From NCBI GenBank assembly GCA_011503125.2, contig WWBZ02000010.1, positions 806,001 to 870,000 on the forward strand: a DNA stretch of 64,000 bases. Direction: 5' to 3'. This stretch comes from Botryosphaeria dothidea. Taxonomy: Eukaryota; Ascomycota; Dothideomycetes; Botryosphaeriales; Botryosphaeriaceae. The notes under the pieces were generated by a model that worked only from the letters and a program-made list of their open reading frames with translations, did not search any database and was not told where the DNA came from. Shown here piece after piece: positions 1 to 64,000 of the stretch. The position numbers were made by a program, and so were the translations under genes. Every line of letters starts with the position of its first letter. Within the stretch, counting starts at the first letter, position 1.

Positions 1-530
1 CAAGCTCTATAGTGTGCCTGTCTAGTCGTCTGGAAGCCTCATAATGGCGACCCAGCTAATGACTGAGTCGATGCCTGGACGATATTGTGTTCATCGGCGG
101 ACTTACGAATTCGAAACTTAAGCTTGCAATGGTTAGTTATAGACGTGGGATCGTTCTTCGCGTATGTGCTTCTCACGCTAGCGGTCCGACCCGCCTAAAA
201 ATGCTTCCCGCAATATTAATTCATTGGTGCTATGGTAGAAAAAAATCTCAAAGTCGAGTGCTCATGCGTGAAAGTGTTGACTCTGAGCGCCTTTGCGAGA
301 AGCGGATACAGTGATTCGCATATGCCCTTGCGTATCAATACTAGGATAGTCACCCGCTTCCTGCTGTGTAACTGGCGATTTCCCGCACAGCCATTGCTAT
401 TTATAACCCTCTCAGCCTTCTTAACTAGCATATGTCAGCTGAGCCCTGCCTGCAACTCCCCCGAAACTCTCACTCAGCACTCTCCTCATTTCGCCTGAGG
501 TACTGTAGCATCAAACCACGAGTGGGAACG
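1..530 (+). promoter_or_regulatory. Upstream region of the patatin-NLR gene
   Basis: No convincing coding exon is visible here; the short open frames overlap on both strands and resemble no family. A TATA-like TATTTATAA lies at about 398-406, roughly 125 bases before the chosen ATG, followed by a pyrimidine-rich stretch (about 450-500) of the kind often seen near fungal transcription starts. Assignment as promoter and 5' UTR is inference from position. Confidence 0.35.
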
Positions 531-3500
531 ATGGCAGATGACTCAGGTCCTTCTACTGATGGGCCGGTGAATCTGCTCGCCCTTGGTAGGCCGGCGCACT
601 GCCCTTACTTATTGCCTCCTAACGAATCGCAACAGACGGTGGCGGTATCCGCGGTCTATCTGAATTGCTTATTCTTGATGAAGCCATGAAACGCATTCAG
701 CACGACTTAAAGCTCGATGAACTCCCTCGCCCTTGCGACTACTTTCATCTTATTGGTGGCACCAGCACCGGCGGGTAAGTTTGGCTTCTTTAAATCCTAG
801 GATTGTCATCTTTCTGCAGAAGGCTAATCGTAGTCGCCTACGTATACAGGCTCATTGCCCTACTTCTTGGCCGATTTCGCATGCCAACCGATGAAGCCCT
901 TCGCATCTACAATGAAATTGCTGGCTCGATCTTCTGCAAGGGCAATAAAAAGCGCTCATTCCAAGACGGAACTTTCAAAGCGACCACGTTGGAGAACACA
1001 GTGCGCACATTGGTCACGAAAAGGAATGTCGGAAGCTCTATGCTGGATTCAACGGGAGTGCCAGAGATGGGGAGAGCGTTTGTATGCGCGATGTCGGCAA
1101 AAAACATGGAACACCCACGGCTGTTTCGAACTTACCACGTACGGGAAAATGCGGGCGTCAATTGCGAGATCTGGGAGGCAGTCCGCGCTACCACGGCAGC
1201 ACCAACATTCTTCAAACGAGTCACCATCGGCGAGGAAGGCCAAGTCAAGGAAGAGTTCATCGACGGGGGAGTTAGGTGCAACAACCCAGCGGACGAAGTC
1301 CTGGAAGAGGCCAGAAGAGTTTTCGGTGACCAGAGGATACTCAATTGCCTTGTCAGCATCGGAACTGGCCATCCCGGCGTAATTGGCCTGTCAAAGCCTG
1401 ATGAGTTCCAGCGACTTCTCCCAACAGAGCTTATCACAGCTCTGAAACAGATCGCTACAGATTGTGAACAGAAGTCCGAAGAGTTGAGTGCACGGTTCCA
1501 GAACATTATAGGCCTGTACTTTCGTTTCAACGTTCCGCACGGCCTTGGACAGGTCTCACTCGAAGAATGGAAAAAGATGCCAGATGTCCAAGCGCATACT
1601 ATGGTATATCTAAGAAAACACGATGTTTCCAGATGCATAGACGAACTGGTCAATCTACTCAAGCATCCCCGGAAAGAAGGAGGCTATGCGTTGGGGTCTA
1701 CGCGTTAGTTGCGAACTTTGCATTGTCTTAAATCTGTACCAGGTAGCTGAATGACATACAGGTGGTATCCCTCTAAAGTCTCACCCACGTTCAACGCCTC
1801 GGGTGTCAATCAGATCCAAGCCAGGGACCAGTCCAATATTCACCGGGCGAGAGCGAATTCTGACTCGACTGGACGAATTTTTCGATGCTCGATCCGGCCA
1901 GAGCCCACAAAGAAAGGAGTTCTTATTGTATGGGATGGGCGGAGCTGGGAAGACCCAAGTCTCGTTGAAATTTGCCGAACGGAATATTCACCGGTAAGCC
2001 CCTATCGGCAAGCTTCTTACTACGGCGCTGATTAGTGCAGCTTTAAATATGTTTTCTGGATCGATGGCAGCAGCATAGCTACTATAGAGCAGTGCTTCAA
2101 GGACATCGCGGCTAAGAACTGCCCGGATGTTTCCGATGCAGAAGCATCTGTTCAGTCGGCTTTGTGGTGGCTGGGCAGTCTGACCGAAGAATGGCTGTTG
2201 CTGTTCGACAACGTTGAGAGCTTCAAGGCGGCCTCAGAGGCCCTCCCAGAGAACAAGGGCAACATCATTTACACGAGTAGGAATCCCGAAGGATGCCTTT
2301 CATTGCCCAAAGGGGCATACTACGAAGTCAGTGAGATGGAGGAAGAGGAGTCTCTTCAACTCCTTGCCCGTGCCAGGGGTTTGTCAGAAACACGCCATCA
2401 AGAGGAGGCGTATGCCAAGAGCATAGTGGTGGAACTGGGCCACCTGCCGCTAGCCATCGACCAAGCCGGCGCTTATATGGCCACTCGTTCTTGCGGTGCG
2501 CAGGATTATCTCCGACGCTTTAACCGGAAGCGGGCGGAGCTGATGCAAAACCAGTCGTATAAAAGAGCATCGTCTCACGACCAAGCTGTATACGCTACTT
2601 GGGACGTATCTTACACCGCCCTAGAGCAGGCTAGAGAGAATGAGACCGATGTAGAGCAGAGAAAAGCGGCACAAGCGGCAGTACATATCCAAGGTGTATT
2701 TGCTATGCTGCATAGGGAAGACATTATGAAGGAGATTTTTCGGCGTGCCGCAGAATCGGGAAAATTTCAGCAAGAGCCAAGCGAAACTATCGAACAAAAA
2801 CAAGCCCAACATTACGCCGAGCTCGCTGCTATGCTTCTACCACTTAACGAGGAAAGTATCTGGGATCCTGAGCTATTCGAACGCGGGGTCCGAGAATTGC
2901 TCAAGCTATCGTTAGTGAGACAATATGACCTTGGGACAGCCTTCTATATGCATCCCCTAGTGCACTTCTGGGCCCAGGACCGCTTAGCGCCTCTCTACCG
3001 CGAATATTATCAGAGGAGCGCAAGAGAAGTTCTATCCGCCTCTGTAGTATGGAACTTTACCAGCGACGATTATTCTTTTCGACGGCGGCTCCTGCCACAC
3101 GTTGTAAAATGTCAGCAGACAAAGGGTTTATGCCCAAAGACGCTACTAGATGCAAACACTGCCGCAGACTTTGCTCTAGTGTTTTCCGAAGCTGGGTCTT
3201 GGGACGACTCAGAAAAGCTTGAGGTGCAAGTAATGGAGACGAGAAAGAGGGTGCTTGGGCAGGAGCATCCTTCCACGCTCACCAGCATGGCCAACCTCGC
3301 GTCGACGTACCGGAACCAGGGACGGTGGAAGGAGGCCGAGGAGCTTGACGTGCAGGTAATGGAGACGAGAAAGAGGATGCTCGGGCAGGAGCATCCAGAT
3401 ACGCTAACCAGCATGGCCAACCTCGCGTTAACGTACCGGAACCAGGGACGGTGGAAGGAGGCCGAGGGGCTTTTTATACAAGTGGTAGAGACGATGAATA

Positions 3501-6500
3501 GGGTAATCGGGCAGGAGCATCCTTCTACGCTTACCAGCATAGCCAACCTCGCGTCGACGTACCGGAACCAGGGACGGTGGAAGGAGGCCGAGGAGCTTGA
3601 CGTGCAGGTAATGGAGACGAGAAAGAGGATGCTCGGGCAGGAGCATCCAGATACACTTACTAGCATGGCCAACCTCGCGTCGACGTACCGGAACCAGGGA
3701 CGGTGGAAAGAGGCCGAGGAGCTTGACGTGCAGGTAATGGAGACGAGAAAGAGGGTGATCGGGCAGGAGCATCCAGGCACGCTTACTAGCATGGCCAACC
3801 TCGCGTCAACGTACCGGAACCAGGGACGGTGGAAGGAGGCCGAGGGGCTTTTTATACAAGTGGTAGAGACGATGAATAGGGTGATCGGGCAGGAGCATCC
3901 AGATACGCTTACCAGCATAGCCAACCTCGCGTCGACGTACCGGAACCAGGGACGGTGGAAGGAGGCCGAGGAGCTTGACGTGCAGGTAATGGAGACGAGA
4001 AAGAGGATGCTCGGGCAGGAGCATCCAGATACACTTACTAGCATGGCCAACCTCGCGTCGACGTACCGGAACCAGGGGCGGTGGGAGGAGGCCGAGGAGC
4101 TTGACGTGCAGGTAATGGAGACGATGAATAGGGTGATCGGGCAGGAGCATCCTTCTACGCTTACCAGCATGGCCAACCTCGCGTCGACGTACCTGAACCA
4201 GGGACGGTGGAAGGAGGCCGAGGAGCTTGACGTGCAGGTAATAGAGACGAGAAAGAGGATGCTCGGGCAGGAGCATCCAGATACACTTACTAGCATGGCC
4301 AACCTCGCGTCGACGTACCGGAACCAGGGACGGTGGGAGGAGGCCGAGGAGCTTGACGTGCAGGTAATGGAGACGATGAATAGGGTGATCGGGCAGGAGC
4401 ATCCTTCTACGCTTACCAGCATGGCCAACCTCGCGTCGACGTACCTGAACCAGGGACGGTGGAAGGAGGCCGAGGAGCTTGACGTGCAGGTAATGGAGAC
4501 GAGAAAGAGGGTGATCGGGCAGGAGCATCCAGATACACTTACTAGCATGGCCAACCTCGCGTCGACGTACCGGAACCAGGGGCGGTGGGAGGAGGCCGAG
4601 GAGCTTGACGTGCAGGTAATGGAGACGAGAAAGAGGGTGATCGGGCAGGAGCATCCAGATACACTTACTAGCATGGCCAACCTCGCGTCGACGTACCGGA
4701 ACCAGGGGCGGTGGGAGGAGGCCGAGGAGCTTGACGTGCAGGTAATGGAGACGAGAAAGAGGGTGATCGGGCAGGAGCATCCAGGCACGCTTACCAGCAT
4801 GGCCAACCTCGCGTCGACGTACCTGAACCAGGGACGATGGAAGGAGGCCAAGGAGCTAACGGTATCTCCTAAATACCAAATTCTTGCAGCCCCTATGAGC
4901 TCCAGTGCAAGCACAGCAGAGCCTGTTCAAGCTGAGAGTATCTTTTCTTCTGTTGTTCAATCTACGGATCCAACGACTGTCGAAATTCAAGACACTGGGC
5001 TGGCAAACGAAACAGCAGAGAAGATGACCGATGACGTGGACTCTATTTACAGCGTGGAATCCGACATGGAGGCGGATTCAGGCTACATAAACGGAGTCGC
5101 GCAAATCATTTTCCAACAGCTACAAGGCAATTTCTTGGACATCACATCATTCAAACCGGTGCTGATTGTTGCGGAGAGGGCTCTCGAGGCTTTTACATCC
5201 AAACTTGGCCATGAGTTGGACTGCAAACAGGCGCAGGAAGCAAGGGTATTTATAAAAAAACATCGAAAGTAAGCATAATCGTAATGATTACATAACTGTT
5301 GCTAGAAGCTGATACGCCCAAATCTAGGCAAATCAAGGATTCTTTGGAGAGAATCGGGTACCGCCACCTGGAGAGCATTCCGCAAGACAACACGACTGAC
5401 CGCGAACCGGACGAAGTGAGCCGCCGTGATGTCTTGGGTTGGCTGAAAGGCACGAACCCAGGTGACGAGCACCCAAACAAGGACCCGAAAGACAAGCACC
5501 CAGACAACGACCCAGAAGATGACCCGGAGGACAAGCACCTAGACAACGACTCAGAAGATGACCCCGACTTCGTAGAGCAAGACATTGAAAAGGATGGGGA
5601 AGAGGATGGCCAACACTATGAGCAAGTTCGCCTTGAATATCGAGAACTCATAGATTCGGGAGCCTTCCGTTGGCTTATTATGCGCTTGAAAAGAGAGATT
5701 TTCATGACAGCACCAACAACGGACCATGCATCTAGCATCGCGGAGGACATTCTTCGGAAGCTTGTCTCCAAAGGCAAAGTGAGCAGGAAGAATCCCGTCG
5801 AGTCTCATAGAGCAGTTTTCACTGTCGATTGGAACCCCTTGGCCTTCTTGGAGGAGCAAGACTATGAAGAAGAATGGAGTGAAGCATTAGCCGGAGCTAT
5901 CACATTGACTGGATGTGCAAGCTTTGCGCAGGCTTTGACTTGTGCTGAATACATGCGTCAAACTTGGCCTTGTTCGGGGCTCTCCACTCTTCACGCATTT
6001 CAGCACATTGTCAAGCGAAGTCAGGATGGCCATAAAACACGTGAGTATTCATTTTCTGCTATCGTCCAAGCGAAAGTTTTGCTAATTGGAGCATTCAGAA
6101 GAAGATGCAGATAAGCCAGAACTGTCAGCATTCATGCATGAGGGAAAGGTAAAAGTGGATATGAAAGGCGTGGCTTATACTATAGCAGAGATTGCAGAGC
6201 AGCTTGCCTGGCTTGGGTCTGCCCTGCGCTCATCACCATATGAAAATGGTGTTGCTGTCTGTGTTCCACAAATCGACATCGATTACGCCACATCCTCAGA
6301 GGACACTTGTTGCAAGACGGAAATACACTGCACGCTGAAATTTCACATCGAGCCACAAGCTGAGGGTCCTCTCGACCAGAAATGTGTGTGCTGGCACAAG
6401 CTGTTCAGGAATCCTGTCATTGTTCGGGGGTTTCCGGTTCCACGTCAAGTCTGTCGCACTCTCGGTCTTGATATACCCCTGAACATCATGGCACGACTGG

Positions 6501-8305
6501 CTCAGGCCCGGCGCGTTACGAAGTTCGACAACAAACTCTATGCGAAGGGATTTTCTACAATGCTATTGGCAACGAAGTACAACAAGGACGAAGGACTCCT
6601 CTTTTGGCACTTATTCTATAATGAGGACGGAAGCCACATTTCATATCTCGACGTCCGCGTCAAGGCGACTGAAAAGATCGTAGCGGACAGGATAAGCTTT
6701 CAGGAACTGGAAAATTCACGGCACATCCTTGGGTGGTGTAGCACAGTCCAAAGCCGTGCAGGTAAGATACCAACCAAGAAGTTTTGATAGGATCTGGAGT
6801 AACGAACATGTCTTGCAGGCGCTCACGATTCTGAGTACCACATTCGTTCATCAGGACGACGAGAGCCCCATGCGGGCTGCAGAGTTGAAAAATTCAGCAT
6901 TACCGGCGGCAAGATCGTCAACTTCGGTTTGTCGGGGGCCATTGCTGACAAAGATGTTCCGATTCACCTCAACCGCAACGGGTCTTACTTGGAAATGATC
7001 AAAGCTATCTTTTCTAAGTTCGTCATACTCTACGATGTGGACGAGAAACGAGCATGGCTTGTTAACGGTGCGAGCGCTTTGCTCCATCTTGTGCGATCAT
7101 CTCTTGAGGACGATCGACAGAGCGTAATTGGTTCTAAGCTTCTCTTCAAGCCCGAGGAACTGCAAAGAGCGAAAACTGAGTACACTCCTGAGTCTGCTGT
7201 TGATGTCCTCACCAATGAAGAGAACATGGTGCTGGAGATATTTCCGCACAAACCAGAATTCTCAGAGGAGTTCACTTCTGGTGCTTTTGACAGGCCTGAT
7301 ACAGTAAGGAAGAGGAAGAGAACGTGTGTGTTATTGCAAGATCGGGTCGAACAGGTATCTCATTTTCTCGAACAGATACTTATTTACCAGACAGACAAGG
7401 CCGCAAATCCAGGAGTCGAGTTCAAGGGCAGACCCAGGAATTACCTTGAAGGATTCGAGTTCAACGCTGTGGCCAAGGGAAGCGACCCTATCGTCCTCAA
7501 GATCACAGCCCTTCGGTCCACCGGGAAATGCTGGATAGATTTTGCTCGAGCCATTAATGCTGTGGCTTTGTTTGGACGTGGATTTGGAGATATCATTCGC
7601 CCTAAAGAAAACGGCGAAACATGCCATTCTTGGATCAGTATGCCAAAGGGAAAAGACTATCTTGCCATCTGTGTCCCGGATCTGCGACGGATTATCGATG
7701 ATCATGGAGACATGGAGGGGACGTCAGTGCGCATAGTCGATGACATCTATTGGCACAACCCTGACAAGATCTTCGAAAGCTGTCTCTGCAAAGGGAAGTC
7801 AGTCAAGAACACCTGTGCTCGAGCACAAGTACTGCTTCCATCCAAGTTTGACCCTCGGCGGCTTACGAACCGTGTGGTCCGGCCCAACTCATGGGAAGAT
7901 AGCTTCCAGGGTGCCATCATTTTCGGTCATAACCGAAGATTTCCATTGAAGTGGCCAGACGAACCAGACAGAGATCCGGAGGAAGCACAGTCCGAAGAGG
8001 CCGACGAAGAGCATCTGAGGAGCGGAATCAAGAATTTGTCGAGCACTGGGAGTTCTGATCCCCGAGAACGTGGCGTATCGACAAGCTCAGTCCCGCAAGA
8101 TCAGCCTTCAACGGATCACTCTGGTGAATTGACTAGCAATACGACCATCCAGTCACCATCTCGCCAAGAAGGCTCTGTGAGGAGTGGTATAGCAGAAATC
8201 ATGGCATCAGATTCTGGGGTACAACGACCCGTTGGACGCGGTCCAGGGCGGCGAAAAATCTTGAAGGATTACCTTAGGGGGCTTTTCAGAACAACTGAAA
8301 AGTAA
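531..8305 (+). CDS. Patatin / NB-ARC / TPR NLR-like protein with large C-terminal module (8 exons)
   Basis: Proposed exons are 531-585, 636-774, 850-1703, 1762-1993, 2041-5268, 5328-6040, 6099-6761 and 6819-8305. All seven junctions keep frame and total 7371 nt (2456 aa). Residues about 12-300 are a patatin phospholipase: DGGGIRGL oxyanion loop at 19-26, GTSTG nucleophile elbow with Ser62, and DGG with Asp203, so the Ser-Asp dyad is complete. NB-ARC follows: P-loop GMGGAGKT 407-414, Walker B LLLFDN about 479-484, TSRN about 505-508, GHLPLA about 560 and an MHD-like MHPLVH about 730-735. Thirteen 42-residue TPRs occupy 818-1363, then an acidic Asp/Pro/Lys-rich stretch near 1548-1588 and a C-terminal module. 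Fungal NLRs of this type are thought to sense non-self through the repeats and trigger cell death; activity here is inferred. The frame around 1000-1700 fits only if the 1704 donor (GTTAGT) is used. A two-gene model splitting at the TAA at 5270 is possible, but the 5269 GTAAGC donor and 5327 acceptor join HRK to QIKDS in frame. Confidence 0.85.
3212..4849 (+). repeat. Thirteen tandem 126-bp repeats encoding TPR (kinesin-light-chain type)
   Basis: The exact 126-bp period encodes 42-residue units with the core GQEHP-TLTSMANLASTY--QGRW-EA. Units fall into a few types (LDVQVMETRKR, LFIQVVETMNR, LDVQVMETMNR), and several successive units form near-identical pairs (units 7-8 and 9-10). Because 126 is divisible by three, the opposite strand is also open for about 600 codons; that is a shadow. 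The array keeps abundant CpA and TpG, so RIP has not touched it. Confidence 0.95.
4850..8305 (+). other. Uncharacterised C-terminal module of the NLR (part of the same gene)
   Basis: This segment (about residues 1364-2456, containing introns 5269-5327, 6041-6098 and 6762-6818) begins with a Ser/Asp-rich linker (SIYSVESDMEADSGY), then a helical stretch ending KHRKQIKDS. It continues through motifs such as AITLTGCASFAQALTC, EQLAWLGSALRSSP, CWHKLFRNPVIVRGFPVP, KGFSTML, GWCSTV, KFVILYDVDEKRAWLVNG, DFARAINAVALFGRGFGD, KGKDYLAICVPDL and VDDIYWHNPDK. I recall similar blocks in other large fungal proteins carrying ankyrin or TPR repeats, but no function. It ends in a low-complexity Ser/Thr/Glu tail with a basic cluster before the stop. 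Confidence 0.6.
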
Positions 8306-8391
8306 GCTCGTAAGCGGTGATTAGCTCTTTATTTGGAGTCGTTAGGAGCTGGGAGTACTTTGTTACGGATTCAAAGGGTAAGTCTTAGTGC

Positions 8392-8577
8392 TGTCACGAA
8401 CTGACATCATTCACTCACTCTGTTGCTGCCTGGCCATTCACCTCCTCGCTTAGCGCCGCCCACATGTATATTAGCTTCTCCCACCTCTACCCCTCCATCT
8501 CTCTTTCTTCTTCTTTAGCTTAGGAACTTTGTCAGTTTGGAACCCATCTTGATCGTGCATCGATGCTGGTCGTGACA
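8392..8577. mobile_element. Solo LTR (186 bp) with 5-bp target-site duplication AGTGC
   Basis: The ends are perfect inverted repeats TGTCACGA and TCGTGACA. The five bases before (8387-8391) and after (8578-8582) are both AGTGC. No internal retrotransposon sequence is present, so this is an LTR-LTR recombination remnant. It starts only 86 bp after the NLR stop codon and could contribute to that gene's 3' end. It is not RIP-mutated. Confidence 0.88.
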
Positions 8578-8582
8578 AGTGC

Positions 8583-9100
8583 TAGGCTGTTGTGGATCTG
8601 GATTTGGGCTTCCTAGATAGCCAAGGCTTAGCAAGAGGTGTCCGTTTGGAACGGTGTTTGCAGCCGAGCCTTCCGGAATGCCCACCACGTCTTATACTCC
8701 TTTGGCACCTGCCACCCTTTCATAGAAGGATAAAAATCCATTATCTTTTCTGTAACATATTTGAGACATCTTTTGATAAAATTGATAGACGGTCCGATCT
8801 TAGCTCGCGGAGCCGCGGCATGCAAGCGAACTGTCTTCCTTCAGTACCTGGTCACGCCTTGTTTTGCCTTTCGTGTGAACTACCTTTCCAGCTCTGTTGC
8901 AACGGCTCGATCCATTTGCCGTTGTGGACTGACTGTCGCCTGGAATCCACCAGATACCGAAGTGTCAACCAGAATCCCCTTAGTCATTCCCAATACTCTC
9001 AGAAGTCGATTGGCAGGCAAATTTGTCCCCTCGTGGTCCAAAGACAAATATAGACCAAAGTTGGAGGGATCAAGTTCTGGTTATATGACGTAGCTGTACC
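8583..9100 (-). pseudogene. Unrecognised possible gene relic on the minus strand
   Basis: Two short minus-strand open stretches look protein-like: one near 8628-8825 (KIMDFYPSMKGWQVPKEYK) and one upstream near 8900-9030 (LRVLGMTKGILVDTS). They could be exons separated by an intron, but I could not find a donor and acceptor pair that keeps frame, and neither has a recognisable domain. I regard this as a possible gene fragment left between transposons. Confidence 0.25.
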
Positions 9101-9149
9101 TCTTCGCAAATCTTCCTTCATGTATTTAAGCAAGCCTACCTGCCTCTCT

Positions 9150-9283
9150 CTAATGCGGCGCTGAGCAAGCGCAGTGGTACTTCATCGACTGCCGCCTGGT
9201 AACGGGCTGGGAGTATCCAGGAATTGCGACGAGGGTAGAGAAGATTAAGGATCTCCTCGGACCAATAGGGTGGTTTCTCTCTC
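9150..9283 (+). mobile_element. Short unmutated fragment related to LINE-2
   Basis: The plus strand reads AQWYFIDCRLVTGWEYPG then RVEKIKDLLGPIGWFLSQ in one frame. The same order of residues, degraded by RIP, is read on the minus strand across the Gypsy-2 insertion point (58,390 to 58,354, continuing 37,307 to about 37,200), near the 3' end of LINE-2. Similarity ends about 9283. The fragment keeps its CpA and TpG sites, which fits its small size. Confidence 0.55.
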
Positions 9284-9770
9284 AAGACATCCTATTGTGT
9301 TTCGGGGAACTCGTGCTGGTGCGCAGCATATCCTTGCATGCATAGGGAGCTGATCGCAAATGAAGGATGTCAGGCCCATCAGGCGCTGGGCGTGGGGCTC
9401 GGCGTGGCGCTGCCCGCGCGGCGCGCGGAGCACGGCCACAGCGCAGGCCGCTTAGCAGGCACACCAACCGACTTCGCCTCTCACGCTCTCTTTCTCTTCT
9501 CTCTTTGTACGTAGATTCTTAGTTGAATGCAATACCAACGTTTCGGCCTTTGCAGCCTCACATTCCTGACCTCACAACTCTTCACCCCAAAACCTGAAAT
9601 GAAGCTATTCGGTTGATGCAGAGATGTAGTTTGTTGCAGAAAGAAGTCTTGGGAAACAGCCATCCGGATACGATATCCTCGCATTCAAAATTAGAGGATT
9701 GGCGTTTAGTATAAAAGCAAATTTGCTCCTCTCGTAACTTGAATACAGCAAATAAAACAAAAGATATTAG
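9284..9770. other. Non-coding spacer with a GC-rich patch
   Basis: No gene is supported. Positions about 9378-9455 are strongly GC-rich and low in complexity (runs of GGCGCTG, GCGCGGCGCGCGG), unlike everything around them. Short minus-strand open frames there are composition artefacts. The remainder is ordinary AT-balanced sequence leading into the GATA tail of LINE-1 copy A. Confidence 0.5.
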
Positions 9771-9999
9771 ATAGATAGATAGATAGATAAATTCATTTCT
9801 TCCCGATATAGCTCCCTTGCGGGTCTATGCGGGGCTGGCTACCTATAGTTATTTTACACGAGGGGGAAAACCTTTTCGCCTGGCAAAAACCCCTCTCTAT
9901 CCAGGCCTGTTTGTCCCTACTGGTTCTGTTTTTCCTTCTTACCGGTAGCGGCTGCTGTGGCAGCCCTACATTCACCTACTAGACCTATCCCTTTAGTCC

Positions 10000-12900
10000 T
10001 TATCCTTGTAGTTGTCCGGGTCCTGGTGGTCCTGGTGGTCCTGATGGTCCTCCTGGTTCCTCGTCCTAGTTGCCTTCCTAGATTAGTTCCCTTGCCAGGC
10101 TGAATTGCTTAAGCAGCCCTAGGCGCAAGAACCAGTCTATTGCTGCTTTGGCCCCCTTCTTTGTTGAGAGGAGGGAGTAGTAGTCCGTGGTCCCTGCCCT
10201 TTGGAGCATCTGTGCCCTGCCCTGTTGGAAGTGGGGGTAGAAGAGGAGGATATGCTTTGGGGTTTGTCTATGCCAGCCGCATGGGCAGGCAGAGCTAGGG
10301 TGCCCTGGCACCTTGCGCCTAGAAAGGAAGTCCTCTAGTCTAATATGCTCTGTACGCAGTAGAGTGGTGAGTGTGCTCTGTGGCTTGGACAGTTCGCTGT
10401 GGATTTTTCTGATTTTCGGGTTCCACTGTGTGGTTTGGGCTACTAGCTTGCCTTGCCTTCCCTGGCTACTGAACTTTATCTACCTCTCCTTCCATTTGTT
10501 CCTATATACTATACGTAGTCTCGTTCGCTCCGGGAGACTCTGGTAGGTAGGAAGGCAGCAATTGAGGAGTGAGTTTGCCTTTTTTCTAAGCAGGGTTCTT
10601 CTGGCTGGGCCGGCGGCGCCTCTGGTACTCAGAGTAGCCCAGGCTATCTGTTTAATATTATGGCAAGTTTCCTCTACCACTGCGGTAACTGGGCCATCCC
10701 TAGCCCTAATAGCCTGGGCTAGTGCTAGTTCGTCCAGGTGTAGTAAAAGTGGGGGAATCCCCGTCTCATGCTCTAAGGTTTGTGTGCTGGTTAACTTGTA
10801 CGCCCCTGAGATAGTGCGCAGGCACTGGTTTTGGATCTTCTATAGTGGCTAGATGGCTGTTTTCCTCCACCCTGGGGTTCCCTCTAGGGCATGCTATACT
10901 CCACAGCCATAGGTGAGGACTGGCCTTACCACGGCCGTATAGATATGGCGGGCTTTAGTAAATGAGGCTCCCCAGGTAGACGCTGCGAGTCTAGAGAGGG
11001 ATGTACACTATCTGATTGCTTTAGCTCCTGTTTCCCTAATATAGGGTCCCCATCTCAGCTTATTGTCGACGTGGACTCCTAGAATCTTAATTGTAGGCTC
11101 TGGGTGTCCAGTAAATCCAGGGATGCGGATTTCTGCTGCCATATTGAATCTCCTTAGTTTTCTTGTGAAGTGGATAAGGTGGTACTTATCAGGCGAGAAC
11201 GCTGACCTGTGGGTAGCTGCCCAGTGCTCGCAGACTTGGTGTGCTCCCTCTAGTATCCTACAGTTTTGTTCTATAGATCTACTAAAGGTAAGGATATTAG
11301 TATTATCGACAAATCTAAGAGGGAAAGTATTGCCCCTGCGTAGTTGTGTGAGTAGATTAGAGGTAAAGAATAAGTAGAGGATCGGAGATAGTGAAGATCC
11401 TTGGGGAATCCCAATTGAGGTCTGAATTGATGGGCTGGTAAAGTCCCCAAAGGATAACTGAGTAGTGCGGTCCTGTAGAAAGGAGTAAGTGAATCTTTCT
11501 ACCCATTCCGAGAGCCTTGCCATCTTTATAATATGGAGAAGCCTCCTATGAGATACATGGTCGTATACTGCTGAGATGTCCAGGCTAAGGACTGAAGCCA
11601 TCAGTCCAGGATCTTGTGCCTAGATAGTATAAATCTGTTCTGTGACCAGGTCGAGAGCTGCTACTGCGGACCTGTTTCTCCTAGCTCCTATCTATATATT
11701 AGGGAGTAGGCCGTACGCTTTAGTAGCCTGGAAGATTCTATCTGCTATAATCCTCTTAAGTAGCTTCCCTAGCGTGTTAAGTAGGGCAATCGGCCTAAAT
11801 AATTTGGCTTTAGTGTAGTCATCCCTCTGTAGTTTCCTTAGGACTACGGTAATAGAGCTTTTAAACTGCCTAGAATAGTATGCAAGTGCGAGGCATCCCT
11901 AGAAGAGCCTGGTGAGTGGTCCGCTTAGTGTCTGAGCGCACTGCTTTAGGAACCTATTAATAATCTTATCTAGGTCTGGTGCCTTATATGGGGGGAGCTT
12001 CTTGATGGTGTGGAGGACCTGCTCTTCAGTAAGGTCTTGGGGAATCTCTACTGGCACTGGGTATGTATACCTATCCAGATCTGAGAGGTCGGTGGCCCTA
12101 GGAGGGGGGAAGAACTGGTTGGTAAGGATTTCTGCCTTGGCCGGATTATCGTAGCGCAGTTGTCCATCTGCTCCCTGGAGGGGTAGGAACTGAGGTGGGG
12201 CTGGAGGCTCTAGTGCCCTTGTTCTTGCCTACTTTGAGAGCTTCCAGAGTGCAGATGGGTCTAAGGTAATCTTAGCTACTGTTCTGCGCCATGCTTTTAT
12301 TCTATCCCTTCTAATCTGCCTCTTCTTGCTATTAGTAATAGTTTAGTATACTACCTAGTCCTCCTCCCTCCCTGTGGCCGTCCATTTCCTTCTAGCTGCT
12401 CTCGCCTGGTGCACTAGGTCCGAACACTCCTTTGTCTATTGTATGGAGGCCTAGGGCGAGGGTCTCGCCACTGGGATAGTTTCCTGGATTGTTCTTTGGA
12501 TGACCTCCTGGAGTAGTTCCGTAAAGTAGTCTAGGTCTGCTTTCGTATTAAGAGGGGCTGCTCTAAGGTATTCGAGCTTTGTTTGGAGCACCTGATTGGT
12601 TCTATTCTAGTCTGCTTTTTTCCACTGGGGCCTTGGAGGACGTGGTTCTATAGGGGTAGGGGAGATATTAAGCATTGTAAGGATAGGTAGGTGGTCTAAG
12701 GAGGATTCGAGCTCCTGACTAACTCTATAGCTAAGGATCCTCTCCTCTAGCCACCGTGTAGTAAAGATAAGGTCTAGGGTACTCTCGCTACTACCCTCTC
12801 TCCTAGTAATAGTACCTCTTAGAAGGGCTAGGTTAAGGCTAGCTGTCGTAGCTATTTTAATAAGGTCGTCTACAAGAGTATGGTGTATAGGGGAGGTAAT

Positions 12901-13356
12901 GTCTCCCCAGGTAGGATAGTGAAGATTAAAGTCCCCTAGTAGGACATGCTCCCCTGGTTTTCTAAGGGCTTCTGGGAGGAGCGCTAAGGTTTCTAGAGCC
13001 GTACTAGTGTGGGAGGCTAGTGGGGGGTTATAGTAGTTATGGATGTGGATTGTATATATCCTAGTAATGAGGGATAGTGTGATGAGATCTGGTAAATGGA
13101 CTATTGCTTGCCATGAGTCGGGGCCAATGGCCTTGCTTATAAAGAAGCAGGTTCTTGCCACTCCCTCCTAGGGAAAAACTGTGTGGTAGGCAGGGTGTCT
13201 TGCTGTTATCTTGACCCTCGGGTTCCTCCAAGGTTCCTGGATAGCCAGGATATAGTGGATCTTTGGGTCCACTTCCTTAAAGAGCGGGAGTATTACCCTA
13301 TCCTTGCTCTTGTGGACGTTATACTATACGATAGAGAGAGAGCCTATATCTAACAT
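10000..13356 (-). pseudogene. LINE-1 copy A ORF2: endonuclease, reverse transcriptase, Zn-knuckle-like C-terminus
   Basis: Read from ATG at 13,356. The apurinic-endonuclease domain (12,607-13,161) shows GDFNLHYPTW and LDHLPIL. The reverse transcriptase around 11,008-11,601 shows DISAVYDHVSHRRL and GIPQGSSLSPILY. Its catalytic box reads FVDNTN, where copy B has FVDDTN, so a catalytic Asp is lost to a RIP-type change. The C-terminal part carries the Cys/His pattern CPCGWHRQTPKHILLF. A Gly-Pro-rich collagen-like tail reaches TAA at 10,000. Several TAG stops break the frame. It is inactive as read. Confidence 0.88.
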
Positions 13357-14909
13357 TGACTTCCTTCTATCTCTAGGTCCGGCTGCGAGGGGGCTAGTGG
13401 TGTAGGCTGTGAGGAGGGAGTTCCCGCGGGCTCCTCTAAGGCGTGTTGTGAGCTATTAAGTCTAGTGAACCTTATTTGGTTAGGAGGCGGGGGGCGGCTT
13501 AAGTCTCTTGGCCTGCCTAGTCCCCTCTTGACCGGCTCCTCCTCCCTAATCCTCTTCCTTAGTCCGACCGTTAGCTAGTTAGTTTAGGGCTGTGTCTTGG
13601 TTATTAGGGGTCCTTCCCGGTGCCTTTCTAGTGCTGCTAGGCGGGCCTGGGCGGCCTTAGTATAGTAGGCTCTGCGTGCTGGGCAGGAGTTGCTCTAGGC
13701 TATGTGCCTTTGAGAGCAGTTTGCGCACTACGTGCTTTCCTTAGGGCAGTCCCTAGTATTATATACCTTGCCGCACTATCTACACTTCTCCTCCTTTTTA
13801 TAGTAGTTAGTAATATAACCGTAGGCTTAGCACTTGAAACACTGGGTTACTATAAAGGCTGCGTTATAGTACTACGCTATATAGATAGCAAAGTTGATAA
13901 TAAGCCCCTTATCGATAATCTAGTTGGAAGTTTCGGGGTTTGTGGTGCTAAGGATGATAGCCGAGTGAGTTTTCCCCTCTAGGAGCTTCCTCTTTAGGTA
14001 GGCTAGCTTACTAATACGTAGTCCTAGGTATAGGGATAGGTTCTACTCCTAGATAGTTTGGATAGCTTAGGGGTCTATGGTATCGATTCCTTCTCGGGGA
14101 ACGTTGTGTACTAGCACTAAGTATAGCTGCTGGTTAGGCCTAACTTCTTTCCCCAGTCCTGCGGTCTATTCCTAGTTCTAGAGAAGGGCTGTTCGAGTTA
14201 TTTTATCCGGTATAAAGATCCTAACATCTCCACTAGGGAGCTTCTTAACGGCTAGTACTTTTTTACACGCCTAGCTTTTCCCTGCTTGGATCTTTCTAAT
14301 AATTGCCTTATTAGAGAGCTTGGCTACTTCTTATCTATTTACTATCTCTGGGAGGTAGAGAGTAAGTTTAGTGGTAGCTGGGGGGGTAGGGGGCTTCGGG
14401 GCTACTTGGGCTATAATTTGTGCCCAGCTGCGAGTGTTGGGTATAGGCGTAGACGTAGCTTGGATACGGTTAACTGTCTTTTAGACCTATTGGACCTCTT
14501 TGAGGATGTCCTTTAGGCCTGGCTCCTTGGTGGTTGCCTCCTGGTAGATAGTAATATGATCCTGGAAGATTGTCTTGGCAATATCGAGAAAATTTTTCAC
14601 CTAGCTGGAGAGGACTAAAGGGAGGCTGGCGGATACTTATAGGGCTTCGAGGAGGGTGTCTGCTGTTTTTAAAGCTCTCTTAACGTATTCTAGGCTATAC
14701 TGGGTGCTCTGCGGTTTCTTGGGAGTGTGTTGTGGCTGGGTAGAGGTAGTCATTGGGGAGGGCTGTTCGCCTTCTCCTATGTCCTCTACATTAACCACAA
14801 CGCGGCTGCGGCTGCTTTGATTGGTGTTTTGGGGCTCGCTGAGCCTAGGAGAGTCCCTGGGGCCCTCTCCCGGCGCCGTAGCTTGGGGTCGATTTTTTGG
14901 CGTGGTCAT
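13350..14909 (-). pseudogene. LINE-1 copy A ORF1: gag-like nucleic-acid-binding protein
   Basis: Starts at ATG 14,909 (MTTPKNRPQATAPGEG) with a Pro/Ser/Gln-rich N-terminus. Near 13,640-13,800 it has Cys-rich zinc-knuckle-like sequence (CGKVYNTRDCPKES, then QCANCSQRHIA), typical of LINE ORF1 proteins that coat the RNA. Internal TAG/TAA codons break it. Its stop TAG at 13,350-13,352 overlaps the ORF2 ATG in the string ATGTTAG. Confidence 0.75.
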
Positions 14910-14930
14910 GTTTTCCAACAGATATATAGG

Positions 14931-15104
14931 GGTAAGTATATAATGCGGTAATAAATAAAGAAAGAACGCGTGTATAAAAAAAGACAAAGAAAAAATGTGA
15001 TTTCGGGCCTATATAATTGATAAAAACTAAGCTTGGGGTCGATTTTTTGGTGTGGTCATGTTTTTTTTTACAGATTAAAAGATGTATAATTAGTTGGTAC
15101 TATG
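14931..15104. repeat. Partial second copy of the LINE-1 5' end
   Basis: At about 15,027-15,066 the sequence repeats the LINE-1 ORF1 start region (minus strand) seen at 14,878-14,914, with AAGCTTGGGGTCGATTTTTT common to both, about 150 bp apart. It could be a tandem 5' monomer of the element or a fragment of another insertion. The rest is AT-rich with no gene. Confidence 0.55.
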
Positions 15105-15419
15105 TGTTGGATTGTTGATGAATAACGATAATCTATTAATGATTGGCATGAAGTGGAAGAGTGTTGAATTGTAATTGGTTCGCAAATACTAGATAATGAG
15201 TGGCATAAGGAGAAGGGGAGTAGGTGGCCCGGTACCCTCTTATATAGTAGCTATGTGACAAATTCTTCGCTGTTGATCCTTGGTTCAATAAGACCCTGTT
15301 CCTTCTAAGACTTTATCCCAATAAAGAGGGTAGGTGACCCGCTTGCCTCTTATACGAGTGATTATGGTTAAGCTATATGGTGTGATATAAGGAGACCTTG
15401 AAACACGTGATATCCAACA
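15105..15419. mobile_element. Solo LTR (315 bp) with 5-bp target-site duplication CTATG
   Basis: Begins TGTTGGAT and ends ATCCAACA, a perfect terminal inverted pair typical of Copia LTRs. CTATG precedes it (15,100-15,104) and follows it (15,420-15,424). No internal region is present. It retains CpA and TpG sites, in contrast with DNA a few hundred bases to the right. Confidence 0.88.
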
Positions 15420-15924
15420 CTATGCTTGTGTTACGGCGTAGCCTTCATAGGTCGGAAAGTTGGGGATTAGCCCCGCTGGAAACAATAGAAGTCGGAGTCA
15501 TAAGGATCCGAGGTCACGTAATCACTACGATCAGCCCCCTCGCTTAGTCAGCGAGCATGATATGCCTACTAAGCCTATAGATTGTATAGAACTCTCCTAC
15601 GTATAAAAACTACGTTCCTTAGATAGCTTTGACCTTCGTGGTCAACTTCGTAATAGAATTTAGACTCTATTAGTAACAAGGCCTTCGCACGTAGTACTTA
15701 GTCTTTAGTCGTCTACTCGTTCCTCGCGCACCTCTTCTTATACCTACTTAAGGAAAACCCTCGATAGGTTTTCTCCCTCTTTAGAGTTTAGATCCTTAGA
15801 GGTAGAGGCCCGCTCGTTATAGCTTGCGCGCAATATACTAAATCTATTATTAAAGATGTCGTCTTCTATGTCTCCCAACCTCTTTATAGTCTACTGCGGC
15901 TCTTTTTCGTCTAGACCTTCGCAC
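15420..15924. other. Spacer, probably 3' flank of the degraded NLR-2
   Basis: No open frame of note. CpA and TpG become scarcer from left to right and TAG/TAA become frequent, so this is the edge of the RIP-affected domain. It lies just downstream (minus strand) of the TPR part of NLR-2 and may include its C-terminal coding end, which I cannot trace. Confidence 0.4.
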
Positions 15925-18226
15925 TTAGCGAGTTGCAGCCATTGCTTTATCCGACACGTATAAAGAAGTAGGTAATGATAGTATAGAAGATATAGGTAGC
16001 CCTCTAAGTCTCGCCGCATCCTCGCTTCTCCCGAGCCGGTCGTAGTACCCCGCGAGGTTGCCCATTAATGTAAGTGTATTAGGGTGCTCTTCCCCTAGCT
16101 TCTCCTTCATTATTTCCCAGCACTCCTCCCCGATCCTCGCCGCATCCCCGCTTCTCCCGAGCCGGTCGTAGTACCCCGCGAGGTTGCTCATCGATATAAG
16201 CGTATTAGGGTGCTCTTCCCCTAGCTTCTTCTTCCCCATTTCCTAGCACTCCTCCTCGATCCTCGCCGTATTCTCGCTTCTCCCGAGCCGGTCGTAGTAT
16301 CCCGCGAGGCTGCTTATCGATATAAGCGTATTAGGGTGCTCTTCCCCTAGCTTCTTCTTCCTTATTTCCTAATAGTCCTATCTAATTTCTACTGCTCTAA
16401 CTGTTTCTCCGTTTTCTTAAAAAGCCGTCGCAAATTTTGCTAGGGGGTAAATTACTTCTATATCCTCCACGGCAAGCTTTAGCACTTTATTATAGTTCTC
16501 TTCTAAACATATATTAATATATAGTATAAGATATCGGCGATAATCGTAGTCTTCTTTATCGAACCTCTATCGGATACTTGCACTAAGCGTTGAAAAGGCG
16601 GCACGTATAGCGGTCTAACGAAAAGAATAGCTAATGCGATCTTTCGCCCATATTTATACGACGGGATGGACGGATATATCGTAGTATAAGCGGTTAATAG
16701 AGATAATAGAATATGATGCTAGAAGCGAGAAAGCCTCTCTAGTAGGCTCGCTGTCCCAGCCTACTGGCTCTAGATATAATAAGCTATACCGAGGAATAGA
16801 AGACTAAGCGAGCTCGATTAGCCGCATCTCCTCCCGGCCTTCGATAGTATCGCGGCTCGTCCCTTGACTATTGATCTAGGTATTCTTAAGAATAGTTTCG
16901 GAGATTCTTTGGTAATAGAGAAATGCGATAAATTAAAGAAGTTCGAGGGCATTAGCTGCCACGGAAGTCTCTAACGATTCGATGTATTAGGATAAAAGTT
17001 CTAGAGTTAGGTAGGTGTTATAGCGATACTATACATGCCCCTAACCTTTTAGGTAGTTTAGTAGTTTTTACCGCTGTTTAGCAAGCTTTGTCGGATATTT
17101 ATCCATCCTGCATAGACTCTTTTTTAGATATATAGCGGCATGGACGATGGGAAGAGCAAGATAGCCGATAGCTATAACAACGTCGAGAGCTTGTCGTCGA
17201 ATATCCTTAGGGGCAGAATCCTAAAGAAGGAGCATCTTAAGCAATAGATCGTATGCTTCTTCGGCCTCTATGCCTCCGAGCTCCTAGTTACTAATCGTCG
17301 AATAATTACGGCATAAAGGATTACGAGACGTGATTATTATAAGCCCCCGGTTGCTCGTAGGAAAGTAGGCAGATAGATCGAAGGTGGGATCGTCCGCATT
17401 GTCGAAAATTAAGAGCTAGGGCGTTTCTAAATTCGATAGCTAGGAGATAGTAGCACGGTAGTCGTCGATTTGCCCTTAGTATTTAGCTACCTTCCGGAGC
17501 GCGGCCTTAATAGAAGCTTCTAAGCTAGAATTAATCTAGAAGACTCCCTAGAACCTATTAAATATAAGCATTATCCGTAATTAAGGGTGAGGGCATAGCT
17601 TACTTCTTACGGCATTTATAGGTAAATTAAAGATATAGTAAAGTCTTCCCTAAGCCGGCGAGTCTAAATAAGATAAATACCTTAAATTCGTTTAAACCGG
17701 AAGCGAGGTATTTGCTTTTTATACTCGCGTATATTTCGCCGCGTCTAGTAAAGAAAGGAGTGGGTAGATACGGAATAGTCTAGACTTTATTTTAGTAGGC
17801 TTGAGAACTAGAAGCGATTAGAAGAAATCTACCTTAACTCTTACCCCTAATAAATTAAAGGCTTACTTACTCGGACGGTGCACTATATTAGCCGCCTTTT
17901 TAATCCTATCGATGTTCTAAGACGGGATAATAGAAAGGAGCTCTTTTATATACGTAGTAGCGGTTATAGCAGCGTATAGCTGCCACCGCTTATTCTTATA
18001 GGAGTCGGCGTAGTCGTAGATACCGCGGATAACGAGACACGGATACTCGTCTATAAGGCCTACCGCTTCTATTTCCACGTATAGTATCCCTAAATCTTCT
18101 CTTAGTCTCTCTCTCTTAGCGCCATCCTTAATAATAATATTTCTATATCTAATAGTGCCGTAGAATATTTTCGGTGCGTAACTTTTTCGTGGTCCGCCGC
18201 GGTCGATAAGTCTACTCTTATTATAG

Positions 18227-21200
18227 ATAGATAGATAAATTCATTTCTTCCCGATATAGTTCCCTTACGGGTCCATGCGGGGCTGGCTATCTGTAGTTAT
18301 TTTACACGAGGGGGAAAACCTTTTCGCCTGGCAAAAACCCCTCCTCTCTCTCTGGGCATGCTATCCTATACTAGTTCTTGTTTTTCCTTCTTACCAGTAG
18401 CGGCTGCTGTGGCAGCCCTACATTCACCTGCTAGACCTATCTCTTCAGTCCTTATCCTCGTAGTTATCCGGGTCCTAGTGGTCCTGGTGGTCCTGGTTGT
18501 CCTCCTAGTTCCTCTTCCTGGTTATCTTCCTATATTAGTTCCCTTGCCAGGCTAAATTGCTTGAGCAGCCCTAGGCGTAAGAACCAGTCTGTTGCTGCTT
18601 TAATCCCCTTCTTTGTTGAGAGGAGGGAGTAGTAGTCCGTGGTCCCTGCCCTTTGGAGCATCTGTGCCCTGCCCTGTTGGAAGTGGGGGCAGAAGAGGAG
18701 GATATGCTTTGGGGTTTGTCTATGCCAGCCGCATGGACAGGCAGGACTAGGGTGCCCTGGCACCTTGCGCCTTGAGAGGAAGTCCTCTAGTCCAATATGC
18801 TCTGTACGTAGTAGGGTGGCGAGTGTGCTCTGTGGCTTGGATAGTTCGCTGTGGATTTGTCTGATTTTTGGGTTCCACTGTGTGCTTTGGGCTACTAGCT
18901 TGTCTTGTCTTCCCTGGCTAGTAGACTTTGTCCATCTCTCCTTCCACTTGTTCCTATATGCTATGCGTAGCTTCGTTCGCTCCGGGAGACTCTGGTAGGT
19001 AGAGGGGCAGTAGTTGAGAAGTGAGTTTGCCTTTTTTCTAAGCAGGGTTCTTCTGGCAGGGCCAGTGGCGCCTCTAGTACTTAGAGTAGCCCGAGCTATC
19101 TGTTTAATACTCTGGCAAGTTTCCTCTACTACTGTCGCGACTGGGCCATCCCTAGCTCTAATAGCCTGGGCCAGTGCTAGTTCGTCCAGGTGTAGTGAGA
19201 GTGGGGGAATCCCTGTCTTATGCTCCAAGGTTTGTATGCTGGTTGACTTATACGCCCCTGAGATGGTGCGTAGGCACTGGTTTTGGATCTTCTTTAGTGG
19301 CTGGATGGTTGTTTTTCTCCACCCTGGGATTCCCTCTGGGGTATGCCATACCCCACAGCCGTAGGTGAGGACTGGCCTTACCACGGCCGCATAGATATGA
19401 CGGGCTTTAGTAAATGAGGCTCCCCAGGTAGACGCCGCGAGTCTAGAGAGAGATGTGTACTGTTTGATTGCCTTAGCTCCTGTTTCCCTAATATGGGGTC
19501 CCCATCTAAGCTTGTTGTCTACGTGGACTCCTAGAATCTTAATTGTAGGCTCTGGGCATCCAGCAAATCCAGGGATACGGATCCCTGCTGCCATATTAAA
19601 TCTCCTTGGTTTCCTTGTAAAATGAATGAGGTGATACTTGTCGGGCGAGAAAGCTGACCCGTGGGTAGCTGCCCAGTGCTCGCAAATTTGATGTGCTCCC
19701 TCTAGTGTCCTACAGTTCTGTTCTGTGGATCTACTAAAGGTTAGAATATTAGTATCATCGACGAATCCAAGGGGGAAGGTATTGCCCCTGCGTAGCTGTG
19801 TAAGTAGGTTAGATGCAAAGAATAGGTAGAGTATCGGCGATAGTAAGGATCCCTGGGGAATCCCGGTTGAGGTCTGGATTGGTGGACTGGTGAAGTCTCC
19901 GAAGGATAGCTGAGTGGTACGGTCCTGTAGAAAGGATCGGGTGAATCTTTCTACCCATTCTGGGAGTTTTGCCATCCTCATATTGTAGAGAAGCCTTCTA
20001 TGAGATACGTGGTCATATGCTCCCGAGATATCCAGGCTAAGGACTGAAGCCACTAGCCCTGGGTCTTGTGCCCAGATAGTATGGATCTGTTCTGTGAGCA
20101 GGTCAAGAGCTGCTACTGCGGATCTGTTTCTCCTAGCTCCCATCTATGTATTAGGGAGCAGGCCGTATGCTTCAGTAGCCTGGGAGATTCTATCTGCTAT
20201 AATCCTCTCAAGTAGCTTCCCTAGCGTATTAAGTAAAGCAATCGGCCTAAATGACTTGGCTTTGGTATAGTCGTCCCTCTGTGGTTTCCTGAGGACTACG
20301 GTAATAGAGCTTTTGAACTGCCTAGGGTGGTATCCAAGTGCGAGGCATCCCTGGAAGAGCCTGGTAAGGGGTCCCCTTAGTGTCTCAGCGCATTGCTTTA
20401 GGAACCTGTTGGTGATCTTGTCTGGGCCTGGTGCCTTGTCTGGGGGAAGCTTCTTGATGGTGTGGAGGACCTGCTCTTCAGTAAGGTCTTGGGGAATCTC
20501 TACTGGCACTGGGTATATACACCCATCCAGATCTGAGAGGTCGGTGGCCCTGGGAGGTGGGAAGAACTGGTTGGTAAGGATTTCTGCCTTGGACTGGTTA
20601 TCGTAATGTAGTTGTTCATCTGCTCCCTGGAGGGGTGGGAACTGAGGTGGGGCTGGAGGTTCCAGTGCCCTTATTCTTGCCCACTTTGAGAGCTTCCAGA
20701 GTGTAGATGGGTCCGAAGTAATCTCAGCTACTGTTCTGCGCCATGCTTTTGTTCTATCTCTTCTGATCTGCCTCTTCTTGCTATTAGCAATAGTTTAGTA
20801 TACTACCCAGTCCTCCTCCCTCCCTGTGGCCGTCCACTTCCTTCTAGCTGCTCTAGCCTGGTGCACTAGGTCCGAACACTCCTTTGTCCATTGTATAGAG
20901 GCCCAGGGCGAGGGTCTCGCTACTGGGATAGTCTCCTGGATTGTCCTTTAGATGGCCTCCTGGAGTAGTGTAGTAAAGTAATCCAGGTCTGCTTTAGTGT
21001 TAAGAGGGGTTGCTTTAAGGTGTTCGAGCTTTAATTGGAGCATATTATTAGTTCTCTTCCAGTCTGCTTTCTTCTACTAGGGCCTTAGGGGGCGTAGTTC
21101 TGCGGGGGTAGGAGAAAAATCAAGTGTAGTGAGGATAGGTAGGTGGTCAGAGGATGATTCGAGCTCCTGGCTAACTCTACAGCTAAGGATTCTCTTCTCT

Positions 21201-21802
21201 AGCCACCGTGATATAAAGACAAGGTCTAGAGTACTCTCGCTGCTACTATCTCGTCTAGTAATAGTGCTCCTTGGAAGGGCTAGGTTAAGATTAGCTGCGG
21301 TAGCTATCTCAATCAGGTTATCCGCTAGGGTGTGGTGTATTAGGGAGGTTATACCTCCCCAGATAGGATGGTGGAGGTTAAAGTCCCCTAGGAGAATGTG
21401 CTCCCCTGGTTTTCTAAGAACTTCCGGTAGAAGAGATAGGGTTTCTAGCGCTATACTAGTATGAGAGGCTGGCGGGGGATTGTAGCAGTTATGGATGTAG
21501 ATTGTATGTGTCCTAGTAATGAGGGATAGTGTGATGAGATCTGGTGAATGGACTGTTGCTTGCTAGGAGTCGGGGCTAATGGCCTTGCTTATAAAGAAGC
21601 AGGTTCTTGCCACTCCCTCCTGGGGAAAAACTGTATGGTAGGCAGGGTGTCTTGCTGTTGTCTTGACCCTCGGGTTCCTCCAAGGTTCCTGGATAGCTAG
21701 GATATGGTGGATCTTTGGGTCCACTTCCTTGAAGAGCGGGAGCATTACCCTGTCCTTGCTCTTATGGACGTTATACTGTACAATGGAGAGAGAGCCTATG
21801 TC
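18227..21802 (-). mobile_element. LINE-1 copy B, 5'-truncated, 15-bp TSD CTACTCTTATTATAG
   Basis: TSD copies lie at 18,212-18,226 and 21,803-21,817 and match exactly. The element starts at its (TATC)n tail (ATAGATAGATA on the plus strand) and is truncated just inside the first codons of ORF2, so ORF1 is absent. It lies within the Pfs domain of NLR-2. It is only lightly RIP-mutated although its flanks are heavily mutated, so insertion came after the main RIP of the host sequence. Confidence 0.93.
18452..21802 (-). pseudogene. LINE-1 copy B ORF2 (endonuclease-reverse transcriptase), best preserved copy
   Basis: The reverse transcriptase is open for 537 codons (18,530-20,143) and a further 121 codons upstream (20,144-20,509), separated by one TAG at 20,141-20,143 that reads as a CAG-to-TAG change (LPNT-stop-MGARRNRS). 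Motifs include PPDKAPGPDKI, DISGAYDHVSHRRL, GIPQGSLLSPILY and the intact catalytic box FVDDTN. The C-terminus has CPCGWHRQTPKHILLFCPHF. The ELI-stop at 18,530 is probably TGG-to-TAG, after which a Gly-Pro-rich tail runs to TAA at 18,452. The endonuclease part (20,510-21,780) has more stops. Confidence 0.88.
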
Positions 21803-21900
21803 CTACTCTTATTATAGTTTATATAGGTTAGCCCGCCGTCGTAATCGTAGCTCGCTTCGTAGAGTTCGTCCTACTCTACTCTCTAGTAGACGTGCTCTTC

Positions 21901-23959
21901 TTCTATATTAGGCTATTTCTATAGTATATCGTCTATATATACCGCGATTTTATTGCCTTCCCTGCGGTACTTCGCCTAAAGCCGCTATATAGTTACTAAT
22001 AGCACGCTTAGCGGCTTCTTTAGTAACCCTATCCTCTCGAACTACCTCCCCGCCGTTTATTTTTCTAGGTCGTACTAGACTATACCTCTAAAAGTATCCG
22101 TCGGATTGCTAATAATAATATTACCGAGGCGAATATCTTAGGTTTCGCTTAGTACGCCTCCTCTAATACCTACTAATAGGCCGAATCTAATAGAGTTAAA
22201 GTCGTTAAGGAGCTAGAGAGCAACCTAGGCAGCGCGATTCGTGCTAGTTTTAGGTATAACGGCGACGACGATATTATATTCGCTAATCCGGCCGAGAGTA
22301 TAGCTTATTATATCGCGACTTAATAGAAGACTTAAATAAAGATCGTCGAGTATTCCTTTAACGGCTATAAGCTCGATTTCTATAGAGTAGATATAGATAA
22401 TAGTATAGTCGTTATATTTAAGAGACCTCGAAGGCTATTTTATCTCGCGGAACGTCTAAGATAGATCGTTAGTAGGAGAAGCGATTTATATAAATATCTA
22501 CTAAGGGAAGAGAATAACTTCGGAGTAGTTATTTATAGATAGAAGTCTTAGCCTATATCTCTCTAGTTCTAGCTAGCGTAGCCTTACTTAGACGTGCTTA
22601 CGTTAGCTTAGCTCTTAGTATATAGGCTCTAATTAGGCGATAAGCGGGAAGCGGCTATATACTAATATATATTAGCGCCGTTATAATATATCTACTAAGC
22701 TTATATAGTACTCTTTATACGACGAGAAAGTCTTAATTACTTACGAATAGTAAGATAGAGTAGCTTATTACTATAGCCACGGCGTAATTCTTCTCGATTC
22801 TACTCGTTAAACTTAATAATAGGCTAGATCGTTATTTTAGGGCTTCTAAGTAGTAGGGTCGGTTCTCTATAGAGTGCGGCTAAGCGCTATTAGCCTCGAT
22901 AGCCGCTACGGGCTATAAGGCTAGCGAATATAATTAAAATACGTTAAAGTATATACGGCTATATAAAAAACGCTAACTTTTCCGGCGTATTTCCGTACTT
23001 TCTAATTCTTTAGTAGGCCTAATCTTACGTTATTCTACTAAGTTACTATCGGGCACTAGATTTAATAACTATTAGCTAAAATTTATAGCCGCCCCGGCGT
23101 CTATATACGACTAAGCGCTCTAAGATATATAGATTAGATTAGATTAGATTAGATTAGTCTACTTAGACTATAATATCTTCTATAGAGATATAAGAGCCGT
23201 TCTATATATATTACCGCGCCTTTTATTCGTTATTATCTTATCTTACTTCCTAGCCTAACTCTATTTAGTAATCGTACGGCGGCTACGTCGCCCCGCTAGT
23301 TCTATCTAGGCTAGATAGCTATATAGTTAATCTTAGAAATTAAATTACTACCTTAACTACTCGTATATCCGGCCTCTATTATTTCTTTAGCCTATTAACC
23401 GGTTATTTAGTTTACTAGTTCTATCTTCTACTCTACCCTCTAAGTATATATAAAACGTCTTTCTATCTTTTTTCTACGCTACTTACTAAATCTTTACGAG
23501 CCTACTACTACTACGAATAGACTAAAAGAATATACTATACTATCTCTAATCTATATCTATACTCGTACTATTTTAATTCCTCTCTCCGTAGCTAGTAGAC
23601 TAAAATATATACGCGAATATACCGTACTTTTTTAATATATCCTATATAGGTTCTTTCTCTTTTAGATAAGCTTTCCCGTATTCTCGCCGCCTTTTCGCCT
23701 TATTAAAATTCTATTAGATATTTTCTATCTTAGCTATTTACGGAAAAACGTACTTTATAGAGATAATATATAGGTAATATCTCTTAATTAAACCTTATTT
23801 TAACGCGATACGAATACGGTAGTATAGGGGTACGAAAATAATATAGATATATTACGAAAGCTAGTTTCCTCTATATCTACGCCGTAATATCTTTAACCGG
23901 CCTAGATAAGTAAAACTAGACTATTTATACTATTACTATCTACTCGAAAGGTAATATAG
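21901..23959. other. RIP-saturated DNA of unrecognised origin
   Basis: No start codons and dense TAG/TAA on both strands. A plus-strand stretch near 22,150-22,400 still reads RVKVVKELESNLGSAIRASF and DDDIIFANPAESIAYY, which I do not recognise. A short AGATT microsatellite lies at 23,131-23,155. The region just left of 23,960 is continuous with DNA right of 35,460, because Gypsy-1 copy 1 is inserted between them. Confidence 0.5.
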
Positions 23960-24153
23960 TATTAGTCTTAAAAGGTATTTTATATTAGACTACTTAGAAA
24001 AGTAAACTAAAGAGAAAAGAAAGAGAAAAAGAAGAAAGAAAGACTATATACTAGGTTACTAACTAATAGCCTTAGCGGAAGTTAGATAATTCCCGTTAAG
24101 ACCGCCGGATAGCTACCCGGCGGTTCGTTTCTTACTTAGGCGTAGGCTTAATA
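23960..24153 (-). repeat. Gypsy-1 copy 1, 3' LTR
   Basis: The 194-bp LTR matches 35,267-35,460 in the same orientation and 62,327-62,520 in the opposite orientation. It contains the hairpin-like GCTACCCGGCGG region and a purine-rich (GAAA)n stretch. Confidence 0.9.
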
Positions 24154-27100
24154 CTACCCCCCCCTCTATTTAGCGAGGTCTCTCGAGCTCTAACGAACTC
24201 GTCTAAAGGGCGTAATATTCGTAGGTATACTCTATAGTAGTCGAGGACGCGCTTAGCGGCGTTAGTAAAGTCGGTCTAGGGCTACTAAGGCGGGTTTAAG
24301 TTCTAGTTACTCTAGTTACTAGCGTATATTACTTTATATTAGCGTCTAAAGCGGCGTATTTCTCTATAGTCTATAACCTCGACTACCTTCTACTTAGAGT
24401 AGGGTTCGTCTTCGTCTAATACGTACTATAGTATTTCGGGTCCTAGGGATAAGTACTAGCCCGGGAATAGATTTAAGAGTACGAGGCGGAGCTTATAAGG
24501 GGAGAAGATAGCGATAAGTCCGTCCGCGCGTTTATCTTCTAGAATATCGAGCTCGTAAGCTTTATTATTAATTACTCGCTTAATTCTCTAAGGACCGTAG
24601 TATTTCTAGTCTAGCTCTTTATTTAGGCGTCCGCTAGCGAAGTCCTTAGTACTAACGTAGACTAAATCTCCGACTTAGTAGTTCGGGTAGGCTTAACGAT
24701 ACTTATTAGCTTACCGGGCTTATTCTTCTTAAGCCTATTTAATTATATCGTAGAGTTTCTTATCTAGAGCTTTCCTACGGGCTAGAATTCTATTAGTCTT
24801 TTCTATAAAGGCGTTTCTTTCTTCGCTTAGTAGTAGGGATTTAATACTAGTACGTAGTTTAAACCCGTTATTAGCGAAGAAAGGTAATATTCTAGTAGTA
24901 CGGCTAACGTAGTTATTAAGTACGAATTCTACTCTATATAGAAAGTATATCTAGTTAGCTTAGCTATAGTCGACGTAGATCCGGAGATAGTTTTTAACTA
25001 ATCGATTAGTAACTTCGGACTATTCGTCGGTTTCGGGGTAATAGGCTAAGAAGTACTTAATCTTAACTACGAATTCTTTATAAAGGCGCTTTTAAAGGCG
25101 AGAGATTATAGCGCTTCTATTATCGTTAATAAATTCGTCCGGTAGTTCTTTTACTAAGATTAAGCAACGGTTTATAGCTTCGTATAGAGTATCCGCGTCT
25201 AGCGATGGCAGGCCTTTAATAATAACTCTCTTTATAAGGCGGTCGACTATAATTAAGGCGTGGCGGTAGCTAACGCCTTTCTAAATTAACTCGGGGAGTT
25301 TCTTAATAAAGTCGAAGGTAATACTTCTCTAGGCGCGGTATAGAGGCTCGAGAGGATTTAGATATCCCTACTTCTTTTCGTTAGAAGCCTTTACTCTAAT
25401 ATAGTCCGTATAATTAGTTATAAAACGGTAGTAATTAGTTCTTAGGCCGGGCTAGAAGTAGTTTCGTAAGATTAGTTTAAAGAGTTACTTATATCCTAGA
25501 TATCTAAAGCGGTTTAGTAAATAGTAGAGCTATAGAATACGGAGGCGGAGAGGGTTAGAATTAGATATAAAGAGATAGTCTTTAACGAAGAGGCGGTTAT
25601 TCTTAGTTAAAAGGTAGCTCGAGTATAGGCGATAGTCCTTCTTAACTAGCGTAGAAGAAAGCTTCTAAAGTTTCTATTCGACTACGGACTTTAGTAGCAG
25701 AAGGTCTAGGTCTTTCTAGTACGCGGTTTAGATAAGAGTTTCTAGTAAAGAGTCGTCTAGTACTAGGGTATTCTCGTTAGAAGCGTCGTTATCTTCTTCT
25801 AGTTATTCGTTATCTTAGCTAGCCGTTACTAGGGTAGCGATTAGAGCTAATATAGCTAGACGAATATTCTCGTTAAGGTTTTCTTACTTAAGAACCGTCT
25901 AGAACTAGTACCGGCGGCGGGCATCGTCGGCGTCTTATAGTAGATCCTACGAGCGTCGGGTAAGGACGTCTAGTTTCTCTTCTTATTTACCTAGTCGGTA
26001 TATAATCTTAAAGTTAAATTCGGAGAGGAATTAGGCCTAGCGGGCTTGCCTACGGTTTAGGTTCTTAGTAGTTATAAAGTATTCTAGACTACGGTGGTCT
26101 AAATATACTTTAACCGGTTTCGAGGGGTCCGTTCTAACGAGTTCGGGTCTCTAGAGTTTAAAGCTTTTAACGATAGCTAAGAGTTCCTTATTATAGATTT
26201 CGTAGTTATATTCTACGGGGGATATCTTTCTTAAGAAGAAGGCGACGGGGCGTAGAACTCTATTAACTATCTAGAAGAGTACTTCGGTAGTAACGAAGTT
26301 AGAGGTATTCGTTTCTACCTAGGTTTTCTTCTTAGAATCGAAGTAAGCGAGAATTAGTACGGAGGAGAAGGTCTTCTTAAGGGCCTTAAAGACGCTTTAG
26401 TAGACGGGAGACTAGTCGAAGTCTATATAGCGTTTTTAGGTACGTTCTTTTTTATCCTCGTAGTTTTCCCCTCTAGTTAGGGCTACGAGAGGCCGGATAA
26501 GATTCGAGAATTCTTAGATAAACCTTCTATAGAAGTTCGCGAAGCTAAGAAAGACTTATACGTCTTTTACTTTCTTAGGGGCTTCCTATTCTAAAATCGT
26601 TTCTATCTTTTCGGAGTCTATACGAATTCTATCTTTTTTTATAATAAGGCCTAGATACTTTACCTTAGTTTAAAGAAACTTATACTTATTAATATCGATA
26701 TAGAGCTTCCTAGTAAGAAGCCGGTCTACTATCTTCTAGACGTATTCCTCGTATTTCTCGAGCGTCTTACTAAATACTAGAATATCGTCTAAGTAGACTA
26801 TAGCCTAGAGATCTAAGTACTTCTTAAGAGAGTTATTAATATAGCTCTAAAAAGTCTCGGGGGCGTTATAAAGTCCGAAAGATATAATAAAATATTCGAA
26901 TTATCCGTAGCGTGTAGTAAAGGCCGTTTTCTATTCGTCTCTAGCGGCGATACGAATACGGTTAAAGGCTATAATAACGTTTAGCGTAGTAAAGTAGTTA
27001 TAATCTCTAAGCTTCTAGAGGGTCTCGTTAACGTTAGAGATCGGGTATCGGTTCTTAATAATAATATCGTTAAGGCCTCGGTAGTCTATATAGACGCGAA

Positions 27101-28314
27101 GGCCTCTAGAAGGTTTTCTAACGATAAGAATAGGCGAGGCGGTAGATAACGAGCTTAGGCGGATAAAGCCTTTAGCCTAAAGCTCGTCTATATACTATTT
27201 AACTACCTCGAGTTCCTAGGGGGCTATTAGGCGGTAACCCCGAATAAAGGGGGGCTTCTTTCTATTAAGGATCTCGATTTAATAGTTCTTCTTATTATAC
27301 TCTAGAAGGTTATTAGTATTTTATTTTATAAAAGCTTCTACTTAAAAGTATAGAAACTAAAAAAGTTTTACTAGAAGTTTCTTACGGGATAGTAGAGGCT
27401 TTCCTTAGTAGAACTTATTATAGTCTTCCGGTCGGATTACGTTTATAGTAGCGGCGTATAGTCTAAAATCCTCTCTAGTCTTTAGATAAACTAAGCCGGC
27501 TAAATAGTCGGGGTTACGAGTAAGGCGGTAGAATTCTCTAGCGTTAATAAACGTAATATCGAATTTTCTTTTAGCCTTCTTTACTACTTAGAGAGTATTA
27601 GTTAAATAGAAGAGATAGGGCCTATCTAAAGGAAGATATCCGCTATTTAGATAGTATTCGCTAGTAAAGAGTATAGTTCTATTCTTATAGCTAATAAGAG
27701 GGTCGTAAATAGCTAGCTAGAGGTCTTCTAGTATTAGTACGTAGATAGAAATCTTAGTAATAAAATAGTAGACTTAGTTAGAGTAGCCGTTAATACTAAC
27801 GTCTACGAGAGCTACGTAGATAATAGAGAATATAAGAGAGCCGTCGGCGTTATTAAGGCGGACTAGCTTCTCTAAGCGGAAGATTAGAATTCTATTTACG
27901 CGTATAAAGTTATAGTCTAAGGTATTTACTTTAGTACTACCGTCTACTAAGATATTTTATAATATTTTTTAAATTCTTAACTTAAAAACTAGATATTTAC
28001 TAGTAGTAACCAAACGCGAGTTAAGTATTAAGACTTAATACTTAGCTTATATTAGCGGCGTCTAGACCGGAGGTAAAAGAAGACTTAGTAAAAAAGATAT
28101 AGCTTTTTCTTTTAGTTCCTATCCGCGACTTTAGATAGAAACTATTCTTTTAACTCCTCGTCGGAGAAGTTAAAGAAAAGTTTTTAGATAATAGCGGAGA
28201 TCTTCTAAGAAGCGTTCTTAGAATAGTAGAAGTTCGTTCTAATATACCCGGATCCGCGGTATAACTAGTAGCGCCCTTATTTATTTAGTTACTTACGGTT
28301 CCTATATTAGGCTT

Positions 28315-28536
28315 CTTAAGCGCTACTACTCTAGATAACTAAATAGATACTTAATAGTAACTAGAGGCCTTAGCTTTACTAAAAATAACTCGGTTAGATA
28401 CTAGAATACGAGTCTAGCGCTAAGCGACTAGATATATTTACTCTTCGCCCTCTCTTTCTAGACTCTCTTTTCTTTCTTCTTATATATAGATTTTTAGTTA
28501 AAAGTAATACTATTATTTCGGCTTTACTACCTTATA
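28315..28536 (-). mobile_element. Solo Gypsy-2-type LTR inside Gypsy-1 copy 1
   Basis: This stretch of about 222 bp (TATTAGGCTTCTTAAGCGC ... ACTACCTTATA) is the reverse complement of the Gypsy-2 LTRs at 37,308 and 58,122. Flanks are TCCTA and TTCTA, a TSD with one C/T difference. No Gypsy-2 internal sequence follows on either side; gag-pol of Gypsy-1 continues. Confidence 0.82.
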
Positions 28537-29696
28537 TTCTATTAGTAAGCTTCGGGGGGTTATCTATAGGCTCGTACTAGGCCTTAGTCTACTAGATAGA
28601 CTTAGTAGCCGTTAGTATCTACTTTTATTTAGAGATAATAGTAGTTTTCTTAGTTTTAGTAGTAGTAGTACTAGTAGTAGCCTCTCGGGGTTTTACGGCT
28701 CTAGCTATTCTCTTACGGCGGGAATAGTAGCTATTAATAGCTAGCTACGCTTCTTCGCTTCGTCGAAGGTTCTTAAGTACTTAGCGGGGGTTAGAGTAGT
28801 ATCGGCTTTTTATATCTAAAGTAAGGCTAGAGCGGTAGGTAACTAATAGTTAACGTAAACGCTCGTCTAGCGGGGTACTAGCTCGAGTCTATAGTTAAGA
28901 GAGGCGGTTAAAGTACTACGTAACGTTTTTACTAAGGTTTTATTTAATAGAGCGTAGTTCCTAAAGAGCCTATTTCTTTATATTATTAATACCGGTAAAG
29001 AACTTAACTTTCTTAAAAAAGGCGCTAAGTATAGTAGCGTAGTTTAACTAAGTAAACTAGGCGCGTAGAGAGTCGAAGAGCGAGAAGTTTAGTTACGAGA
29101 GAGCGTATAAGATAGCTCTCTTATTAGTATTATAGAGCGGGGCGTCGTCTTTAAGTTTTTAGTTAACCTCGTATCTCTAGGCCATATACTTCTTAGATAT
29201 TCTATTAAACTTATTCTTAGGATTACGACTACGAGACTAGTAGTTACTAGAAGCTACTATACGGACCGTAGAGGCTTCTAAAAAGACTTAGCTACTCGAT
29301 CTATCTACGCGTACCGTATACTAAGAACGGAGGTCTTATTCTTTCTCGAAGTCTAAGAAGTCTCTTTAGATAGGCCTTAGAAAAGAGCGGGTTCTCGGGT
29401 TTCTCTATAGTTAAAGCTAAAGCTCTTATAACTCTCGTTTACGCTAGCTAAGGTATTCTTAGAGCTTACTATTTTCCTTCTTATACTTATAGTACTTATA
29501 AAGAACTAAAGCGTAGTTCGGATATTAGCGAACGTTCTAATTACTAATAGCCTCTTCTAGTTCCCGTTAGTTTCGTTCGTATCTACTATCTATCTTAATC
29601 TAGTCGTAGATAAGATTTTCTAGATTTCGGAGCTCGGTAGGGTTTTAGAAGTTATTATAGAAAGCTTCGATATTAGAGAAGTTATAATAAGAGAGA

Positions 29697-32600
29697 ATTT
29701 TAATCCGTAGAAAATATAACTATACTAAAAAATCGACTCTAAGCTACGGCGCCGGGAGAGGGCTCTAGAGACTCTTCTAGACTTCGCGAGTTCTAAAATA
29801 GTACTTAAGATAACTATAGCCGCGAAGTAGTTAATATAGAGAATATAGGAAGAGGCGAATAGCCTCTCCTAGTAACTACCTCTATCTAGCCCTAATATAC
29901 TTCTAAGAAACCGTAGAGTATCTAGTATAGCGTAGAATACGTTAAGAGAGCCTTAAAAATAGTAGATATCCTCCTCTAAGTCCTATAAACATCCGCTAGC
30001 CTCTCTTTAGTTCTCTCTAGCTAGGTAAAAAATTTTCTCGATATTACTAAGATAATCTTCTAGGATTATATTACTATCTATTAGGAGGTAGCTACTAAGA
30101 AGCTAGGCCTTAAGAATATTCTTAAAGAGGTTTAATAGGTCTAAAAGATAGTTAACTATATCTAGGCTACCTCTATACCTATACCTAATACTCGTAGCTA
30201 GATATAAATTATAGCCTAAGTAGCCCCGAAGCCTTCTACCCCCCTAGCTACTACTAAACTTACTCTCTACTTTTTAAAGATAGTAAATAGATAAGAAATA
30301 GCTAAGCTCTTAAATAAGATAATTATTAAAAAGATCTAGGTAGGAAAAAGCTAGACGTATAAGAAAGTACTTACTACTAAGAAGCTCCCTAGTAGAGACG
30401 TTAGAATCTTTATACTAAATAAAGTAACTAGAATAGTTCTTCTCTAGGACTAAGAATAGACTATAGAACTAGGAAAAGAAGTTAGGCCTAACTAGTAGCT
30501 ATACTTAGTACTAGTATATAACGTCCCTCGAGAAGAAATCGATACTATAGACCCCTAAGCTATCTAAACTATCTAGAAGTAGAATCTATCTCTATATCTA
30601 GGACTACGTATTAGTAAGCTAGTCTAGCTAAAGAGGAAGCTTCTAGAGAGAAAAACTTACTCGGCTATTATCCTTAGTATTATAAACCCTAAAACCGCTA
30701 ACTAGATTATTAATAAGGGGCTTATTATTAACTTTACTATCTATATAGCGTAGTACTATAACGTAGCCTTTATAGTAACCTAGTATTTTAAGTACTAGGC
30801 CTACGAATATATTACTAACTATTATAAAAAGAAGGAAAAGTACGGATAGTATAGTAAGGTATATAATACTAGGGACTACTCTAAGGAAAGTATATAGTAC
30901 GTAAACTACTCTTAAAGGTATATAGCCTAGAGTAACTTCTATCTAATACGTAGAGCCTACTATACTAAGGCCGCCTAAGCCCGCCTAGTAGTATTAAAAA
31001 GATACCGGAAAGGACTTCTAATAACTAAAATATAGCCTTAAACTAACTAGTTAACTATTAGACTAAAGAAGAGAATTAGGAAGGAGAAGCCGGTTAAGAG
31101 GGAACTAGGTAGGCTAAGAGACTTAAGCCGCCCCCCGCCTCCTAACTAAATAAGGTTTACCGAACTTAATAGCTTATAATACGCCTTAGAGGAGCCCGCG
31201 GGAACTCCCTTCTTATAGTCTATACTACTAGCCCTCTCGTAGCCGGACCTAGAGATAGAAGGAAGTTAATATTAGATATAGGCTCTCTCTCTATTATATA
31301 GTATAACGTCTATAAGAGTAAGAATAGGGTAATACTTCCGCTCTTTAAGGAAGTAGACCTAAAGATCTACTATATTCTAGCTATTTAGGAATCTTAGAGA
31401 AATTCGAGGGTTAAGATAATAGTAAGATACTCTATCTACTATATAGTTTTTCCCTAGAAGAAAATAGTAAGAACTTACTTCTTTATAAGTAAGGCTATTA
31501 GCCCCGACTCCTAGTAAGTAATAGTCTATTTACTAGATTTTATTATACTATCTCTTATTACTAGGATATATATAATCTATATCTATAACTACTATAATCC
31601 CCCGCTAGCCTCTTATACTAGTATAGCGCTAGAAACTCTATCTCTTCTACCGGAAGTTCTTAGAAAACTAAGAGAGTATATTCTCCTAGGAGACTTTAAC
31701 CTCTACTATCCTATTTAGAAAGATATAACCTCTCTAATATACTATATCCTAGCGGATAATCTAATTAAGATAGCTATTATAGCTAATCTTAACCTAGCCC
31801 TTCTAAGAGGTACTATTACTAGACGAGATAGTAGTAGCGAGAGTACTCTAGATCTTATCTTTATATTACGGTAGCTAGAGAAGAGAATCCTTAGCTATAG
31901 AGTTAGCTAGAAGCTCGAATTATTCTCTAACTACCTACCTATTCTTACTATACTTAATTTTTCTCCTACTTCCGTAGAACTACGCCTTCTAAAGCCCTAA
32001 TAGAAGAAAGTAGACTAGAAGAGAACTAATAATATACTTTAATTAAAGCTCGAATATCTTAAAGTAGTCCCTCTTAATACTAAAGTAGATCTAGATTACT
32101 TTACTATACTACTCTAGAAGGCTATCTAAAGAATAATCTAGAAGACTATTCTAGTAGCGAGATCCTCGCTCTAGATCTCTATATAATAGATAAAGAAGTA
32201 TTCGGATCTAGTATACTAGACTAGAGTAGCTAGAAGAAAGTAGACGGCTATAGAAAGAGAGGAGGACTAGATAGTATACTAAACTATTACTAATAGTAAG
32301 AAGAGGTAGATTAGAAGAGATAGAATAAAAGTATAGCGTAAAATAGTAGCTAAGATTACTTCGGACCTATCTATACTCTAGAAGCTCTTAAAGTAGATAA
32401 GAATAAGAGTACTAGAACCTCTAGCCCTATCTTAGTTCCTACCCCTCTAGAAAGTAGATAAATAACTATATTACGATAACTAGTCTAAGGTAGAAATCCT
32501 TACTAACTAGTTCTTTCTACCTTCTAGAGCTACCGACCTCTTAGATCTAGATAGGTATATATACCTAGTACTAGTAGAGATTCCCTAAGACCTTACTAAA

Positions 32601-34854
32601 GAGTAGGTCCTCTATACTATTAAGAAGCTTTCCCTAGATAAGGTACTAGGCCTAGATAAGATTACTAATAGGTTTCTAAAGTAATACGCTAAGATACTAA
32701 GGGGACCCCTTACTAGACTCTTCTAGAGATACCTCGTACTTAGATACTACCCTAGATAGTTTAAAAGCTCTATTACCGTAGTCCTTAGGAAACTATAGAG
32801 AAACGACTATACTAAAGCTAAGTTATTTAGACCGATTACTTTACTTAATACGCTAGAGAAGCTACTTAAGAGGATTATAGTAGATAGAATCTCCTAGGCT
32901 ACTAAAGTATACGACCTACTCTCTAATATATAGATAGAAGCTAGAAGAAATAGATCCGTAGTAGTAGCTCTTAATCTACTTATAGAATAGATCTATACTA
33001 TCTAAGTATAAGACCTAAGGCTAGTAGCTTTAGTCCTTAGCCTAGATATCTCGGGAGTATATAACTACGTATCTTATAGAAGGCTTCTCTATAATATAAA
33101 AATAGTAAAACTCCTAGAATAGGTAGAAAGATTTACCCGATTCTTTCTATAGGACCGTACTACTTAGCTATCCTTCGAAGACTTTACTAGTCTACTAATC
33201 TAAACCTTAACCGGAATTCCCTAGGGATCCTTACTATCGCCGATACTCTACCTATTCTTTATTTCTAATCTACTTATATAGCTACGTAGGGGCAATATCT
33301 TCCTCCTTAGATTCGTTAATAATACTAATATTCTAATCTTTAGTAGATCTATAGAATAGAACTATAGGATACTAGAGAGAGTATATTAAATTTACGAGTA
33401 CTAGGTAGCTACCTACGGGTTAGCTTTCTCGCCTAATAAGTATTACCTTATTTATTTTATAAGGAAACTAAGGAGATTTAATATAGTAGTAGGAATTCGT
33501 ATCCCTAGATTTACTAGATACCTAGAGCCTATAATTAAGATTCTAGGAGTCTACGTAGATAATAAGCTTAGATAAGAACTCTATATTAGGGAAATAGAAG
33601 CTAAGGTAATTAAATAGTATATATCTCTCTCTAGACTCGCGGCGTCTACCTAGGGAGCCTTATTTACTAAAGCCCGTTATATCTATACGGCCGTAGTAAG
33701 GCTAGTTCTTACCTACGGCTATAGAATATAGTATACCCTAGAGGAAATCCTAGGATAGAGAAAAATAATAATCTAGCTACTAAAGAAGATCTAAAACTAG
33801 TATCTACGTACTATCTTAGGGGCGTATAAATTAACTAGTATATAAATCTTAGAGTATAAGATAGAGATTCCCCTACTCTTACTATATCTAGACGAACTAA
33901 TACTAGCCTAGGCTATTAGAGCTAGGGATAGCCTAGTCGCGATAGTAGTAGAGAAAACTTACTAGAGTATTAAATAGATAGCTTAGGCTACTCTAAGTAC
34001 TAGAGGCGCTACTAGCTCTACTAGAAGAACTCTACTTAGAAAAAAGGTAAACTTACTTCTTAACTACTACCCCTCTATCTACTAGAGTCTTCCGGAGCGA
34101 ATAAAGCTACGTATAGTATATAGAAATAAGTAGAAGGAGAGATAGATAAAGTCTACTAGCTAGGAAAGATAAGATAAGCTAGTAGCCTAAAGTATATAGT
34201 AGAACCTAAAAATTAGATAAATCTATAGCGAACTATCTAAGCTATAGAGTATACTTACTACTCTATTACGTATAGAGTATATTAGACTAGAGGACTTCCT
34301 CTTAAGGCGTAAGATACTAAAATACCTTAGTCCTACCTATCTATACGGCTAGTATAGATAAACCCTAAAGTATATTCTCCTCTTCTACTCCTACTTCTAA
34401 TAGAGTAGAATATAAATACTCTAAAGAGTAGGGACTACGGACTACTACTTCCTCCTCTTAATAAAGAAGAGGATTAAAGTAGTAATAGACTAGTTCTTAC
34501 GCCTAGAGCTACTTAAGTAATTTAGCTTAGTAAGAAAACTAATATAGAAAGATAACTAAGAAGAGGAACTAGGAGAATAACTAGAACTACTAAAACTACT
34601 AGAACTCGGATAACTACGAGAATAAGAACTAAAGAGATAGGTCTAGTAGGTAAATATAGGGCTACTATAGTAGCCGCTACTAGTAAGAAGGAAAAATAAG
34701 AACTAGTATAGGATAGTATGCCTAGAGAGAGAGGAGGGGTTTTTACTAGGCGAAAAGGTTTTCTCTCTTATATAAAATAACTATAGATAGTTAGCCCCGT
34801 ATAGACCCGTAAGAAAGCTATATTAGAAAGAAATAAATTTATCTATCTATCTAT
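29697..34854 (+). mobile_element. LINE-1 copy C, full length (about 5.16 kb), RIP-saturated
   Basis: A TSD A(A/G)TAAGAGAGA lies at 29,686-29,696 and 34,855-34,865. The element is in plus orientation and opposite to its Gypsy-1 host. ORF1 starts near 29,720 (ATG converted to ATA). The ORF1/ORF2 overlap ATATTAG near 31,270 corresponds to ATGTTAG of copy A. The endonuclease LLGDFNL is readable near 31,680 and the catalytic box reads FVNNTN near 33,315, both Asp lost. The 3' end is AAATAAATTTATCTATC. This copy defines both ends of the family. Confidence 0.92.
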
Positions 34855-35266
34855 AGTAAGAGAGATATATAGAGTTAGTTATATAGTAGGCTAGGCTCCT
34901 ACGGAGGTTAATAGGTAAAGTTTTTAGGCGGGGAGTTAGAGAGGGTTCGGCTACGCTAAAAGAGACTCGAGAAGAGCTATAAATAGCTCGTTTTTTTTCT
35001 TTATCTTAGATAGTAGAGAATCCGGGTTAGTCGGAGTCTCTTAAGGTTATAGTTAATTCTATAAAGATAGAAGCGTTTTCTATAGATTAGAGCGTAGTAG
35101 GATCGTTATACTTATTTTCGAGGATACCGGCGCGGCTTTAGTACCGCGTAGTAGATCCGGAGTAGTCCGCTTAAGCTAGTTATAGTCTAGATAGTATTTT
35201 AAGATTTAGGCGAAGGACGGTCTAAGCTTTATAACTTCGAACGTAGTAAAAGAAAGTTTACTTTTA

Positions 35267-35460
35267 TATTAGTCTTAAGAGATATTTTATATTAGACTAC
35301 TTAAAAAAGTAAACTAAAAAGAAAAGAAAGAGAAAGAAAAGAAAAAAAGACTATATACTAGGTTACTAACTAATAGCCTTAGCGAAAGTTAGATAATTCC
35401 CGTTAAGACCGCCGGGTAGCTACCCGGCGGTTCGTCCCTTACTTAGGCGTAGGCCTAATA
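35267..35460 (-). repeat. Gypsy-1 copy 1, 5' LTR
   Basis: 194 bp, nearly the same as the left LTR; the differences I see are C/T or G/A. The sequence left of it (read on the minus strand, TAAAAGTAAACT onward) is the start of the internal region and matches the sequence after the copy 2 LTR at 62,521. Confidence 0.9.
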
Positions 35461-37307
35461 TATAACCTAATCGAATAGATACTTTTACTATCTTCTAGAC
35501 TACTAGTTACTCGTTTATAAATACTATAAGTACGCTATCTACCTTAGTTAGCTTCGGACCTATCTATAAGATAAGTATTATAAACTAAGATCTAAAGAGA
35601 CGGCTACGGCCTTAGCCGACGTATAATACGAGTAGAAAGTTAAATAACCTCGTTTTCTACTTGCCGCTATATAAGAACGGACTACTATATCCGCTCGACT
35701 CTTAAAACTACCGTTATATCTACCGAGATTTAAAGTCTCTAAAGAAATATTAGCGCTAGGCGTATTACTAGTTCTTTAGCGCCCGTAGTATATCTAGAAA
35801 GTAAAAGAAGAAACGGGTCTAGGCCTATCTATAGATTAGAAAGAAAGAAGTCTACTATTAGAGATTTTTTATATATAACTATAGCTTATAATTCTTTTAG
35901 ATTTTCTAGATTAACTAGGACGATAAAATTAAGAACGAAAATACTAGCCTATTAAGCGCTAGCTAGAAAGGCGACTTTATTAGAAAGCTTATTAAGAAGA
36001 ATCTAGCGAAGCGCGACCGTAAGCTTTACTAAGCACGTTATATCTACTACGATTAAATAACTAAAATAAACGTTTCTTCTTAGCTAGAGATAACCTACTA
36101 GCTATTATTTTTTAACGGTCTTAATCTTTTTAGCGTCTCTCTACTTATCTACGCGGTAGACTCTATAGTAGAACTTCTACTAGCTCTACTATCTAAGAGC
36201 CTAGACCGTCTTATTAAGCGTATATACTAGTCTATCTACGAGAATAAAATTAGCGTATTTAACTAGGCCTATATTAATAGCTTTATAGCTAGTAAGTCTT
36301 TAAGTACGAAGCGGCTACTTATAGTTAAACTATAAAAAAGTATCTTCCGTAACTATAAGTATCTCTAGAAGTATCTTCTCTATTTTATCTACCGTACGAG
36401 TCGGGTTAACTAATTAATTTAACTTATACGCCGATTTACTCTACCCTAACTCGCCTATATCGAGTCTATATTATTACTATCGAGTAAGCTTCGCGCGCTT
36501 ATCTTAGATAGTAATAGTAATAGTAGTAGAACTAATAAAGTAGCCCGCGTATAAAAGTAAGCCGAACTCTCTTTAGATAGAACGTGCCTTATACTTTATA
36601 TCTTTCTTCTAGACTATAATATTAGAGGTAGCTATTTTAAAAGCCCCGTACTTAGCTTTCTCGCCGTTCTTAGTATTAATAAGATAAAGAATTACGGCTT
36701 TTACGGGCCGTATACGTACTCGCCTTAGCTCTTAAAACTTATTAAAATCGCGTAGATACTTATTATCGAGTAGGCTATACTTACCGCTAACGAAGAGGCT
36801 ATCGAATATCTTTTTAACTTACTTAACGAGATAAGATAGCGCTTTATAGTATAAAGATCTCGTTCGGCTTTTAACTAGGTCTATAGACTTCGCGTTTATA
36901 CGGAGAAGATAGTAAGTAATACGACTATTACTTATTAGATTTAAGAGTAAAGAGTTATAAGATTAGAAAAGAGAGTAGATTCTATCTATCTTCTAAGAGA
37001 GAGGTTATAGTAGTTATATTAACGTCTATCTATACTAACTTTATAGCTAGTCTTATCTTCTATAGAGCTTATTAACGAATAGAGTAGCTATCTTTTCGCT
37101 AGATAAATAAGATTCTCCGCTTCTTATCTAATTCTTATTATAAAAACCTACTATTTACGGTTTCTCGTATCTTCTCCGGAATACCGCCGTTAATTTAAAG
37201 AGGCTTTAAAAGAGAAACTACCCCGTTAGTCCGAGAAGGTTCCTAATCTTCTCTACCCTTATCGTAGTTTCTAAATACTTCTAGCCCGTTACTAGGCGGT
37301 AGTCGAT
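35461..37307 (+). pseudogene. RIP-saturated remnant, possibly the fungal protein family found beside telomere-linked helicases
   Basis: On the plus strand, ignoring stops, 36,120-37,200 reads as one long protein-like frame (for example KRLLIVKL, SIFRNYKYL, KYLLYFIYRTSRVN, GPYTYSP, EEAIEYLFNLLNEIR, RLRVYTEKIVSNTTIT). The order of motifs reminds me of an uncharacterised fungal protein region that often accompanies subtelomeric RecQ-type helicases. This is memory-based similarity only. The right edge (about 37,200-37,307) instead reads on the minus strand as the end of LINE-2. Confidence 0.35.
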
Positions 37308-37539
37308 TATAAGGTAGTAAAACCGAAATAATAGTATTACTTTTAACTAAAAATCTATATATAAAGAAAAAGAAAAAAGAGTCTAGAAAGAGAGGGCGAA
37401 GAATAAATATATCTAGTCGCTTAGCGCTAGGCCCGTACTCTAGTATCTAACCGAGTTATTCTTAGTAAAGCTAGAGCCTCTAATTACTATTAAGTATCTA
37501 TCTAGTTATCTAAAATAGTAGCGCTTAAGAAGTCTAATA
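37308..37539 (-). repeat. Gypsy-2, 3' LTR
   Basis: The 232-bp LTR begins TATAAGGTAGTAAA and ends AAGTCTAATA on the plus strand and pairs with 58,122-58,353. Differences are mostly C/T or G/A. Confidence 0.9.
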
Positions 37540-39795
37540 CTATCTTTCTCTTCTCTAAGCGAGATCTACTAAGCTTCTTAAAAAATTCGGGTAGCTTAGG
37601 CGCGTTCTTATAGTATACGTAGTACTTACGGATTTTATTAGAAGTATTCTTATAGTTATTCTAGTATTACTATAGGAGATTAGAGTTCTACTCGTTCTAG
37701 TTACCTATAAAGATAACCTTATACTATACTCTATACCTTAAATTTCGGTAGTCTACTACTTCTAGTACTTTCTACTCCTTATAAGTTTTATTCTCGTTCT
37801 TATTAAAGATTATATATACTAGGCTAGACTTCTAGACTTAACCTAGATATAGATTATCTAAAATAAGATATAGCTTCTAGAGATAGAATATAGAAAAGAT
37901 TTCTTTCTCTTATATATAAGGAGGTATAGTAACTTCGTATACTTTACCGTTAATTAATCTAGTAATTTTCTACGAACTAAGGTTCTTTAGTAAGAGAGAC
38001 TTACTATTTCGTCCTAGATTAAAGTCTTAGGCGTTAATAAATACTTTATCGCCTATACGAAAAGTAGAGTATAGCTAGCGGAATTTATCTACGTAGCGGG
38101 CTTATTCTTCTTATATCTAGGCTAGTTATTCTTAGAGAAAGCTTCTTATAGTATTTAACCTTTTAACTAACCGGTCTACTCTAATTACTTCTACTTTTCT
38201 AGTATTCTAGTAGATTTTTATAGGCTCTAAGCTAGTACGTAGATAGAATCCGTTATCGGCGAAGAATAGCGATATACTAGTTAATACGCTAATATACGTA
38301 TTAGCTATAAATTTAGCTTTAGGTAGAAAGTCGACCTAGTTATCTTACGCGTAGTTAATATATATCCGGAGATACTTTTTAAGATCTTTAATAGAGCTCT
38401 CGCTCTAGCCGTTAGTCTAGGGGTAAAAGGTAGTTAATATTTTAATCTTTACGTTATATCGTTCTATAGTTCTTTTATAGATATAGGAGTCTATAGCGCT
38501 ACCTTGGTCGGAGATAATATCTATTAGAAAACCTCGTATATAAAAGAGGCGGCGGTTTAGAGCCTCTACGGTTTCTTTAGTATCTAGTATTATTATTAGC
38601 TTATAGATCTTTTCTTTAGTTAAACGGTCTATAATAACTAGATAGTATCGGTATCTCTAATTCTTTCTAGTATATAGCGGTAGTTTTTCTATAAAGTCTA
38701 GGGTTACGTAGAGCTACTTTTATTAGAGAATAGATAGCGGTTTAAGTAGTTCTTACTTTTACTCCGAATATAGCTTATAGCGGCGGTAGTAGTAATAGTT
38801 CTTATAGAAACGAGTAACGTCTTCTCTTTATCTAGCCTATTAGTAGTTTTTTATAAGCTTCCTATATATAGCTTTAGATCCTAGATATTCTATAAGTAGT
38901 TTTTTATAGTAATTCTATAGGAGGCGTAGGCGTAGTAGTTAGTAGTCTAGGATAATAAGCGCGTCTTTTAGCTATACCTAACTATCTTTTACTAAGAAGT
39001 TTTAAATATTTTTCTTATAGCTCTTTCTAATTAAGTAGCTTAGTATACGTCTATTTCTAGTATTAATACTTCTACGGAGGTTCTAGATTACTCTATCCTT
39101 CTTATAGGCTTCGCTAATAAATATATCGAGGTCTTTTTATCTAGCTTTCTAGGTTTTCTAGGCTTTCTAGGTTTTCTAGGCTTTCTAGATTTCTTAGGTC
39201 TAGTTATCTTCCGGCTCTTAAGAGTCTAACTTCTTCTCCTCTAGGTTATTAGTAGTAAAGAGGATAGAATTAATAGCGATCTTTATATTAGGTTCTAGGT
39301 TTAAGTCCCGAAGTAGTTATTAGAACCGGTATTACTTTCTTAGGTCGTTAATTCCTTATAATAAGTTCTACGTTCTCCTTATAAGCGAGTCTAGCTTCTC
39401 TTCTTATTTACCTAGCCGGTAGAAGATAATAAAGTTAAAGGCGGATAGAAATTTAGTCTAGCGGGCTTAGCGGCTAGTTAGCTACTTAGTTATTATAAAA
39501 TACTTTAGATTCTTATAATTCGTAAGTACCTTAATAGGCTTATCTATAGAAGTACTTATAAGTTTTAGTTTCTAAGTCTTAAAGAAGCGAATAATAGTAA
39601 GTAGCTCTTTATTATAGATTATATAGTTATACTTAGTTAAGGATATTTTCTTAGAAAAGTATATAACTAGTTTAAGTACTCCGTCGTATATCTACGATAG
39701 AATATCTATACTAATAAAGTCTAAGGCATCCGTTTTAACCTATATTTTCTTTTTAGAGTTAAAATATATAAGAATAGATACGGAGGTAAATATAG

Positions 39796-42344
39796 ATAGA
39801 TAGATAGATAAATTTATTTCTTCCCGATATAGCTCTCTTACGGGTCTATACGGGGCTAGCTATCTATAGTTATTTTATACGAGAGGGAAAACCTTTTCGC
39901 CTAGTAAAAACCCCTCCTCTCTCTCTAGATATACTATTCTATACTAGTTCTTATTTTTCCTTCTTACTAGTAGCGGCTACTATAGTAGCCCTATATTTAC
40001 CTACTAGATCTATCTCTTTAGTTCTTATTCTCGTAGTTATCCGGATCTTAGTAGTCCTAGTAGTTCTAGTTATCCTTCTAGTTTCTCTTCCTAGTTATCT
40101 TTCTATATTAGTTCTCTTACTAGGCTAAATTACTTAAGTAGCCCTAGGCGTAAGAATTAGTCTATTACTATTTTAATTCTCTTCTTTATTAAGAGAAGGG
40201 AGTAGTAGTCCGTAGTCTCTACCCTTTAGAGTATCTATATTTTACTCTATTAGAAGTAGAGGTAGAAGAGAAAAATATACTTTAGGGTTTATCTATACTA
40301 GCCGTATAGATAGATAGAACTAGGATATCCTAGTATCTTACGCCTTAAGAGAAAGTTCTCTAGTCTAATATACTCTATACGTAGTAGAATAGCGAGTATA
40401 CTCTATAGCTTAGATAGTTCGCTATAGATTTATCTAATTTTTAGGTTCTACTATATATTTTAGGCTACTAGCTTATCTTATCTTTTCTAGCTAGTAGACT
40501 TTATCTATCTCTTCTTCTACTTATTTCTATATATTATACGTAACTTCGTTCGCTCCGGGAGACTCTAGTAGATAGAGAGATAGTAGTTAAGAAGTAAGTT
40601 TATCTTTTTTCTAAGTAGGATTCTTCTAGTAGAGCTAGTAGCGCCTTTAGTACTTAGAGTAGCCCGAGCTATCTATTTAATACTTTAGTAAGTTTCTTCT
40701 ACTACTATCGCGACTAGACTATCTCTAGCTCTAATAGCCTAGGCTAGTACTAGTTCGTCTAGATATAGTAAGAGTAGGGGAATCTCTATCTTATACTCTA
40801 AGGTTTATATACTAGTTAACTTATACGCCCCTAAGATAGTACGTAGGCACTAGTTTTAGATCTTCTTTAGTAGCTAGATAGTTATTTTTCTCTACCCTAG
40901 GATTCCCTCTAGGGTATACTATATCCTATAGCCGTAGATAAGAACTAGCCTTACTACGGCCGTATAGATATAACGGGCTTTAGTAAATAAGGCTCTCTAG
41001 GTAGACGCCGCGAGTCTAGAGAGAGATATATACTATTTAATTACCTTAGCTCCTATTTTTCTAATATAGAATCTCTATCTAAGCTTATTATCTACGTAGA
41101 CTCCTAGAATCTTAATTATAGGCTCTAGGCATCTAGTAAATCTAGGAATACGGATCTCTACTACTATATTAAATCTCCTTAGTTTCCTTATAAAATAAAT
41201 AAGATAATACTTATCGGGCGAGAAAGCTAACCCGTAGGTAGCTATTTAGTACTCGTAAATTTAATATACTCCCTCTAGTATCCTATAGTTCTATTCTATA
41301 AATCTACTAAAGGTTAGAATATTAGTATTATCGACGAATCTAAGGGAGAAGGTATTACCTCTACGTAGCTATATAAGTAGATTAGAAATAAAGAATAGAT
41401 AGAGTATCGGCGATAGTAAGAATCCCTAGGGAATCCCGGTTAAGGTCTAAATTAGTAGACTAGTAAAGTCTCCGAAGAATAGCTAAGTAGTACGGTCCTA
41501 TAGAAAGGATCGGGTAAATCTTTCTATCTATTTTAGGAGTTTTACTATTCTTATATTATAGAGAAGCCTTCTATAAGATACGTAGTTATATACTCCCGAG
41601 ATATCTAGGCTAAGAACTAAAGCTACTAGCTCTAAGTCTTATATCTAGATAGTATAGATCTATTCTATAAGTAGGTTAAGAGCTACTACTACGGATCTAT
41701 TTCTCTTAGCTTCTATTTATATATTAGAAAGTAGGCCGTATACTTTAGTAGCCTAGGAGATTCTATCTACTATAATCCTCTTAAATAGCTTCCCTAGCGT
41801 ATTAAGTAAAGTAATCGGCCTAAATAACTTAGCTTTAGTATAGTCGTCCCTCTATAGTTTTCTAAGGACTACGGTAATAGAGCTTTTAAATTATCTAGAA
41901 TAGTATCTAAGTACGAGGTATTTCTAGAAGAGCCTAGTAAGGAGTCCCCTTAGTATCTTAGCGTATTACTTTAGAAACTTATTAATAATCTTATCTAGGC
42001 CTAGTACCTTATTTAGAGGAAGCTTCTTAATAGTATAGAGGATCTACTCTTTAGTAAGGTCTTAGGGAATCTCTACTAGTACTAGATATATATATCTATC
42101 TAGATCTAAGAGGTCGGTAGCCTTAGAAGGTAGAAAGAACTAGTTAGTAAGGATTTCTACCTTAGACTAGTTATCGTAATATAGTTATTTATCTACTTCC
42201 TAGAGGGGTAGGAACTAAGATAGAGCTAAAGATTCTAGTACTCTTATTTTTACCTACTTTAAGAGCTTCTAGAGTATAGATAGGTCCGAAGTAATCTTAG
42301 CTACTATTCTACGCTATACTTTTATTCTATCTCTTCTAATCGGG
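39796..42344 (-). mobile_element. LINE-1 copy D, 5'-truncated, RIP-saturated
   Basis: An exact TSD GGTAAATATAG lies at 39,785-39,795 and 42,345-42,355. It is in the same orientation as copies A and B and begins with the ATAGATAG tail. It covers the 3' UTR and most of the reverse transcriptase of ORF2, ending before the endonuclease. It sits in the RNase H region of Gypsy-2. Confidence 0.92.
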
Positions 42345-44471
42345 GGTAAATATAGCTTATAGTTAGTTAAAGGCGGCTTATTTCTTATTATCCTATATAA
42401 ACTTCTAGTATCTTATCTTACGTTTTCTATTCCTAGTCGTAAATTATTCTTCTTTTATTATCTTAATAAGGGGGCGTGCTATATAGGAGAAGTTCTTAAT
42501 AAAGCGGCGGTAGAAGTTTATAAAGCTAAGGAAGGCTTATATATCCTTAACTAACGTCGGTACCTTCTAGTTAATAATAGTAGAGACTTTTTCTAGGTCT
42601 ATTTTAATTCCGTTTATACTAATAATAAGGCCGAGGTACTTAACTAATCTAATATTAAATTCGTATTTATTAAGGTCGAGTTAGAGACTACGGTCCTTTA
42701 GTCGTTAGAGGACTTTATTAATATTTTAGGCGTGTTTATCCTTCTTTTTACTATAGATAAGAATATTATTTAGGTACGCTATATAAAACTTGTCTAGATA
42801 TTCGAGTATAGAATTATTAATATAGCTCTAAAAGGTATCTAGCGTATTATAGAGCCTAAAGAATATAACTAGGTATTCGTACTAACTAAAGCGAGTATTA
42901 AAAGCGGTAAGATACTTATAGCCTTTCTTAATTCGGATCTAGTTAAAGATATAGATAACGTTAAGTTTTATAAAGATCTTAGCCTTACTAAGCTAGATAA
43001 GGGTTTTATTAATATATAGGATTAGATATCGGTTCTTCTTAGTAATAGCGTTTAGGGCTCTATAGTTAATATAGACCCTAAGTTCTTCTTCTAGCTTTCT
43101 AATAATAAGTAGAGATACGGTATAGTCCGAAGAGCTAGGGCGAATAAACCCTTTTCCGAGATATTCGTTAATACATTTCTTAACCGCTTCGTTTTCTTAT
43201 TAAGATATTAGACGGTAGCTTTTTATATAAGGAGGTTTATAGTTAGGTTTAAGCTTAATTTTATAGTCTTCTTTCTAGTAAGAAGAAAGTATATCTACTT
43301 CTATTTTATTCTAGAGTTCTTTAATCTAGTAGTATTTCTTCGGCAGCCGGGTAAGGCGTTCTTCTCGTCTATATATTTTCTTTCTATTTATAAACTTCTA
43401 AAAGTCGTCTTCTCTAGTTATAGCTACGCTAGTATTTATAGTAGGTTTCGTAGGCGTATAGTAGTATCCTTTATATCTAGGAAGTAATACTAAGTAGAAG
43501 AGTATAGATATAGAATATAGTTAAATATCTAGTTAGGATTTCTCTATCTTCTATTTAGGTCGGTATCTAATAGTATATTTAGTATAAGATTTTATAGTAA
43601 GGTAGCTAGCTTTAAAGTACTAAGGCTTATAAAACTTAACTAACCGCTTATTCTAGTTAATATATAGGTTATAAGTATATAACTATCCGTCTTTAAAGAT
43701 TAGTAGATAGTCTTCTAGATTAGTAATATAGTAGAGAAGTTATTCTTTATAAGAACTAATATTAATATCGACTAGAGAGGCGTAGGTAATATATTAAGAG
43801 AATATTCTATCTTCTAAAGTTATAGTAATCCGTTTAATAAGAGGAATCTTTATTATCTTATATACGCGAATAAAGAAGATATTAATAAGCTTAGCTTAGC
43901 TTCTATTATTAATAAGAGAACGTATATTACTACTAGCTACTATAGTATATATAATAAAATAGATTTCCTTAATTTTATACGCGCGATTATCTACTACGAA
44001 GTTTAATATCTTTATCTCTTTTTAACTACGACTAGCTAGCTACTCGCCTAGCTTCTTCTACTTATATAGTCCCGAAAGACGACTTACTTCTAGAACTAGA
44101 AGTTTTCCGACTCGCTATTAGAGTCGAGTTTCTTAATACTCTAGATATATATAAACCTAGCGCGGTTATTATTAAAATAATAGATATTAGATATAAAGTA
44201 GTCTAAGCCTCTATAGCTACGATAGCGTCTCTACCTCGTTATTACGAGGCGTTTCTCGTCTAATAGCTTTAAGAGTTTTAGCTTAGACTTATACTATAGT
44301 CTAATCTAGTCTCTTAGTTTAATAGTAGTAGGTATACGGCTCTATTAGCTATCTTAGTTTATATTACCGCTTCTAGTTCTATTTTAGCGGCTAAGGTTAT
44401 CTTAAGTAGATTTCTAGTTATAGATAGGCTTAGTACGATCTCTTTTAGAATTATTACTATTATTTATTCTT

Positions 44472-44984
44472 AGCGGGGTAGTATATTAGTAGGATATACT
44501 TCTACGGTAATCTAGCCTTTCTAGAGTAGTATAGATTCTAAATTCGAATCTTAGACCGCTTATCTACTCGTAGTATATACGTCCTACGTTAAAAGTATAC
44601 GTACCCGCGTTCTCTCTAGCGGTAATAAGGGGGAGAAGAGCTAGCTAGGCGCTTCTAAAAATAAATTTTAAGAGCGCTTTACTAGCGCTTATAAATAGGT
44701 AAGCCGGGACTTCTTACGGCTTAGTCTTAAGATTTATAGTTACCTCTCTCTATAGTTCCTTCCTCTTAGCTACTCTTTCTACTTTAAATACCGCTACCGA
44801 TATATAAAAAAAAACTATACTAAATAGAGTATCTACGGATACTACTATTATAGATAGGAAAGGTTTTTACCTAGGCTATCCTAAGAAAGTAGCTACGGTT
44901 TCCCCTTCTATATATACTCTTATAGATAGCTATAGCTATATAGACCCTTCGGGAAGCTAAATTAGCTTAATTAAATTTATCTAT
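44472..44984 (+). mobile_element. SINE-1 (513 bp), 15-bp TSD CTATTATTTATTCTT
   Basis: The exact TSD lies at 44,457-44,471 and 44,985-44,999. The element starts AGCGGGGTAGTATATTAGT and ends AATTTATCTATCTAT. It has no coding capacity. A B-box-like AATTCGAATCTTA near 44,555 and an A-box-like TAGTATATTAGTAGG near the start suggest a tRNA-derived Pol III head. Its last 15 or so bases match the 3' tail of LINE-1, so it may have been mobilised by that LINE. A second copy is at 59,096. Confidence 0.8.
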
Positions 44985-45010
44985 CTATTATTTATTCTTT
45001 TATTAGAACG

Positions 45011-45209
45011 TATTACGATAGTAGCGGTATAGAGATAGCTTATAGAAAGATATTTTTTCTTCTACCTACCGTAACTATACTAGAAGATATATATATAGGT
45101 TACGTACTATACTAGTTCTATCTAGAAAGGCCTAGTAGCCCTTAACTAGTCTATTTATCTAGTATTACCGGATAACTAAACTACGGCTAGTACGGCTATT
45201 TTCTTAATA
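45011..45209 (-). repeat. Copia 3' LTR
   Basis: 199 bp, paired with 56,360-56,558 and lying next to the RNase H end, which makes it the 3' LTR of the minus-strand element. Confidence 0.9.
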
Positions 45210-47871
45210 CTCCTACTTAGCCGTTATACTATAATTTCTCGAGTCCTAGTTAGCTAATAAATCTTTAAAAACCTTCTCTTAGTAAGGGCTTAGTAAGCCC
45301 GTCCGCTACTATATCCTTAGTATATATATACTCGATATAAATCCGGTTCCTTTATATAAGATTACGGATATTATAATAGTAAATATCGATATACTTTAAC
45401 CTATCGTGTATCTATAGATCCTTCGCTAGGCTTAGTACCGCCTAGTTATCTCCCTTTATATTAATATAGTAACTACGGAACTTCTCGTTCTCGCGTAGTT
45501 ACCTCTAGTAAGGAAATCGCCTTAGATACTCTCCTACGCCTATATCTCGTAATAGTCTAACGAGCTATTAGGATTTCTTAGCGTAGGTAGATATTACTAT
45601 ATATTCGGCTTTAGCTATAGAGGTCGCTACTAATTTTTACTTTTAGCTTCTCTAGCTAATTAGTCCGTTTACTAGTAGAAAGATAAATCCGGAGATTAAC
45701 TTTCTATCTATCTTATCTATAGCGTAGTCTAAGTCCGAGTAGCTAATAAGACTAGGGCTTCTACTATCCTTATATACGATTTCTAGATCGGCCGTTAATC
45801 TAAGATACCGTAGAAGGCCTTTAAGTACTTAGCCGTAGTATTCTACGAAGTCGCTTAGATATTAGCTTAGTTATCCTATTAGAAATATAAGATCCGGACG
45901 TATAAGAACCGTAAGATATATTAGTTTTCTAACGGTATACTAATATTTCTTTAGGTCGATTCTCTTATCCTCTAGCCCGGCGGGTTAGAGCGCGTCGTAT
46001 CCGTTTATCGATAGTATCGATAGCCTTAACTTATCCTATTCTATACTAAGTAACTAAAGTATCTCTCGTAAGTAATAAGACTAATTAAGGCGTAGCGTCC
46101 GGTACCTACGATTATAAGTAACTTAGATACTAAGAATCTTCTTTATCTTCTCTAGATTCTTAATCTTAAAGGCCTTACTAATTACGTTTTTAAACTAGAT
46201 AATATTTTCTATTTAACCGCTTTAGGCGGTAACTAGAATATTATCCACGTATATAAGTAGTAGTATTTTCCTTTTATTATAAACTAGTAGGTATAGATCT
46301 ACTAGGCTTTAACGGAATCCGATATCTTTTAGTACTTTTATATAGTTACTATTCTAGTCCTATACGACTTATTTAAGACCGTATAGACTACGTAGGAGCT
46401 TAAAGACGCGTCCGGGTACGACTCTTACTCTATCTAGTAGGGCTATATAGATATCTTCGCGAAGACGTAACTCGGTAAAGGTATTATTAATATTAATCTA
46501 GTAAAGCTCTATATTAAAGAGCGTAACGATAGCTAGAAACGTTCGAAGAGTCTTATAACGGACGGTAGAAGTAAAGGTATTCTAAAAGTCGAGTCTAAAC
46601 CGTTAAGTAAAACCTCTTATAATAAGGCGAGCTTTTAAGTTTTAGCTTAAAAACCTACTTACTTATTATAATATTTACTCCTTTTAGAGGTACGACTTCT
46701 TTCTATATATCGTTTAACGCGAGAGTAGTAAGTTTATTCTAGATTACTTTTCTCTAAAGCTTACTAAATTACTTATCTCCTACTACTTCTACGTAGATTT
46801 TCGGCGTTAGAATTTCCGGTTCTATTATCTTACTAAGTACTACTAAGAGCGCGTAGAATACTTATACCTTAGAGCGTTAGTAGTACTTAACTAGTATTTA
46901 GCTAATAAGCGTAAATAAGCTTCGAGGTACTTTTACTACCGGCTCCCCCGTAGTTATATCCTTCTCTAATCTTTTACGCTTTAGAATATATACTTCTATA
47001 AACGTTTCTAGTCGCGGACGTTTAGCGCGTTTCTTTTCTCTAAATTTACTTATCTCCTCTTAGGTAGTAGATAGACGCTTCTACGCTTCTAGTTACGGAT
47101 CCGTATTTAATATAGTACTATCTACTATAGCTAAATCCGTCTTTAGTCGCTAAGCTACGCTTAACTACGAACGTATTCTTAGGGCGTTATAGAATTAAGT
47201 CTCTTTATCCTCTCGTTTCTAAATATTAGGTCCGTAGTCGGCCTCTAAGTCTACCTCCTCTTCTACTTCTAATATACTTTTCCTCTTCTCTATAACTAGT
47301 TCTAGAGCGAATAGAATTTTTCTTAGGCGACCTATAGGTCGCCTTTAGGAGACTATATTACTACTTACTTTAACCTTTAGTTTTAGATTAATATCCCCTC
47401 TCTTTTCGCTTTCTAAGAACCGTACTATATAACTACGGATTATTCTTCTAAGGTCCGGAGCCTATAGGCGGTACTACTTTTTAGTTTCGTCTACGTACCC
47501 TATAAAGACTTCTACTCTTACTCGGTCTATAAACTTATTATACCTTAAACTAACTAGTAGAGATTTAGGGTTAATATATAAGTAGACCTTATACCCCTAG
47601 ACGCGTATATAGTTAATACTTAGCTTTTAACCTATAAACGCTTTCTTAGAGGTCGTAGGTTTTTCGTCGATAAGAGGTTTAGTTATAGTTCGATTCCGTA
47701 GGTAAGTATTAGTCTCGGCTACTTCTACCTAAAAGTCTATTAGGAGCTTTACTTCTTTTAGTATTACTCTTACTTAGGCTTCTATAGTCTAGATAGCTCG
47801 CTCTACTATACTATTTTAACTTAACTAATACGGAATAGTATATTAGAAAGTAATTCTAAGGATTACGTACT

Positions 47872-48055
47872 TGTTAGAGTCTGAAGCCTCAGGATCAAGC
47901 CTCAGAGGATCATCGGCGGGTCACGTGACGCCAAGCCTCCCTTGTATATAACTCTTTCCTTTCTTCTACGTCTTCTCTTCTTTCTTCTTAAGTCTAGCTT
48001 AACGTACATAGCGCAATATACCTTTCAGCGATCATCCTGAGGTTGAGCCCTGACA
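47872..48055 (+). repeat. Gypsy-3 5' LTR
   Basis: Begins TGTTAGAGTCTGAAGCCTC and ends GAGCCCTGACA. It contains CACGTGACG, a possible E-box or CRE-like site, and a TATATAA at about 47,945. It shows no RIP-type change relative to expectation. Confidence 0.93.
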
Positions 48056-48111
48056 TTAGCTAGACTTCCCACATTGGACTTACTGGACATCGGATCACTG
48101 GCACAGTCGCG

Positions 48112-48187
48112 CACTGGAATCACTGGAATCACTGGAATCACTGGAATCACTGGAATTACTGGAATCACTGGAATCACTGGAATCACT
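48112..48187 (+). repeat. 9-bp tandem repeat (GGAATCACT) in the Gypsy-3 leader
   Basis: About eight units of GGAATCACT run up to a few bases before the gag ATG at 48,192. One unit has ATTACT instead of ATCACT. It lies in the untranslated leader between the 5' LTR and gag. Confidence 0.9.
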
Positions 48188-48191
48188 CGAT

Positions 48192-49400
48192 ATGAGTCCT
48201 CAAGAGCATGGACAAGAGCTACAGGCTCAAGAGAACCAAGAAACGAAGCGGTTACTGCTACAAATGATGGCACGAATGGATACTCTTACCCAAGAGGTTA
48301 TACAGCTTAAGGAAGAGAAGGAGGAACTCTTGAAGGTGGGAGGCGCCCAAACCCCTTCCACACAACCCTCAGGGGAGGCTGGAAGGGAGGCTGGAGAAAA
48401 GGAGGCTGGGGTGGCCGGAATTTCCTCGGACCCCCCTGCCCCTGAGTCAGGACCTACCAGCCACCACACCAAGACAGGCCCCACGAAGAACCTCGGCCCT
48501 CTCGCCGAGTTTTCGGGTAATAGAGAAGAACTCGAGCCTTGGATTGCCCAGGCCCAAGCCAAACTCGTCGTGGACTACACGAGTTGCACTGAAGCTACGA
48601 AGTTTTTTATGCTTCACAATCGGCTTAGGGGCGAAGCAGCTCGTCAGCTACAGCCCTGGGTACAAGCCAGCACCAACACGACTAGCATGACTGCTCAGTG
48701 CCTACTGGATCAGCTACGCCTATCATTTGGCGACCCCCACGTGCAAGAGAAGGCCCAACGTAAGCTGCATAAGCTACGCCAAACTAACAAGCCTTTTATG
48801 GAGTACTTCACCGAATTCCGCAAACTCGTACTAGAGGCGGGAGGCACCAACTGGCCGGACGAGATCCTTAAGGCCTACCTAGAAGCAGGGCTTAGCCAGG
48901 AGCTCCAGCGAAGTATGATCGGCCTTGGGAATACTAGCCAGTCTTTCGAGGACTACTGCACGGAGTTGAAACGTGTTAGTGACCAACTGGAAGCGTTCAA
49001 CCTACGCAATACGGGCAAGAAGCCCCAGCAGGGCTGGCAACAAGACTGGTGGCGTGGTCAGAATAAAGTTGGCTCGGCAGGGTCTACTGGCAGGCAGCCA
49101 GGGTCCAAGCCAAAGCCGACCACGCCCCAGCAAGATAAAATGGAATGGGAACCTACAGGGCCTGCAAGGGCCGCCCAAGGACGTCGTGTCAAGTGGGTAG
49201 ACGAGCAAGAGATGCAAAGACGCAAGGATGAGGGTCGTTGCCTACGCTGTGGCGACTCTATGCATAGGGTTGCCCAGTGCCCATGGCTGCTACCAAGGAG
49301 GCCAGTAAGGCTCGCAAAGCCTACCCAACAGGAGGAACACGTGGGACCGGAACTGGAAGACTTGGAGGACGAGTCCTCCTCCCAGCAGTCGGAAAACTAA
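48192..49400 (+). CDS. gag: Gypsy-3 gag (capsid / nucleocapsid), intact
   Basis: 402 codons. The N-terminus is a Gln/Glu-rich helix ([16 protein letters not shown]), then a Pro/Gly linker and a retrotransposon gag domain ([47 protein letters not shown]). It ends with a CCHC zinc knuckle [14 protein letters not shown] near residues 350-363. It packages element RNA into virus-like particles in the cytoplasm. The ATG at 48,192 is the first in frame after the tandem repeat. It has no stops and ends SEN then TAA at 49,398. Confidence 0.92.
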
Positions 49401-52400
49401 AAGCTCCTGTCGAAAATCGCAGGCAGGAGCCCATAGTGGAGGAAAAGCAGGAAGTGCGGAACGAATGGCGCAAGCAGCAACGTAAGCTAGAACAAGATTC
49501 ACTCCTTACCCCAGTTATGATTAATAAAGAGTCTTTCGGTAAAGCTCTCGCCGATACTGGTTGTGAATTCTACGCTGTTATGAGCCACGGTTTTGCTAAA
49601 CGCTGCAACCTCCCGCGTATAAAGATCTCCCCAAGGACACTGAACGGACTTATACCTACAGGATGGAAAATAGACGAGGTTGCCTGGGCTGAGGTAGACA
49701 TTGGAGGCCACTGCCAGAAGCGCATGTTCTTCTACATCGTGCCTAGGCTTTCCGGTTGCGACCTAATGTTGGGAAGCCCATGGATGGTACAGGAAAAAGC
49801 GGTACTCGATCAAAGTGAACGGACTATTACCTTTAAGGACACAGGGCTAGTGGTAAAACAAGCAATGGATCTTCCTAGCCCTCAGGGCAAGCTCATCGGA
49901 GCCTCTGCCTTCAGTTACCTCTTAAGGAACCGAGAAAAGAAAGGGTACCAAGTCTTTATAGCGAGCCTAGCGGATATTAATAAGGCTCTTCAAGAGAAAA
50001 CCCCCACGGATACTCAGGCCCGGCTACCTAGCTGGGTGGACCCTCGATGGATACGCCTATTTGACAAGAAGGAGGCAGACAAACTCCCACCGCACCGGCC
50101 TGGAATTGACCACCAAATCGAATTGGAAAAGGATAGCAACGGCAAAACACCGGACGCCCCATGGGGACCCCTATACAATATGTCCCGTGACGAGCTTCTA
50201 GTACTTAGGAAGACTCTTAACGAACTACTCGACAAGGGGTTTATCCGGGTAAGCAATTCCTCGGCTGCTGCTCCCGTACTATTTGTTAAGAAACCAGGCG
50301 GAGGCCTACGCTTCTGCTGTGACTACCGGGCTCTTAATCGAATTACGAGAAAGGACCGCTATCCCCTACCACTGATCCAGGAGACCCTCAATCGGATTAG
50401 CAAAGCAAGATGGTTTACGAAACTGGATGTAACTGCTGCCTTCCATCGGATACGAATCGCGGAGGGAAGCGAGTGGTTGACAGCATTCCGGACCCGATTT
50501 GGACTCTTCGAATGGCTAGTGACACCTTTTGGACTAGCAAATGCCCCGAGTACCTTCCAACGGTATATTAATTGGACCCTAAAGGACTTCCTTGACGATT
50601 TTGTCTCCGCGTACGTAGATGACATCCTAATCTTCACGGACGGATCCCGCCGGGAGCACCGGGAAAAGGTCGATAAGGTCTTAGAGAAATTGGATGCTGC
50701 AGGTCTACAACTCGACCTAAAGAAATGCGAATTCGAAGTCCAGTCGACTAAGTATCTTGGGTATATTATCGAAGCAGGTAAAGGTATCTATATGGACCCG
50801 GAAAAGATCAAAGCAATTCAAGAATGGAAAGCTCCTACCACGGCAAAGGGCGTACTCGGTTTCCTCGGTTTTGCGAACTTCTATCGGCGTTTTATTAAGG
50901 GCTTTTCTAACCTAGTAGCCCCTCTAGTATCACTTACGAGGAAGAACGTGCCCTTCCAATGGAACCAGGAAACCGAGCTCGCGTTTAGGAAATTGAAGAA
51001 GGCTTTTATCACGGCACCGGTCCTTATGCAATTCGACCCGGAACGGGAGACAATTCTCGCCACGGACTCCTCAGGATACTGTACTGGAGGGGTGCTCCAA
51101 CAGTTCGATGACGATGGTTTTCTACGGCCCGTAGCGTTCTTCTCGAAAAAGAACCTACCCGCGGAATGCAACTACCCAATCTACGATAAGGAACTACTCG
51201 CAGTAGTCAAGTGCTTACGCCAGTAGGATGCTGAACTAAAGGGGCTACACCAGTTTAAGATCCTTACTGATTATAAGAACTTAGAGTACTTTACTACTGC
51301 GAGGAGACTCTCTGAGAGGCAGATTCGATGGTGGAGAGAGCTTAGCCGCTTCTCCTTTATTATTGAATATACGCCAGGAAAGACTAACGGATTGGCGGAC
51401 GCATTGACAAGAAGGGACCAGGACCTACCAACCACGGATATGGACGAAAGGCTCGAACAAAGGACGGCTCAACTGCTCCAAACAACGGCCCAAGGACTCG
51501 TGCTGAACACAGGCTCACCGGAAGACCCAGAAGAGCAAGGAAACTAGGATAACGGAGACCTGCTATTATCAGAAGAAGCCATGGCAGTCGAACCTCGACA
51601 GGCACGACCAGGACAACTCGGACAAGAACCACCTCCCCTTGAGGAACAATGGCAAGAGGCACTCCAACAAGACCAAGTACTAAAGCAACTCCGGGAAGCA
51701 GTACAACGAGGAGAAAGGACCTTCCCACCGGAGTTTGCAACTAAGTTCAAGATCTCGATCGCGGAGTGTTCACTAGACTATCAAGGAAACCTCCTCTTTA
51801 GGGAAAGGAAATGGGTACCGGACTCCGAGCCACTACGAACAAGGATTATCCAAGAGATGCATGACTCTCCCCTCTCGGCACACCCCGGACGCGTTCAAAC
51901 TACCTCCCTCGTGGCAAGGCACTTCTTCTGGCCAGGATTCGTTAACGATATCCGGAGGTTTTGTAGGAACTGTGACGTCTGTGGAAGGACTAAGGTCTGG
52001 AGGGATCGGAAGCAAGGGTTACTCAAACCGTTACCAGTACCAAGTCGTCAATGGAGAGAGATCTCTATTGACTTTATTGGGCCCCTACCATTAAGCAACG
52101 GGTGCGAGATGCTTATGGTAATCACCGATAGGCTAGGGAAAGGAGTGACCCTTGAGGCCTGCCCGAATACTGAGACGGAAACCATTGCAAGGCTCTTTAT
52201 TACATGCTTCTACCGGAACCACGGAATCCCAACGGCAATTATATCTGATAGGGGAACGCAGTTCGTTAGCCTTCTCTGGCAACGTATCTGTCAACTGCTT
52301 AAGATTAAGAGGCGCATCTCAACGGCCTACCACCCTCAAACGGACGGATCAACGGAGAGGATGAACACTAAAGTGGAAAGGAAGCTAGCACTATTCGTGG

Positions 52401-53140
52401 ACCACTACCAACAAGACTGGGCGGACCAGCTACCGATAGTCTAGCTAGCTCTTAATGGGAGGACCTCGGCTACAACACAGGCAAGCCCGTTCTTTCTCTC
52501 CCACGGATATCACCTCGAGCCTCTAGAGTTATCCGAAGACCTCTAGCCCGGCGACCTCCAGAGGGACTCTCCAGTAGCAAGGGCAGAAGTAATCGTGGCA
52601 AAGATCAAAGAGGTAACGGACTGGGCACAGATGGCTATGGCAGATACCCAACAAGAACAGGAACGGCAAGCAAACCGGCGAAGAAACCCATCCCCTGCGT
52701 ACAAGGTAGGTGATAAGGTCTGGCTACACCTAAAGAACCTAAGGACGGATAGGCCAAGCAAGAAGCTCGATAATAAGGCAGCTAAGTTTACTATTATCGA
52801 GGTAGTTGGATCCCATAGCTACAAATTAGATATCCCCGGAGCGGTACACAACGTCTTTAATGTAGACCTACTCCGGCCAGCAGGAACAGACCCCTTACCA
52901 AGCCAAGAACAAGACGACTACCAACCTCCACCAGTTCAAGTAGATGGTCAAGACGAATGGAGAGTGGAGGCAGTCTTAAGTGAACGAATGGCAAGAAAAC
53001 CAGGGCAAAGGAGGCGCCAACTCCAGTACCAAGTCAAATGGGAAGGGTATGCAAGGCCAACATGGGAACCGGCATCAGCACTACAGGACACAGCAGCGCT
53101 GGACACGTACCTAAAACAGAAGGACCGACAAGAGCTCTAA
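49395..53140 (+). pseudogene. pol: Gypsy-3 pol (protease-RT-RNase H-integrase-chromodomain), four in-frame TAG
   Basis: One frame, -1 relative to gag, runs to TAA at 53,138. Protease: LADTGCEFYAV near 49,545. Reverse transcriptase: LDVTAAFHRIRI, TPFGLANAPSTFQ, catalytic AYVDDILIF at about 50,608-50,634. RNase H: ILATDSSGYCTGG, YDKELLAVV. Integrase: zinc site H...H...CRNCDVC near 51,855-51,985, then SIDFIGPLP, IISDRGTQF and QTDGSTERMNTKVE. A C-terminal chromodomain is near 52,950-53,110 (QYQVKWEGYARPTWEPAS). Stops TAG at 51,224, 51,545, 52,442 and 52,544 each sit where Trp (TGG) is expected, so each fits a single TpG-to-TpA change. The domains are otherwise well kept. Translation probably begins by -1 slippage at GGAAAAC just before the gag stop. 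Confidence 0.9.
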
Positions 53141-53743
53141 GGGAACTAGAATGGGACTAGGAGGGAACCAAGCGTAGACTACCAGTGGACAAAAAGTCAA
53201 GCGGTTTGGCCCGGCCGGAGCCGAGCCTGCACACACCAGATGAGCACTGCACCACCCGCCCCGAGGGCGAGCGAGGCACAAGCGGTCACCTAGTGTGGGC
53301 ATTACAGACCACAGGACCTAGTCCCGTGCCGGACAACCCTCTTCCTGCCAACAGGCAGGCCCTCAATTCGACAGCCAGTCGACAAGCTCATAGGAGCCAG
53401 TCAACTGAGGGATGTCGCCACCCCAAGGCACGTATCACCGCACCTGCTGTCGGTCAGCCAAGTTTCCAACTACGCCATGTAGCCGTTTGATGGTTCAGGG
53501 TTCGCTTTTTCAACCCATATACCCACACCCACCAAAACGCGACCAACAAACAAGCAGGGCAAGCAGGGCAAGCAGGGCAAGCAGGGCAAGCAGGGCAAGC
53601 AAGGCAAGCAAGGCAAGCAGGGCAGGAAGGGTCAAAAACAGAGAAAGGTCAAAAAAAAAAAAAAAAAAAAAAAAAAAAGCAACAGTCCCCACCCGGATTC
53701 GAACCCGCAACCTCTCGAACCGGGAAGAGGAGGGGGGGAGTGA
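53141..53743 (+). other. Gypsy-3 3' untranslated region with tandem repeat, poly(A) and tRNA-like stretch
   Basis: It has no gene. A 9-bp repeat (GGGCAAGCA, several units) runs at about 53,550-53,627, then 28 consecutive A at 53,651-53,678. The next bases, read on the minus strand, contain GCGGGTTCGAATCC, like a tRNA T-arm, followed by the poly-T. The polypurine tract ends at 53,743. Confidence 0.75.
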
Positions 53744-53927
53744 TGTTAGAGTCTGAAGCCTCAGGATCAAGCCTCAGAGGATCATCGGCGGGTCACGTGA
53801 CGCCAAGCCTCCCTTGTATATAACTCTTTCCTTTCTTCTACGTCTTCTCTTCTTTCTTCTTAAGTCTAGCTTAACGTATATAGCGCAATATACCTTTTAG
53901 CGATCATCCTAAGGTTAAGCCCTAATA
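53744..53927 (+). repeat. Gypsy-3 3' LTR, RIP-mutated at its right edge
   Basis: 184 bp. It matches the 5' LTR except for six C-to-T or G-to-A changes confined to roughly the last 55 bases, each in a CpA or TpG context (for example CCCTGACA has become CCCTAATA). Confidence 0.93.
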
Positions 53928-56359
53928 GTACTACTAATTAAGAACGGCCTTAAGCTTAGTAGCGTTATCGCTACGAACGATAGCGAGCTTTACTCCTCCT
54001 TAAAGTTCTATCTTTACGCGCTATTCGTTTAAGACGCGTAGTACTTCCTCTCGCCTCTTAAGCGCGATAGTCTATACCTTTCTTAAGTAATTATCGACGA
54101 TCTTAAGAAAGTAGTAGTAGCTAGCCTAAGATTCTAGTAGCGGGCCGTAAACGTCGATTAAAATAAGTAATAGGCTTACGGCTTTCCTATTACTTACGTA
54201 GTACTCTTTCTTATTTTTTATTTTAGTAAGGATATATACTTTATACACGTAGTCTTCCTCCGCTATAGTAGGAATCGGCTCTACGAGAATTATTACCTTA
54301 TATAGCTCTACTAGCTTTTACTTACTAAGATATCTAAATCTTCTATACTATAGCCTAAATAGCTTAATCTTTTAGTTAGTTACTATTACCTCTAAAGTAG
54401 GGTCTTATTCTTACCTAGTAGTTTAGATTTCGTAGGCTATTAGTAACTCGGTCTACGAATTTACCTTACTATAGGCTAGGGCTAGCGTAGCTAGTTAAAC
54501 CTATTATTACGCTATCTCGAGAGCCGATAGCGCAAAGTATTTACTTATCGGTTTAACCTTATCTATAAAATAAACTCCCCTATTCTCTTAAGCGATAAGA
54601 ATATTCTTATCGTACTAATCTCTAAGATAGAGAGAACGATTATTAAAAGAACCCTTTAGTCCGTTCTTATATATCTATTAGCTAGAGAGAAGATTTATAT
54701 CTAGTTTTAGAACGTAAAGAATAGAGGATAAAGAAATCGAATTACCGTGCCTATCTACTAATATAACTAAGCCGACGTAGTCGGCGTATAATACTCCCCT
54801 ACTAACTTTAATCGTACGCCTTATAATACGGGTTAGAGGTCTACTAAAAAGTTAGCGTTAGTTAGTTATATATATAGATATAGCGGAATCTATAATCTAG
54901 ATATTTTTAGGAAGCTTACTAGTAATAGATTTTAATAGTATAGTAATCTTCTTAACGTTCTCTTCTTTACTACTAATTTCTTAGCTTTTAGTAGCTTTAT
55001 TATCGTAGATAGGCTTATTCTCGACGGCTTAGAAGGCCTTTAGTTAGTTAATTTAATCTTATAGAGTCTTTAGCTATATAGTAAGATAAGATAGCTAGCT
55101 CCTCCGCGCTACGCGCTTCTTCTATATAAAACTACGCGCTTCTAAAAGATATTTATAGTCGCGAACGGGGTAGTTTTAGTTATAGAGGTAGTACCCGCTT
55201 TATCCGTCTCTCGTTAGGCTACGGCGGCGAGGTCCGGCGGAGGTTCTATTTTAGTTCTACTATCTTACTACGAGCGTAGTAGAGGTTCTATTTTAACGTA
55301 ATTCCTCCTTCTATAGTAGTATAATACCGTTCTTAACTAAGATATCCTTTTAGACGTTAAGACTTATCTAGATCGACTAGTACGAGTCCGGAAGCGCTTG
55401 CAATAGACGCTAGAAGCGTATCTTCTCTAAAATAATATTCTTTATATTCTTATTAAAGATAGCGAGCTTCTTTCCTAGCGTTTAAAGCTAGGTCTAGGCG
55501 GTCTTAATAGTAGTTTTAGGCTCTATTTAGTAATTAACGTAGTTTAGTAGGTATTACCTACCGATATCTTAGAGCTTCTCTAAGTACTTATTCTTTAGAG
55601 ATTTCTATACGAGCTTAGCTAAGTTAAGGTCTCGTACTCTCTCGGCATCGTCTTCGTTAATATAAATCCTTATCTAATACTAGGCCCTCGAGTCGTCCTT
55701 AGTACTTCTAAATCCTATACTAAACTAACTATCCGATATAGAAGGATTAGTAGAGTTAGTAATAGTATAGTATAGACCTTTATCTTTTAGCTATACCTTT
55801 ATTAACGGGAACTAGACGTCCTTATTTTATCTTAAAAGAATTAGAACGGGCCGACGCTTCGTAAAAGGGTCGGAAGAGTCTATATTAAGAGAAAGTAAGA
55901 AAATAAGAATATAATTATAGTAGAAAGAGTAAACTACGGTTAATCGTATCTAATATATTACGTATAAAAGATCGTATTAAATAGTAGTTATTTAAAGTAC
56001 GAAGGGGGGTTACTTAAAAGAAGCTACGTAGTCGAACGATACGTAGTAGAGCGGTTATCGGTAGTAAGACGTCTACTTCTAGCGGGGCAATAATAAACGT
56101 CGAGTACTAATTCTTCTAGCGTAAACCTAGGCCTAAGAATATAGCTTCCTCGAGTACGCGAACTAATCGCGATACGTAGTCTAGTCGCGCTACTAATTTC
56201 CTTAACCGATAAGAACCGTATTTAGCTACCGGTACTAGATTATATATAGACCCGACTATAGAGGCAACACGTCTTTTCGTAGACGTTTAAGGGATCCTAT
56301 ACCTAGTAGAAATACTTAAAAAGCTTCTCTATCGGGTATACGAACCCGAGCTTATAACC

Positions 56360-56558
56360 TATTACGATAGTAGCGGTATAGAGATAGCTTATAGAAAGAT
56401 ATTTTTTCTTCTATCTACCGTAACTATACTAGAAGATATACGTATAGATTACGTACTATACTAGTTCTATATAGAAAGGCCTAGTAGCCCTTAACTAGTC
56501 TACTTATCTAATATTACCGGATAACTAAACTACGGCTAGTACGGCTATTTTCTTAATA
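56360..56558 (-). repeat. Copia 5' LTR
   Basis: 199 bp, paired with 45,011-45,209 and flanked by the TSD GAACG on its right. Confidence 0.9.
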
Positions 56559-58121
56559 GAACGGATATTTATAGACTTAATCTCTTAACGACGATATTCG
56601 GCCTTACGAAGAGTTTTAAGTAGCTATTCGAGAGAGATAAAGATAAGAATAGCTACTAAGAGAGCTAAGCTAATAGAAATACTATTCTATATCTTATTAA
56701 TCTTCTCTTCTTTAGTAGGATTAGTAAGAGACTAAAGTATATATAGGCGGGCGTAGTAGAAGTCTACCGTCTCTTTCTCGCTTTATCTAGTAAGAATAAG
56801 ATTATTAGTAGCTTTTTTCCTTGCGATATCTATTCTATATATCTTTCCTAGCTTTTCTAAAAAATCTAGGGCTATCTAGTAGCTACTAATATACGGGCGT
56901 ATTATAGTAGTAATTAAATTAGTAAGGCGAGAGTAGATATAGCGAATTATTAGCTTCTAATTTTCTTTAAAAAAGTCCTCTTTAACTTTAAGCTTAAAGA
57001 CTATATTATTCTTAAAGTTAACGAAAGTATAGATATTAATAGAGATAAGCTTATTAATATCTTCTATAAGTATTTTACGTAAGCCCTAATAAGAGAGGGT
57101 TCGCTATAAGATAATAGTTCTCTTTCTTAGTTAACGTTTCTAGTTAAGATTACGAATATTAGTACTAAAGAGAATATCTTCGTAATAGTTAGCGATATTC
57201 TTAGTTAGAAGATTATTTTCTTAGATAAGCCGGCTAATCTTATCGTTACTTTCCTTAATAACTCTATTAGATCTAGCGATTATCTTCTTATAGATCTATT
57301 TAAGTTTCTTATACTTATTCTAAAGAGAGACGTAGGCTATATACTCTTTACTAGTAGCTATTTAAGTAACTTAGAGAACGTAATAGAACTTAGTACGCTA
57401 GTTTACTATTACTATAGTATACTAGTTATAGAAGATATATTCGTTAGGCTAGTAAATAGAGTCGAGTCCGTAGTTACTTAGTATTCCGGGGTTAATAGTA
57501 AGATTAAGATCCGTAGCTAATAAATATATAAGTTCTTTAGGTTCTAGGTTTTTACGTAAGGTAGTACGACGTAAGATAGGATCGGTAGCTTAACTTTACT
57601 AGTCTAAGATATTAAAAAAGCCCTAAAATAGGATAGTACTACTTATAAACTCGTTAAGGTTCTAGCTAGGTTTTCTAACTATATTACTAAATAATTCTTC
57701 TTTATTATCGCTTAGGTAAATAGAGGTAGTACTAGCGATACTACTAGTACGGCTACGACTATAGCTTACGGGGAATAGGCTTTATTACGCTATAATCTTC
57801 GCTAATTATTCTAGTTTTTTAGAGTAGTTTAACTCGTATTACGGGTAAAAACTCTAAAGAGATTAGTACGAGGTTAACGAGAATCTTTATATCTTATTTA
57901 AGAAGATAGATTTTCTATAATTATACTATTATTTCTCTAATAGTATAGATTTCTTTAATATTTCTAGGTTACTTATCGTAGAGTATCGATATTATTAAGT
58001 TCTAGTTATAGATTATTAGTATTATCGGGTTCTAGTTATAGGTTATCGAGTTTAGATTCTAGTTAATAGTACGGGTATTAGGTTATCGAGTTTAGGTTTC
58101 TTATTAGTAGTATATAGATTA

Positions 58122-58353
58122 TATAAGATAGTAAAGCCGAAATAATAGTATTACTTTTAACTAAAAATCTATATATAAGAAGAAAGAAAAGAGAGTTTAG
58201 AAAGAGAGGGCGAAGAGTAAATATATCTAGTCGCTTAGCGCTAGGCCTATACTCTAGTATCTAACTAAGTTATTCTTAGTAAAGCTAGGGCCTCTAGTTA
58301 CTATTAAGTATCTATTTAGTTATCTAAGATAGTAGCGCTTAAGAAGCCTAATA
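58122..58353 (-). repeat. Gypsy-2 5' LTR
   Basis: 232 bp, paired with 37,308-37,539, followed by TSD TCGAT at 58,354-58,358 and then LINE-2 RNase H-side sequence. Confidence 0.9.
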
Positions 58354-61300
58354 TCGATAAAGTACTACTACGCCTTCTTAGCGCCGTATTTATAGATAAG
58401 TTTCGTCTTTTTATATTCTAGGCGTCTATAATACTTAGTAAAATCTCTATAGCTAGTTTCTTCGGCTAGTAGCTAGTATAGTATCTATTTTAATAGCGCT
58501 AGCTCGGGGTTTCTTCTTCTTCTTATCTTAAGGCCTAGATATTAGTAGACTAGTATTTAGTACTTCTTCTACTAAGCCTCGTAGACTCGTAATCTCTTCT
58601 CCCTATTTCTCCGCCTTATCTAAAATATTATTATCGGCCTCTATTTATCGTTCTATAGACCGATAGCTACCTTCGCTAGCTAATTAGCCTCTTCGTTTTC
58701 TATAATTTCTATATAACTAGGATACTATCTAGTCTCTACTAGGACTAGAAGCTTCCGTCTCGTACTCTTTAGCCTCTTAAATTAGCTCTACGAGCTAGCC
58801 GGAGTATATTTCTCTATACTCTATATAACTAAGATATTATCTATATATAGCGTAACTTTCGTAGCCTATAGGGCTTCTATATTAGCGGCCGTCTATATAA
58901 GTTCTTCTACTACTTCTTAGATTTCCGCGTTAAATACCTCCGCCTTATATAGGCTTCCGCTTTAGATATAGATCTACGCGCCGTATCTATAGGCAACGAA
59001 GGCCTAGACGGTCTTCGAGTTTATACTCGAGCCGTTCGAATAGATATATACCGTCTTCGGTAGGTCTTATTTTAGTAATTTTATAAATTTCTTTAGGCGG
59101 GGTAGTATACTAATAGGATATACTTCTACGGTAATCTAGTCTTTCTAGAATAGTATAGATTCTAAGTTTAAATCTTAGACCGCTTACCTACTCGTAGTAT
59201 ATATATTCTACGTTAAAAGTATACGTACCCGCGTTCTTTCTAGCGGTAATAAGGAGGAAAATCTATAGATAGTTAGGGTAGGCTATAAGTAGTATATACG
59301 TCCTACTATAAAAGTATACGTATTCGCGTTCTCTCTAGCGGTAATAAGAGGGAGAAGAGCTAGCTAGGCGCTTCTAAAAATAAATTTTAAGAGCGCTTTA
59401 CTAGCGCTTATAAATAGATAAGCCGGGACTTTTTACGGCTTAGTCTTAAGATTTATAGTTACCTCTCTCTATAGTTTTTTCCTCTTAGCTACGCTTTCTA
59501 CTTTAGATACCGCTACTAGTATATAGAAAAACCTATACTAAATAGAGTATCTATAGATACTACTATTATAAATAGAGAAAATTTTTATTTAGGCTATCTT
59601 AAGAAAGTAGCTACGGTTTCTTCTTTTATATACTCTTATAGATAGCTATAGCTATATAGACTCTTCGAAGAGCTAAATTAGCTTAATTAAATTTATCTAT
59701 CTATCTATCTATAAATTTCTTTACTTCTCTCTCTTTTCTCTACGTTATTCTTTAGAGAGTATTAGTATAGCTCGGCTATAGAAGCTAGGGTCTTTCGTAT
59801 TTCTCTTTAAGCTACGCTATTCTCTATAGCCTTATAATCTTTAGCTTTAAATTAAGAATCTTTAGAGCTAAACCCTAGCGTCCTTATATAATCGTTATCC
59901 GCTTAACGAGTAAATATATCTTATCTAATAGCCGTAAGTAAAGAGATACTCTTCTCTAGATCTACTATAGAAGTATACTTACTAGTAGAATCTTTATTTC
60001 GCGGTAGAGTACCGAGATTAGAGTCGTTCTCTATACGGGTATTATAGTCTAGACTACTATTCGTAGCGCCCTATCTATAGTTACTATATAGAACGAATAT
60101 CTCGGTACTACCGTTCTAGTAGTATAAGATATTAGCTTTATTATTTCTTTATATTAGATCTCTACGTCGTACGTAGCGACTAAGAGTATATATACGTACG
60201 CGGCCTTTATCGCTACCGCTAGAGGTATTTTTTTTATAACCCTATTTAGGCGTTAGAGATAGGCCGCTACTCTACTATCTTTAGAACTCTATACTTCGAC
60301 GTAATACTTAAAGTTAAGCTTTTAGTTAAAGTAAATTTCTAGCTATCTAACTAGCTTTTCTTTAAAGCGGATTACTATCTCTCTTACTTAGATTAGTTTT
60401 AATAGTTTTAGAAATCTACTTCTAAAGAAGTAGATAAGCTTATACTTATTTAGCGCGAAGGCGATTACGTTCTCCTTCTTCTAGCGTAACGCGTCCTCTA
60501 GATCGGCTATAAGAGTCTTAGTTATTTCTTTTATATTTTTTCTAGAGCGTAAAAAGGCGATATCGTCGGTATATACGAACTTCGTTCGTACGTTCTTCCG
60601 CTTTAGTAGCGGCGAGAGATAGAGTATATAGAGAATTAGCGAGGCCGGAGATCTCTACGGGACCCCGTACTATAGCTCCTTCTTATCTATAATAATTTCT
60701 TTTATACGGACCCTAGCTTTACGTCTAGTAATAAATTCTTACGTCTATTTTACGACCCGCTCTAGCTAGCCTTATTTCTATAACCGCTTTATTAATTAGT
60801 TAGATAGTACTACGTCGAAGGCGCTCTATACGTCTATTATTAGTATTAAGGCCTCTTAGTACTTTAGTAGCGCTTTTTTAATATTATATATAGCGTAGGC
60901 GGTAAGATCTAGTACGAAGCGCTATAGTAGCGCTTTAAAGTATTATAGGCTAAGTAGATTTAGCTTTACCGCTAGGTAAGATATTCTTCTTACTACGAGC
61001 CGTTCTAGTCTCTTACTAAGATATAAAAGTAGCGTAATTAGTCGATAAATACGAATACTCGAGAGATTTCTTTCTATTTTATAGATAATAGTAACGTCTA
61101 CGGTCTAAAAGATCTTCGAGTAGTATTCTTATTATAGATAGCCTTAGTATAATATTACTACTATTTTTCCGATCTCCGGCTAGGCGGTTTAGAGTAGTCT
61201 AACTATTATTCTATTCGTTCTAGACGTAGTATTACTAGTCTTAATATAGTATACTTCCGCTTCCGCTAGAGTAACCTCTTTCTTCTATAAGATCTTCTCT

Positions 61301-62326
61301 AGTTTTATCTTTAGTAGATACTATAGATCCGGAATATTCTAGTCTATATTAAAGTAGTAGAAAATCTTTTCTTAAAGAAGTTCGATCTTTTCTCTTAGAT
61401 TTATAATTATTCTATTCTCGTTAACTAGCGGTAGAAATCTAAAGCGGTTAATAGCTTTATACTAGGCCGTTATCCGAAAGAGATTCTAGTTATCTTTCGC
61501 GTTAATAATTCGGTCCTTCTAATACCGCCGTTTTATTCTTCTAACTACGTTACGTAGTACTTCTTCTATCTTCTATCGCTCCTCCGAAAAGAATTCTTTA
61601 AGGCGGCGTACCGCTACTTTATAGTTCTCGTTCTATTACGTAGCGGGCTTATTCTTTATCGCGGCTACCGTATCTACTACGTCTATAGCCTTCTATAGTA
61701 GTCTAACTAACGCGCGTATTATTCGCTCTAGACCTTTTCTTATACCTATATTAGTCGTAATCGTATCTATATTTCTCTTTACGGCCTACTAAAAATCTAT
61801 AAGCCGGTCCTCGTATATAGTAAGCTTTTAAGTTCTTATCTAGGCCTAAGTATAGAAGAGAATATTAGTCTATAGCGTGTAATAATCTAATTTCGTACTA
61901 AGTTTCTCTAGTATCTAAGTCTCTATTCTTAAGATATTCGTAAATACTAGGTCTATAGTATTATCTTATTTATACGTTAGGCTCTCTAGATTTATATTAA
62001 TAAGCCTCTAGTTTTCGGTCTATTCCGCTACCTAGATACTAGGGTCTCTATACTAGCTATACCCCGGCTACTAGGTCTAGTATACCGCGTTAAAATCGCC
62101 TACTACTACTACGTTTTAAAGTAGCTTCTATATCTCTAGCTTCGCTAGTAGAGCGTCTATTCTAGAAGGTTTATAGATATTAGCTATTATTATACTATTT
62201 ACTTCTACTACGTAAATATTAGACGTATTAAAGAGTCGTATTTAGAAAGACTATAGGCCCGGCGACTTTCTAACGTACGTTAGTACTCTTAGAAGCGTCG
62301 ACTAGTCGTCTTATAGAGTAAAGATA
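58354..62326 (-). mobile_element. LINE-2, a second non-LTR family with RNase H, RIP-saturated
   Basis: Minus strand from the right: endonuclease (VVVVGDFNAVY near 62,090-62,117), reverse transcriptase (FVYTDDIAFLR near 60,551-60,585), then an RNase H domain near 58,400-59,080 (VYIYSNGSSINSKTV, YKAEVFNAEI, LYIDNILVI). SINE-2 lies between reverse transcriptase and RNase H. The 3' end seems to continue left of Gypsy-2 (37,307 to about 37,200). The 5' end is cut off by Gypsy-1 copy 2. An RNase H domain distinguishes it from LINE-1, where I saw none. It is not functional. Confidence 0.85.
59096..59709 (+). mobile_element. SINE-2 (614 bp), 14-bp TSD TATAAATTTCTTTA, with internal duplication
   Basis: The exact TSD lies at 59,082-59,095 and 59,710-59,723. 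It is the same family as SINE-1: start GGCGGGGTAGTATACT, B-box-like AAATCTTAGACC region, end AATTTATCTATCTATC. It is about 100 bp longer than SINE-1 because a segment around GTACCCGCGTTCTTTCTAGC (59,225-59,265) occurs again, slightly diverged, at 59,308-59,345. Confidence 0.82.
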
Positions 62327-64000
62327 TATTAGGCCTACGTCTAAGTAAGGGACGAACCGCCGAGTAGCTATCTAGCGGTCTTAACGGAAATTATCTAACT
62401 TCCGCTAAGACTATTAGTTAGTAACCTAGTATATAGTCTTTCTTTCTTCTTTTTCTCTTTCTTTTCTCTTTAGTTTACTTTTCTAAGTAGTCTAATATAA
62501 AATACCTCTTAAGACTAATATAAAAGTAAACTCTCTTTTACTACGTTCGAAGTTACGAAGCTTAGGCCGTTCTTCGCCTAAATCTTAGAATACTATCTAG
62601 ACTATAACTAGCTTAAGCGGACTACTCCGGATCTACTACGCGGTATTAGAGCCGCGCCGGTACCCTCGAGAATAAGTATAACGACTCTACTACGCTCTAA
62701 TCTATAGAAAACGCCTCTACTTCTATAGAATTAACTATAATCTTAGGAGATTTTAACTAACCCGAACTCTCTACTATCTAAGATAAAGAGAAAGAACGAG
62801 CTACTTATAGCTCTTCTTAAGTCTCTTTTAGCGTAGCCGAACTCTCTCTAATCCCCCGCCTAAGAACTTTACCTATCGACCTCCGTAGGAGCCTAGCCTA
62901 CTATATAACTAATTCTATATATCTCTCTTACTACGACTTCTCTAATATTAAAGCTTTCTATAATAACTTCTAGAACTCTACCGAGCTCCGAAATTTAAAA
63001 AATCTTATCTACGACTAGATTAAGATAGATAGTAGATACGAACGAAACTAACGGGAACTAGAAGAGGCTATTAGTAATTAGAACGTCCGCTAATATCTAA
63101 ACTACGCCTTAGCTCTTCGTAAGTACCGTAAGTATAAGAAGAAAAATAGTAAGCTTCGAGAACGCCTTAGCTAGCGTAAACGAGAGTTATAAGAGCTTTA
63201 GCTTTAACTATAAAAAAACCCGAGAACCCGCTCTTCTCTAAGGCCTACCTAAAGGAACTTCTTAAACTTTAAGAAAGAATAAGACCTCCGTTCTTAGTAT
63301 ACGGTACGCGTAGATAGATCGAGTAGCTAAGTCTTCTTAGAAGTCTTTACGGTCCGTATAGTAGCTTCTAGTAACTACCGGCCTCGTAGCCGTAATTCTA
63401 AGAATAAGTTTAACGGAATATCTAAGAAGTATACGGCCTAGAGGTACGAGGTTAACTAAAAACTTAAAGACGACGCCCCGCTCTACGATACTAATAAGAG
63501 AGCTATCTTATACGCTCTCTCGTAACTAGACTCCTCGCTCTTCGACTCTCTACGCGCCTAGTTTACTTAGTTAAACTACGCTACTATACTTAGCGTCTTT
63601 TTTAAGAAAGTTAAGTTCTTCGCCGGTATTAATAATATAAAGGAATAGATTCTTTAGAAACTACGCTCTATTAAATAAAATCTTAGTAAAAACGTTACGT
63701 AGTACTTTAACCGCCTCTCTTAACTATAGACTCGAGCTAGTACCCCGTTAGACGAGCGTTTACGTTAACTATTAGTTATCTACTACTCTAGCCTTACTTT
63801 AGATATAAGAAGCTAATACTACTTTAATCCCCGCTAAGTACTTAAGAATCTTTAATAAAGCAAAGAGGCGTAGCTAGCTATCGATAGCTACTATTCCCGC
63901 CGTAAGAGAATAGCTAGAGCCGTAAAACCCCGAGAGGCTACTACTAGTACTACTACTACTAAAACTAAGAAAACTACTACTATCTCTAAATAAAAGTAGA
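62327..64000 (+). mobile_element. Gypsy-1 copy 2 (plus strand, runs off the window): 5' LTR and gag remnant
   Basis: The 194-bp LTR at 62,327-62,520 is the reverse complement of the copy 1 LTRs and is preceded by AGATA. The following gag region is readable with stops (for example KLRERLS, DERLR, VTQYF-like near 63,680). It contains, at about 62,890-62,960, the uninterrupted version of the site where LINE-1 copy C sits in copy 1. RIP is saturating. The sequence ends at the equivalent of about 28,618 in copy 1. Confidence 0.9.

Follow-up and report, generated by a model that had tools for sequence, protein, structure and literature searches.

The window, a stretch of 64,000 nucleotides from Botryosphaeria dothidea, carries on its forward strand a gene (531..8305) of eight exons (531-585, 636-774, 850-1703, 1762-1993, 2041-5268, 5328-6040, 6099-6761 and 6819-8305) encoding 2456 amino acids plus stop. 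Spliced translation across its seven introns, each with GT-AG borders, gives an intact frame in which the only stop is the terminal one, bearing out the proposal of an earlier note on this DNA that the seven introns join in frame to yield one protein. From the N- to the C-terminus the product comprises a patatin domain, an NB-ARC domain, 13 near-identical TPR units and then approximately 1090 residues. Exon 5 starts within the NB-ARC domain, spans the TPR array and enters, in frame, the first 80 residues of a conserved module that makes up most of the C-terminal extension. Over residues 1-820 the relative P0085 aligns end-to-end at 49% identity, with small gaps by the third junction and none at the other three junctions in this region.

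The N-terminal domains were placed by a Pfam scan (local copy) of the first 904 residues, with E values of 4.9e-23 for Patatin, 7.8e-13 for NB-ARC and 4.3e-29 for TPR_10. The patatin lipase domain (PF01734; 576..1300, residues 16-215, exons 1-3) contains the motifs DGGGIRG (residues 19-25), GTSTG (60-64, about 758-772) and DGG (203-205, about 1262-1270), and so retains the Ser-Asp dyad (GxSxG, DGG) of patatin-type NLRs. The NB-ARC switch domain (PF00931; 1920..2563, residues 403-601), split by the intron at 1994-2040, contains the P-loop GMGGAGKT (residues 407-414, 1932-1955) and the segment LLLFDN (479-484); the lipase dyad and P-loop are thus intact, as had been claimed. It is followed by the TPR array (3203..4855), 13 units of 42 amino acids (126 bp) and the start of a 14th. 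TRF reports 13.0 copies of 126 bp with 89% matches at the DNA level, in keeping with the high internal conservation described for the TPRs of patatin-type NLRs, for which the threshold in PMC4986451 is 85% protein identity. Mean dN of 0.071 against dS of 0.195 (66 pairs, units 2-13) shows no sign of diversifying selection and lends no support to positive selection on the TPR units.

A search with residues 1-820 returned 335 relatives, the best-scoring of them 49% identical across all 820 residues. The PF28131 module that follows the array in the window protein occurs in none of the 120 relatives listed, so that the exact fusion of a patatin NLR to this module rests on one genome. Within the relatives searched, the combination of patatin, NB-ARC and TPR with the module appears to be new, although fusions of NLRs to the module recur. 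With PADLOC, P0085 matched four phospholipase effector models, and neither the C-terminal half of the window protein nor the module homologue P0011 gave a match.

The earlier note regarded the roughly 1100 extra residues as the least explained part of the window. The extension is indeed present on the same frame, but homology assigns about 920 of its approximately 1090 residues to a conserved fungal module (5030..7969, residues ~1424-2345, exons 5-8), so that it can no longer be called unexplained. Its 84 homologues, 28-49% identical to it across 30-98% of the query, rule out an orphan domain. PF28131, a precomputed Pfam label found on 82 of these 84, is carried over to the window module by homology, and in an alignment of the 46 full-coverage homologues 81 of 91 highly conserved columns are kept. 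A search of the extension alone, a check proposed in the earlier note, gave no family at E<=1 for residues 1361-2456 in the local copy of Pfam; the homologues carry many partner domains. In structure models the module is largely well ordered, and its conserved W, H and C residues include a CxC pair at 2283/2285; its confidently modelled parts gave no convincing match to solved folds. Short acidic repeats lie within it (5456..5564; TRF, periods 27 and 39), and it is followed by a C-terminal tail (7970..8302, residues 2346-2456) modelled at low confidence (pLDDT mostly <50) and probably disordered, with a short terminal helix. In the literature searched, PF28131 is named nowhere, and among the listed titles and opening lines of abstracts none deals with the module.

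Among the homologues, the module is often followed by PNP_UDP (PF01048, in 41 of the 84), with caspase, kinase, HET, NACHT or LRR parts ahead of it; some carry nuclear-type domains (Zn-cluster, Rsc7/Swp82-like). NACHT occurs with the module in six of the 84 database proteins (P0034, P0053, P0071, P0077, P0079 and P0082), in five of which the domains were placed by Pfam; neither patatin nor NB-ARC appears in the precomputed Pfam annotation of any of the 84. Two further NLR-type loci of the same genome carry the module after repeats. In one (L034), HET, NACHT, ankyrin repeats and the module start share a stop-to-stop frame of 1493 codons; in the other (L035), a PNP-like domain, NACHT, ankyrin and the module all lie on one strand. 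The window and L034 modules are 33% identical, and the three 3' module introns of the window gene match L034 introns in residue and phase. By this comparison, the extension is a widespread fungal module, and the window gene is one of three NLR-type loci in its genome where repeats precede it. On a tree of 86 modules, nine of them NLR-attached, NLR attachment needs six label changes, at least five forced by well-supported branches, indicating that it was gained or lost repeatedly.

Whether the module belongs to the same gene as the NLR turns on the linker between array and module (4856..5023, residues 1366-1421). The earlier note would have taken transcripts ending near 5272, together with a separate transcription start near 5300-5700, as a sign of two genes. 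However, a boundary at 5272-5300 is contradicted by homology, since the module begins inside exon 5, which covers its first 80 residues (residues 1424-1503 align with the module start of homologues). Intron 5, a phase 2 intron at 5269..5327, found at the same residue and phase in L034 and, by eye, at the same junction in L035, is on this comparative evidence the module's own conserved intron rather than a gene boundary. The critical span is instead 4856-5023, inside exon 5, where a boundary is possible but unlikely. Two genes could share the frame if the patatin-NB-ARC-TPR gene had lost its natural end and ran into a module gene starting at M1422 (5024) or M1379, with a promoter in the array or linker. 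An internal start is conceivable, for M1422 has an A at -3 and three homologues (P0028, P0041 and P0043) begin at about this point; in addition, among ten relatives whose C-termini were compared, several have a distinct last TPR unit that the window array lacks. The 56 codons of the linker would stay open by chance with a probability of 0.066 given base composition, and their GC3 (0.34) is lower than that of the rest of the gene (0.52-0.77). Yet the linker's codon usage is coding-like in frame, scoring 0.117 against 0.143 +/- 0.065 for the gene's own exons, on which the score was trained, and no more than 0.101 out of frame or 0.069 in intergenic windows. In many homologues the point matching M1422 is preceded by further residues or entire domains, and some local alignments reach into the linker (P0008 from residue 1368). 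Moreover, only 168 bp would be available for a terminator, promoter and 5' UTR, and at the two other loci of the genome the module likewise follows the repeats, at L034 in a single uninterrupted frame. We therefore consider two genes improbable.

The reading that we favour, and consider probable, is that of one gene encoding a four-part fungal NLR, with a patatin effector, an NB-ARC switch, a TPR sensor and the PF28131 module at the sensor end. Most likely the module serves as a fourth part of the NLR, for input or switching, and not as an effector partner. The earlier note had left the choice between effector partner and regulatory domain; the former fits poorly, because the effector-type domains of these proteins (patatin, HET, caspase, kinase and PNP_UDP) are separate from the module and lie around it, and a regulatory role is the better guess. 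Module and TPR array together would keep the NB-ARC domain inactive until a cue from non-self or damage is bound, upon which NB-ARC may assemble and bring the patatin domains together; their predicted phospholipase activity could then damage membranes and kill the cell or fusion compartment. In homologues in which no NOD was seen (caspase-module-PNP, kinase-module and HET-module layouts), the module adjoins effector-type domains, suggesting that it may gate effectors by itself.

Other functions for the module have to be weighed against this. It might be an integrated decoy, duplicating a cellular protein that pathogens or rival mycelia target and serving the NLR as bait, which seems fairly unlikely: the module does lie C-terminal to the TPR array as an extra domain at the sensor end, in the position of the non-canonical domains of Sordariales NLRs that passages of PMC12258605 discuss as sensors or decoys, and both its repeated joining to and parting from NLRs and the nuclear-type domains of some homologues would suit a decoy, but the prevalence of PNP_UDP and other effector-type domains beside it makes it look like a standing part and not a captured bystander. 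A second effector or enzyme fused to the NLR is decidedly improbable; a large, mostly well-ordered module with conserved W, H and C residues could be one, yet it has neither a family by the Pfam search nor a convincing fold match, and in many homologues, as at the NLR loci of its own genome, the adjacent domains already account for effector-type activities. A chance fusion without function, decaying beside repeat-rich DNA, is very improbable. AT-rich blocks do occur from about 14 kb downstream, an NB-ARC relic riddled with stops occupies 16294-17559, and the combination is seen in no other species among the relatives listed, but 2456 codons without an internal stop, the retained conserved columns and the intact motifs argue against decay.

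A module of 920 residues that a single genome uses at three NLR-type loci whose effectors, switches and repeats differ, and that other fungi carry in cell-death-type proteins without an observed NOD, is a candidate common control part. A DSGxxS-like motif, resembling a beta-TrCP-type phosphodegron, lies up to 200 residues upstream of the module in 24 of 46 homologues examined (of the 84), as well as in L034 and L035; at the DSG positions checked, the window linker has no DSGY or DSGxxS-like motif. A literature search on DSGYAS as a degron found nothing relevant, and the degron idea is a tentative lead. More speculatively, and with somewhat less than even confidence, fungal NLRs and kindred cell-death proteins may have a fourth standard component that has gone undescribed: PF28131 as a general gate, with a fold of its own and exchanged between effectors of the caspase, kinase, HET, PNP_UDP and patatin types, whether or not a NOD is present. 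In many cases a conserved T-D-S-G-Y-A-S hinge, a possible phospho-controlled degron, would precede it. The window protein would then be a full patatin NLR with the gate stacked on it.

Descriptions of fungal NLRs give them three parts. The patatin-NB-ARC-TPR layout is an established one, as the earlier note had it, being among those covered in passages of PMC4986451 and PMC12258605, and Cryphonectria parasitica vegetative incompatibility protein 2 (P0168, G8H3Q2) shares the first three parts of the window protein and their order. Patatin-NB-ARC-TPR NLRs measure 846-1529 residues among the 120 listed (lengths of about 830-2630 being allowed in the search), against 2456 here. Proteins with PF28131 (named "Pfs domain protein" or "purine and uridine phosphorylase") share the module and its conserved residues with the window protein, in combination with PNP_UDP, caspase, kinase, HET, NACHT and other partners, but often end in a PNP_UDP domain that the window protein lacks. 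Similar in arrangement are P0079 (Fusarium oligoseptatum), P0082 (Neopestalotiopsis clavispora) and L034, NLR-type proteins in which the module likewise follows the repeats, although with NACHT instead of NB-ARC and ankyrin instead of TPR; P0079 has SesA in front and, behind the module, a weak match to a hydrolase (E 0.0013), while L034 has HET in front and keeps the DSGYAS motif absent from the window protein. According to a passage of the 2014 survey (PMC4986451), about half of fungal NLR C-terminal regions were then unannotated, and passages of PMC12258605 describe fungal NLRs whose C-termini bear non-canonical domains (SPRY, zinc finger, PKinase). Like the window protein, the latter thus have an extra C-terminal domain beyond effector, switch and repeats, whereas the extra part found here, which those passages of PMC12258605 do not name, comprises some 920 residues of no recognised fold and is common to several NLR classes.

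An independent rebuild of the gene at 531–8305 agreed with the model proposed in the earlier note, giving eight exons and seven GT-AG introns, 2456 residues and a single terminal stop, and a motif check of the protein likewise upheld the claim that its catalytic and nucleotide-binding motifs are intact. The window corresponds to C6 806001–870000 in a genome of 51.7 Mb and 78 contigs, and both the structure of the gene and its relatives are fungal in character. Within residues 1–904 Pfam recognizes Patatin, NB-ARC and TPR, the TPR array comprising 13 units of 126 bp (89% matches); it finds no family at E ≤ 1 in residues 1361–2456. The patatin-NB-ARC-TPR part is ordinary for fungi: a query with residues 1–820 yielded 335 relatives out of 7996 candidates scored (120 of the 335 listed), the best-scoring of which aligns end to end at 49% identity, and Cryphonectria vegetative incompatibility protein 2 (P0168) is among them. 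In PMC4986451 and PMC12258605, NB-ARC is described as the switch of nearly all patatin NLRs and TPR as its usual partner. A comparison of C-termini showed that several of ten relatives end in a distinct last TPR unit, which the window gene lacks, and BLAST detected no match to the module in the 120 listed patatin relatives, so that the extra part appears to stand in place of the receptor's usual end.

The boundary between the TPR array and the module does not lie at 5268–5328, as had been supposed, since this interval holds the module's shared intron and the preceding 80 residues are already module. The true junction is a linker at 4856–5023, within exon 5, whose frame is open over 56 codons (chance 0.066). 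Its in-frame codon-usage score is 0.117 on a measure trained on this gene's own exons, which average 0.143 ± 0.065, out-of-frame scores being −0.183 ± 0.112 (maximum 0.101) and those of intergenic windows −0.269 ± 0.208 (maximum 0.069). GC3 is lower in the linker (0.34) than in the module (0.52), the patatin-NB-ARC part (0.54) or the TPR array (0.77), and favours neither a one-gene nor a two-gene reading clearly. An internal start at M1422 (position 5024), which would speak against a single gene, is conceivable, as this methionine has an A at −3 and three module homologues start at about the same point.

That the fusion is real is best supported by the host genome's own other loci. Searching all six frames with the extra part listed 16 matches, grouped into seven loci including the window; five further loci were fetched (L037 as listed frames only) and the weak locus C9:198094 was left out. 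Locus L034 (779–8247; C9:142500–152400) parallels the window gene as an intact HET-NACHT-ankyrin-module gene of 2405 residues when spliced, with near-identical ankyrin repeats, and its HET, NACHT, 12 Pfam ankyrin stretches and module start share one stop-to-stop frame of 1493 codons. Its three module introns coincide with introns 5–7 of the window gene in residue and phase (2, 1, 1), despite a module identity of only 33%. At L035, on C1, a PNP-like domain, NACHT, ankyrin and module follow one another on one strand in successive frames, the NACHT and ankyrin pieces being taken as separate frames. The PNP-like part is not recognized by Pfam, and is 47% identical to the N-terminus of the homologue P0021 and, over the same stretch, 36% to its PNP_UDP region; the first module intron, in a phase 2 reading, sits at the same place as in the window gene. 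Elsewhere, a diverged module is joined to an unexpected partner, a two-component response-regulator receiver domain (L036; 1999–5172 on C2, minus strand), and an AAA ATPase frame lies upstream of a broken module with large middle parts missing, a degraded copy (L038; 4720–8038, C1:341000–350900).

Among database proteins, a query with residues 1422–2456 found 66 proteins (7996 candidates scored) and a module-region query using the full-length protein as length guide found 19, 18 of them new, for 84 module homologues together; only word-sharing candidates within length limits were scored. All except P0064 and P0065 (82 of 84) carry PF28131, a label taken from the relatives' precomputed Pfam assignments, and the window module keeps 81 of the 91 columns conserved at ≥90% in 46 full-coverage homologues. 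According to the same kind of table, PNP_UDP (PF01048) occurs in 41 of the 84, C-terminal of the module wherever it was placed (P0005, P0008, P0021, P0069, P0076), with a second stretch in P0021. Among the N-terminal partners that Pfam assigns are caspase (P0008), protein kinase (P0037, P0068), HET (P0083, P0084), NACHT with or without ankyrin (P0034, P0053, P0071, P0079, P0082), LRR (P0076), and Zn-cluster, Rsc7/Swp82-like and DUF6590 domains; eight of 24 scanned homologues showed no family at all. The motif [ST]DS[GA]Y lies ≤200 residues upstream of the module in 24 of the 46 homologues that align as far as the start of the module, eight of these 46 having under about 100 residues there. It matches 34 times across the 84 module proteins (113,542 residues) and never across the 120 patatin proteins (140,427 residues), and is present in L034 and L035 and absent from the window gene. 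The form DSGxx[ST], fitting 31 of the 34 matches, is reminiscent of the beta-TrCP degron, as a candidate only.

A quick tree of 86 modules, with SH-aLRT support only (all but one of the 84 database modules, together with those of the window, L034 and L035), groups the window module with P0001, P0004 and P0009, places that of L035 in the same 24-row clade outside this group, and puts that of L034 in the opposite half of the tree. Six label changes are required for the nine NLR-attached modules, and well-supported branches force no fewer than five of them, so that NLR attachment was gained or lost repeatedly and does not go back to one inherited fusion; equally low counts arose in one of 500 label shuffles, and the NLR label is thus clustered too. 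A structural model of the homologue P0011 (47 sequences) reached a mean pLDDT of 71.8 and pTM of 0.67, much of the core at 80–97, and one of the C-terminal half of the window gene's module region (61 sequences) a pLDDT of 76.6 and pTM of 0.77, with ≥90 at 226 of 494 residues. Neither model found a convincing match among solved structures, and PDB sequences gave no match to the window module or to the module part of profile A1, results compatible with a new fold without demonstrating one.

The window also holds, at 16294–17559 on the minus strand, a diverged NB-ARC/TPR-like relic of a second, decayed NLR, which shares 30% identity with the NB-ARC region of the gene and bears 20 in-frame stops (14 TAG, 6 TAA). 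Translations at 11008–12228 (minus strand) resemble, by eye, a LINE-type reverse transcriptase. GC is 0.43–0.54 over the first 22 kb and 0.50–0.53 in an island at 48–54 kb, and falls to 0.30–0.40 in 22000–48000 and 54000–64000, a pattern that mutated fungal repeats might produce. At C6:613818–616289, a PNP_UDP match adjoins an NB-ARC match, perhaps another NLR on this contig.

In NLRs generally, sensing falls to the repeats, assembly to the nucleotide-binding domain and action to the N-terminal effector. A cell-death role of patatin NLRs has been inferred from the Cryphonectria gene (PMC4986451). We infer that the module is probably a further input or switch of the receptor, since three NLR-type loci that differ in their effectors carry it at the sensor end, and since it lies elsewhere beside effector-type domains with no NOD seen there; the readings as a putative decoy or second effector are less well supported. 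The patatin-NB-ARC-TPR-module combination has no second case among the relatives listed, and a recurrent NLR-module fusion was not found in the literature searched, most subscription journals lying outside its scope; already known are the patatin NLR as a kind and the module family as a Pfam label.
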